A stretch of 64,000 nt of DNA from Watersipora subatra (lineage: Eukaryota; Bryozoa; Gymnolaemata; Cheilostomatida; Watersiporidae): contig NC_088714.1 in the NCBI RefSeq assembly GCF_963576615.1, positions 868,001 through 932,000 on the forward strand. The letters are read 5' to 3'. Below the pieces are notes generated by a model that saw only the letters and a list, made by a program, of their open reading frames with translations, did not search any database and was not told the origin of the DNA. Made by a program: the position numbers and the translations under genes. Every line of letters begins with the position of its first letter. The first letter of the stretch is position 1. Positions 1 through 64,000 of this stretch are shown one piece after another.

Positions 1-1610
1 TAATCAGGCAAACGAAGTTAGACACACAATTGTCAGTATGTAGTGATATTGCGACACGACTCTAATCTATAAAATTAACATATTATCCTATGCCTGTCAC
101 AATATTACCTTCAAATAAAGCCTATCTTATTTACTTGTATAATTTTGTTGGTACCTCTGTATGTTAATCCTACTGATTGAGATTGAATTTGTGGGAAAGG
201 ATAAATTTTCTGTTTACTAGAAGGTTTATTGCAACTACACTCAGGACACAATAATGCTATCATCTTTCACGATGTATTCAGTTATGTGTAAACACCATGG
301 CCCGTTACCCCAGTATATACGCACTATGATTCATACTGGGACAGCTGCTGCCGTACCGGGTTCAAACATTCACCATCTAAAATTAACAGAAAATTTCAAT
401 TGTCTGGCTCATCCCCTGTCAGGGCTGTTTTTATTGAAGGTTAGGATTGTCGTGTATTCCGCTCCCTAGGGCTCTGAGTACTTCAGGTTAACATTTGCAG
501 CTTGAGAAATGCAAAACAGATATCCAACAGAGAGTCTAGCTTCTTTAAGCTGGTCTTGTGTGGTAGCTTGTCAGCATTGCTATTCTCGCCCTCAGACCCG
601 CTGTCACTATATAATATAAGCTACCACGCCCTAGTCAAGGAAACACGGGGAGATCATTTCAATCAGCGGTGCTTTTTCTGCAATTTTGGGTACATTTTGC
701 GTTGGAATAAATGGGATAGTAATTTTTATAATAAATACAAAGATTATATATAAATATATAAACTTATTGTCAGTGATATATTTATTATATTGACACAACA
801 GAACATAATAATTGACATGAATAATTCCAAATTTTATTCTGCTTATGGAAAGAAGTTGCAAGTAAATTAAGTTTTGTTTACACTAATAAAAAGGTCTCCT
901 TGTCATAAAATTATGGTGACCTCCGCTATTGTGAGCCGATCAGATATCTAGCATTTGTGGGTCGCTGAGTTATAAACTCAAAAGGCAATTCTTACAATTG
1001 TTTTGGTCAGACAAGAATTTTATACTGGTAAAACTCTCGTTTAGTTCCTGCCTTTCCTTTTGATAAATGAAGCCTCCTTTGATTGATCACAGCACTATAT
1101 AACAAACATAGATTGGAGACTCCCCTGATGTTAAGTCTCTCAAGGTCAGTTCTATTTGACAAGTAGAGTTGCTTGTATTCATAGACTTCAGCATATACAA
1201 GCGCAAACCGAATAGGATTAAAGATCATTCGTTGTAGTTGCTTCTGCGGACATTCTTATCGTTTAATATAATAATATAATATAACACAATGTATTCTATT
1301 GATAACATCATTGTATTATTAAATATAATATGATTTATTTGGTTTAAAGCACAAACCACAAAAAACATATTTCTTTTATTACGGTAAATTGAAATATTCT
1401 CAAAAATGAAGCTGTTGGACATGAAAATAACTAGGGTAACTATAATTTAGTATAGCCTTGGAGTTTACTTAACCTCAGAACTGAGCGGGCCTTTTTATGG
1501 CAACTAGCTCTAAATTACGAAATAGTTAATCCAATTTTTCTCCATTTGCATGAAAGTCGCCCTGAAAGTTTTCATCTAAAAAAGCAACAATCATTTGAAG
1601 AATATTTGTT

Positions 1611-1740
1611 GTGGAGGAGGCTACTGTAGTTGTGGAGGAGGCTACTGTAGTTGTGGAGGAGGCTACTGTAGTTGTGGAGGAGGCTACTGTAGTTGTGGAG
1701 GAGGCTACTGTAGTTGCGGAGGAGCCTACTGTAGTTGTGC
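1611..1740. repeat. 21-bp tandem array, about 6 copies
   Basis: A direct repeat whose unit reads like GTTGTGGAGGAGGCTACTGT plus one base, with only one or two substitutions between copies. The period is a multiple of three, so reading frames stay open in several phases on the minus strand and translate as serine/threonine-rich repeats. I read this as a non-coding minisatellite because no gene context supports translation. Confidence 0.85.
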
Positions 1741-4700
1741 AGTTCAATCTGTCTAACTGGCTCGTAACTAAGATCTTCTGCTAAAGGCTGCTGGTAAAGG
1801 CTGCTCTCAGTCATCTGAAGGAGAAACTCTCTGTGGCTGTGTTCGATGCAGAAGGTATGGGCTAACCATAGGAATGTGTAGAGCGTGAAGCGCGATCCCA
1901 GGTCTGGTGTTTAGGTTACGCAACCCTCTGGTAAACCAATACCATCAGCTGATGGTACTTAGAGCAGATCGTCATCTTGACAGATCTGAGGCGCGGTCTG
2001 CCTCACTCTTATATAACTACCAGCACTGCGTTGAAGATAAATATATTTGTGGTCTGATACGCCATTGATCCCCACAAAAAATTCATTTCACAATTTTATC
2101 GCTAATTGCTTGGAGTTCTGGTGCAAAGTCATGTACAGTAACTGTGACTAGGGCAGATGACCTAGTAACAGATGACCTAAATCTGCATCAGCAGAGCCTC
2201 ACCTAGACATGTAGTATTTAGGCTTCATAACTCTGGCCTACTTATTTCTGATGTAAAGGTGAGTGAGCCCTTGATGACTGGCTTGACATTATCACTAAGG
2301 TCATTCAGATGTCAGCTGGTAAACTTCTTTTCCATAAACTCTCTCTATTGACCTACCTGCTTCTTATACCATATTGGCATAACTAAACAAGAAAAGTCAT
2401 GGTTTACTTTGCGGGTTTAAAATGCATTAGTTTGCTAGGCTTGGTTTTGTCGGGCAATCCATTAAAAAAATGGACACCATTGAAGCGAGTGGTCAAACAT
2501 CTCATAAATGTTTAAGAAAATACCCACCTCAACTACTGCTGTAGCTTCCGCTGCCGTTTCTGCTGCTAATCATACAGAGACTAGCGTGTAGTGTGATATT
2601 GCTTCGTTGTTAAACCAAGAAAACCTCTGCTAGCTTCCAACAAATATTAATATTCATAACTATACTTGCTGGTATTCATCGCGTGATACTTTATAGCAGT
2701 TTTCCACATATCACTATTTATAAGTTTGCCGTAACAGTAAATATTTTTATTTAAATATGAAGTTGTTTTGAAGTTTTTATTACATTTATTGTGAACAGCA
2801 ATGCTGTTACCATCTCAACACTATTACCATTACAACAATATTACCATCGTAACGCGGTTACCATCTCAACGCTGTTTATCATGGCGACGATGCTATCATC
2901 TCAGAGCTATTACTGTCTCGGCGCCGTTATTGTCACAACGCTGAATTCTTGCTGGTTTCGTATCTCTAGTTTGTGTTTTCATGAAAATTATTTTTAATAA
3001 ATATTTATATAAAATGAAAATGTTTGTATAAACTGTGTTTATAAGTCTCATAAGGCGTGTATAATCACTCACCTTATGCACATGTATGTTACATCAATTT
3101 CATATAGCTTTAGTTAATGTGCGTTTCTCAGTCTGGTCTGTTAGCTGGACTCGTTAGCTGAACTCGTAGCTGCCGCTAGGGAAAAGTGAAGGTGAACTCT
3201 ATATTCACCCCTTCATAAAAACCTTTTCAATAAGCTGTACATTTCGTTGCTGTTTGTAAATACATGTAATCGGTACTGCCTCACCACGGCTGGACTGCTA
3301 AAGTGCAGTGTAATTACTGAGAGTTGATCAGTTGATATAAGATTAGATTACTTCGCAGACGATAGTTGGAATTAGTGTACCCTCAGGAATTTGTCTTCAC
3401 ACATCACAAACATTTCTAAAGCGGAGTACACTAAGCGGATCAGTGCAAAATGCTGCCGGTATTAATTTGTGTCACCATTGTCTAAAACCGCTGCCTAACC
3501 AATAATTTTGTTGCTTCTGCTGCTCGAAGAAAAAGAGCTGTTGGAGACTATTCTGTGCGCACTTGTAAATCAGTAAACATGTCTTTATGAACATATAAGG
3601 AGGGGATCAAGTCTTCTTACAATTACCTCAACATATCCTACGATTTTTCTTGCTTTAGCAGATATTTTACCCAAAATATAAAGTAATTTCCAACATATGG
3701 CATTGGCTGTTTCTCGAAATATGCCAGTTTGTGCAAATAAAAACTGGTAGAACTCAAAAAGTAAGGAAACAAAATCGTAAAAACTGTAAAAATGATACAA
3801 GTAAACTTAGTTTAGACTTGACCGAAGGTAAGTTATAGTAAGTTATAGTAAGTTATGCAACCTATTTAGTTCAGAAGTCATGCACTGCTGACCTTAGGTT
3901 GCCATACACGTCCTTACACAGTAAAGTAACAACATAATCTCATAGCATAATATATACAATATAATATATTAATCTCATATAACTCAATCGAGCATTGTAT
4001 TATAGACTATTAGTACTGGGATACAGATAGTATACTCTTTATGTCATGTGGGAGCTTTTGTTTTTTTGTGTTATGTAATTAAATGTCCAAAAGTGAATTT
4101 ACTCTCACTAATTATGTAATAGCCACTGGTGTTGTGTATTGCATAACAGCAAGCATAACGTTTGGGATTTCAATAGGCTTGAGCTAGTTCTGTCTAGGAA
4201 AACGTACATGTAAGTTTATCTTTGTGATCAGGAAGTAACAATAAAATCTCTTTTTTATTGATTAAATTAGTTTTTTATATTACATTAAATTTTGAGTTTA
4301 AATTTAGTCATTTGACGTTTTATATAATGTATCTGCTTTAATGCTGTATACAATTACCAGAAGTATCTGTAATTCTTAGTACAAAATAATTCAAAGGTAA
4401 CTTTATGCAAAATGGTGTTGGTAAAAATATTTGTTATAAAAGTTTTAATCGCGAAACATAGAATTTTTGCAATTAAAAGCTTGACGCTCCGGAATTGCTT
4501 GAAAACAAACTAGAGTAAATGACAAGGTTTACTAAAGGCTATACAAAGCTTATGTATGTTGATGTGTCACTAAAGTACATGTCAGTCTCTGTCAGTTTTA
4601 AAAATGAATTATAAAACTAATGTTGTATTAATTGTTACTTATTATACGAAGTCAAACTTCTGCATAGAAAGTTAATTCGTTCCGATTTTTACTTCGTGCG

Positions 4701-4990
4701 TCCAAGTTGTCATTCTGTTGGAGCCAATATTCTCATGAAAATATTTGATATTGTGTTCAGCTTTTTCCAGAACCCAATAAAAAATGATGCATTTTCAAAT
4801 GATTACATGTAACTTTAAAACAACCACATGATATAAAAGTATACAAAATACCGATATTAAAACCTACATTATATGTAAAAGTTAAATTAATAATATTAAT
4901 AATTGGTTTTAAATGTTATCTGAAATTAAAAATGTATGAACCAATTTTTAGACTTGAAAATACTTGAGTTCAGTTGTATAGCGATTAAAA

Positions 4991-5060
4991 TAACTTACAC
5001 TAGACTTACACTAGACTTACACTATACTTACATTAGACTTGCACTAGACTTACGCTAGGT
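4991..5060. repeat. Short 12-bp tandem array
   Basis: About six imperfect copies of a TTACACTAGACT-like unit in tandem. A minor minisatellite in otherwise featureless AT-rich DNA. Confidence 0.7.
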
Positions 5061-7552
5061 GTAAGTTTATTATTTTTATGCTTTATTGTTAGTTTTTTCA
5101 ACTTTTATTTTCATTTGCAAAACTTGTTAAGTCCAGGAGTCGTATGTTAGAAGTTACTTTGTAAGTCACGACAAATATCTATTCAAACCCTTAGATTGTA
5201 TGTCGATAAACTCATAGGTAGATGTGGGCGCAGGTCAAGGTTAATCTGCATATGGTCTGTTTGTCTTCTCTGTATCTGCAGGAGTCAACCAGTTATAGCA
5301 GATTTTGGATTTATGAATTATTTACCAGCAACTTCTAGCCAGTTCATCTAATGGTGGAGAGAACAAATATAAAATTTTGAAAAGACTATACATACCTAAT
5401 TATGTATGAGAGAGGGAAGAGACGGGAGAGTAGACCCACTTGTGTCTACCATTGTTTTGAGACTTCCTTTCCGCTGTCAAGAGACGTTCTCATAAGCTAA
5501 ATAGCTAAACAAGAGCCAATAGCGTTGTAAATCAAATTCGGTCACACATTCTTTTTTGTCTAATAATTGCTTTTTTAGTCGGCAATGCAAGACTTTCATG
5601 ACTGGAGCTTTGAGTCGCTGGTGCCATTGTTCAGGGAGATGACTAGGGGCAAACCACACTGGCTTTGGCCTATAATCTTATTTGGTTTTTAGACACTAGC
5701 TATTCTATGCATCTGCCTTCCGTGGTCAGATTGTGGCTTTTCTATTAGAAAAAGGAGAGAGGTTCTGTCAATTAGCAGAGCCGCTTCACTGACGGTTGTT
5801 AGCTTAGGCAACATCTGTCATAATCACTCAAGTGGGGCTTGTATCGTAAGTCCCTTTACAACCCGGCACTGCGGTTACATGAACTACAGCTATTGCTTTC
5901 CGTTTCAATAGAAAGGGTGTCTCATTTGCTTGCTGTACGACCCCTCCTCTACCGTGGCTCACACAAATTTTTAACATTACACCAAGAAGGTGCAAATTAT
6001 AGTCAATGTAGCATTCCTGACTTTTGTTACTTTAAATAACTTATATATACGCAGTTAGTGTTAGCAAATATGAATGTCGGGGTCAGATGGTCGTATAGCT
6101 AGCTACGGCCCTTGGGAGTATTTACCTAACTCTCTCGCTAACCGCAGACCTCAAAACACTCTTAGACAACTGGGAAGAAGAGGGTGGCATTGTTCGTAGG
6201 CCCATGTAATTCTACACACTAAAGCGGGGTGAGCACTTGCTTTACCTGCCAACTCCCTCCTATCTTAGCCACATCTTTCATCAGAGATTTTAATCTTCAT
6301 CTTTCAATATCACTTCTTAGTCTTCCCAATAAATTTGCATTTCTTACAACACACTCTGCGGTAGGGAGCAAGCAGTGGTAGGATACCAGCGCTCTTTTCA
6401 TTAAAAACAGCAAGTTAGGCGAGAGGCATGAGATGGTGTTGCCACGCTGTTATGTCACGCTCCGCACGCTTTTCTCTCCAGTCAAACTTTAAGTGACCCA
6501 ATGACCTCACCTCACCCTCCTCAACCAGAGTTCTTCTTATCTCTTCATTGGCAATTTGTCAAGCGCATAAGGGTGACTTATCTAACAACCCCTTATCAAT
6601 TATTTCTTCAAGGAAATTAGGGTATGTGTTGACTACATTATTTCTGTTTGTTGTTGAGTTGAACAATGAAAGAAACACTATAGATCTCTAAAGTGTTAAA
6701 GTAAATTTAACGATACAAAAAACTTTGCATTGCTAGTGGAGGTTCTGATGCCGGTGGCAAGGTGAATTTTTCTTGCATAAATACTGCCAGAGCGATAACT
6801 TATTTCTGAGACTAACTGAAATAATCAAATTCATGAGCAATAGATGACATATAATAAGTTTGTTGTGGCCGTAGAGAGAGGCTTATAGAGGTGTTACGCG
6901 CAGTCAGAGGGCTGGCAGAGGGTCATTAGCTCATTATCTGAATATGATATCTACGCAGCATCGCGATAGGTCTGACCGGCTGCGCTTATAACTGGCCTCT
7001 GCAATCGCCAGACTCGAGTGTATTATTTTTGTGGTTTCTTTGTTCTCAACTGGTCTCAAAAACTTGTGGTAAACAAACCGCTCTAACAAAATTGTTATTG
7101 GTCACGGGTGAACCGCAGCATTGAATAGGAATGAGAAGCAGTGGCGCGGTGTGTTCACGCTACAATTATATAGAAACATGCACCAGCCAACTTTCCACTT
7201 GCCAAAAATTTTCTTACCTCAAGCTAATGTTTTTGATTTCCGTATGAAATTGCAGCCGTTAACTGGAGAATCAGAGGTGATCTATCTGAGCAGTATTGCG
7301 CAATTGATCACTAGAAATACGGTTTATAGCCTTAGAATGTCAACACTCACTCGCTGCTATTTTCCTACCATTTAGCACGCTGAGTTGTTTACGCAATAGA
7401 TGCCTTGCAACAGCTCCCAAACTCTTGTTCCTGCATCAGTTTATGTTTCCTTTCTTTTTGCTGTCAAATTTGGTCTTTTCAACTCATGGCTGCCTTGTGA
7501 TCACTCAGCTTTGGACATTGCTTTAAAGCTTATTTGACTCTTTACAGGGCGC

Positions 7553-10500
7553 ATGGAGGCAGCGATGAGAAACGTTTCTATCAATGACAGAACGTCATCG
7601 ATGAGTCCAATAATAAAGGCCGAACCTCCTAGCCTTACGTCGGAAGATGTACTCGTACAAGACCAGCCAATAGATTTTTCTACCAAAGTACGACAGCGTG
7701 TCCTCGAAAGTTCTGATGAGTCATCTATTCGTAAAGTCAGCAATGACAGCGCCATAGACTGCTCGAATGATGCCATCGAGGACTCGAGGCCGATAGAGCC
7801 AGCGACAGTGCGAGAGAATGAGTCGGAGATTTACCCTAGTCAGCCAAGGCTTCCTGCAATATCCTTGCCAATGCCAAACATTAGCACATTTCTACCTCAG
7901 CCATCCTCATCTGTAGCCGGTATGGGCATGCTTTATCAACCACCAGTTTTTCCGAACTATTTTCCTCCTGGATTTGCGGGACCAATGTGGCCAAATCCAA
8001 TGGCGGCCATGATGCACCAACAGGAGGTAGCCAGAAAAATGCTATCGGCTTCTGTTAAGGTGCCTCCTACCCAAGCACCAGTTCTATCATCGATCAAACC
8101 CACATACGGAAGCAAACAGTCATTCGCAAAGCCAGAAATGCCGGTAATGGGGCCAGGAGTTCGGCCATTTCCCCCTATGCCAAATTTCGCGAGTGCAGGC
8201 AATCTCAATAACATTCCAGACCCGAGTGTGTTGGCAGAGGCCTTAAAGAATCACGAAGAAATGTTCAGCGCATACAAACAGCAGGTAGAACTATAAGTCA
8301 TTGACCATTGTTCAGGTGGTTATATAATCACCTGACCCTATAATCTGCTGTTCAATGACCCTTTGACATCCAGGTCAGCCAACCTAGAGAAATCTTCATT
8401 TGCTGTAATCACAGGCTAGTTCTTGTCTGCTTAACGCTCATATATTTTGCTAAGAGAGTGCAGTGTCCTCACAAGAATGGCCTTAGGTCCTTAGTCTCTT
8501 TTGAGCCTCGTGGTAGTCCACCTGCAGAGCAGTTCTTTTCCTTTTCTTTACCATATCTTGACTAGGCCATTGTCCTATCAGCGTAAAAGCATATGATACA
8601 TAACATTATAATGTGAGAAACGCACAGTGAATTTTAGAATATGCTAGCCATTTCCCAAAATCTTGTTAAATTCTGAAAATTTGTAAGTATACAAAGTTGT
8701 CTCAGCAAATACAAATATTTTATTATGCTATTTACTCTTGCTATTCACTGCTGAATTAACCTTTGATTAAGATTTGGTTGATTTGCGAGAAATAAATATT
8801 GAGGGATTTGTATGCTCATATAGATGCTGAGTCCGAGCTATGGTCTACCATATGATTGACACGTAAGTGTGAGATAGGAAACTGCAGTTCTCTTATAGTT
8901 GGTTTAATAGCCATTTCTTTGTCCGCAAAAAAGCTCTAATGGCAGATAGGTTACTAGTGGGAACAAACAAAGTCTATCTGTGGTCAGCTAATTTGATATA
9001 CCTCATTACAGCAAATAGCCAGCTGGCAGACAACTTCTGCAGAACCTTGAGACAACTCCAAGGCTGCAAACCTTGAGACAACTCCAAGGCTGCAATACCG
9101 AGGAGGATCTCTAGATTAGTGTATGAGCATTTGTGTAAGACTCTATTCTGGTACTTCAAAGGTGCTTAGTCAAAAGGCTGCTGAAGAATCTAAGAAGGGT
9201 GCAAGACGCCAGCCCGCAGCAACCGTAACCAACGGAACCCACTCTACAATCTCAGCTCATACCAATGGAAATTCCTCATCCGCAACAGAATCCTTCTCAT
9301 TATCACAAATAGATGAAGATCATACGTTGAACTCTCCGAGCAGCAACAGCATCCCAACAGGCAGCGGCGAGGTGAAGCTGCCTCTCGCACCAGTTAATGG
9401 TACCAACACACACAGAGAGACGCAATCCTCACTATGTAAGTGTTTAAATTAAGTTAATCGCTTTTGAAGAAGACCTCATGTCTCTGGGAAGCAAATACCT
9501 AAATTACCGACCAGATGTTCATGAACAGCAGTACGCTATTTAGTGGCACCGTAAGAAAACTTCACCATTATTTTACATATGATTTTTAAAGGCATAAACA
9601 ATAACTGTTGTCAAAATGTACAGATAAGACTATTTTATCTCTTTTGCTAGTTTTATTTGTACATTCTTCAAAAAAGTTAGATTGGCCCTCATAGATATAA
9701 GCCATTGTTGACTTGTCCAAGGCTCTCCTTCCTCATAGATATAAGCTATTGTTGACTTGTCCAAGGCTCTCCTTTAGCTTTCTGATTCAGTTGTGGACTT
9801 GATTAATGTCTGTGAGTTGACTGAGTCAAGTCGGATATTAAGATGGAGGATGGTCTTTTGTCTATCAGTCAGAACAAAGGCTGGACTGATTAGGGTAGTT
9901 ACAGATTATGACAGAAACACTTCAAAATCTCCTTTAAACTTCTGGCTTTCTCCGCTCAAGTAACTGCCGCTTAAAGCCTTTCTACCTGTTGTTAGTTAAC
10001 ATCAACGCTTCCATGATCATACGATCGATTTTGTTGTTGTTGGAGTTTTTGACAGCATTGCATTGTGATATTGCTTGTCTTTGGGTATGACCAGAGCTAG
10101 CAATTATTCCCTCAGAGTTTCAGAGGAAAGGTGTTAAGACGCGCCGGCATAAGGCAAGATGGCTGCTGCATCTCATGTACGAAGTAAGCTACTTATTCTC
10201 TACTCTCTCGAGTAAACAATTAAGAAAAACCACAATGCATCATAATGACCTTGATTTAATGACGAGAGACGAAACAATAGGTTTGGAGTAAACATGCAGT
10301 CTACTCGGTACAACTCGCAGCTACAACTCGCAGCTACAACTCGCAGCTACAACTCGCAGCTACAACTCGCAGCTACAACTCGCAGCTACAACTCGCAGCT
10401 ACAACTCGCAGCTACAACTCGCAGCTACAACTCGCAGCTACAACTCGCAGCTACAACTCGCAGCTACAACTCGCAGCTACAACTCGCAGCTACAACTCGC

Positions 10501-13500
10501 AGCTACAACTCGCAGCTACAACTCGCAGCCTCGATTCATAGCTACAACTTTTAGCCTCAATTCATAGCCTCGATTCATAGTCTCGACTTATAGCTTCTGT
10601 GTGCTAATATGTGGCTCGTCCAAAAACTTGCCATTCAAGTAAGCTGTTAGACTTTCTATACTCTTCCTAATTTCTACTTAGATAACTGGTTTAGTTCTCT
10701 GTTTGATATTGAGAAATTTTTCAAGCCCAAAATCTGAACAAGAAAACTAGTACTCCATTCCAAAAACGAGTTATTCAAGTTTAGGCATTAGCGAGATTAT
10801 CATGAGCTCAATCAACTGTGGGAAATCATTTACATCATCAGCCCATAAGAGTGTGAAAAAAATGGATTTTCTCAGCTATTGTATGTCACCATTTGTTGCT
10901 AAACTGTCTATGTGTCTGCTAGATGTGTTTCTTATCAATAGCTAGGCAGTGTTGTTTTAGCTGTTTCCATTGTTCAAAGAAAGTTCTAGAACAAATTATA
11001 TAAATATTTTATAGTGCTTGTGATAGTTTGCTAAAAACGTTTTAAACTGGTGGGTTGAAATCGTTTCCGTAAAAATGTATGCATTTCAGGAGGTTTATTA
11101 TGTGAGTGATGCTAGTGTACTGTTTGTATTCTTGACAACTTGCGAGAAAATAGTTCTAAAACATCGGGAGTCTTCAGAGAAAATTCTAGGGTAGATTATG
11201 TAATACCTTTGTTGAAGCTGCAATCGCTTCCTAAAGACATTTTGATGCTGATCATCTTGAGACACCAATCAAGACAAACTGTGACAAAAAATTTTCAAGC
11301 ATACAGCAGAAATACAATATTTTTTCACACAGAGAACGTAATACATTGCATTACCAACATGGTACTGAGAACCTGAGAGGCTGACTTGGGTGGCGGCATT
11401 CTAAGAATCACATTTTAACAGCGATATTTGCATGCCTAAAAATACAAAGGCTTCATTCTGAAAATTGACAAACCCGCAGAAGTGTTCCTCATTCTCTTGT
11501 ACAACATACATGCTGACGAGTTCTATCTGCTTAGTTAGCAACACACGCGCTGCCTATTTCTCAAAGCGTGGCCCCTCACCCACAATACCCTCTTTTTGCA
11601 GCAGATGATGACAAACATTCAGGAAGTGTTGGCTCGCTCGGTGAGAACACAAGTAATGGCGGCAGTAGCAATGCCACCAGTAATACACCAGGCACTAGTA
11701 GTAGTGCCGGCCCATCACTTCACTCCTCTGATGAAAGCCTACAGACCAACGACAGTAGACGATCTCTGACTCCAGCTCATTCAAGCAACAGCGAACTGCA
11801 TGACATGACAGGTACTTGACAGGTGCTTCGTGTACATATCAATCTCTTTTGATGCCTGGTGCAATTTGTGCAAAAAATCAGAGTTGTTCACCTTTTGCCA
11901 AACGCAACTGACCTCAAATCATCGAAATTAGATATTGTAAACATACAGAATAGTATTTGTAAAATCAGTCTAGCATCACAGTCTAGAAACTGCAGTCTTT
12001 CAATTTCATGTAACAATGTCAATTTATTTGCTTGCATTCACTAAAAAGTCAAATACAAAAGCATTATAAAAAACTAGTAGGTCAGTTTGAACACCCCAAA
12101 AAATAGTTTTATCTCCTTTGTGGATAATTATGACTCAGAAATGAGAGCCAATACTGATTTAGTTTGATAATCAAAAAGTTGATTTTTATGCCGAGTGCAG
12201 TAATTCAGTTGCAATGTCAAGGGCTTCTCAAAGAGTGCTCCTCAGAGTGTGGTCATGGGTTCTGCCTGCATGCAGTTTAAAGGGGCTGAAAGCTCACATA
12301 GAAAACCTATAACTGATTACTAGCATGTATGGGACATTAACCCAGTTTAAAATGTTTTGGATAAGATTTTTGCTTGAAAATCTAGCATTGGTTTAAATTA
12401 CAAAATTGGAAATCCGGCATCGAAAGGGTTAAGGACAGAAATGATGTAAGCCATGTGAAGGGATATTGTTGAACCTCTGCAAGTAACGATGGCTCCCATT
12501 CATATGTGTAGTGGTGTCAGTTAGAATAGAAACCAACTTACTTACGTGTCTCATTCATCAATCACTTTTTTTTGTCAATTCGATAGGAAAAATTTTAATA
12601 GAGGAAACTACAAATGTAATCCTATATTTTTATTTACAAAAATTAATGTATTCATTATGCGATTATTCTTACTGAAAAAAGGACGTAGTCCAAGACAAAT
12701 TAGCCATCGTATTTACTATTATGCCTGTACTAAATATGGCCCTTGTTTCAATCTATCTGCAGGCATGAGGCCTCGCAGCATGACTTTACCCACTCAGTCA
12801 GACCACAGGCTAATGTCCCACTCACCTTCTCCATCAGTTCTTTCAACAAGTAATAACAGCAGTGGACCCGGTACACCCAACTCTAAGAATGATCGGGGCT
12901 TTAGGAAGAGAGCGAGAACATTACCAGATGACCAAAAGGTAAAAAAGACAAGTGTGAGTTCCTATTGTACAGTTATTAGTTAGATATATTAGACCTCTTA
13001 TTGTATAGTTATTAGTTACATATATTAGACCTCCTATTGTACAGTTATTATTTACATATATTAGACCTCCTATTGCACAGTGATTAGTTACACATATTAG
13101 ACTTCCTATTGTACGGTTATTAGTTACATATATTAGACCTCATTCTAGCCTGTTTCCCATTTAATTTCAAATTGCGACAGCCCTTCCTTAAAGATTGACT
13201 TGAAACAAAATTCACATTACAGTTATTTGGTATCAAAAGATTCACCATGTCTTACTCTGTTGTGTTGTAGGTGCAAAATATGTGGTATTTTGATTACAAG
13301 TTCTTAAAAGATCAAAAACGAACAGCCACGCGAGACCGCCGTAGTTTGGGTTCTCTTTCCAAAACGGCTCAAATGTGACGTAGCTGTGTTAGATGGTTTT
13401 TGTTTACGCTTTCATGCAACTTTATTCGTCAAAATATTTCACAAATATACTTCACGCATTCAATAAAACCATGTCTATTGTTCTTACGCGTCTGTTTTAT

Positions 13501-15912
13501 CGTCATTTTAGTGCTGTCACTTTTAGCAGTGATATCTTATAACTTTCCCTAAAAATTCGTTTAATTTTTCAGCCTTAGCTTGAAGGAGTACATATCATTG
13601 TCTGTTAATCATGACGAGCCTGTTGGTCATATGTAATAATCGAAAAGTGCTGCAGAAACTATTTGCGAAGTATTGGGTCACATGATCAGATTACGACTTA
13701 CCGATTAGACCAAACCGAAGCGAAACTGTAAAGTAGCGAGCATATATATTTGATACGGGGTCTTTGGTAAAACCCGAAGTGTTTGTCATAAACTAGTGCT
13801 AGGAGAAGTTTTATATTGAGCTTTTTATCGCCCTTTCAATTCACGGAAGAACATCACGTGACAAGACGATAACCAAATTTCATGACTACGTCATCGAAAT
13901 AAAGAGATTCCAATCCACGGCGGCTTTTCATTTTTGAGCTTTTAAGAGCTTGTAATCACATTTCCACATATTTGGCACCTACAACACAACAGAGTAAGAC
14001 ATGGTGAATCTTTAGATACCAAATAACTGTAATGTAAATTTTGTTGCAAGTCAACCTTTAACCAGGGTAAATTGACACTAGCTTCTTCTCTTACTGCAAG
14101 AATAATTAAGTAGAGAAAGATGAGCTCAAAGTTATCTCTCTGTAGAGTACTGTATGTAATTTATTATTTATTAGTGATTTACCCTATCATAACATAACTT
14201 ACTGAGCTTAGTGTGACATATCCAATGGAGTGTCAAATACTCATTGTAGTTTGACTTACCCAAACAGGTGCAATGTACCCAATTTAGTGTGACTTAGCAG
14301 TGTAGCGGATTTATGCAATGTATGGCAACTTACCCAATGTATTGCAACATACCCAATGTATTGTGACATACCCAAATGTATTGCAACATACCCAATGTAT
14401 TGTGACTTACCCAAATGTATTGCGACATATCCAATGTATTGTGACATACCCAAATGTATTGCAACATACCCAATGTATTGTGACATACCCAAATGTATTG
14501 CAACATACCCAATGTATTGTGACTTACCCAAATGTATTGCGACATATCCAATGTATTGTGACATACCCAAATGTATTGCAACATACCCAATGTATTGTGA
14601 CTTACCCAAATGTATTGCAACATATCCAATGTATTGTGACATACCCAAATGTATTGCAACATACCCAATGTATTGTGACTTACCCAAATGTATTGCAACA
14701 TACCCAATGTATTGTGACTTACCCAAATGTATTGCAACATACCCAATGTATTGTGACATACCCAAATGTATTGCAACATACCCAATGTATTGTGACTTAC
14801 CCAAATGTATTGCAACATACCCAATGTATTGTGACATATCCCATGTATTATGACTTAGACGATGTATTGCATACTTCAAGTAACTCAACTGAATGAAGGG
14901 GCTAAGGTACAAATAAAAAATGAAATATATTTACAGTTGCAATCTACATTATATCAAACTATATTATAAAAACATGCTTTATTATCTCATTTCAAATGCC
15001 ATTTCATATTTTGGCAATAACATTGGCGTCATTGCGGTTGTTTTATTTTTCACAACTTATTCTTGCAACTGCGTTCAGCCAGCTCATCATTGTTTATATT
15101 GAGGAGGTCATGGGTTGGAAGTAATTAGGAATGCTTATTTTTGATGTCCTTAACGATTCAGGATGAGGCATACTGGGAACGAAGGCGAAAAAACAATGAA
15201 GCTGCCAAAAGATCCCGAGACTCGCGGAGAGCAAAAGAAGATGAAATAGCCATCAGAGCCGCCTTCCTAGAACAGGAGAATATTCGTCTTCGACTTGAAC
15301 TCGCAGCGCTCAAGGCTCAGACAGCGAAGTTACGGTAGGTTCTGCTTGGTGGGCCGATTTTCCTATATGACCTTTATCTCAGCGACAAAATTCAGTTTTG
15401 TGAGGAAAACCAGTTGGCATGTATTTAACTTTATGGATGTTATTCCCACTTATTACAAAGAGTGAGTCACAAATTTTTAAGGTTATCTCAAATATGTCAT
15501 GTTTATTTCCTGATAGTAAAGTGTTATTCACTAGTATTATATAAACATGGCCTAGAATGCTTGGGGAGATGCTTGTGTTGCAAAACAAGGAGATGAAAAA
15601 AAACAATTATGTGCAACATCGCCTGTTATCTAACATCTCTAATGGTTTGGCAGTTGTTACTGCTTTGGCAAATTTAGGAATGAAATGACTTCAATCTGAC
15701 CTTTTTGGAAAACACTGTCATAAGTATAAATGAAATCATGATTTCTCATTCAGCATAAGCAGTGAAATAGATTGTCTCATACTTGTGCAACCTATTGCCT
15801 AGTACCAATATATCTATTCTTTTATTTGCCTTACAGGAGTGAGTTGGTCATATTCCAAGGACCAGAAGACACGCCTACTGCATCGAGGTCACGCCCAGCT
15901 GACGGATCTTGA
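7553..15912 (+). CDS. PAR/giant-like bZIP transcription factor (six coding exons)
   Basis: Coding exons 7553-8284, 9162-9435, 11602-11811, 12763-12938, 15162-15334 and 15837-15912. All have GT-AG borders and matching phases, giving 546 aa. Residues 465-522 are a bZIP domain: the motif [20 protein letters not shown] begins it, contains the NxxAAxxSR signature, and is followed by zipper leucines at about 500, 507, 514 and 521. The KDE-YW lead-in and the RAAFLE-EN stretch are typical of the HLF/TEF/DBP (PAR) and giant group, which bind TTAYGTAA-like sites as dimers in the nucleus. Residues 1-464 are disordered, rich in Ser, Pro and Asn. They include a SUMO-type IKAE site at 21-24 and a PIDFS motif at 39-43 that resembles CtBP-binding PxDLS. 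The first exon starts at an acceptor (7547) five bases before the ATG, so a 5' exon lies upstream and the protein could start there. The family is secure; the exact ortholog is not. Confidence 0.88.
8285..9161 (+). other. bZIP intron 1
   Basis: Phase-0 intron between a gcag/GTAGAA donor and a caaag acceptor. The only structure noticed is a 26-bp direct duplication (about 9047-9097, CCTTGAGACAACTCCAAGGC). No gene or element recognised. Confidence 0.55.
10308..10531. repeat. 13-bp tandem array, about 17 near-perfect copies
   Basis: Unit CTACAACTCGCAG repeated almost without change, then decaying into GATTCATAGCC-type variants up to about 10590. It lies in bZIP intron 2 (9436-11601). The homogeneity suggests recent expansion or frequent conversion. 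Because 13 is not a multiple of three, the open frame through it is periodic and not evidence of coding. The rest of this intron shows only a 44-bp direct duplication near 9685-9775. Confidence 0.93.
12963..13142. repeat. 36-bp tandem array, 5 copies
   Basis: Each unit starts TATTGTACAGTTATTAGTTA and ends near TATATTAGACCTCC, with a few substitutions per copy. It begins 24 bases after the donor of bZIP coding exon 4. Confidence 0.9.
13192..14057. mobile_element. TTAA-flanked inverted-repeat element (piggyBac- or Kolobok-like, non-autonomous)
   Basis: An 866-bp element in bZIP intron 4, flanked by TTAA at 13188-13191 and 14058-14061. The ends are inverted copies, starting AGATTGACTTG on the left and ending CAAGTCAACCT on the right. 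The similarity continues inward for about 150 bases (for example ATTCACCATGTCTTACTCTG on the left and its complement on the right). There is no transposase frame. A TTAA target-site duplication is characteristic of the piggyBac and Kolobok superfamilies, and I cannot choose between them. The arms differ at several positions, so the insertion is not very recent. Confidence 0.75.
14318..14840. repeat. 39-bp tandem array, about 13 copies (two half-units)
   Basis: Built from alternating 19- and 20-bp half-units, CAATGTATTGCAACATACC and a variant with GTGAC. Because 39 is divisible by three, it holds four long open frames (164-218 codons) on both strands, all of them simple periodic peptides. It lies in bZIP intron 4, about 320 bases upstream of the bZIP-domain exon. 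Confidence 0.92.
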
Positions 15913-16656
15913 AATGGTTATTTTCCAAAGGAAATGTGATCACAGCCGTTGGCCTGTTAGGAGCTAAATGGAATGCATCTCGACTGAATATTAAGGACAG
16001 CAAATCCGGTTTTATTCGTTCACTCAATCTTCTTACTCTGGTTGTCATCCCAAGATACGGGAGATAATCCCCAGTAATTTGTCTATGATAGATCTGAATG
16101 ATCGATTGGTTATTCCTGGGAGTGTCATTTAGTATCGTATGTCCAGTTAATCTGTCTGGTCACTGCCTGTTGCACTGAGGTAAAACCGCAATGACGAAAC
16201 TCAGACTCATCTCATCGACAGGCACTTGTCTACTCATGTCAATCAGTGCTCGTATTCACTTATGATATTATTTATGCCGTTTTTAATTTTAAACCTTTGC
16301 AATAATGAAGTGCCATTGACAATCAAGCATACTCAGTGCTAATGAAAATTTTGAATAGAACATTTTTGATCATTAGGTTTTTTAATGTACATTTTATTAT
16401 GTTTGACTTTAATCTCTCCCAGCGCTCAGTAGTGTTTTAGTATCGTTGAAAGAATTGCAATGCGTTTTGTGAACGACTTTCTAGCTGAAATGACACATTT
16501 TGTCTAAAAAATCAGTTCAGAAGTATTTTGTATGAACATTAGGTGACTCATCTAGCTAGTCTTTCTATGTAATATGGTGCGAGATGCCTCCAAGACATCC
16601 CATCCCACTAGCAGTCCTCCACTCTCTAGCCATTTCCTTTTTATCATTCTCCATAC

Positions 16657-16662
16657 AATAAA
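16657..16662 (+). promoter_or_regulatory. Probable polyadenylation signal of the bZIP gene
   Basis: An AATAAA hexamer about 745 bases after the stop codon, followed by a T-rich stretch. I saw no earlier AATAAA in this 3' region. The site is inferred from the motif only. Confidence 0.5.
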
Positions 16663-17809
16663 CTTTTTTTACAGTTGGCTATCTGACCAGTCAATAACTT
16701 GAGCTGATTCTCCATTTGTTGACAACATAAACTTGTCACCTTATGGCCATAACTACAAGTCAATATAGCATATTACACGGTCGGATTGTGTTCTTCATTA
16801 TTGCACAATTGTTGTTCGCAGGGTCAACTGCTAGAGTGCTTTTTTGCCTCGTAGTCAATAGTCAAGCATGTCGTAAAATTAACTGGTGTAGTAATTACAG
16901 TGCTTTGACTGAGATGTTTTAAAAATGCTCTAGAGCTGTGTGTTCTTTGTCTGCCACCTGCGAAGTAACCAACCCGCTGATGACGTTAGCATAACCCTTG
17001 TTGTTCAGTTTACAAATCAAACTCTACTTTTGGAAAGACCATTAGGACAGAAAACTCGGCAACTACTTGGCAAAACGTTTGTTTTATCCATTGCTTTATG
17101 GTAGGTACATCTTCCATTTTAAAAGTCTATAATTCAAAGATTAGATGGATAGAAGTACGAGGAACATGGTAGGAAGTTTCATGTACATGAAACTGTTTAA
17201 CGTAAGTAAATGAAGGTACATAACAGAGAAATGAGTTGACGTTCCTAAGTTGATTTGTTAGTATCAGACTGACACTAGAATACACTACTAGCTGCAACTT
17301 AAAGTTACCGATCCAGTATTAACAAAAAATGATAGTTATTAATGGTAACATATAAGTGTTAACAGTTGAGAACTAACCATCGCAGGTTAGCACACAACAG
17401 TTAACAACTTGAAGCTAATGACTGATGCCAACAGACAAGTGTTAACAAGTTATAACTAACAATCTAGAATTACCAACTGGAGTTTACAGTCAAAAGAAAA
17501 CAGATTAGAGTTATGACAATTGATAACACACTACAGTTAGCAGATGAGGCTGCGGGGCTGAAGATCATAGACTGTCAAAAAGTAGTTATCCTCAACTAAC
17601 GTAGATTATTATCAAGGAGACAGTCTATTGACAAGGAGGCTATTTCCGCAGTTCTTCCCAAATAGTAAGTATAAGAGAGAAAGCAGAGTGATAGGGTTAT
17701 AAGCAACTATTACAATCAGAAACCAGTGTAGTCACTTTGTGTACTACAGCTATGGATGAAGTATGACTATTTTAGCGAGCCTCCTCTGGCCGTGTTATCA
17801 GACTAACTT

Positions 17810-18727
17810 ATTTGATAGGGCGAGTTGATGTATTGCATAAGTTAATATCTAACATGGTGAGTTGATGTATTGCATAAGTTAATATTTGATAGGGTGAGTT
17901 GATGTATTGCATAAGTTAGTATTTGATAGGGTGAGTTGATGTATTGCATAAGTTAGTATTTGATAGGGTGAGTTGATGTATTGCATAAGTTAATATTTGA
18001 TAGGGTGAGTTGATGTATTGCAAAAGTTAATATTTGAATGGGCCAGTTGATGTATTGCATAAGTTAGTATTTGATAGGTTGAGTTGATGTATCGCATAAG
18101 TTAGTATTTGATAGGGTGAGTTGATGTATTGCATAAGTTAGTATTTGATAGGTTGAGTTGATGTATTGCATAAGTTAGTATTTGATAGGTTGAGTTGATG
18201 TATTGCATAAGTTAGTATTTGATAGGGTGAGTTGATGTATTGCATAAGTTAATATTTGATAGGGTGAGTTGATGTATTGCATAAGTTAATATTTGATAGG
18301 GTGAGTTGATGTATTGCATAAATTAATATTTAACATGGTGAGTTGATGTATTGCATAAGTTAATATTTGATAGGGTGAGTTGATGTATTGCATAAGTTAG
18401 TATTTGATAGGTTGAGTTGATGTATTGCATAAGTTAATATTTGATAGGGTGAGTTGATGTATTGCATAAGTTAGTATTTGATAGGGTGAGTTGATGTATT
18501 GCATAAGTTAATATTTGATAGGTTGAGTTGATGTATTGCATAAGTTAGTATTTGATAGGGTGAGTTGATGTATTGCATAAGTTAGTATTTGATAGGGTGA
18601 GTTGATGTATTGCATAAGTTAATATTTGATAGGGTGAGTTGATGTATTGCATAAGTTAGTATTTGATAGGGTGAGTTGATGTATTGCATAAGTTAGTATT
18701 TGATAGGGTGAGTTGATGTATTGCATA
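17810..18727. repeat. 37-bp tandem array, about 25 copies
   Basis: Unit contains GAGTTGATGTATTGCATAAG followed by TTAGTATTTGATAGGGT. Copies differ mainly at two or three fixed positions (TTAG/TTAA, GGG/GGT), which suggests block duplications inside the array. It lies between the converging 3' ends of the bZIP and KLHL20 genes. Confidence 0.94.
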
Positions 18728-19075
18728 CAAATCTGATCATAAAGAGAATAAATATTAAAAATAACATGTGAAAGGATAAAACAACAGTTGGCACCCACCA
18801 AAAATAACTATTATCCAACATTATTATCATCTTGGAAAATAAATACAAATTGCAGATCCAGAAAAGGAAAAACAACTCCCGTACCATCCAGCGATATGTA
18901 CAGAAATGCAGATACACTGGCTATAGGCCAGTGCTGAAAACAGATTATGGGGAGTTGTCATCTCAGAAAAGCCCTTGCAGCCAGCTATGACCGTGACTTA
19001 CAGACTACCTGTATGAGAAAGTCCTGATATGCGCAAGAGCCGCATTTAATTTAAATACTAAATTATTATTTCCTA

Positions 19076-22000
19076 TCACCATAGTTTCGCTTCATTTTGA
19101 GACATTTTGACGACCCCAACCCCTCCACCGAGCCGTCTGTAGTTCATTCCACCACAGAGTTTCCAACAGTTAGAGTCAGGGTCTAGTATTTCTATAGTTT
19201 TAAGGTAAGTAGTGCCATCAAATCCACCGATAGCGATAAGCTGACCGTTGACGACACTCAAACCGACCTGCAAAGGATTCATATGACCTCATCATATAAT
19301 AGAGTAAGTTACCAGGCACTAGAATGAGCTGAAAATCGGAGATGGACAACTACAAACATGACACGGAATTAATCCTAGGTTTATCATCAAGATGCATAAC
19401 CACCCTGTTTACACTGACACGCAATAGCACTCACAAAAAATTTGGAGAAGACGAAGTGGTACTCAACATTGCCAGCAAGTTTGAAAATAAAGCTGGTGTT
19501 ACCGAGTTCAGCCATTTGTTCCGGAAGCCGTTTCGTAAGTAGAAAATTTCATGAGAAAACAATTTTATCGGATATATGCCCTAATTTGTTCCACAAAACT
19601 AAAAAATAACATTTGTGTAAATTATAAATACATGTAATTGTTAAAGCTTGTGACAGAAACATTTTAGAATTATATGACTACGTAACAAATAGTAGAAGTA
19701 TATAGAGAAATGTATATAGTACATGTATACATATGAAGACCTCAACGGAAGAACAATCAATGTCACAATTGTTCAAAATTGAGATATAGCCATTTTAAAG
19801 TTTACAAACTTTTTTTGGAAAGAATTACAACTTATATCATAGAAACTTTTTAGCTGGTGGTCAATAAGGATGTTACCTGTGAATGTGATCAACAAAGAAG
19901 CGGTAGACATAATTTGGGGTGGCACAACATGGCCTAAGTTTAAACCACTACACGGCCATTGATCGATTTACTTTGGAAATCATTGACAACTCTCTATGCA
20001 TTGTTTTATTAGGTGATAATGTTACAATGTTATAATATTCTAATTTTAAATGCTATATCGCAGTAAAATATGGAGTTTCTACCATTCAAATTTCACGCAA
20101 ACAAAAATGAACATGTCACAGTACTACTACTACAACTTTTTTAATGTGTCCTGGAAAAACTGCAATATTTTGTTTTGCACACTACACGCTTTTGCACACA
20201 CTTCTTTTTGCTTATTGGTACTCTTCGAATATTTCCCTTCACTCCCACTGCCTCTGTCCATTGTATCAAGTTATTAACTTTTTCACTGCCATCCATGTAG
20301 GCTACAAATTTAGCTATCATCCTACTGCCAGCCATTTTGCTGAAAATTGCAGATGTTTCTTCATGATATGCATACAAATTTTTTCAATTTGAACCTCTAT
20401 CTAGAACGTTTTTGTAATATATTTTATTTTTACACCCTTGTTAACAAATATTGCAATGAAAAAAATTCAATGTCTCTACACTTTGCGCATTTTTAAAGCT
20501 ATGTGAAGCTACAATAGCCACGAAGCTAAAGCGATACTCAACAATGTTTTTATTCTCACACAACTATTAATTTCACCACCATTAAAGTCAGTACTGCTAC
20601 TTGAATTGTCTGTGTAATCACGAAAATCTGAATCTGAATTAGCAATAATGTCATCAACATACGTAATTATCTGTTTGTTAACACGGGCGGCACATACAAA
20701 AGCTTACACAAAAAATGTTCGTTTTCAGGTTGGAAATTCTCAAACAAAAATTTGAAATTGCTTCATTGTTTTATGGTAATTTTATAACGAAATCTGACAT
20801 AATCAGCATGAGCAACTCTATGTTTTCTAACTTGAGAGGTATTTAAGAAAGCTATAATAACACTAAATAGTTCAAACGTCTCAAAGAAAAACGATCGTTA
20901 TAAGTTGGAAACTCCCAAACAAGTATGGGTTGCTATTGGCTGAAAGTAATCACATGACTGGAAAATGATCGTTGTTGCTGTGTAGCCCTTGGACATTGAT
21001 CATTTTTGCAAAGAGCTGGTTTATTTTAAGCTGAAACTTTGTCACAGAGACTAAACTTTGTGGCCAGAACTATGCAGAGAAGATAAATCTAGTATTTTAA
21101 GAAAATGTGACATTGATCGTCCTTCCGTCGAGGTCTTAATATAGTATATGTATATAGTATAGAGAAATGAGCAGAGATGTTCTAAAGCTTTGAAAATACT
21201 CGAGTCATTTCAATTTTCATTAAAAAGTTCACAATTCAATTCCCAATTCATTTGTATTATGTCGTGTAAGAATCGATTGAATTCACTCATTATATGTCGT
21301 GTGAGAATCGATTGAATTCACTATTGGTTGCAAAAATATCACAATACAATTCTGATTTCTTTAGCTACCCTAACTTCAATGACTTGATTCAATTCAATTC
21401 TCCAAAATATAAAAACTAATTCGCTATCAATTCTTTCAAAAAAATTGACCTGTAAAAAACCTATATCAAAATAACAAAAACCAGAAATCGCTAATTCAGC
21501 TCAACCTATCGATTGTTTCTATAACAATTATCAACTAATTCACTAGGGTGGAACCCTAGTGAATTAGTTGATAATTTCACTAGGGTGGAACCCTAGTGAA
21601 ATTCCACCCTATTTCTTTCGGGTGGAATTGAGTTATACCTACCATTTTGTGCTGGCATACACTCGGTATTTCTGCTGTATTTTTTGAATATTTTTGCTGA
21701 AATATTTTTTGCTACTGTAAAAAAACTATCAATGGTTCTTAAAGGTTTAACAAAATTATTAAATGCAATCAAATGATTGCAGACAAAAAGTGTAGGCTTT
21801 CATAATGTACATATTCAATATTTCTGAGCCGCAATCGACCAAACACAACTCTAACTGCAGGTCAAGCTAGCCATTCAGTGGTAATATATTGTTTTCAAAC
21901 CAAACTGGTGGAATTGAGTTATACCTACCTTTTTTCTTCAAAAAAGTATTTCTGCGGTACTCTGCTGTAAAAGCAGAGTTTTTGTAATAAAACTTTAATT

Positions 22001-25000
22001 TAAAATTTTTTAGAATCAGCAAAAAATTCTGCCCGAGGATCAATGCATTTGGAAAACAAAAGGAATGTTTAATACTTTTGCAGTTTAGTGAAACCGGCTA
22101 CAAGAAACCGCTATCATTTTTGCAGTTTGTCTGCACAAATGGCAAACACAGTATCTAATATAAAAATGTAGTAGTGAAAAATATCTTTGGCCCAAGATTG
22201 AAGAATTTTACTAGCAGAAATACATTTAGGTCATACATTACATAATGTTTACAATATTTTTTGTCACTCATCCAAACGCGAAAATAAAAGAATTTAAACC
22301 ACGATTTCATGCTGTTTTGTGAGTAAAGGAAAAACTATGTAATGTCACCGGTTTGTTTTTGGCAAAATGTTAACCTAACTTCCTAAGTTTATTGTGGCAA
22401 AGTTTTGGATGGATCTGTTAGCACTGCACTTTGCCAACAATTTGTTTGTATAAGTGCAAAGGTGAGGCGTTATAAAGGCTTTTCTGAAGGATGAACAATA
22501 CATGTATCCACGAGCATTTATATAGCTTATAAATCCGCAAGCGTATTATCAGTATTATCAGTGCGCAGGCAAACCATAAAGCTATACTATATTATGTGTA
22601 GTGCATATTATTGACCAATCAAATATACGCAGTGATATCGAGGTCTTGTAAAAATGTGTGCAGGCTGGCAACATTGTACTGCACTGAAATCTTTGCTTTG
22701 GCGTACGTCAAGTAACAGATTGGATAACTTAGGACATCTCTGTTCGTAATGGATTTTCCATGAACACAGTAATAAAGGGAAGCATTGGTGCAGTTTGACT
22801 CGAGTCATTTTGCTTCTTGAATGTAGAGAATCGAGTCAACTTTTCTATGGCGACAGTAAAGAGTTGATTCAATTCTTACTGGCAAGATGCTCCAAGTCAA
22901 TATAATTCTACGGTAAGTAAAAGATGCCAGAGAATCAATTCAATGCGTTTCATTTGTGAGATGAGACTCGAGGCTTGCTCGAGCAAGCGTGTTAATTCGA
23001 GGGCCCATCTATGAAAATAAGAAAGACTAGGAAAATAAGAAACAAAAACTGCCACCCGATGTTTGCTGTGTTTTTTTACCTGTGGCGTTGGCTGTAAAAA
23101 CTGCCACCCGGATGTTTGTATTTGTTTACCTGTGGCGTTGGCTGTTTAGGCGAGACGAAGCAAAAACTGTGGGACATCGTATTCTTCATTTTGTTTTGCT
23201 CGAAATAAACTTTTTTGAAGAAGGTAATTAAAAAAATTTATTTATGTCAGCGCGAACTGAAAAACTACATCATCATACAGAAAACACAGAACTTGAAGTG
23301 CTACATACAAAAGTTGTTTTACTCTGTATGTGATATATGACAACTCCAAATTAGACAATGAACGAAAACAAAAACTTGTTTACTGACTTGTGGTAACAAT
23401 TGAAACTGCGTGGGACGTGGCTGCGCATCATACCCACAAAAAGGAAATGAGGAAAAACACAAAACCAATGGCCTAAAGTAAAAAATGCCTTTCGTATCTA
23501 AAAATATCTTTCGTAAGTCGAAGCAAAGTTTCTACAAAAAACGTTTCTTACTTTGAAAATTTCGAATGTAGCCTCTTTCATAAGGCGAAGATTCCACTGT
23601 ATTACAGAAACTGAATTTACAGATAAGGCTAGTGGAATACTGTTTTAACCTTAGTTTTTTATACCTACATCTGATGGAACTCACCCCACTGCGTCTAGAT
23701 GTCATGGCTACAACTGGTTGCCAAGCGTTTGTTTGTGGATTGTACCTCTCAGCACTGCTCAATTCTGAGGAGTCGTCTCTCCCACCCACAGCATATATCA
23801 TATTATTATAGACCGCTACTCCCAGGTGTTTCCGATGGGTGCCCATTGAAGAAACTTTGGTCCACGAGTTCGAGTGTGGGTCATATCGTTCAACTGCAAG
23901 CACACACCAGCAATGTGAGGTCTCACTATTTTCACTACTCGATAAGGTAGAAGTAACATACATTCTGTGGCAGTGTCTCGAAACCAAAACTGTAGGAGCC
24001 AATTCATGAGGTTATATTAATCAATTGATAGCCAATGTTGATAATTTCGAAGTTGTCATTCATGGTTAAAATGCAACAAACTCACACAAAGTTTATTATA
24101 GTGCTTTAGACTCACACAGAGTTTATTATAGTGCGTTAGACTCACACAGAGTTTATATTGCTTTAGACTCACACAAAGCTTACTATAGTGCTTTACACTC
24201 ACACAAAGTTTACTATATTGCTTTAGACTTACACAGAGTTTACTATATTGCTTTAGACTTACACAGAGTTTACTATATTGCTTTAGACTTACACAGATTT
24301 TACTATATTGCTTTAGACTTACACGGAGTTTACTATATTCCTTTGGACTCACACAGAGTTTACTATATTGCTTTAGACTTACACAGAGTTTACTATATCG
24401 TTTTAGGCTCACACAAAGTTTACTATATTGCTTTAGACTTACACAGAGTTTACTATATCGTTTTAGGCTCACACAAAGTTTACTATATTGCTTTAAACTC
24501 ACACAGAGTTTACTATATTGCTTTACACTCGCACAGAGTTTACTATATTGCTTTACACTCGCACAGAGTTTACTATATTGCTTTACACTCGCACAGAGTT
24601 TACTATATTGCTTTACACTCGCACAGAGTTTACTATATTGCTTTACACTCACACAGAGTTTACTATATTGCTTTAGACTCGCACAGAGTTTACTATATTG
24701 CTTTACACTCGCACAGAGTTTACTATATTGCTTTAGACACACACAGAGTTTACTATATTGCTTTACACTCACACAGAGTTTACTATATTGCTTTAGACTT
24801 ACACAGATTTCGGAGTCCAGCAACATATCTCACCTGTGTTCAAGGGTGACTGTCCATCTGATCCACCGACTGCATACAGGAAACCAGCTAGCACAGCCAC
24901 ACCCACTCCCAGTCGTCGACTGTTCATTGGTGCTATCTTTGACCAACAATTGAACTGGGGGTCATACCTGACAACGGTATGTGAAGTTAAAGCGCTTGCA

Positions 25001-28000
25001 AGTAAATACGCAGGTAAACACAAATTCCCAAAATGCAGACCAGATGAAGACAGAACTCGCTCGCAAAGATATGCTAACCTTTCTGTGCAGCCGGCCTCAC
25101 CTATTTGCTGCCGGCCTCACCTATTTGCTGTCGGCCTCACCTATTTGCTGCTGGCCTCACCTATTTGCTGCCGGCCTCACCTATTTGCTGTCGGCCTGAC
25201 CTATTTGCTGCCGGCCTCACCTATTTGCTGCCTACTAGAACCACTAGTATTACGTTGCTCACTAAAAAGGGGCTCCGATGAACAACTCTACAGCATCACA
25301 AATAATATGAGCTAACACCAATAGCTATGTTGCCGTCCAGAGTGGCCGAATGAAATAGCATGAGCTAACAGCAACAGCTGTGTTGCCGTCCAGAGTGGCC
25401 GAATGAAATAGCATGAGCTAACAGCAACAGCTATGTTGCCGTCCAGAGTGGCCAAATGAAATAGCATGAGCTAACACCAATAGCTATGTTGCCGTCAAAA
25501 ATGGCCAAATGAAATAGCATGAGCTAACACCAACAGCTATGTTGCCGTCCAGAGTGGCCGAATGAAATAGCATGAGCTAACAGCAACAGCTATGTTGCCA
25601 TCCAAAGTGGCCGAATGAAATAGCATGAGCTAACACCAACAGCTATGTTGCCGTCCAAAGTGGCCAAATGAAATAGCATGAGCTAACACCAACAGCTATG
25701 TTGCCGTCCAAAGTGGCCGAATGAAATAGCATGAGCTAACACCAACAGCTATGTTGCCGTCCAGAGTGGCCGAATGAAATAGCATGAGCTAACAGCAACA
25801 GCTATGTTGCCATCCAAAGTGGCCGAATGAAATAGCATGAGCTAACACCAACAGCTATGTTGCCGTCCAGAGTGGCCAAATGAAATAGCATGAGCTAACA
25901 CCAACAGCTATGTTGCCGTCCAGAGTGGCCAAATGAAATAGCATGAGCCAACACCAATAGCTATGTTGCCGTCCAAAGTGGCCGAATGAAATAGCATGAG
26001 CTAACACAAACAGCTATGTTGCCGTCCAAAGTGGCCGAATGAAATAGCATGAGCTAACACCAACAACTATGTTGCCGTCCAAAGTGGCCGAATGAAATAG
26101 CATGAGCTAACACCAACAGCTATGTTGCCGTCCAAAGTGGCCGAATGAAATAACATGAGCTAACACCAATAGCTATGTTGCCGTCCAGAGTGGCCGAATG
26201 AAATAGCATGAGCCAACACCAACAGCTATGTTGCCGTCCAGAGTGGCCAAATGAAATAGCATGAGCTAACACCAACAGCTATGTTGCCGTCCAAAGTGGC
26301 CGAATGAAATAGCACAAAATACTGAAAGAGGCTTACCGCTCCACATAGTTGAGGCAGGACACACCGTCTTGGCCACCACAAGCGTACAAGTATCCTTCAA
26401 GCACTGCCACTCCAACACTGGTGCGGCAGGAAGATGTGGGTGCTACATCACAACTCCATCTGTTCATCTGCGGGTCGTATCTGTAACATTGAGAAAGACA
26501 TGGAGTAAAAAGACTGTTGCACATAGCAAAATATCAGCCTTATTTGCGAAATTCACAACACCGGCAGCATCAACACCGGCAGCATCAATACCGGCAGCAT
26601 TAATAACGTCAGCGTTAACAATGGCAGCATTAAGAACTACATTCAAACATACTTATTTAAATTGAATTCTCAGTTTTTACTTGTTTTTATGCAACTCGTC
26701 TCTTTTTATCTGATCTCCTTCCAAATAAAACTAGTTTGTACAGTGCGCCCTCAGGATACGATATACAGTGCGCCCTCAGAATACGATATACAGTGCACCC
26801 TCGGGATACGATATACAGTGCACCCTCAGGATACGATATACAGTGCACTTTCAGGATACGATGTACAGTGCACCCTCAGGATACAATATACAGTGCGCCC
26901 TCAGAATACGATATATAGTGCACCCTCAGGATACGATATACAGTGCGCCCTCAGGATACGATATACAGTGCACCCTCAGGATACGATATACAGTGCACCC
27001 TCGGGATACGATATACAGTGCACCCTCAGGATATGATATACAGTGCACCCTCAGGATATGATATACAGTGCACCCTCAGGATACGATATACAGTGCACCC
27101 TCAGGATACGATGTACAGTGCACCCTCAGGGTACGATGTACAGTGCACCCTCAGGATACGATATACAGTGCGCCCTCAGAATACGATATACAGTGCACCC
27201 TCAAGATACGATATACAGTGCGCCCTCAGGATACGATATACAGTGCACCCTCGGGATACGATATACAGTGCACCCTCAGGATATGATATACAGTGCACCC
27301 TCAGGATATGATATACAGTGCACCCTCAGGATACGATATACAGTGCACCCTCAGGATACGATGTACAGTGCACCCTCAGGGTACGATGTACAGTGCACCC
27401 TCAGGATACGATATACAGTGCGCCCTCAGAATACGATATACAGTGCGCCCTCAGGATACGATATACAGTGCACCCTCAGGATACGATATACAGTGCGCCC
27501 TCAGAATACGATATACAGTGCACCCTCAAGATACGATATACAGTGCGCCCTCAGGATACGATATACAGTGTACCCTCAGGATACGATATACAGTGCACCC
27601 TCGGGATACGATATACAGTGCACCCTCAGGATATGATATACAGTGCACCCTCAGGATATGATATACAGTGCACCCTCAGGATACAATATACAGTACACCC
27701 TCAGGATACGACATACAGTGCGCCCTCAGGATACGATATACAGTGCAACCTCAGGCTACGATATACAGTGCATCCTCGGGATACGATATACAGTGCACCC
27801 TCAGGATACGATATACAGCGCACCATCGAGATACGATATACAGTGCACCCTCAGGATACGATATACAGTGCACCTTCAGGATATGATGTACAATGCACCC
27901 TCAGAATACGATATACAATGCACCCTCAGAATACGACATACAGTGCTTTAAGGATACGATTACCCTGTTATACGATTTTTTCACATTACGAAGTGGAACA

Positions 28001-31000
28001 TGATGATTTTTCCACCTCGCCTTGCGAATCTTTTTTCACCTTACAATATCAACAAGATTTTTGCCTGCGTTCAAATGTGGCAGTTGGTGTGCTTATTACA
28101 TACGTCGAAATAACAAAGACACCGAAATTCTGTTTGCCAAAAATTATTCACAACGCAGAAAGGAGACACGATAACTGATTTCTCAGCTCTGCATTTCTCG
28201 TGTGAAAAACTGATATTTTCTCTTGCGAATCAGTAAAAAAAGTTGGAGTTGTGATCCCTTCAAACAAACAGTGGCCAAACAATTTCTCTTAAACTGTTAA
28301 CAACAATCCACTTAATTACGTATTAAACAGAACATTTTCGAGAACAACATCGCTTTTGCTTTTTGGCAAATTAAATTAAAAAAGGTTTCAATGAGGTTGG
28401 CTAAAAGTTAAAGCGAGAACGAAGCCGGAATCTGATAAAAGTTTAGTAAAAAGTTAAAGTTCAGTAAAATAATTAAAAATACTAAAACTTGGCTTTAAGT
28501 GTGTGTGTGTTTAGTAAGCCGAACTTATTTAAAGTGAATTCAAAGTTTATGTAAATATATACGTCTGTCCTGAAGGTAAGAGCTTACATTAATGCAGATT
28601 GTTAACATTAATGCAGATTGTTAACACGTTACAGATGCTACATCTTAATACAAGTCATAACCAATAAATACACTAAATATAATAAGGTTACTGTAGGTAA
28701 CTCTAGTTACTAAGGTTAACTTACTACAGTCAAACATGGATAACTCGTCCACGGATAGCTCGAACACATGGTTAATTCGAACATTTCCTTTGGTCCGTTC
28801 CCACGTAATGATAAATTGCTATAGATAACTCGAACTCAACACTGTTAATTCGAACTGTTTTTTTGCCCAACGGCTACCGAAACGGTTGTTATCGCTTTAG
28901 AAAATCACTTTATTCAAAGCCATAGAGGTAAACTTCATCTTTTCGTAATTCATAAGCGTCGTTATTACCACCATCGGCAAAATATTTTTGTCAACGACTT
29001 TTCTAAAAGTTTGGTGAAATTTGATTTATACTGCGATACGATGAATAGCACGGGCTAGCCGGGTCACGCGCGCAAGGATTTTCACCACACACATACAAAA
29101 CAAAAATCGCATGTTGTTTTGTATGTGCGTGGCGAAAATCCTTGAGTGCGTGACCCAGCTAGCCCGTGATGAAGTTTTCCGACGTTGATTCCGTGTTGAA
29201 TCAACGTCGGAATGTTGAATGTTTAAAACGTCTTAAAATTGTTGTAATACATTGTCTGAGCTACAAAAAACTATTCATCGTTTGACCTAAACACAGAATA
29301 CGTGTGTACATTCAATAAGTATCTATTAAAAAAGCGTGAGTGATATAGAATGTACCGTAAAACCTCGTAAAACTTCTAATTGAACTGCCTCGGAGTGTTG
29401 CTCTCAACGAATCCCAGGTAAAGTAAGGTAATCTGCATAAACTTCAAGAAAAAACGGCAAAATTGATCGTGGGTAAAACCCTAGCCTGTCTTGACAAGCT
29501 GTCGTTTTTGCGTAGTTGTCTCCCCGTCGAGCAGCGAGCAACAACAGCTTGTCACAAGACGTACTGCACCTGATGCATCAGGTGCACTCATAGAGAGTTG
29601 TCCTTTTCCGTCTATGTGGTTAAAGCATCAGACTTGTAAGGCCGGCGGCATACTTTCGGCACATTAGCATGGCTTGACCTCTTAAAATGTTGTGGCATTA
29701 GCGATAGTAGTTGTATGAGAGAGATATTGCGAGCCACAGATCCCAAAATCAAACGGGCTTACTTTGACAATGGTTCGATATACGAGTAAGGTTCTGGGTT
29801 ACATAACATTTGTAATTACATGTGGCTTGCGCGTTGGATGGAAATTCCCGATGGTTAGTTAGGAATGTCGTCAGCTGGCTCTACCAGTGTCGTATAGGGA
29901 GAGTTACGTCATTTTCGAGAGTTCCAAACAAACTTGCTTTGCTATACATGTATGAAGTTCTGTTGAAAATTAAGGTGCCGAATCAGAAACACGACTTATA
30001 CACAGTCAAATCACCATTTTTTTAGCCTTTTTATATACCACAAAGATCGTCAGAATTTTCTGATTTTTTCATGTATAACATGAAGAACTTATATGTGGTT
30101 AGTTAGATTTACACCAGGCTAAACGCAAAATTCCGTTTATCTGACAGCATGGAGTTATTTCGATCTTTGCGTCAACACTTTTCCCCTTAATTTTTTATAA
30201 TTTGAAATCTAATTGTGTTTTAAGCAGCATCTTCGTCATAATGGTTAATTGTTGGGCTGTGAGATACTCAGGCAGATCAGAGTTAGGCTTACAGGTTTTC
30301 AGTTCTCAAAAGATCCTAAAAGAAGGAATGCATGGATTGTTATAGTGGGCAGGTAAGATTCACGTTGTTTTTAGTGATTGTATAGATTTAGATATTACTA
30401 TTAATTTAATGTTTAACTGATTAGTAGGAAAGCTAAATATGGTTGTAGACTATTATTCACAGCCATGGCTGGCCTATGTGAACGGAGTAATTTTTTATTA
30501 TTTTATTTAAACAGTGTCGATGTGAAAATTACAGGTTGGATTATGGAAGTAGCAAAAGGAATCCAAAACTTCTGCGGCAAACTGTTTCTTCTAAACTTTG
30601 TGAGGTTAGCCAAAATATAATATAAAACTATCTTGTTATACGTATATCGGTTTTTAAACCATATTGGTATTCTTATTGTCATTGTAATTATTGCTGTTAG
30701 TTGCTAGAATACATTTTATAATTATCATAAATGCTATTCATAAGTTTAGTTGTTTGTATAGTACCACTATTGTTTTTTGTCATGTTTTTTTATTGGTATA
30801 TTACCAAAGTTTTCTTATCTGTTGTATTGCTTTGCATTTGTGTTATTATTGAAGTTAATAAAAATAGCATATAGTATTTTGCATATTGCATTTACAAGCT
30901 TCTTTTATTTAGGCTGCGAGTATGGATGAGAGGGGTCGACAGTGTTGCCTTGTGTTGGATGAGATGGAGATTACTGAAGCCCTTGAGTATGATGCTAGCA

Positions 31001-34000
31001 ACAGCTCCGTAATAGGAGGAGTGACATTACCTGGCCATAGTGGCCTTGCTAGTCATAGTTTAGTGGTTATGTTAGGAGGTTGGTGAGGTTAGTTTCTTGT
31101 TTATTTCATTTATTACTTTCTTTTTTGTGTCTGCAGTTTTACCACTAATATTACATGTACTTTGAATCCAAGTGTTGGCTGTATCTTCGCAGGAATTACT
31201 GAAATATGGAAACAAATTATCGCATTCCATCTCACTGGTAAATCTATTTCCGGGACAGTCTAGTTTCTCTTATTATTGATGTCATAACACATGCAAGCGG
31301 TATTGGTCTGAAAGTTGTTGCTGTTACTTCAGACACGGGGTCAAGCATCCAAGCGATTTGAAAGATTGATATTGATATGCCATTTATATTGAATATTGAT
31401 ATGCCACGTCAACTGCCCACTTGTCATCCTATATTGCAGAAACTAGTGAGGAAGTTTGTGAATGTTAGACTTCATATTTTATGTCAAAAACATACCTCCA
31501 CCTCACAGTCAGTGCAGTTTGGTAGCAAAAGCATGGCCATGTGAACATTAGCTCAGAATATTCATCAGTTGTTGACATCAGTGTTGTTGAAATTTGATGC
31601 TTTCTGTATTTTTACTGTACTCATTCTTGTTGACTAGTATAATATGTATATATGTTATAAACATGTGTAAGTCAGCCATTGCACACAAAATACTACTTTG
31701 GCGTACCTTATTATAGTACTAGTACTGTAACAGCTTAGCTTCTTTGACTTGTTTATTCGAAGTTAATAATTTGTTATTGCAACATTACTATGGAAGATTT
31801 TCTATGTAGTTTAATATGCCCTTTTAGTATTAAGTTTTATTATAGAAAGCTGTTCAATTTTTATGTTGTACTTCATACTTCTTGCACGTTTAATTAAAAT
31901 CATTGTCCGTAATAAATTTGCGGTTGGCCATTAATTTGCATAAAACAAGCCTGTTTATAATTTTTATGAACAATAAATTGGCAAGTGATATATATATGAG
32001 CAATATTTATTGTGGTAATCAATAGTCATATTTTACAATATATTTTCCACAAGGTACCACGGCAAGTAAACTAACTAAAAAGCGGTGTACAACAAAAAAA
32101 TAAAAAGGACCGCAAAGAAACTATAGTCTAACTAAAAAACTAGTGAATAGTCTAATTAATATAATAATATTAGAACTGAATGCATAAAATATGTAGAACA
32201 CAAGCTTGAGGATTGATATGAGTATTGTTTAAACAAAAAGTGGACAAATAATAGCTCAGTGAAAATAGTATACAAATATATGACAAGTTTTCTAGTCATG
32301 AAAACAAAGTGTAATATGAAATGGTTAAAATAGGTAAGGCTATATGGTGAATGGTATTATTGGTCAGAGGATAGTAGGTGTAGTTTGAGTTTTGTTTTAA
32401 AAGATTGCAGAGGAAGAGTTCTTAAATGAGTGCAGTGATGGTATTATAAATATAATTATCATTGTGAATACATTAAATTGTTTGTTTGGCCGCCCAAAGT
32501 TGTGAAATTGCAAGTACACACAATTTAGCTAAAACATTCTAGTGCAGATAATAGGAGTTATTTACTATGAAGCTCGAGCGCTAATAATTAGTAAACTGTA
32601 GTTGGAAATTCCAAGTGAATGAGTTTAGACTGCAATTCTCAGTACTCAGCCGCCGAAAATTACTAAAAGGTTGGGGGCGGTTCAGCCACCCTAGCAAATA
32701 CGGGCCTGCTACCACTACCACTAATAGAGCCAGCTGACGACTTTCCTAACTAACCATCGATAATTTCCATCCAACGCGCAAGCCACATGTAATTACAAAT
32801 GTTATGTAACCCAGAACCTTACTCGCATATCGAATCGTTGTCAAAGTAAGCCCGTTTGATTTTGGGATCTGTGGCTCGCAATATCTCTCTCATACAACTA
32901 CTATCGCTAATGCCACAACATTTTAAGAGGTCAAGCCATGCTAATGTGCCGAAAGTATGCCGCCAGCCTTACAAGTCTGATGCTTTAACCACATAGACGG
33001 AAGAGGACAACTCTCTATGAGTGCACCTGATGCATCAGGTGCAGTACGTCTTGTGACAAGCTGTTGTTGCTCGCTGCTCGACGGGGAGACAACTACGCAA
33101 AAACAACAGCTTGTCAAGACAGGCTAGTAAAACCCCAAAAGAAAAAAATGTCTTTTCTTTTGAGCATTTCAACAACGATCAAGTTTTGCCAATGTCAATC
33201 TGAAAAACGTCCTGGCAATAACATCACCTCAAACAACAAACCAATCTCAAGTGATAGAAAAATCTCTATACTTTTTCATGAAAACGTTTTAAACTTTACA
33301 TTAGAAGCATTTAATTTGAAACAAGCCATTTGTGCTTTTGATTTATATTATAGTTTGTATATGTACATGTATCTACTAATAAATAAGTAAATATATGGAC
33401 TTGTGACAGTGCTCTGATAACTTGAACGCTCTGATAATTCGAACACTTTTGCTCGGTCCCTTGAAGTTCGAGTTATCCATGTTTGACTGTATTTCGTTAC
33501 TAACTTGTAATATATAGAGTACTTGTATAAAATTATGATGATTTTTACCAAGGAATGTATGCCAACCTTGGAACGGATTAAAATTGTGCTACTGAGTTTC
33601 GAGAGTTTGCTACACCTTATGACTTGATGTATGTAGAGTTACATCCATATGTAATATAAATAGTTAGAAAGTTGTACCAATTGTACATTACAATTACACC
33701 AATAATACCAATAATAATACTGTACCGAGTCAAGAACAAGCTAAGCTAAAGATCTCTCTTTACAATTCAAACCAATCTGTTGATGGCGAGTCAGAAGATT
33801 GGCTTGACTACCAAAGTTGATTTGGTGAATAATTTCAGATTTTTCCAGAATGCAAAATGGTAGTAGGAACAGAAAGACCAAAAGCAATCCTCACCGTTCG
33901 ATAGAATTCAGATAGCTTTGTCCATCATGGCCGCCGACAGCGTAGAGGAGGTCATTTAGGACAGCGACACCCACACCGCAGCGTCTTTTGTTCATAGAAG

Positions 34001-36922
34001 CCACCATCCGCCACTCATTAGCCGCAGGATCATATTTCTCCACACTGTTGATGGCATCACCAGAACACCAGCCACCCACTGTCAAAAAACAAACACTACA
34101 AATATAAAGAGCGAGCAAAGCACTGGGAGAATGTGATGTCATCAAATATCTTCAATGAACCGACCTGTGCAACAACCATGTAAGTCAGACAGCCAATCAC
34201 AAATTTCAATTTACTAACTGAGTTGAGATCGTACCAGATTTCTACACAGCTAATGATTAACAACACAGCGATGAACAGCGATTTGGTAGAATAGTCTAGC
34301 ACCTAAGTATGTCTGGCTCTGTCGGTATGCTAGAGTAGGCTAAATTGCACCAGTAGAGGTCAAGGTTACAGACCTGGCATCACTCTGTAAAGCAGATGAA
34401 AGCTGAATCCCCAAATGGTGCATATAGGCAAACAATGAGCGTGATTGATCCAGATAACCATCGAGTGTGTGGCAAACAGCTATCAGCTAGCGTACCGATC
34501 CAAACATACATGTCGGACTAATGGCTAGCAAACAGACTCTAAGAGACCCACCCGCAAACAGAACCTCCCCACACTTGATGGGCTTCCTCGGTCGAGTTCG
34601 TGGGCCCTGCATAGACGACCTGTCTTGAGGAAGAAGGAGGTAATTCTTTGCCTCATCCACAAGGTCTCTGCATGACTCATCTGATTTGATGAGGAGGTCG
34701 GTACCGACGGTTCCGACGAGGAACTTGGGTTGCATCTGAGGAAACCTGACATGCTGGAGCACCTGCAAGAGGATGAACCAATCACAACATTACCTCAATA
34801 TAAGCAGCGTGCATTTGCTCTCCGTTCAATGAGCCATCAACTCTGTCAGCAATAGAAAGAATAATATGGACTTTGTTGAGATAGTCAGTTCCTACCATAG
34901 ACAAGTGGAGTTTCCTATCTTCAAGACTGTGTTTAACCCACGCCATAGCTGCGACGTACACCTGTTCCTCATTCTGTACGTTTAGCTCTTCACTCGATAT
35001 GATGTCTATTAGCTGATTGACAGGAAGTAACATGAACTCTTCACTATCCATTACCTGGCAACACAAAAAATAAACAGTTTGTCAGATTTGCAAAAGGGGC
35101 ATAGAGATTATCAGAGTTTCGACTCATCAAATGAATAGAATATCAGCTTTTTACACTTGTCTCTATATAGCGTAACTTCTATAGTATAGACACAAACAAG
35201 ATAATTCCTATGGTATAGTCATGAATAAGATAACTCGTGTAGGGAAGCCATAAATAAGACAACTCCTATAGCACACCTCCTGAAGCAACTATTATAGAAC
35301 AAGTGTTGGATCACCTCGGAGGTGATCCAACACTTGTTAAGGATGTTCTCAGTGTTTCAACTCACGTCACTGAAATGGTTCTGAGTAAATTTGTCGGCGG
35401 CTCGCAGGAGCTCAAGACAAGCGTGAGTGTCAGCGAATGCCCGTATGCCAAGAACATTGGACGGGGCCAACTGCTGCTTGAGAAACTCGCAGCAAATGTT
35501 TTGAATCTCTGTGAGGTGAAGTATACATGCTGCCGGCAGCAGTGTCTGTACATTAGATTCCTCCACTATTACATGGGCCGTATAACAGAAATCTGCAACA
35601 GGTGTAGAAAACAGTACGCAACAGAACATATAGAGAAAGTCTATCACTAAAATCAAAAAGAACTAGCCAATCGCAGCTGGTAATCAAGAAAATGAAGCAT
35701 CGTTCATGTGATTTTGCCCTAAAATGAACATGACATCGCATGTCATGTCTGGCTTTGTCATTACCACTAGCTAAACAATCTTCATAACCTATAACTAGCT
35801 GCATGGGAATTATCCACTCTCACAAGTCTTCCACCTGTGAGCATCCCCTATTACTGTCATGTAAGATGGTCTTAGTGAGCATATGTCGCTAGTCAACTAG
35901 AAAGTGATGAGTTGACGACTCCCAACTCACCAATCAGTGTCTGTAGAGCCATCTCATCCACATCTTTAATGGTTATCTCTGTCTGCTTGCTCTCAGCAAG
36001 TTCACCTGTCACATAAACCTTGATGTACATGCAGCACAACTACCACAAAAATGCTGCAGCAGTAAGTTCTCCTGCCACAGTTCTCTAGACAACTTACGCA
36101 TGTGTACTGTCAAAGTAAGAACACTGATCCTACAGATTGCAGTGAGATGGCTATGTGGGGTCAGTAACACTGATTGTAGGTAACATAATTTGACTAAGGC
36201 AGCATCATGCCTGATGCAACCTGACAATGAAAAGGAGCCACACACTTCGCGTAGTATTTATGTGAGCAATCTCTCGAAGGTCAACAGTGATGTCTACTTA
36301 ATTTACTGCAAGCAGAGGCTGCCCAAGTCTTTTTTAGAGCAATGTTGTACAATGTAGCAATGTTGACTCTGTGACCTTGGTTGAACATAACTGACTTCAG
36401 TGGCAAAAAAACCTTGACAACATGCCTAGTGGCAGAGAGCATTTTCAAAGTCCAATGCCATTTCTAATACCACTGATGGCCTGCTTGGGAATTGAACCGC
36501 AACCTAGTGTTTTCAGATCAGACGCTCTAAACCACTAGGCCGCGGCTTCTCCCTACTAACAACATAAGTTAAGAGAAATAATAGGCAGTACCTGTGAACA
36601 TGGCCCGGAAGTAAGGGCTACAAGCGGATAGGACAACCTTGTGGGCTGGTATTCTATGTGTGCCTACGCATATCGTCACGTCGCATAGCTCATGTCGTTT
36701 ATATAGCAAGCACATCGACTCTAGGAAATGTCTTGGGTGTTTATCTGATGTGTATGATAAGTGACCCATTCCACGAGAAGGACTAGAGTCTCCAGTTCGT
36801 GTGAAACTAGGCCGGTCTCCCAGTAGCATACTATATGACAGGTTTAAACCGACACTGCTGCTAGTTAAGTCATTTGACGCTTGTGCTGATGCTGTCACAT
36901 CTATGTTCATAGATTTTCTCAT
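19076..36922 (-). CDS. KLHL20: Kelch-like protein 20 (BTB-BACK-Kelch Cullin-3 adaptor), ten coding exons
   Basis: Coding exons in transcript order: 36592-36922, 35931-36005, 35366-35592, 34896-35054, 34552-34762, 33895-34078, 26337-26480, 24834-24967, 23685-23893, 19076-19267. Every junction is GT-AG and in phase, giving 621 aa (human KLHL20 is 609). Domains: a variable N-terminus (1-60), BTB from about residue 69 ([22 protein letters not shown]), BACK ([31 protein letters not shown]), and six Kelch repeats from about 325. Recognisable blocks include [31 protein letters not shown] and the C-terminal [17 protein letters not shown]. These match KLHL20/Drosophila diablo better than other KLHLs I recall. 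In known orthologs BTB-BACK binds Cullin-3 and the Kelch propeller binds substrates such as DAPK1 and PML; this role is inferred for this species. The first intron after the BACK/Kelch region (26481-33894) is 7.4 kb and full of repeats. Confidence 0.96.
19736..21137. mobile_element. 1.4-kb inverted-repeat element in KLHL20 intron, class unresolved
   Basis: The left end reads AAGACCTCAACGGAAGAAC and the right end is its inverted copy (complement AAGACCTCGACGGAAGGAC). The similarity runs about 35 bases, through ATCAATGTCACA. The interior has short unrecognised frames only (for example a 78-codon minus frame at 20141-20377). I found no clear target-site duplication: the flanks are TATATAG-rich on both sides. 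It is most likely a non-autonomous DNA transposon. It lies in the last KLHL20 intron (19268-23684). Confidence 0.6.
21526..21602. repeat. Two adjacent perfect hairpins sharing a core
   Basis: 21526-21576 is a perfect inverted repeat with 23-base arms (core CACTAGGG-TGGAA-CCCTAGTG). 21574-21602 repeats the same core with 12-base arms. A third half-core, TTCCACCCT, follows. They lie in the last KLHL20 intron, and the surrounding 21250-22000 also has short direct duplications (for example TCGTGTAAGAATCGATTGAA twice near 21265 and 21299). Confidence 0.85.
23047..23145. repeat. Direct duplication of about 50 bp
   Basis: AAAACTGCCACCCG through TTTACCTGTGGCGTTGGCTG occurs twice in tandem with small differences in the last KLHL20 intron. 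No other structure is evident between 22000 and 23680. Confidence 0.65.
24079..24812. repeat. 30-bp tandem array, about 24 copies, beside a KLHL20 exon
   Basis: Plus-strand unit is TTTAGACTCACACAGAGTTT followed by ACTATATTGC. It ends about 20 bases from the donor of the KLHL20 exon 24834-24967, inside the downstream intron. On the transcribed (minus) strand most units carry TGTGTGAGTC or TGTGTAAGTC, which resemble splice donors. The long open frames through it on both strands are periodic and not genes. Confidence 0.93.
25088..25231. repeat. 20-bp tandem array, about 7 copies
   Basis: Unit CCGGCCTCACCTATTTGCTG with changes at the first base pair. It lies in the KLHL20 intron 24968-26336, shortly upstream (in transcript order) of the acceptor branch region of exon 24834-24967. 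Confidence 0.92.
25306..26313. repeat. 53-bp tandem array, about 19 copies
   Basis: Unit starts ATGAGCTAACACCAACAGCT, continues ATGTTGCCGTCCAGAGTGGC and ends CGAATGAAATAGC. Variants (CAGCAACAG, CCAAAGTGG, GGCCAAATG) recur in blocks. The array stops only about 23 bases from the donor of KLHL20 exon 26337-26480, so nearly the whole downstream intron is satellite. Confidence 0.94.
26741..27949. repeat. 25-bp tandem array, about 48 copies, with higher-order blocks
   Basis: Unit CAGTGCACCCTCAGGATACG followed by ATATA. Marker variants recur at fixed distances (the GGGTACGATGTA variant at about 27128 and 27378, 250 bp or ten units apart; the CTCAAGATACG variant about 325 bp apart), showing segmental duplication inside the array. 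All three plus frames are open for long stretches because 25-bp units cycle the frame; none is a gene. It lies in the 7.4-kb KLHL20 intron. A smaller 15-bp array (CACCGGCAGCATCAA-like) sits at 26560-26620. Confidence 0.94.
29049..29168. repeat. 120-bp near-perfect palindrome
   Basis: CACGGGCTAGCCGGGTCACG at the left is matched by the complementary CGTGACCCAGCTAGCCCGTG at the right, with roughly 50-base arms and a short centre around AAATCGCATGTTG. It could be a small foldback MITE inserted in the pogo-like element. A second short hairpin (CCGACGTTGATTC / GAATCAACGTCGG) follows at 29178-29211. Confidence 0.8.
29482..33126 (+). mobile_element. P-element-like (THAP transposase) DNA transposon with ~400-bp terminal inverted repeats
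   Basis: The ends TAGCCTGTCTTGACAAGCTG (29482) and its inverted copy (ending 33126) belong to inverted repeats of about 408 bp (29482-29890 and about 32720-33126), with only scattered differences. The flanking GTAAAACCC at 29473-29481 and 33127-33135 is a target-site duplication. Because the end bases are shared, it can be read as 7 to 9 bp; P elements usually make 8. Inside, 30240-30358 encodes a THAP-type zinc-finger remnant ([14 protein letters not shown], then in another frame [15 protein letters not shown]), and 30913-31080 encodes [14 protein letters not shown] and [10 protein letters not shown]. The next exon, from 31193, encodes [17 protein letters not shown], and further on [11 protein letters not shown]. 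These are P/THAP9 transposase motifs, including the first RNase-H-like Asp. Frames shift and stop in several places and the C-terminal half is not recognisable, so this copy is unlikely to be autonomous. Confidence 0.85.
35298..35338. repeat. Perfect 41-base hairpin in KLHL20 intron 3
   Basis: AACAAGTGTTGGATCACCTC is followed, after one base, by its exact complement. It lies about 27 bases downstream (transcript sense) of the donor of KLHL20 exon 35366-35592. Confidence 0.9.
36473..36545 (-). repeat. tRNA-like SINE head or tRNA pseudogene
   Basis: On the minus strand this reads GCGGCCTAGTGGTTTAGAGC ... GCGGTTCAATTCCCAAGCAG, with an A-box-like and a good B-box (GGTTCAATTCC) at tRNA spacing. 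The arms pair poorly as a cloverleaf, so a tRNA-derived SINE is more likely than a functional tRNA. It lies in the first KLHL20 intron. Confidence 0.5.
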
Positions 36923-37602
36923 TATAGATGGCTCTATGGCTCACTGCGCATACACTCTGCAATGTAACACCACCACTAGTCTTTAAAAAAGTGGCAAACC
37001 TGTATTACTAATAATGATGGTACTATAAAGTGATACCCTATACTTCAAATACAGATCAGCTAGATAATCAGTGTCAGGAATAGCACAGCAAGTGATAAAA
37101 CGTTTGGTGTTCTACAACAAATTAGTTCTAATTGGTCCATTGCTTGTTTCTGTTTACAATTCATGAGAATTTCTTTGCTATGACCAATGACTGTTTCACA
37201 TATATGAATCAGATTATAGAATGGACTGTGAATTTATGACATCATCTTTGAGAATTGTGCAGAAGATAATATTTTACGTAGTTGATCGAAAGTTTTCTGG
37301 TTAGCCTGGCAAATACTCCAAGCTGCCACCCACATTTAGATAACGATAAGTTTAACTTTGGCAGCTAAATGAGATGGAGTTGACGCAAAAGGTAATATGA
37401 AACTACTGGCACCTATGACTGTCTCAAAAGATATACTCCAGCCAACCAAATAATGGGAAAAATAGCTGCAACCAACTACCATAAGACCAGAGAGAAAAGC
37501 TTACATACAAATAAAAAATACTCATAGAGCATACAAAAGAGTGGGTAAGCCTAGAAGTGTGCTCCAATTCATCATGAATGAACTTCAATTGTAAAGGAAA
37601 TT

Positions 37603-38195
37603 TTACTTGATACTGACTGTAGATAGTATGTAACATACATAGATAGTACTGACTGTAGGTAGTATGTAACATACATAGTTAGTACTGACTGTAGGTAGTA
37701 TGTAACATACATAGATAGTACTGACTGTAGGTAGTATGTAACATACATAGATAGTACTAACTGTAGGTAGTAAGCAACATACGTAGATAGTACTGACTGT
37801 AGATAGTATGTAACATATGTAGATAGTACTGACTGTAGGTAGTATGTAACATACATAGATAGTACTAACTGTAGATAGTATGCAACATACATAGATAGTA
37901 CTAACTGTAGGTAGTAGGTAACATACATAGATAGTACTGACTGTAGGTCGTATGTCATATGTAGATAGTACTGACTGTAGATAGTATGTAACATATGTAG
38001 ATAGTACTAACTGTAGATAGTATGTAACATATGTAAATACTACTGACTGTAGGTAGTAGGTAACATATGTAGATAGTACAAACTGTAGGTAGTAGGTAAC
38101 ATATGTAGATAGTACTGACTGTAGGTCATATGTAACATATGTAGATAATACTGACTGTAGATATCAGGTAACATTTGTAGATAATATTGAGTGTA
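37603..38195. repeat. 36-bp tandem array, about 16 copies
   Basis: Unit contains TAGTACTGACTGTAGGTAGT followed by ATGTAACATACATAGA. Copies differ at scattered positions (GACTG/AACTG, ACATAG/ATGTAG) and decay towards 38195. Confidence 0.92.
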
Positions 38196-38285
38196 CGTCA
38201 CTTCCATTTTTATTGCAGACGTGTTCTGTCAATACTAGGCCTAAATCCTGATAGAGATTAACAAAATTATTCAACTTTCGGCATT

Positions 38286-38840
38286 TTGGAAATTGGGAAA
38301 GCTAATGAAAACCATAAGATACCAGCACAAATATCCAGAACTCTTAGCCTGCTGTCTACAGACATCAAGCTAAGTGTGCTGAATCGTCATGTATACTCCT
38401 TCCTTTTATATAGCAGTGGGTGTTGGACATTTACTCAGATGGAAGGAAGAATGGAAGCAGTAGAAGTGAGGTTCCTAAGGTGAATGTTTCAAATATTTTG
38501 GACGGATAACATTACAAATTTAGAAGTATTAAGAAGAACAGAGAGAAAAAGGAACTTGGTGAAAACAATCAGAAAAAGACAGCGGGAGTTTTTTTAGGCA
38601 CAGAATACAAAAGGAGTATCTGAAGAACTTGACGGTAACAGGAAAAATTGAAAGAAAACAGAGCAGGGGCAGACAGCGGTTGGCCTACTTGGGAAGCTGA
38701 AGCAATTGGATGGCGACTCAACTACCAGAAAGAGAGAAAGCAGAGGTATCAGAGCAAGCATTGTTAAAAAGAACAAGGGATAGGAAGTGGTGAAGAGCCA
38801 TGATTGTCCACGACCTCGCAGGACATGACACTTAGAGAAA
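38286..38840 (+). mobile_element. LINE (non-LTR retrotransposon) fragment, C-terminal part of the reverse-transcriptase ORF
   Basis: Plus-strand translation gives LSVLNRHVYSFLLYSSGCWT and EGRMEAVEVRFLR. After frame changes it gives FWTDNITNLEVLRRTERKR, TVTGKIERKQSRGRQRLAYL and WRAMIVHDLAGHDT. This is the well-known tail of many endonuclease-reverse transcriptase LINEs (VYSxLLYGxExWT ... AxEMWFLRRMLRI ... GKIEGxRxRGRQR ... HDLAxHDT). Only the last 180 or so codons are present, with a stop and at least one frameshift. It is a dead, 5'-truncated copy. The clade cannot be named from this part alone. Confidence 0.82.
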
Positions 38841-40949
38841 GAACAAATCGATATCGAAAGTCTCCACTGTGAGATTGAGTGCAAGAAGTTTTCGAAGTAA
38901 AATAAACCGCTATTGTAGTATGTATCCTCACTCAAAGCAACTGCCTTATGTGGCGTAATAGACTTATTCTATGCAATACAAAAGTATCTCAAATAGCACA
39001 CTTTTATACACTGTTGTATATATGCGTGCTTGTATTATGACGATCTAAATGAGGTCTGAGGGTCGTGCGTTTTTCCGGTGGAGCCCAACATGGCGCTAGG
39101 CGTGTGAAACAAAATATAATCCTGTTATCCAATGCTTTGACGCTTATCTTGCTCACATCAACACCATAACGACACATACACCAGACCTAATAATACAATC
39201 CCAGAGTTGCTTCTCTATTATTCTACAATTCAAAATACAAGTTGTTGAACTAAAAATATACTTTCTTTGATAAATTAACCATATAATAATGAGTTATTAG
39301 TTATTAGCGATCTCAGATTTATTTTGCAGTTAGTATACGGTGGGTTTAATTAGTTTAGACTGATTGAAAAAAAAACATGTTGGGTTGTCTCATGACTCAT
39401 TTACCTCAAACAACTCTTAAAACAAAGGATTTTCATAGAATTCAATATATGAAGTAGAATGCAGCAGGCTGCAGAGAATCATTTGCACAGTCATGAAGGG
39501 TAATTAATTAAGACCTATTAATAATTGGATATGATTCATATATCACGCGTGAAAAAGTGCAAAGAATTTTCATACTTAGTTATAGATAAAGTAAAATTTA
39601 TTTAGCTTACAAATGACATTTATCCACACTTCACAAAGTTACTTGTTGGAACTATTAGCGATGTATAATTTGAGATCATCTTAAATAGATGCTGCACTCT
39701 AGTAGCAAATCTAATTTTTTTAGCAAACATTGTAACAAGAAAAAAATTGGTGCTCATGTTAACAATTTTGAACAAGTTCTAGTTCTAAAAATATGCGTAG
39801 AAGCATCAATATGAGAAACAGGTGTTTATAGCTGAAAAAAATGCACAAGGTTTGTCACGTTAACTTTGTTTTTGAACCAACAAAAATTGCTTTCAACATG
39901 CTACTGAAAATAGCAAATAAAAGGTTTAACGTCTTATTCAAACAACTAGTGTACGACTGTTATTAGACTCTCCTCTCCGGACTTGTCTGATCTTCCCATT
40001 AGCGAATCGTAGCGATATTATTTCAGATAAGTTAGACACATTGAAGTACAAAACTTTTTACAAGCTGACTAAAGATTTATAATATCAAGGCGCACCGCTC
40101 ATTCTATCCTAATGCGTGCTAAAGAAAAAGTTTAAGTAAGAGTAAGGTGTTTCTGTAGATATAGGCAAAATTATTTAACGTTTACCACTAATAATATAGC
40201 TAGTGTGTGATCTAATGGTCCATCTGGCCTCTTGGCAAAGATGAGCAAGTTTTACAATACTACCCGTATTGTAAAATGGAGTTTCTCAATAGATGTCACA
40301 ACCGCAATTTGTACTTGCATGATCTCAGGCTTTGTCATGACATCTCCGCACCAGATTTTCGTTTTTCCAGTTATTCAGAGGGAGACAATTACTTCACGTT
40401 TATTCCTAACAAAATATTTTATGTATTAAAATTGAATAATTGTTAATTTTTGTTAAATATATTGTTAGTTGTCATACAATTACTTAAATAAACGTCTGCT
40501 ATGTATTTTTATGTTTGTACATAATGTAAGTTTTTAAATTTTTATTTTTGCACCTGTTTGATCTGATTGTTAATAATATAAATGAAAAAGGCTCTGCCTA
40601 CGCGTCAGGTTTATCAGATGATGAGTGGGATATCATGCTTATGCATGAAACGTACGCTACCCCAATTGTTACGACGATTAAGGTACGTTGCCCTTCTGAC
40701 TTAATAAACCTGATCAAAGTATATCCAATAATATGTTGTATTGTATTTGTTAGAGTCACTTCAGCCTTGTGGTGGTCCATTAATTTGCAATTTTCAGGCC
40801 GGTTCAATTCGGACTCTTAAGGGACCATGAGAAATGAGACACCTGTGCATCAGGTTCATCAAATGATGAGGACTGCTAGGGGACTGGCAGTCCCGACGTG
40901 GGATCGTCCATGTGTATTAAGTACGTGCACAATTATTATTAGATCTGGA

Positions 40950-41025
40950 AAGATGATGGAGTAGCCAGAGGTAGCATGCTTGGCTGTGAGTCCAAACAGC
41001 TGTGGTTGAATACTGTGCAATCTTT
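40950..41025 (+). repeat. SINE-like tRNA-derived segment
   Basis: GTAGCCAGAGGTAGCATGCT followed by GCTGTGAGTCC and CTGTGGTTGAATACTG has tRNA-like A-box and B-box spacing. It is degenerate, so the call is tentative. Confidence 0.35.
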
Positions 41026-41304
41026 CTTTCTAATACTCTTAGAGTGGCTTCAGACAGGACACAACTTTTTATTACAGTAAAGACTAGATGAATGAACAGG
41101 TAAGGAAATAGTTACCCAATTAATTTGATTTAAGCTAGCATAAATCTTTACTATTATAATAGCCATGAAGCCAGCCTAATGTTACAAGTAATGACGTTAC
41201 TGGTAATGCCATTATGCGTAACGTAATTGAATTTTCGGCTAACGGCCAATGTTATTTACACATGCGACAACATTTGCGCAAGGACAACATTGTGTGGTGA
41301 TCAG

Positions 41305-41476
41305 ACCTGCCAACCCAAGAGTGGGGCAATGCGTGAGATTTGGTTTTGGGGCAATTGATGTATCAATGATAGTATATATAAGATTGTGGAAATTGGGGCA
41401 AAAATCTCACGCATTTTCATTTTTTCTTTGAGGCGATTGCGTGAGTCTCACGCCCAATGCGTGAGAGTTGGCAGGT
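41305..41476. mobile_element. Short MITE with ACCTGCCAAC inverted ends
   Basis: ACCTGCCAAC at the left end is matched by GTTGGCAGGT at the right. Inside, TGCGTGAG / CTCACGC words recur in inverted orientation. About 172 bp, non-coding. No convincing target-site duplication was seen. Confidence 0.6.
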
Positions 41477-41479
41477 ATG

Positions 41480-41570
41480 GTGGTGATGCAATTAGCATCA
41501 GCCCCACGTTTTGCAGACCTGGAGATTTTGAGTTCAAATCTAGTGCGAAGTAGATTTTTCGCTCTTAAAA
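41480..41570 (+). repeat. tRNA-derived SINE, copy 1
   Basis: A tRNA-like head (GTGATGCAATTAGCATCAGC ... GAGTTCAAATCTAG, with a B-box) is followed by the tail AGTGCGAAGTAGATTTTTC. The same tail follows a B-box at 48671-48693 on the minus strand, which supports a dispersed SINE family. Confidence 0.6.
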
Positions 41571-43048
41571 CTTTATCGCTATAAATTTACAGACGAAGGA
41601 CAACAGACAAACATAAATATTTATATATATACATGTATATATGGATTATATAGCTTTCTATAGATTTCAAGTACCGATATTAATAGTTTTAAATGAATAG
41701 TGATGCCTGAATAGTGGATAGTGATTATTTCACCTTTAGCTTATACAAAATGCATATTCCACTAAAAGTCATCAAAGTTCATGAAGCCAGCTTGAAGGGA
41801 ATAATCGAGAAACAGATAGTTTGAAGGGAATAATCGAAGACTCAATTCTACTAGGGTGCTAATGGCATAACTTTTAAATAGATCGATAGTCATACTTAAA
41901 AGACCTTCTACGACCTGATTAGAAAACTATTCAGTCTTATAATGTCTCGCTTTATTATGAATCAGATCCTCATTTTCCCTTTATCAAGGAGACAACAGTT
42001 ATACTAGCTAAATATTTTATGCATTAAATATATGCGAGTGTTACAATGTTTGTAAGTTATTACTAGCAGTTTAAGTAATAAGATAAATTATAGTGTATAA
42101 ACCATTTCTAATCTACATGTATATATACAGACATATATTAAGGTTTTAGAACTTTTAATTTTATACCTAAAAATGCTCGTTTTAAACGAGCATTTTTCAT
42201 CTTCTAGTTCCAGTTTTCTTTGTTTCTAGTTGTTCATTAAATTGATGAAGGTCCTCCTTTTGATTATCACAATTTATGATACCTTTCAAGTTTATTCTGT
42301 ACATAAAGCATGAGAATTTACCAAAATTGTAAATTCTCTGTTGAATGTTTTCTTAAGAAGTTGACCGTAAAAACTCATCAAGCTAATTTTATCAATTCAT
42401 AGAATTTATACCATCAGTATAATATAATCTAATATAAAACAAGCTCTCTGCAACTCTCTGATTCGCATCTCTCCGTCTCATTCTAATGATTCATTTTTAA
42501 TAGCGAGTTGCCAGAGTTTTAGAAGTTGAGATATCTAAGGCGTATTGTATGGCTCTTACCGATAAGACTAGATGCAAATCTTAGGAATGACCTTCTCAAT
42601 CTTGAATAGGAATTGCTCCATCTATTTTGTGTTAATTCTACTTCTAGTGAACTGAAAGGACTCACTTCTATTTAGTCAATTCAAACATAACTCGCAAAAG
42701 AGCAGATCATTGTGTTTGTGGAAATTTATTTTAGGATTGTTTTGCAAATTTGGTAACCTAGCCTGTATTATCTCTAAAATATGGCTTTCAGTCAAAATCA
42801 TTCACTAACTTAGTTGTTCACTAAACTTCTATTAGCCAAAATTAACTTTTAAAAGTCTATTCTGAACGTTTATAAAATTATGTAAAATTATTATTGCTTT
42901 GTGAGCTGTGAGTGCTTTGTGAGCTTTGTGAGCAGCTGAGGCGTGTTCAGAACAGACAGAGAAGACAACTACTTGGACACTGATTATCTAAAAATCTTTA
43001 TATCAAGAATAAGGCCACCAAGGGGTTTACTATAAAATAATAAAGCCC

Positions 43049-43054
43049 TTTATT
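43049..43054 (-). promoter_or_regulatory. Probable polyadenylation signal of CATSPERE
   Basis: TTTATT on the plus strand is AATAAA on the minus strand, 195 bases after the CATSPERE stop codon. Assigned by motif and position only. Confidence 0.55.
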
Positions 43055-43248
43055 TTATTAATAGTGATCATTATAACACAAACTGAAAAGAGAAGCTTTC
43101 AACACAACATACAAAATACATATAAATCAATAAAGCTTCAACGGTAACCATCTTGTTGAAGCTAAGTTGAAATAATGCGGCAGGTAAACAGGTCAGCTGA
43201 TAACAGAGTCAGCATAAAAATCTTTTTGATGCTCACAAATATCTACAA

Positions 43249-46200
43249 TCATGTTTTTATATAGCCTACTGCTGGAAAAGATTCAGCCTTCGTCTCCTGC
43301 ATTGGAATTTGTCTGTCTATTGTGCGTCTATGGAACCAGACGTACGTGGCGATGAGAGATAACACTATAGCGGTAAGTACGGCGTAGTTAGCGAGAGCGA
43401 TATCCTTAAGATCTCTGGGAACCACTATTCCTTTTATAGTCACAGCGAATGTGGCTGACAGGTCACAGAAGCTGAAAGCAACACAAGTACAAACGTTTCA
43501 CAAGTTTTGCTAACAAAGTTTTGTTCCAGCCTTGCTGGAACATGAAGGACATACTGTAGAGATCATTGAGTGTACGCTAGACCGATAACACAAACAGATA
43601 TTATGAGGATATTGTGTGTTTAGGGAGATGACCTAAAGCTATTCTCATGGACACATTTAGACTGAGATAAGTATGGCAACAGAGTTTCATGGTCCAACCA
43701 TCGCTGACATAGAAATAGAAATAGCTGGTTGCCATACTAGCAGGTGTACATTGCACGCACCCCGACAGTCATAGATTGACATACCTTTTATACAAACACA
43801 CCTTTAGGCTGAATAATATTTTTTTACCTGCTTTGAGAATCGACTACCTTGACCTTGAATACGAGAAGTGAGTCATAGTCGTGATTGAAGGTGATGCGGT
43901 TTGGGCTGGTGTAATTGAGTACTTCATACTTAAGATGGTGCTCTTCCTCCGTGATATACTCATCATCCTCATCAAGATGGTAGCATGACATGTAATTATC
44001 CGCCCCCCACAGCTCCTCAGGCGGAAGTGAGTAGTTTGACAACTCCCTAAATCAGTGTTGTTTCACTTTGTCTTAGTTGCTTACAACAGATTTGCTGCTT
44101 AGGCGTTGAAGTAATGCGTAACCTAGCTTTAGTTCCTTTAATTAAAAGCAACTCAGCGAGTCAGGGTTCTAAACTGAAATTGTGAACTCCTGCTTAGCAA
44201 ACGTGGTGTTAGAGAGGGCCTCAAACATGTTACATGTATGTTAATATGATGCCGGGGATGATGCCGGCGACCTTTCAGTACAGCAAACTCTCACAAAGTT
44301 CTAACAATTTCTGGCCAAATCCTGTATTTACAGAAATCTAATGCTCTAGTACTACTTTCAATAAAACATTAGTGGATTCTTGTGAGAGTAAAAGTACAAT
44401 GCACCTACAGTCATGTGCAAATGTGTGGAGCCACTTGCAATAATTTAGTGTTTCTTAAATATCCATAAAACAGCACAAAAGTACAGAAACTTGGTATTAT
44501 TTTAATGCACAGAATCTCCTCTGTCTGTTTTCCTTATCCGCTAGTCTTTAAAAACAATACGCTGCTTGTTACGCTTCTAAGCAGTGTTAAATGTAAATAC
44601 TTGTTCACTTAACGCTATTTTGAGAAAATGGCACAAATGCCTAACTTTACACTGCTATAGAAGTAAAAATGTCAAACACTTGAAAAGCTTCAAATAAGTC
44701 AACACGATAGCTTGAGTGAAAGCATTAATATTAATTAATTCTTTGATTTAAATAAGAGTATCACCTAATTAGAAAGATTAAAATTTAACTCGCAAACAAT
44801 ACAGAAACATCACAAGAAAAAGTACATTTTGAAGATTAAAAATATGTGCAACTTTGCAATGTTTACATTGGTTATATCTGTATATGGCTTGTTGACAGCG
44901 AACTTTTAAATGTATGAAAAAGCGGGCGGCTCCATAGTTTTGCATATGACTTCAGATAAGCCTAGAGAGTGTAGCCTTGAACTCTCATGTGTCAACTGTT
45001 ATTACCTCATTTTACTCCAGGATTGAGCGCTTCGTAAACAAAGCATTTGCTCAGCGTTATGGGTGTACGCGTAGTCCACCCGACCATTCACTTCCCAGAG
45101 TACAAAATCTGCTTTGACTAGCTTGACAAACTTGTTGTAGTCGTACATCTCTAAAACCGGTCGAAAAGGTTCTTCATTCCCAACAAATATTGGGCAGCCG
45201 ATTTCTGCAAGCACATTTTGTAGAATAACTTAGAGTCAAGAGAGTTCCCTTTCTGGGTTAGACGGCTTTCATCATGTAACTCAAGGATGTTATAGCTAAT
45301 ATAGTAAAGCTTCACAGCTTAGCTGGTGAATTCTCACCGAGTAGTTGAAAAATTAGTGAATATTTCAACAACAAAAATAGGAAAACTGTTGCACAGTCAT
45401 TTACAACTAGTAGATCTAAGTGATGCAGAAAGCATTGGTGCAGTTTTATGTGCCTTTTATAAAGTTTATCTAAACTGAAAATTGTAACAGCTGACCTGGC
45501 ACAGGTAAGTACATGCAACAGCAGACCTGGCACAGGTAAGTACCTGCAACAGCAGACCTGGCACGGGTAGGTTCTTGCAACAGCAGACCTGGCACAGGTA
45601 GGTACATGCAACAGCAGACCTGGCACAGGTAGGCACCTGCAACAGCAGACCTGGCACAAGTAGGCACATGCAACAGCAGACCTGGCACAGGTAAGTATGT
45701 CCCTTTATTTACTATTCCCTTAAAATGCTTTCTTTTGTTATCTAGTTGATTCTAAAAATTATTCATTCTTCTTATATTTTGACGATAAGAATTGATTTTA
45801 GCTTATTCACATATTCAGGTGAGGTGATAGTTTAAGGGCAAAGTTGCATTTGGTTAATCGCTATAATTATATTATAGATGTATTTATTGCTGTAATCTAT
45901 AACATTGTTCATCACTTTAATGTATAAATTTGTTCACTTCTGTAATATATAGACGTATTAAATTACAGGGATTTGTTGAACAAGCAGTACATCCTACTAG
46001 AAACAGTTTTTTAAAAAAGTGTGACAGCAGGAAAGTTCATGCAGTTTTTAAACTCATTACAGAACAGACCACTCTAGTTCAATCTGGAGTTATTTTCTCA
46101 TGGAACAATTTTTTATTTTTTTTTATGCTTGCACGGTAGCAAAAGCGCAGTTCAATGACGATGATTTTCAATGTAATTGTGCAGCTGAATATCTACTTGA

Positions 46201-49200
46201 CTAACTATGATATAAGTTAAGGCTACAAACAATGTTTTATTATCACATCATTTTATTTATTTTATTTCAAAGATTTAGTAGTGCATTGTTTGAGATAGCA
46301 TAAAAATTGTCACAAAACCTACTCTTACTGTGAAAACAGTTCAGATTGCACTGTTATCATACATGTTTGCCTGAAACGTGTAGCTAAGAAATTTAAGCCC
46401 GTTGTAGGCAATTGTCAATCAAAATGAGTGATATTATATTATTATATTATATTGCTCGTACAAAGTCAGCCAAGTTTAATCTATTTAGGCTTTGTTTTTG
46501 TTTCTTTTTATCAAACTTGTTAAAAATGAAAAAAGCAAATGTGCAAAATTTCTCATTTTCAGTTGCTCGATGCAACATATGAGTGCATCCAATTTTTTAC
46601 ACTGTGTATATCTAATGGCAGCAGCAAAAATGTTCAGTTGGCAGCATTTGAACCCACCATTGATGGGTTAATGTTAAAGCGTTATCGTGTTAAAGCAAGG
46701 CTATACAGTGTCAATATTTAACTAATAAAGTTCATACCCTCTGGAATTTTTACAAACTTGTCTTCTTTACTTATCTTGTTGGTGATGAGATCAGCCCAGC
46801 GACCAGCTGGAATTGTATAACCATTATTATACATTGGATTTGCCTTCTCAGTGCAATTCTAAAATAAGTGGCTCAGCGTTATCACCCAACTAATTATGTA
46901 GCTGTATGTGCATACGACTCCCAATAATACTCGAGTTGAGCTAGTAGAAACAGTACAGAGGCTATTTTAATAGCTCAAATTTGATCAAAAATCATTGAAA
47001 GTGATAAAAAACTGCAAACGTATTTGACTCAAAGAATACTTTACTTGCACCTACATAACTATTGCAATGTTTAAACTTTCAATTTGAACATTCTCACCAG
47101 CATTTTGGTATGATGTTGAGAGTTTTGTAGAATGTCCTGTCACAGTGTGTGCGGTGTTACACTGTGTATGTGGTGTTACACAGTGTATGCGGTGTTACAC
47201 TGCGTATGCCGTGTTACACAGTGTATGTGGTGTTACACAGTGTATGTGGTGTTACACAGTGTATGTGGTGTTACACAGTGTATGTGGCGTTACACAGTGT
47301 ATGTGGCGTTACACAGTGTATGTGGTGTTACACAGTGTATGTGGTGCTATACAATCTGTGTAATATTAGATAGAGCATCTGGCAATATATGAGATCAATG
47401 CTTTTAGCAGTTTGTTTGGCAAAATAACCATCTAGTAATTTTGATAAGTGGTCTGCTATTTTTAACACATTTCGATAAAAGAGCACTTACATCTCCATCA
47501 GGAAGCTGAACACGTATATGTCTACCACTCGGGCATCCTACAGACATGTAAGCAACAGCGCTGTTAGGTGCTGGACAGAGTAAGTTGCTTCGCCTAGGCC
47601 TCAACTCAATAACTGCCACGCTACTGTTTGTCAGCGATTTATGAACAATGCTCGCTGCCCTGCTCGTTTCTTGATAGACAAACCTCACAGTCTAAAAGAG
47701 GTCATTGATTAAATGAAGATAGTGATTGACAATATGAACTTATAATACGATGAATACAGTCATGCAGCAAAAATATCAGCATTTGTTCATTTCAAGATAG
47801 AATATGTATGACCAAGAGAAGATTTAAGAGTTATCCGCTCATTGACTCAATATACTCAAAAGGACTCTTGTATGAATTTGCTTACTGGGTGTTGCTTGAT
47901 TAGACTATATGAATCATATTTGCGTTATCGGCGCACTACCAGAAGGCCGAAATGAAAAGTCAAATTTATGATCAGGACAATCAAACTACAATGTGTCACA
48001 GCAAGTAGAGTACTTCAGTACCTTCTATGCCGCATGTACAATACATAAACAATATATAAGAGCCTTCAAGTAGATGCTGATAATTTTAAACGAACTAGTT
48101 GAGGAAAGCTAGCATGGTGATTTAATTACAGTGCCGTCAGAAATTATGGCACCCGGAAAGAAATTTGAAACCTGACAACACCGGTTTCGGTTGTAAGGTC
48201 AATAGTTACCGGTAAGAGTCATCTGGCAAACCACCCAGATAGGTTAGGGTTTCCGATAACCAGGCAAATACTAAGCTGCTGATGTCTGTGAGTGCTGCCT
48301 CTTTGAGGTCTCCCTCAGCGAGTATATAAAATTACGCACCTCTAAGTAACTGATCTTTCAGTCGGCAGATTGAAAAGGCTTACCGTCACATTTAATAGGG
48401 TAAGAAATAAATGCAATGCTAATTTCTTTCTAAACTAGTTGGTAGGAAATCTAACCAAAACTGAACAACAAAAAGAACAAGTAAAACAAGGACAGTATCA
48501 AACAAAATTCAAAAGATCTTTCACGCTAAGTTTTTGAGTGTTTACAATGACTGGCTGCTTTGTCATCAACTTATTAGTTAAACCAGCACATCTACAGTAT
48601 ATAAATCGCAATGTTTGTTGGTCTTTTGTTTATCTCTCGCCGCGATGTCCACTTATCGTGAGTAAAATCTAGGAAAAACCTGCTTCGCACTGGAGTTGAA
48701 CTTTGATCCTCGACTTTTACAGACAGGCGCATTTCATCATTGCGCTACAACATTCAACCGCACATAGTGATGAATGATTGTCATAACATTCATCATGTTG
48801 GTTAAAATGCTCACACTTGAGTGCTCAGGGTTACTAACTAGCACTGCGTAACATAATGATTATTAAGCTGGCTTGTTTTGGCTAGTGTTTGTACAATTAT
48901 AGCACACGACTGGGGTGTTGCGGATGACGGTTAGAAGGGGCGAAATTCTGTTTGAAGTGAATTGACAAATTTAAAGTTAAAATCTTGACAAATGCTCATC
49001 TAAGCGCTTGAACTTTGTACTAGCCATTTATTTAACTTTGGAAGAAAATGTAAAAAGGGAATGTTTCAATTCCCCTAATCCTTTTCTACGAGTCTATAGC
49101 TATTCATCCTGCGTCTGCTATTCATTGAATATACAATGCAGCGATCGATCCATGCACTGCTAACAATTATATAATCTGTTGCTGGCTGTTCGCCAAATCA

Positions 49201-52200
49201 AAAAGTCAATGAATATTGTCCTATGATGTAATCATCTGACTTTGTCATGGAATTGAACAGGTTGATAAATAGTTAAAATCATTAGTGTGCTTTAAGACAA
49301 CCCAATCCTTGTTTTCTGACCATATCGTGTGGCCATATGATATGGGCATATGATATGGTCATATCATATGGCCATACGATATGGCCATATGATATGGTCA
49401 CACAATATGGCCATATCATATGGCCATATCGTGTGACCATATCGTATGGCCATATCGTGTGACCATATCATATGGCCATATCATATGGCCATATCATATG
49501 ACCATATCATATGACCATATCGTATGGCCATATCGTGTGACCATATCATATGGCCATATCATATGGCCATATCGTGTGACCACAGTATATGACTGGTATT
49601 AAATGTACTCACTATATTCTCACTCGTCACGCCGTCACGGTATATCTTCTCCGTGTCTTTGGTAAACTCTATGACATTGTGTGTGTCAGTGAAGATAAGG
49701 TCAAGGGCGTTCTGTCTATCTTGTTTGTACACAAGAAAAACCCAAAAGTGGCTCACCTCTAGCTTGTCTAGGAGGTAGACCTGTGTACATAATTGTCTGA
49801 TATACATGTATTTATGTATACAACAATGGTGTTTTATATTTGATGAGCCCTACTTATGATGAGCAGAAAGTTTAAAAGGTAAAGGATATATGTATTAATG
49901 TATTCTCCTTGAAGTACGTATCTGGTGTTTTTAAGATATCTTCACATACAAGTTGTAGAACAGCTTTCAAGCTTATGGCTTAGTAATGTACAAACCAGAC
50001 AAGTATGACAGTGCTAGTACTAGTGTACATGTACTAATAATTCTCATGTACTGCTGGGCTTTGCAGGTTGTTAGTTTTATCTGCTACTGGGTTGATTTCT
50101 GTAATAATATGTACAATCCATTTAGTCATAAGAGCTATTGAAAAGAGCTGTTCAACAGCTCTTTTCAATAGCTCATATGACTAAATGTCATATGAGCTAT
50201 TGAAAAGCTCATGTTGAAGCTAAAGGATTGTTAATGGAAGGCTCTACAAATCCTTCCATTAGAATTATGCAACATATTTTATGGCTGTGCGCCAACAAAG
50301 GGCATGGTGACCTGATTATCCATCACACGAGTGAGTTGCCAAAAACTCTGATAGACTATCATCAGCAAACACTTGAGCATGATGTCAGAGTCGTAGCAAC
50401 AGCGAAAATCACTGGATTTAAAAGTATTGTTATTCAACAGTTAATGTAGGTCATCTCCAGTTTTATGACCTTGACCTACAATCTAGTTTGTGAGATTTCC
50501 TTATAGGCCCACCAATGATGGCCTGCTACAGCCTTCAAGCGAATGAGTTCATTGTAAGTAATTCAAATACGTATTAAATTATTTTGTATAATAGGATAAT
50601 TTTATACATTTGAAAGCTTGTATAAACAACATCAAAATAACAAGCAGTTTGCAGACCGACCCTAAAGTTATCTATAGTTAACTGCATGTGCATACGATAT
50701 AAAAATATAGTTATAAATAACAATAATGAACTGTCAAGCAATAGTACGGATAACTTCACAAACGTATTGGAACAGAGAAGGTGCAGCGCATCTCAGGCAC
50801 TTGGTAACGATAGAGAGGACGTTCATTGGCCTTCATCATTCTATGCGTAGCTGCGAATATGTCTGTGATTGATGCATTTTGAATGTCTCTGAGCACCTTT
50901 CCAAATGATGTTATAAAGTGCTGTCGATAGGCATACCTTCCGTGCACAGTTGCCATAAACAGAATACAGTTATAGTCAGTGATATCAACATGGTTGATGG
51001 TACTATTAGGTACTTGCTGGGCATCAGCATCTAGATCAGAGGGATGTTCACTGACGTCTTTTTGACAGGCTTGAACTCCCACAAGCTAAATAAATAGGCC
51101 AAAGAGGTATAACAGCCTACATGGTACTAATGTGAATAGAATAACTAGAGCATAAAGTATCGCATCTATGAATATATTTACAGTATATAAAGGCAGCCAG
51201 ACATACCAGGGGAATCTCAGCCGGCACTCCTTTCCTCGCGTCATGGATGAGGTCACTGAGGGAGCCTCGCGAGCCGTCATCTGAGTGCAAGCACCCACTG
51301 CTGCCATGGCACATGACGAACACTGCCAGAATGGAAACTTCAAATTTGACTTGGTATATCTCGTCAACTAACCAGTTTCTCATTTCGACATATGACGTCC
51401 ACTCGTGGGTGTGAGTTATAAAGTTTGCGTCTTCAAGCGACTTAACTAAATCTGATGCCTCCTCATCTGCATTTTCTCTATCCTCTCGGTTGAAGCAGAC
51501 AAATGCATGCCTCTTCGCCCCTCTCAACCCTCTCAGCCCACGTGGTATCGCGTAGCTGTCCACCACCGGCAATATGATTCCGAGTTGACGCTGCGACAAC
51601 TCAGAATAGTAAGAGTTTTTCTCAAACCAAACTCTGAGCTCTTCTTCTTGGCAAACTTTACACGCTTCCAAAAGCCTGTCGTCGTTATGTTCAATCGCCC
51701 ACTCAATGACTTCCTTTTGGCTGGCTGAAACGATTAGCTGTTGATGGTCACTAAAATCTTCAGCCACAAGACGCTGCTGAAGATAAAAGAGCATTTCGAG
51801 TTTTGATGAGTTGGCAGCCAGTTGAAGAGCATTTTTATCACCGCGATTTTTTGCCAAGATCAAGCCACTTGCTTCTTCATCATTCATTTTACCTATTTGC
51901 ATCTCTATAAATCCTTGATCGTCTGGGCAACTGAGGACCGCCAGCAGCAAACCATTGTTCCCTTCATTATCTTTGTTTTTAACAGCACAAAAAAGATCTC
52001 TCTCCGTGAGCTGCTGGACGAGGAGCTCTGTAACACACTTGTTAGTAGTTACAATGGCGCACTGCAAACAGTTTTGTTGATTCAATCGGTCTTTAAACAA
52101 AATCACCTTTGACGCAGATCGGCCATTATTGTTAATAAAGGAGAGAATGTCGATAAGGAGATCTATGTCCTCTCGTTTTACTGCGTCGTGTACAATGTTC

Positions 52201-55200
52201 TCTCCTTGGTAATTTGGAAGCTCAACCAAGTATGCAACATGGCTCAGCCGTGATAGGACGCTTTCAGTGCTGGAGAAGTTTGAAGCGGCGTCTTCTCGCT
52301 CAATGCCCTCACCACATTTTCTGCTTTGCTTTTGTCCCATAGGCTTAATGAAGTGATGATCTTTAGCTAGCGTTTAACAGGAGAGAGAATGCTCGTGGAT
52401 GTTCTTGGTGCTTTAAAATGTGAAACATTTTGCGAGGCAATTCAAATTGTCAAAAGAGTGTTGAACCTGAGTCCTGAAGTGGCTAACAAAAAGTGGGAAC
52501 ATTATCATCTATACGCGTACCTATTAAGGCTGAGCTGGAATTGGCTTAATGCCAGAGAGCTCTCATTGGCTGCTTCAACACAATGAAGGCGAAGTCAATA
52601 TAGGCCAATGGAATATCCAATAGGTATTTCCAATGCATAACATCGGAAAAATGTCGATTTGCGTTGCCAATTTTCAAAGAGTGACTAGGCATTTTAGATT
52701 GTTTTGGAGGCCAATACAAATTTGACAAGTTATTACATACTTTGTATGTGCTGCCGTGCACTGCTGTCTTTTTTAAAGAACAAAGAAATTTACCTGATTC
52801 TGAATATTATGGATAAAGTATCTGTAAGGACATCGCTCGGTGAAACCAATCGCTTCCTGAAGCTCATCTCGAAGTGGGTACCTCATTTTTGTAACAGAGT
52901 TATTAGCGTACACTGAAATAGAAAGAGTGTTCATTGTCACTCTCGCCAGTGTCAAACTAGCGAATAGATTAACCAGACAGTAAATGTTGCAATAGAGTAC
53001 CTTTGATGAACCAGAGATTGTTCAAGTCATCAAACCAGTGTAAGACATTGACATTGCTTGGATTCTCAAAGATGTTTAGCATGATCAGCTCATCATTCTT
53101 GACCTGCCAGAAACAAAGTCACACTCTTCAATATTACTATCAGTCGATATGGCCTATACGGTTGATACGATCGATACGGTGAATAGGACTTAATCTTCCC
53201 TTCATCCTCTGAATAATTCTGCTATATTTTACCTTCCCTCATTGCACTTCACCAACTTTACCACCATAGGTCAGACATACATGTATATACTATCATAGGT
53301 CAGACATACATGTATATACTACCATAGGTCAGACATACATGTATATACTACCATAGGTCACACATACATGTATATACTATCATAGGTCAGACATACATGT
53401 ATATACTATGATAGGTCAGACATACATGTATATACTATCATAGGTCAGACATACATGTATATACTATCATAGGTCAGACATACATGTATATACTATCATA
53501 GGTCAGACATACATGTATATACTATCATAGGTCAGACATACATGTATATACTACCATAGGTCAGACATACATGTATATACTATCATAGGTCACACATACA
53601 TGTATATACTATCATAGGTCAGACATACATGTATATACTACCATAGGTCACACATACATGTATATACTATCATAGGTCAGACATACATGTATATACTATG
53701 ATAGGTCAGACATACATGTATATACTATCATAGGTCAGACATACATGTATATACTATCATAGGTCAGACATACATGTATATACTACCATAGGTCAGACAT
53801 ACATGTATATACTATCATAGGTCACACATACATGTATATACTATCATAGGTCAGACATACATGTATATACTACCATAGGTCACACGTGCATGTATATACT
53901 ATCATAGGTCAGACATACATGTAGATACTATCATAGGTCAGACATACATGTAAATTTACAGAGTAGTGATTCCCCAGAGTATCTGGATGTAGAGTAACTA
54001 TATGGCATTATATAGAATAGGAAGGATGTTACACTTTTTGTTTTCGCTATCAAATAGCACAATACTGAGGAATGAGAGGAAACTTTGCATAGTATATGAG
54101 ATTACTAAAGTACACACCTTTGCGCCGCATCTTTAATTTAAATTCATTGTGTGTAAATAGCATACATGTAGTCTTGTTGTATTACGCAGATTAGTTGCCT
54201 GAAAGATGTCAGCATTTGTGAATTTTAAAAGATTGAGATATTGAAATAAATAGAGTGACTTTCTATGACGTCACACACTGCAACATAGGGATCAATAAAT
54301 GAGCTCTCTGGCTGAATAGATACCTTCCCAAAGAGGATCTGGTTTGTACTAAGTAGAATAGAGAGGTCTCCTTTTTTACTGACAATCACATCCCGTATGT
54401 GCTCTCCATCTTCAACTATTTTGGTCTCCTTGCTGCAGCCATGCAGGTGCTTCAGTCCATACTTCTTACTGTCATCGTAGCTGGTATATAATGTACAGTA
54501 AATTCCCACGGTATGTACAGTACTCTAGTACACAATTAACAGTCACATGGTATATACTCTAATACACAGTTCACAGTCACATGGTATGTACTCTAGTATA
54601 CAGTTAATAGTCATATGGTATATACTTAAGTGTACAATTAACAGTCACATGGTATGTACTCTAGTATACAGTTCACAGTCACATGTTATGTACTCTAGTA
54701 TACAGTTAACAGTCACATGGTATATACTTAAGTGTACAGTTAACAGTCACATGGTATATACTTAAGTGTACAGTTAACAGTCACATGGTATATACTTAAG
54801 TGTACAGTTAACAAGATATCAAGAGCAAAAATAGTAGCTGGTTACCTGTAGAATAAGTTTCGTTCATTTCGAAAGTAGAAACTGGATTTCGCTAAACCCA
54901 AGAAATAAAATGAAATCCTGCCAACATCCATTGTCTTAAAATCCACCCAAAATGGTGCCAAATCCCAGGTGTTCAGCAGGTAGTCATGAATGGCAAACAG
55001 CACCTAAAAAAAATTCATGCTTGTCTTAGATTCAATGCTGCCAATACTAATGTAGATGCTAACTCAAACAGTAAAGAGAATATTACCGAGGATATTAACG
55101 AGAAGAGTAACGTGAAAACTGACAGTGTAAGACAAATGTCATCAACACAATAGAATAAAACCTCTTGTTGGTCAGACATCCTGCTTCAACTATAGAATGC

Positions 55201-58200
55201 GGTTTAATGCCCACGACTTACTGTAAAAAATACAAGCAACAATATATCAGTACATCAGTACGTCAGTACGTCAGGACGTCAGGACGTCAGTACGTCAGGA
55301 CGTCAGGACGTCAGTACGTCAGGACGTCAGGACGTCAGTACGTCAGAACGTCAGTACGTCAGTATATGAGTACGTCAGTACGCCAGTACACCAGTACACC
55401 AGTACATCAGTACATGAGTACAGTTTTGCGATGAACTTTCAGTTTATTCTTTAGGGTTTCTTTTGAAAGATGCAAACTTTAATGAGTTAAACTTGTCAGT
55501 CTCATCGCTGTGATTTCCCATGTAGGAGATACATGTAAGTAGTAAGTTATAAATATTGTCTCATTACCTTATTTTCATTGCTGAAAGTCAGCCTGATGGC
55601 AATTCCAATCCTGCCAGGGAGAATGTCAAGACTAACGTATAAGACCTCATAGGTAAAAGAGGCACCCATGGCCAACTCTTCTAGCCTCTCCATTGGCAGC
55701 TTCAGCCTGGTGGGTGGCCGGAGGCTGTTCGAGACCCAAACAGTGCTGCCATTCGTCATTGTAAGTAGGTCAACCTTAACATTGTTGTACAGACCTTGAA
55801 CACACCAGCTGTGTGATGCTATCTTATTTGGCTTGACCTCAGCGGGAACTGCAATATAATCATGGAGTTGGGAATATTGAAAGTATATGGAGTATCTGCT
55901 ACTCCAAAACATGGTTTGTTTGCATTGCTGAAAGGTAACATTTCAAGCACCTGCTGTGTATACTACCGAGGGCACTCATTGAAGCACCTGCTGTGTATAC
56001 TACAGTGAGCACTCATTGAAGCACCTGCTGTGTATACTACAGTGAGCGCTCATTGAAGCACCTGCTGTGTATACTACAGTGAGCGCTCATTGAAGCACCT
56101 GCTGTGTATACTACAGTGAGCGCTCATTGAAGCACCTGCTGTGTATACTACAGTGAGCACTCATTGAAGCACCTGCTGTGTATACTACAGTGAGCGCTCA
56201 TTGAAGCACCTGCTGTGTATACTACAGTGAGCGCTCATTGAAGCACCTGCTGTGTATACTACAGTGAGCGCTCATTGAAGCACCTGCTGTGTATACTACA
56301 GTGAGCAATCATTGAAGCACCTGCTGTGTATACTACAGTGAGCGCTCATTGAAGCACCTGCTGTGTATACTACAGTGAGCGCTCATTGAAGCACCTGCTG
56401 TGTATACTACAGTGAGCGCTCATTGAAGCACCTGCTGTGTATACTACAGTGAGCACTCATTGAAGCACCTGCTGTGTATACTACAGTGAGCGCTCATTGA
56501 AGCACCTGCTGTGTATACTACAGTGAGCAATCATTGAAGCACCTGCTGTGTATACTACAGTGAGCGCTCATTGAAGCACCTGCTGTGTATACTACAGTGA
56601 GCGCTCATTGAAGCACCTGCTGTGTATACTACAGTGAGCGCTCATTGAAGCACCTGCTGTGTATACTACAGTGAGCGCTCATTGAAGCACCTGCTGTGTA
56701 TACTACAGTGAGCGCTCATTGAAGCACCTGCTGTGTATACTACAGTGAGCGCTCATTGAAGCACCTGCTGTGTATACTACAGTGAGCGCTCATTGAAGCA
56801 CCTGCTGTGTATACTACAGTGAGCACTCATTGAAGCACCTGCTGTGTATACTACAGTGAGCACTCATTGAAGCACGTGCTGTGTATGCTACAGTGAGCAC
56901 TCATTGAAGCACCTGCTGTGTATACTACAGTGAGCACTTATTGAAGCACCTGCTGTGTATACTACAGTGAGCGCTCATTGAAGCACCTGCTGTGTATACT
57001 ACAGTGAGCACTCATTGAAGCACCTGCTGTGTATACTACAGTGAGCACTCATTGAAGCACGTGCTGTGTATACTACAGTGAGCACTCATTGAAGCAACTG
57101 CTGTGTATACTACAGTGAGCAATCATTGAAGCACCTGCTGTGTATACTACAGTGAGCACTCATTGAAGCACCTGCTGTGTATACTACAGTGAGCGCTCAT
57201 TGAAGCACCTGCTGTGTATACTACAGTGAGCGCTCATTGAAGCACCTGCTGTGTATACTACAGTGAGCACTCATTGAAGCACCTGCTGTGTATACTACAG
57301 TGAGCGCTCATTGAAGCACCTGCTGTGTATACTACAGTGAGCGCTCATTGAAGCACCTGCTGTGTATACTACAGTGAGCGCTCATTGAAGCACCTGCTGT
57401 GTATACTACAGTGAGCACTTATTGAAGCACCTGCTGTGTATACTACAGTGAGCAATCATTGAAGCACCTGCTGTGTATACTACAGTGAGCGCTCATTGAA
57501 GCACCTGCTGTGTATACTACAGTGAGCGCTCATTGAAGCACCTGCTGTGTATACTACAGTGAGCGCTCATTGAAGCACCTGCTGTGTATACTACAGTGAG
57601 CGCTCATTGAAGCACCTGCTGTGTATACTGCAGTGAGCGCTCATTGAAGCACCTGCTGTGTATACTACAGTGAGCGCTCATTGAAGCACCTGCTGTGTAT
57701 ACTACAGTGAGCACTCATTGAAGCACAAACTGTAGAGACTGTATAGTTGGTTAGACAGAAAGAAATATTATTATCACGGAGTACAATATCCAGCCTCTAT
57801 CAGTTAGTTCCACTCCTTTTTTCTTTAGAATAAAATCTAGTACGTATAACGTTCACGAATAACTGCACTGCTATAGAATAAGATTAGACAGGACATTATA
57901 TTCTAAAATTGTAACTTTAACTAGCAAAAACAAAGGATTGAGTAAAACCAATGCATGCTGGTTAAATGTTTCCTGTCTTGTATACATAATTCCATTGTTC
58001 TTGTTTTTAGGAATTAGCCAACAATATTTTAAGCGAGAGTTATCTTAGCTTGTTTTTCTTGTTTATTATCTATGCCCTGCTGGATATCATTAGTAATGAA
58101 GACGTACCATTAAATCTTTGGAACATAGAGTCATTTACTCCGAGGTAGTAGATGTCATTCTGTTCGCCAAGCACGATGATATAGTTGAACATCATGGCCA

Positions 58201-61200
58201 CCCCAGTGACATTTAAGTTTGTTTGGAATCCTTCGGGAGCCGGGAGAAGGGTGATGGTAGCAAAGTCATCTTGTGTTATGTAGACCTTTTCTCTCACAAT
58301 CACTAGGGCGATGTTTGCCTGTGAGATACATTAGTTAAGATTAGCAGCTGACAAAGGAATGTAGAGCGATCAGTGAACGCTCGTGTTTAATTGAAACTGA
58401 GTTGTCTGCCCTCGTGTGAACAGTGTGTTAAGGGCGTGTAATAGAGTGCTGTAGAGCCCCTTAGATTGTGCTTACTCACATGACACGGGTTTGGCAGCAA
58501 CGCAAGGGCCTGCGTATCTTTCCCAGCCATGTAATACTTTGGTGTACCTCCTGTCAACTGTTTATAGCTTATGTGGAGAGACGCTATCAAACCGTCCCTA
58601 AATACAAACCAGTGGGCTATTTAGACTCTCAGACTTGAGGTTAAAATAAGTTTGTGCAGAAGAAGCATTACGTTATATAATAAACACTCTGCACTTTGAC
58701 TTCTCAAAGAAAAAAAGCTGCTCATAGTCGTGTTTTAATTTCCAATTGACTAAAAAGATTGTATCTAGCATACGGAGCCACTTCATACAAATACCTTCAG
58801 ACAGAGGAATGCTTATCGTTTTATACTATTGAAATTAAGTTCACTGACGAGTTTAGAAAACGATTTCAGCTAGATGTTTAGGCCTGGTGTATGTTTGTGG
58901 AGCATAGCTATGAAGTGGGCGATCAAGTATGCCAGATAGTCTGTTAGACGACAGAAGTTCAGAAATATCGAAAGTTTATTGAGCCCATGGGTCTCAAAGA
59001 AAACCCCCTAAACACACCAGACATAAGCATTACGCCCATCCTATATCTAGAACAACCTGATTGATATCGTAGGAATTTATTTTGTAAATGTTATTGATTT
59101 CCTTCCTGTGATTATTTTTTTGCACAGCCTGATTTGCTTTTATTGGCCAGTGCAACAGAGTGATAATCAAATCAAAATTTGAGCTCCCCAAAGAAAAACG
59201 GTGAGCCAACATTTGCTTACTTGCCTTCACTTGCTTAAGCATTATTAAATTTAGCTTGTTAAACGGAGGTTTGTCTTCTCACAAATACTATTTGGATGGT
59301 CCCAGTTATCCTTACACTGCTTGATGTTGTGTCTTTGGATCAGTTAGTTAGTTTCAACTTGGCAAAGGCAGGTGTAAAAGTCAATCTCATAACGGTCCTC
59401 TATGAGGTCCACTAAGTCGAATACAAGTGAAGGTAGTTTAGTACGAGTCTTACCTGACGAAACAGCTGTAAAGTGCGATTGGATGGCCTGTGATTGAGTA
59501 ATAAGGCATCCTGATACTTTCGCCTGTTCTGTCGATATCCACCGCAAACAGCCAATAGCCTTCCGTCCGCTCAAACCGCAATAGTTTAGCTCGTTGTTTG
59601 GCAGGGCCGCTGCTCAACCAGGACATGCGGATAACTTTCGGCATTTGACCCATAATCTGATATTCAATTGTAAGCAGCCTTGAGTGCTGAAAGAAAGCAG
59701 GGAGAGAGTGCGAGACAATGGTGGCTAATAACTAGTAATCAGCGTTCGGCTAGACTAAAGTTGCTTGAGAAATGTGGCTAATATTGGTGATATATCAGAG
59801 ATCATTAGGCAGTTATAGCTGTTCTTCTATGGTGGTCAGTTATTCCGAGACTTCTAGCCAATCAACAGTTAGCTATTTCTAATCATTTAGCCAGCAACAA
59901 ATCAGCTATATCGAACCATTCAGTCAATCACCAATCAGTCGTTACGAACCATTCAGCCAATCAACTGTTTTGAATCGTTCATCCAATCACCAATCAGCTA
60001 TTTCTAATCATCCAGCCAATAAACAGTCAGCTGTATTGAAGCGCCAGTTGAACTCACAATCAAACCATCAAAGTAAATTTGGCATTTATTTATTTTAGTT
60101 TATAAAAAGAATTTATCTGTTATGGAGGCCACAACTATGCGCCTCTGACTGACCTATTTATTAAGTGGCCTTTTCTCCACCCTATTCTTGATTTTATAAT
60201 TCTAACTATGATAGCATAGGCTTTATAGCCTGAGCACTCACATAGGACGGAGAGGTGGCAGAGTCAGAGAGTTCGCTATCGCTAGCATGCTCGTCATTGT
60301 ATATCCACACTTTTAACAATTGGTGATTTGGGTCACTAGGTCTTCCGTGCTGTCAAAATATTTTTTCAGATATGTCAAATTTCACTGGAAGATAAATAAG
60401 TTTTCAAACAGTTTCTACAAAACTGAAGCCAGTAGATATCTCATTTTAAGTAACAAACAAAGGAGATCAGTAATTTAGTTATAACTAACCCAGCTGTTCC
60501 AACATGTTGCTTAAAAGAAAGAGGTGCTTTGAATTCCCTCTTAACAAAGAGGAGACAATTTCATAGCAATGCTACTCATTTGTTTGATCTTATTTTCTTC
60601 TAGTTAGTTATAATTATTATTATTATTATGCAATAAATAATGTTAAAGCTAAGTAAATAACTTATAAGTAATATAGTATAATTGGTTGTTGTTTATAACT
60701 ATGAATATAAACAATTATTAATATCATTATAATTATTATTACTAGTTGGTTATAATTTTGCTATAAATAAAGTTAAAGCTGAGTGAATAACTTATAAGTA
60801 ATATAATAATAATAAGTAGTGTTTGCTGTTCCAACACAAAGATGGTATTAAATTCTGACCGTTGGGTTATGCGTGGGTGTTATGCTGAGATACCAGTTGT
60901 AACACTCGAATGTGGTGTAGAACTTTATCTGTCTTGTCTTATTACCAACCCCTTTGACATCTAAGTCAATTGCATGTATGCCTTTGTTCAGACATCTAAG
61001 GAAAGTAACCTGAAATGATTACCCTTGAGAGAAGAAAAACGTGCTAACTGAAGGATAAAGCGTCTTTAAATTTGAACTGTGATATCATAAAAAAAACTTG
61101 AGAACATTTTTGACAGTTTGAGTTACAACAATAGAGGTTACCTTTCCTTTATTATGGCTCAAAATACAAGTAGGCGCCGTCCACAAAAGGTCGTCATCAT

Positions 61201-61357
61201 TAATGTTGCTCGTATTGGCGCCAAGAAACTCTAACTCAAGTGTGTCTCGGGTTGTTGAGCTTGAACCATGTCTCTGCGGTCTAGTAAACCTCCAAGTAAC
61301 CAGCTCTGATTCAACAGCGGCAACAATTGTCAAGCTAACCATAATATTTAGTATCAT
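43249..61357 (-). CDS. CATSPERE: CatSper auxiliary subunit epsilon, 17 coding exons
   Basis: Coding exons in transcript order: 61142-61357, 60860-61009, 60242-60349, 59454-59686, 58480-58597, 58108-58318, 55568-55848, 54846-55003, 54279-54480, 53001-53103, 52794-52912, 49613-49780, 47491-47691, 46738-46858, 45006-45204, 43828-44046, 43249-43471. Codon phases agree at every junction, giving 1009 aa (human CATSPERE is 951). A signal peptide (MILNIMVSLTIVAAVES) is followed by a large extracellular region and a membrane segment at about 961-982 (YAVLTAIVLSLIATYVWF), then a short basic tail. Family blocks: KGIHAIDLDVKG, ERCPYRYF, SVGCPSGRHI, IGCPIFVGNEEPFRPVLEMY, VLWEVNGRVDYAYT, LPPEELWGADNYMSC and SFCDLSATFAV. 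The last four align with human epsilon better than with delta or beta. It should sit in the sperm-flagellum CatSper calcium channel. Weakest junctions: the donors of exons 2 and 9. A separate gene lies in intron 11. Confidence 0.93.
44408..44953. mobile_element. Tc1/mariner-like MITE in CATSPERE intron
   Basis: The left end CAGTCATGTGCAAATGTGTG follows TA. The right end is its imperfect inverted copy (complement GAAGTCATATGCAAAACTATGGAGCC). Both share a GGAGCC-C core about 20 bases in. About 545 bp of AT-rich interior without a transposase frame. The ends have diverged, so it is old. Confidence 0.6.
45485..45692. repeat. 31-bp tandem array, about 7 copies
   Basis: Unit AACAGCAGACCTGGCACAGG followed by TAAGTACATGC, in CATSPERE intron 14 (45205-46737). 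On the plus strand, which is antisense to the gene, several units contain CAG/GTAAGTA, an ideal splice donor. Confidence 0.93.
46630..46705 (-). repeat. Possible tRNA-derived SINE fragment
   Basis: The minus strand reads TTTAACACGATAACGCTTTA ... GGTGGGTTCAAATGCTGCC, with a B-box (GGTTCAAATGC) and a weak A-box. It lies in CATSPERE intron 14, just before exon 46738-46858 on the plus map. Confidence 0.35.
47139..47355. repeat. 19-bp tandem array, about 11 copies
   Basis: Unit GTGTATGTGGTGTTACACA. It lies in CATSPERE intron 13 (46859-47490), close to exon 47491-47691. The open frames through it are periodic. Confidence 0.93.
48118..48150. mobile_element. Single mariner-like end
   Basis: TTACAGTGCCGTCAGAAATT followed by ATGGCACC resembles a Tc1/mariner terminus (TA plus CAGTGCC...ATGGCACCC). 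No partner end was found nearby, so this is a fragment or a chance match. It lies in CATSPERE intron 12. Confidence 0.3.
48670..48755 (-). repeat. tRNA-derived SINE, copy 2
   Basis: On the minus strand: TTGTAGCGCAATGATGAAAT ... AAAGTTCAACTCCAGTGCGA, then AGCAGGTTTTTC. A-box and B-box spacing is tRNA-like, and the tail matches the copy at 41480-41570 base for base at most positions. Confidence 0.65.
49317..49580. repeat. Palindromic AT-rich array of ~13-bp units (CATATGGCCATATC)
   Basis: Units such as GCCATATCATATG, GCCATATCGTGTG and ACCATATCATATG follow one another. Most are self-complementary over CATATG or ATATGGCCATAT, so either strand can fold into many alternative hairpins. The array ends about 33 bases from CATSPERE exon 49613-49780, downstream of its donor. 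Confidence 0.85.
50130..50215. repeat. Compound inverted repeat (AGAGCTATTGAAAAGAGCTG)
   Basis: AGAGCTATTGAAAAGAGCTG is followed by its complement after a few bases, then a third partial copy (GAGCTATTGAAAAGCTC) with an inverted TCATATGAC spacer. A strong hairpin in CATSPERE intron 11, downstream of the nested caspase gene. Between 50216 and 50755 I see nothing else, and no clear AATAAA for the caspase gene. Confidence 0.75.
50756..52340 (-). CDS. Ankyrin-repeat caspase with predicted N-myristoylation, nested in a CATSPERE intron
   Basis: Two exons, 51207-52340 and 50756-51085, joined in phase 0 (ctg/GTATGT donor, tttatttag acceptor), give 487 aa. The start is the first ATG after an in-frame stop at 52374-52376. 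Residues 1-9, MGQKQSRKC, fit the MGxxxS myristoylation consensus with a following basic run and a Cys. About residues 48-240 hold four or so degenerate ankyrin repeats (GENIVHDAVKREDIDLLIDI, NQQNCLQCAIVTTNKCVTEL, GDKNALQLAANSSKLEMLFY). About 276-398 is a caspase p20 domain, with catalytic His345 in FVMCHGSSG and Cys385 in VGVQACQKD. An Asp-rich linker (DLDADAQQV) follows. About 412-487 is p10, with ATVHGRYAYRQ (Arg432 at the S1-pocket arginine position of the usual SWR) and C-terminal MRCTFSVPIRL. The standard QACRG is QACQK here. The family is clear; substrate specificity and activity are not known. Likely role: cell death or immune signalling at a membrane (inference). Confidence 0.88.
53268..53951. 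repeat. 29-bp tandem array, about 23 copies, with higher-order blocks
   Basis: Unit CATAGGTCAGACATACATGT followed by ATATACTAT. The variants CACACATAC, ACTACC and ACTATG recur together about 290 bp apart, showing block duplication of ten units. It lies in CATSPERE intron 9 (53104-54278). Confidence 0.94.
54505..54812. repeat. 34-bp tandem array, about 9 copies
   Basis: Unit ACAGTCACATGGTATATACT followed by TAAGTGTACAGTTA. It lies in CATSPERE intron 8, between exons 54279-54480 and 54846-55003, filling nearly all of it. Confidence 0.92.
55238..55425. repeat. 8-bp tandem array of ACGTCA-containing units
   Basis: AGTACGTC and AGGACGTC alternate about 22 times, decaying to AGTACACC at the right. 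Each unit supplies an ACGTCA half-site of the cAMP-response element type. It lies in CATSPERE intron 7 (55004-55567). Confidence 0.92.
55942..57726. repeat. 37-bp tandem array, about 48 copies
   Basis: Unit ATTGAAGCACCTGCTGTGTA followed by TACTACAGTGAGCGCTC. Most variation is at one site (GCGCTC, GCACTC, GCAATC, GCACTT), and the order of variants repeats in blocks. The array is about 79% of CATSPERE intron 6 (55849-58107). On the transcribed strand each unit contains CAGCAGGTGCTT. Confidence 0.95.
60600..60815. repeat. Two copies of an AT-rich ~120-bp segment
   Basis: Segments containing AATAATGTTAAAGCTAAGTA / AATAAAGTTAAAGCTGAGTG and AACTTATAAGTAATATA are repeated about 120 bp apart in CATSPERE intron 2. 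Imperfect copies, origin unknown. Confidence 0.6.
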
Positions 61358-63366
61358 CTCTAAATCGTCCAGGGGTAGAGAAATTGGCTTGCAGTTAGCA
61401 AGATCCAGGAGAAACGTAAAAGCAGCGTTGTGCTAATCTTTATGTTCGGCGTAATGAGACGGCTGGTACAACCACAATGCAGCTCAGGGTATGGCTGATG
61501 CCCCTCAGCTGCCATTTGCAAAGGTGCCATTGGATGTCTAGCCCATCTTACTAAAATAGACAATAATTCGTGCCTATAGAGCACAAAATTTTTGAAGTTT
61601 CTTTTCAAGGCTGCAATCATTGGTTTATTACCTGTAATTCTACATTAACCCCTTGTTTATTCATATTCACACTGCTTTCCAGCGTCTTCGCATAAACTAT
61701 TTCAACTACACAATAAATGCTTATGAAGTTTGAGAATACCAACTATGTAGCATTGAAGCTTGGTATCATTAATGCTGCATATATTTACGATCATCCAAAT
61801 GTGCAGCGAATGCAGTTTATAAAATGCAAAAAATATTTTAGCTGAAGCTAGCTGTATTATATTTCGGAAATCAAAGGTGGCTAGCCTACAGCGTAAAATC
61901 TCTGACTCTCCAACAGATTTCCACCTATTGGCTTGCATAACTGACGGTCAGTCAATCAAGTTCAGAGGAATCAAGTTCATATCAGTGTATCACTGTTTCT
62001 AATAAGTGGGCAACTTTGGCATCTCTAGATGAACATTCCTCTTCATCCTTCAGGCTCAACCATACGCTTGGCTAAGGTGCTGACTAAAGTAATGGAACAT
62101 TTCTGGCTGGCGAGTTTCTTGCTATCTATTGAACAACAACAATTAAACTAGCCTTAGTACGGAACATATTCGGACAAAAGTATAAACCCACTTACAAAAA
62201 CATAGAACTTAAGCTAAACAAACTAACTCGAATGCAGAACATTTTCGGACAAAAGTATAGGTCCACTTAGAAACTTAAAATTTAGGCTAAACAAACTAAC
62301 CTACCTAAATACGGAACATAGTTGAACAAAATTATAGACTCACAATAATTTAGAACTTAGGCTAAACAAACTTACCTGAATGCAGAACATATTTGGACAA
62401 AATTATAGACTCAACAATGTAGAACTTGATCTAAACAAACTAACCTCCCTAAATACGGAACGTATTTGGACAAAAGTATAGGTCCACTTACAGAAATGTA
62501 AAACTTAGGCTAAACGAACTAACCTACCTAAATACGGAACATAGTTGAACAAAATTATAGACTCACAATAATTTAGAACTTAGGCTAAACAAACTACCCT
62601 GAATGCGAAAAATATTTGGACAAAATTATAGACTCACAATAATGTAGAACTTGATCTAAACAAACTAACCTCTCTAAATACGGAATGTATTTGGACAAAT
62701 GTATTGAAGCGCTTACAATAATGTAGAACTTAGGCTAAACATGCATGAATATGATGTAGATAAGGGAGGGGGACCTCTTGATTTCTCGACCTACTTCACT
62801 TATGCATCAGGCTCTCATCTTTCACTATCGAGAAAATGCTCAAGACAAACTGTAGTTTATAAAATATTTACTAGAAATAATACAACATGACAAAGGATAT
62901 AAGACACGGATAGTCTGCAAAAAGCAAAATAAGCTATATTTATCCAAAAACAATGAATGACTACAGCACATTAGTTGAGATCCGACATGACGTCGTAACA
63001 GAATAATACCCTTAGGCTAGAGGTTAGAGGTGGCTTATAGATCAGACCACATAACGGATGTAAAAATATACATTTCAGCAAAACATCTTACAAAAATAAA
63101 ATGGCAGACAGAGGAGTGTAAGAAGTCACTCTCTAACCGCTACTGATTGTAATACTGGTAGACAGAGGAGGGTAAGTAGTCACTCTCTAACGGCTAGTGA
63201 TTGTAATACCAATAAAGAACTGGCCAAAGGTTCAGCAAGCATTATCAAGTACGAAGTGAACTACTTTCATGCATAAAACTTGCACAGCGATGTGACCGAC
63301 ATTATAGCTAGAGACTACAAGTACTAAAACATGGTGCATCTTAAGACTAAGTAAGAGAATGTTGAG
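61358..63366. other. Region upstream of CATSPERE and 3' of the next gene
   Basis: It should contain the CATSPERE promoter and 5' UTR, and the 3' UTR of the minus-strand gene at the right edge. Apart from the ~74-bp array (62150-62745) and a 55-bp direct duplication at 63107-63205 (GGCAGACAGAGGAGTGTAAG ... GATTGTAATAC), I recognise nothing. Confidence 0.5.
62150..62745. repeat. Degenerate ~66-80-bp tandem array, about 8 copies
   Basis: Units contain ACGGAACATATTTGGACAAA and AACTTAGGCTAAACAAACTA separated by variable spacers. The spacing between copies alternates (75, 79, 66, 73, 81, 66, 77 bp by eye), so pairs of units form a roughly 146-bp higher-order period. It lies upstream of the CATSPERE start. 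Confidence 0.85.
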
Positions 63367-63522
63367 CTAGTGGCAACGTTTCTTCAATAGACTTTTATCA
63401 TTAAAATTTAAATATAGGTGACTGGCAAAGGCCTCGTGGAGTTTATACTTCTCTGGCAGCGTCATGCGTAACCGAGTGTCAGCAGACAATGACTCTGTCT
63501 TGCTCAAATCAATGGACCAGAT
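63367..63522 (-). CDS. Last exon of an unidentified gene (partial)
   Basis: A clear acceptor (TTTCTGCTCTTTTCAG) precedes an in-phase frame of 51 codons ending in TAG. It starts IWSIDLSKTESL and ends with the basic NDKSLLKKRCH. The composition is protein-like, and the acceptor is the best in the area, so I take it as a genuine 3' terminal exon whose upstream exons lie beyond 64000. The IWSIDL start resembles the end of a WD40 blade, but that is too little to name a family. 63523-64000 is intron with nothing recognised. Confidence 0.6.
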   Translation of the reverse strand: MWSIDLSKTESLSADTRLRMTLPEKYKLHEAFASHLYLNFNDKSLLKKRCH

Positions 63523-64000
63523 CTGAAAAGAGCAGAAATAACCAGTGGGGAGCAGATAGATAACTGGTCCCTGATGAAAAATAGACAACTACAATATATA
63601 AAAATAGATTATCATTGTCTATTGTTATATAAATAGCTGAATGCCCTGCATAGCACAGGTAATAAAGTAACAGCTTATAAACATTACATTACCTACATTA
63701 CCTTTACACAGTGACCTGCAACTGTTTATAGGTTGTTTTAATTACCCATGCTACGCCCGCACTCACCTAGTGAGGCCAGCTGGTAATCGTTCCGTGTGAT
63801 ACAACGTTGTTATGCGTATTTTAACCAATGTGATGAATGTCTTCACCATTATTGATCAAGTGACAGGCTACTACATAACCCCTCATTGTTTATAGGATAG
63901 GCTGATTTTTAATATCCGGATAATGTCAGGCATCTAGCTAGCAGTGGCAAATGTTGTATATGTTAAATAAAAATAAATGTTTTGTCCAAAGACTTTTTTA

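What the first reader, a model, noticed from the sequence alone, without database searches (positions are those of the whole stretch)
50756..52340. A caspase gene lies inside a CatSper epsilon intron on the same strand
The two-exon caspase gene sits wholly within CATSPERE intron 11 (49781-52793), between exon 11 (52794-52912, ending HNIQNQ) and exon 12 (49613-49780, starting VYLLDKLEV). These two exons join in phase 0 and read continuously as CatSper epsilon protein. Same-strand nesting means a CATSPERE primary transcript must carry the whole caspase sequence and splice around it, so the two genes could be coupled in testis or, conversely, interfere. The nested gene has its own start, its own intron and an upstream in-frame stop.
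Basis: partly seen in the sequence, partly recalled or inferred. Interest (0 to 1): 0.8.

Follow-up and report, generated by a model that had tools for sequence, protein, structure and literature searches.

The report
Caspase gene nested inside CatSper-epsilon intron
In an unnamed animal, a small, apparently intact protease gene of the caspase family sits inside an intron of a sperm calcium-channel gene and points the same way; such nesting is known elsewhere, and whether it links the two genes is untested.

Summary
The host is a complete CatSper-epsilon gene (CATSPERE): minus strand 61357-43249, 1027 aa, no internal stop in my model, mouse CatSper epsilon at E 5e-63. Exons 52794-52912 and 49613-49780 join in phase 0 around a 3,013-base intron. 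On the same strand, this intron holds a two-exon, 487-aa caspase-domain gene (ATG 52340, stop ending 50756) with catalytic His and Cys and both putative substrate-pocket arginines. It has no close copy in the genome, but belongs to a divergent caspase family: all seven relatives fetched share its phase-0 intron four codons before the catalytic motif; six ordinary caspases examined do not. It is therefore probably not a retrocopy. Same-strand nesting is a known minority arrangement (76 of 296 simple human pairs, by subtraction). No transcripts could be examined, so coupling or interference in testis is conjecture. The host intron lacks sense-strand AATAAA and ATTAAA: a post hoc, weak hint. Verdict: real, a new example of a known kind, modest interest.

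The parts
51207..52340 (-). Nested caspase coding exon 1: N-terminal region of about 260-275 aa (no Pfam family; weak ankyrin-like hint) plus large-subunit part of the caspase domain with His345
51086..51206 (-). Phase-0 intron of the nested gene (GTATGT...TTTAG), at the same codon as in all 7 fetched relatives
   Evidence: its acceptor is weak on the host-derived matrix (1.2)
50756..51085 (-). Nested caspase coding exon 2: small-subunit part with Cys385 (VQACQKD) and Arg432 (YAYRQ), stop codon
49781..52793 (-). Host CATSPERE intron that contains the caspase gene; no AATAAA or ATTAAA on the sense strand
52794..52912 (-). CATSPERE exon immediately upstream of the host intron
49613..49780 (-). 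CATSPERE exon immediately downstream of the host intron
43249..61357 (-). CATSPERE gene from a signal-peptide-like start (MILNIMVSLTIVAAVES, judged by eye) to stop; 17 exons plus one possible 20-nt microexon; 1027 aa
57851..57870 (-). Putative 20-nt CATSPERE microexon needed to keep frame between exons 58108-58318 and 55568-55927; weak splice signals
50601..50606 (-). Nearest variant poly(A) hexamer (TATAAA), starting 150 bases below the last base of the caspase stop
   Evidence: function not tested

Best explanation
It is a genuine, independent, same-strand nested gene: an intact divergent caspase of a small family scattered over at least four chromosome-size contigs of this genome, lying in one CATSPERE intron. 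Shown from sequence: the anatomy, the open frames, the retained catalytic residues, and the family-specific intron. Inferred: it has its own promoter in the 453 bases between the host exon and its ATG, or in host sequence above; it is transcribed as its own two-exon mRNA ending at a weak poly(A) site (TATAAA, 150 nt below the stop); and full CATSPERE transcripts remove it with the 3-kb intron. It probably got there as a genomic DNA copy or move, because it keeps the family's intron. The protein is predicted to be a proteolytically active caspase with a non-CARD, non-DED N-terminal region and an N-terminal MGQKQS that fits the myristoylation consensus (recalled), so possibly membrane-tethered.
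For: Both genes are complete and open. His345 and Cys385 fall in MCHGSSG and VQACQKD, and Arg288 and Arg432 align with caspase-8 DRN and SYRN. Coding bias is in the right frame, clearly for exon 1. The upstream stops and the lack of a strong in-frame acceptor argue against fusion to the host. All seven fetched relatives (C5, C8 and five on C10) show a phase-0 intron with donor after K and acceptor four codons before the catalytic Q/D-A/T-C, as in the nested gene (there the donor follows L). Six of six ordinary caspases examined run through KPKLLIxQAC without it. No close copy elsewhere: the next hit is 36% over 89 aa.
Against: No transcript evidence at all. The acceptor of the nested intron is weak on the host-derived matrix (1.2 against 5.7 or more). 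The coding bias of exon 2 is small (0.047). No canonical poly(A) hexamer follows the gene within the host intron, so independent 3' end formation is unproven. A good acceptor-like site exists at 52466 above the ATG (8.4) and one inside exon 1 at 51724 (9.4, wrong frame).
Confidence: 0.8

Rival explanations
1. The caspase exons are an alternative 3' part of CATSPERE transcripts: host exons splice into them, giving a fused or two-frame message that ends inside the intron.
For: Same strand. An acceptor-like site at 52466 scores 8.4, within the range of host acceptors, and an in-frame one at 52061 scores 5.2.
Against: From 52466 the frame that continues the host meets two stops before the caspase ATG. 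The 52061 site scores below each of the 16 host acceptors used for the matrix and would drop the first 93 residues. The gene has its own ATG in its open frame, and relatives on other contigs have the same exon layout.
Confidence: 0.1
2. The nested copy is a recently silenced or non-expressed insertion with no effect on either gene.
For: No transcripts could be seen; divergent from all relatives found; no canonical poly(A) hexamer in the host intron.
Against: Open over 487 codons at 20-38% identity to the relatives aligned, with the catalytic and pocket residues kept. Long neutral drift would have broken it.
Confidence: 0.07
3. Processed retrogene that later gained an intron.
For: Only one coding intron; the C10 relative L014 appears to have a second one.
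Against: Its single intron is at the same codon and phase as in all seven fetched relatives.
Confidence: 0.05
4. Assembly misplacement.
For: None found.
Against: The contig is 66 Mb; each intron flank matched only here, apart from a self-match within the local hairpin.
Confidence: 0.02

Closest known systems
Nested protein-coding gene pairs of human and mouse (Assis 2021, PMC8467205; passages read)
   Same: An internal gene wholly within one intron of an external gene; same-strand pairs exist (76 of 296 human and 55 of 248 mouse simple pairs, by subtraction from the opposite-strand counts)
   Different: [quoted passage not shown] Here the internal gene keeps an intron and it is the host that is presumed sperm-specific (recalled)
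Caspase-8 (PDB 1i4e, 6x8h)
   Same: Best caspase matches in the PDB; His, QACQ motif and aligned arginines
   Different: Weak similarity (E 0.02-0.03 with the domain alone; 0.09 with the whole protein); no DED found; different N-terminal region; possible N-myristoylation site
C10, C5 and C8 divergent caspases of the same genome (L014, L031-L036)
   Same: Unusual N-terminal region plus large subunit, then the phase-0 intron before the catalytic Cys motif
   Different: C10 members are clustered; L014, L032 and L035 have repeat-rich N-termini and L014 a further intron; the C5 member carries a PHD finger behind the caspase domain
CatSper epsilon of mouse (7eeb_H)
   Same: Domain order, and a hydrophobic C-terminal stretch that aligns
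   Different: Diverged sequence; hosts a nested caspase gene. Whether the mammalian gene hosts anything in the matching intron was not tested

Membership tests
Caspase (Peptidase C14) | Match to the family profile above its curated cut-off | tested here: met
   34.6 bits against 21.4
Caspase (Peptidase C14) | Catalytic His and Cys in HG and QAC motifs | tested here: met
   His345 (CHGSSG), Cys385 (VQACQKD); aligned with caspase-8
Caspase (Peptidase C14) | S1-pocket arginines (roles recalled) | tested here: met
   Arg288 and Arg432 align with caspase-8 arginines in DRN and SYRN (weak alignment, E 0.019)
Caspase (Peptidase C14) | Caspase fold | tested here: inconclusive
   Single-sequence model of exon 1 only; mean pLDDT 44, about 54-72 over residues 281-378; no fold search made
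Caspase (Peptidase C14) | Cleavage after Asp, self-processing | not testable with these tools
   Needs an assay
Initiator caspase | CARD or DED prodomain | tested here: not met
   No CARD or DED in residues 1-276 at E up to 10, though HMMER's filters drop most matches above about 0.1
CatSper epsilon | CATSPERE-specific domains in order and shared D/E C-terminal domain | tested here: met
   Above cut-off: NTD2 (44.3 against 27), beta-propeller (27.8 against 27.1), CATSPERD-E_C (120.6 against 27.4). Below cut-off: NTD1 (23 against 27), Ig-like (25.9 against 28.3). PDB 7eeb_H E 5e-63
Nested gene | Complete coding region inside one intron of another gene | tested here: met
Nested gene | Independent transcript | not testable with these tools
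   No RNA data
Processed retrogene | Absence of the parent family's introns | tested here: not met
   Keeps the family intron at the same codon and phase

The most novel reading that the evidence does not exclude
The nesting couples the two genes: a membrane-tethered, testis-expressed caspase (possible N-myristoylation, no death-fold prodomain found) is produced from the CATSPERE locus in competition with CatSper epsilon. Intronic polyadenylation or promoter firing would switch between the protease and the channel subunit during sperm formation, and the missing sense-strand AATAAA/ATTAAA in the host intron would be selection to let full CATSPERE transcripts pass.
Probability: 0.08. Interest if true: 0.6.

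Novelty: new member of a known kind. Interest (0 to 1): 0.3.

Why it matters
Same-strand nesting is the less common arrangement, and PMC8467205 suggests that selection purges it (passages). A host gene presumed to be needed only in sperm (recalled), with an intact protease gene inside it, gives a clean place to ask how transcription passes through a nested gene. The gene also shows that some unusual caspases of this genome form a scattered family marked by a shared intron. If the two genes are merely neighbours in space, it is an ordinary curiosity.

Tried and rejected
Rejected: processed retrogene origin (the intron is shared with relatives) and assembly error. A transposon carrying the gene is not supported: neither flank was found elsewhere in the genome, although the search skips simple repeats and very common words.

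Led nowhere: AlphaFold of exon 1 without an alignment was too poor for a fold search, which I did not run (mean pLDDT 44), so the ankyrin-like hint (TRPV3, PDB 4n5q, E 0.08) stays unconfirmed, and Pfam reported no ankyrin repeats. The bacterial promoter scan has no bearing here. Searches for caspases with unusual domain architecture and for myristoylated or membrane-anchored caspases gave listings that I did not follow up. Of the regions fetched, L037 proved to be a reverse-transcriptase-like reading frame (by eye) and was dropped before the 7 of 7 count. L001 and L008, the other two of the first eight caspase loci, have the catalytic Cys replaced (DAS, DAN) and were left out of the 6 of 6 count of ordinary caspases; they too show no intron at that place. 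The six are a small part of the 158 matching stretches.

Own slips: one search translated the wrong frame (redone). One search lacked the microexon and so lost frame midway (redone). One search read minus-strand loci in the wrong orientation (redone for L002-L007). One search used a wrong CATSPERE start coordinate for its codon table (redone; its shuffle count is unaffected). In one search the third and fourth rows were only the last parts of their proteins, the fourth has mistyped letters within its first few residues, outside the caspase domain, and exons were joined by eye.

Full report
Host gene. Reading the minus strand, I built a CATSPERE model from 61357 (ATG; signal-peptide-like start, by eye) to the stop at 43249: 17 exons plus one possible 20-nt microexon, 1027 codons, no internal stop. 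It matches mouse CatSper epsilon in PDB 7eeb over residues 21-308 and 466-1002 (E 5.2e-63). It also hits five CATSPERE Pfam domains in order, three of them above cut-off (NTD2, beta-propeller by 0.7 bits, D/E C-terminal) and two below (NTD1, Ig-like). The genome holds one further locus with the CATSPERD/E C-terminal domain. The microexon (57870-57851) is needed to keep frame before exon 55927-55568, but its splice signals are poor, so that stretch of the host model is uncertain. It does not touch the intron in question.

Nested gene. Exons 52794-52912 and 49613-49780 join in phase 0 around an intron of 3,013 bases. Inside it, on the same strand, lies a 487-codon gene: exon 1 52340-51207, intron 51206-51086, exon 2 51085-50756, with an in-frame stop above the ATG. 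It is a caspase by profile (E 2.1e-8). His345, Cys385 and two arginines align with caspase-8; this sequence match is weak (E 0.019), and that these arginines form the S1 pocket is recalled. 0 of 5000 single-base shuffles of exon 1 gave so long a stop-free run. The codon-usage score is best in the coding frame for both exons, clearly for exon 1 (0.17 against at most 0.118 in other frames) and marginally for exon 2 (0.047 against at most 0.034). The first 276 residues have no Pfam family; the only listing was an unrelated one at E 0.096. A TRPV ankyrin stretch was hit at E 0.08 only, and the structure model there is unusable. The start MGQKQS fits the N-myristoylation consensus as I recall it; this was not tested.

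Family and origin. The whole protein has no close copy in the genome; the next hit at E up to 0.01 is 36% identical over 89 aa on C10. Searching with that relative and with the caspase domain alone led to C5, C8 and a C10 cluster. In all 7 of the 7 caspase relatives that I fetched (L014, L031-L036; an eighth region, L037, was a reverse-transcriptase-like frame and was dropped) a phase-0 intron sits at the same codon, four codons before the catalytic Q/D-A/T-C motif, as in the nested gene. These splice sites are read from sequence, not from RNA, and in L032 and L035 a second AG six bases on would serve as well. In 6 of 6 ordinary caspases examined (L002-L007, from C6 and C9; 158 matching stretches are known in all), the frame runs through KPKLLIxQAC without an intron there. 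The nested gene is therefore a member of a divergent, scattered family and kept its intron, which argues for copying or moving as DNA. When it entered the intron cannot be told here.

Can the host splice into it? With a matrix from 16 of the host's own acceptors, which score 5.7-15.3 on it (flattered, as they made it), candidates above 3 in the right frame and below the upstream stop score at most 5.2 (52061). A better site at 52466 (8.4) leads into two stops above the caspase ATG. A fused protein is thus unlikely but not excluded. The acceptor of the caspase's own intron scores only 1.2 on this matrix; it rests on the shared position in relatives and on the open frame.

3' end. The host intron has no AATAAA or ATTAAA on the sense strand. 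A first-order Markov model of the intron gives a mean of 3.6 and P(0) 0.026; the other 16 host introns hold 28 in 12,012 bases, but 6 of the 16 also hold none; the antisense strand of this intron holds 3. The test was thought of after looking, about half of the intron is coding, and one of the other introns with none is long (1,923 bases, largely minisatellite by eye), so this is a hint only. The nearest variant signal of the ten hexamers searched is TATAAA at 50606.

Known context. [quoted passage not shown] In the passages of PMC3192792, nested genes are reported to cause intron retention, exonization and cryptic polyadenylation in hosts, and 53 of 158 human protein-coding nested genes of an earlier survey are given as tandem before the authors' own re-evaluation. 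A search for a caspase gene nested in an intron in invertebrates found no paper holding all four terms. One for CatSper with Lophotrochozoa found three papers with one or two mentions of CatSper each (listing only), one for CATSPERE with invertebrates found six, none of whose titles concerns nesting (listing only), and two on nested genes listed 13 and 15 papers, none with CatSper or caspase in its title (listings). I thus found no report of this pair in that library, which lacks most subscription journals. That caspases act without killing in Drosophila spermatid individualization is recalled; 44 papers hold the terms (listing only). It makes a sperm role conceivable but is no evidence for it here.

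Verdict. It is a real same-strand nested gene pair by sequence, a new member of a known kind. Functional coupling is open.

Noticed in passing
L031:2291-4276 (G000:C5 about 34239790-34241775): A relative of the nested caspase whose second exon runs on from the caspase domain into a PHD finger (PF00628 E 1.9e-6). It could be a caspase-PHD fusion or a piece of a retroelement that carries such a finger.
   Followed up: partly
G000 C6, C8, C9, C10: Very large expansion of caspase-domain genes: 158 matching stretches, exon by exon and a lower bound (150 of 494 candidates scored), many in clusters.
   Followed up: partly
L014:1945-4578 and L032:827-3217: C10 caspases have an N-terminal exon built of near-identical repeats of about 80 codons (by eye); in L014 some are read in a shifted frame within the one open frame.
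   Followed up: no
L001, L008: Caspase-like frames on C3 and C2, without a stop across the match, with the catalytic Cys replaced (FFDASFG, YIDANSQ): likely inactive homologues.
   Followed up: no
window:50119-50207: Short near-perfect hairpin repeats (arms of 34 nt at 97% and 21 nt at 100%) in the host intron below the caspase; no other place reported in the genome.
   Followed up: partly
window:53265-53952, 54521-54813, 55247-55421, 47141-47346, 49320-49573: Five CATSPERE introns in 47000-56000 carry minisatellites (units 29, 34/102, 8, 19 and 13 nt); a further long array at about 55960-57720 was seen by eye.
   Followed up: no
window:63367-63522: Last exon of an unidentified same-strand gene just upstream of CATSPERE (IWSIDLSKTESL...KKRCH, stop); no Pfam match.
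   Followed up: no
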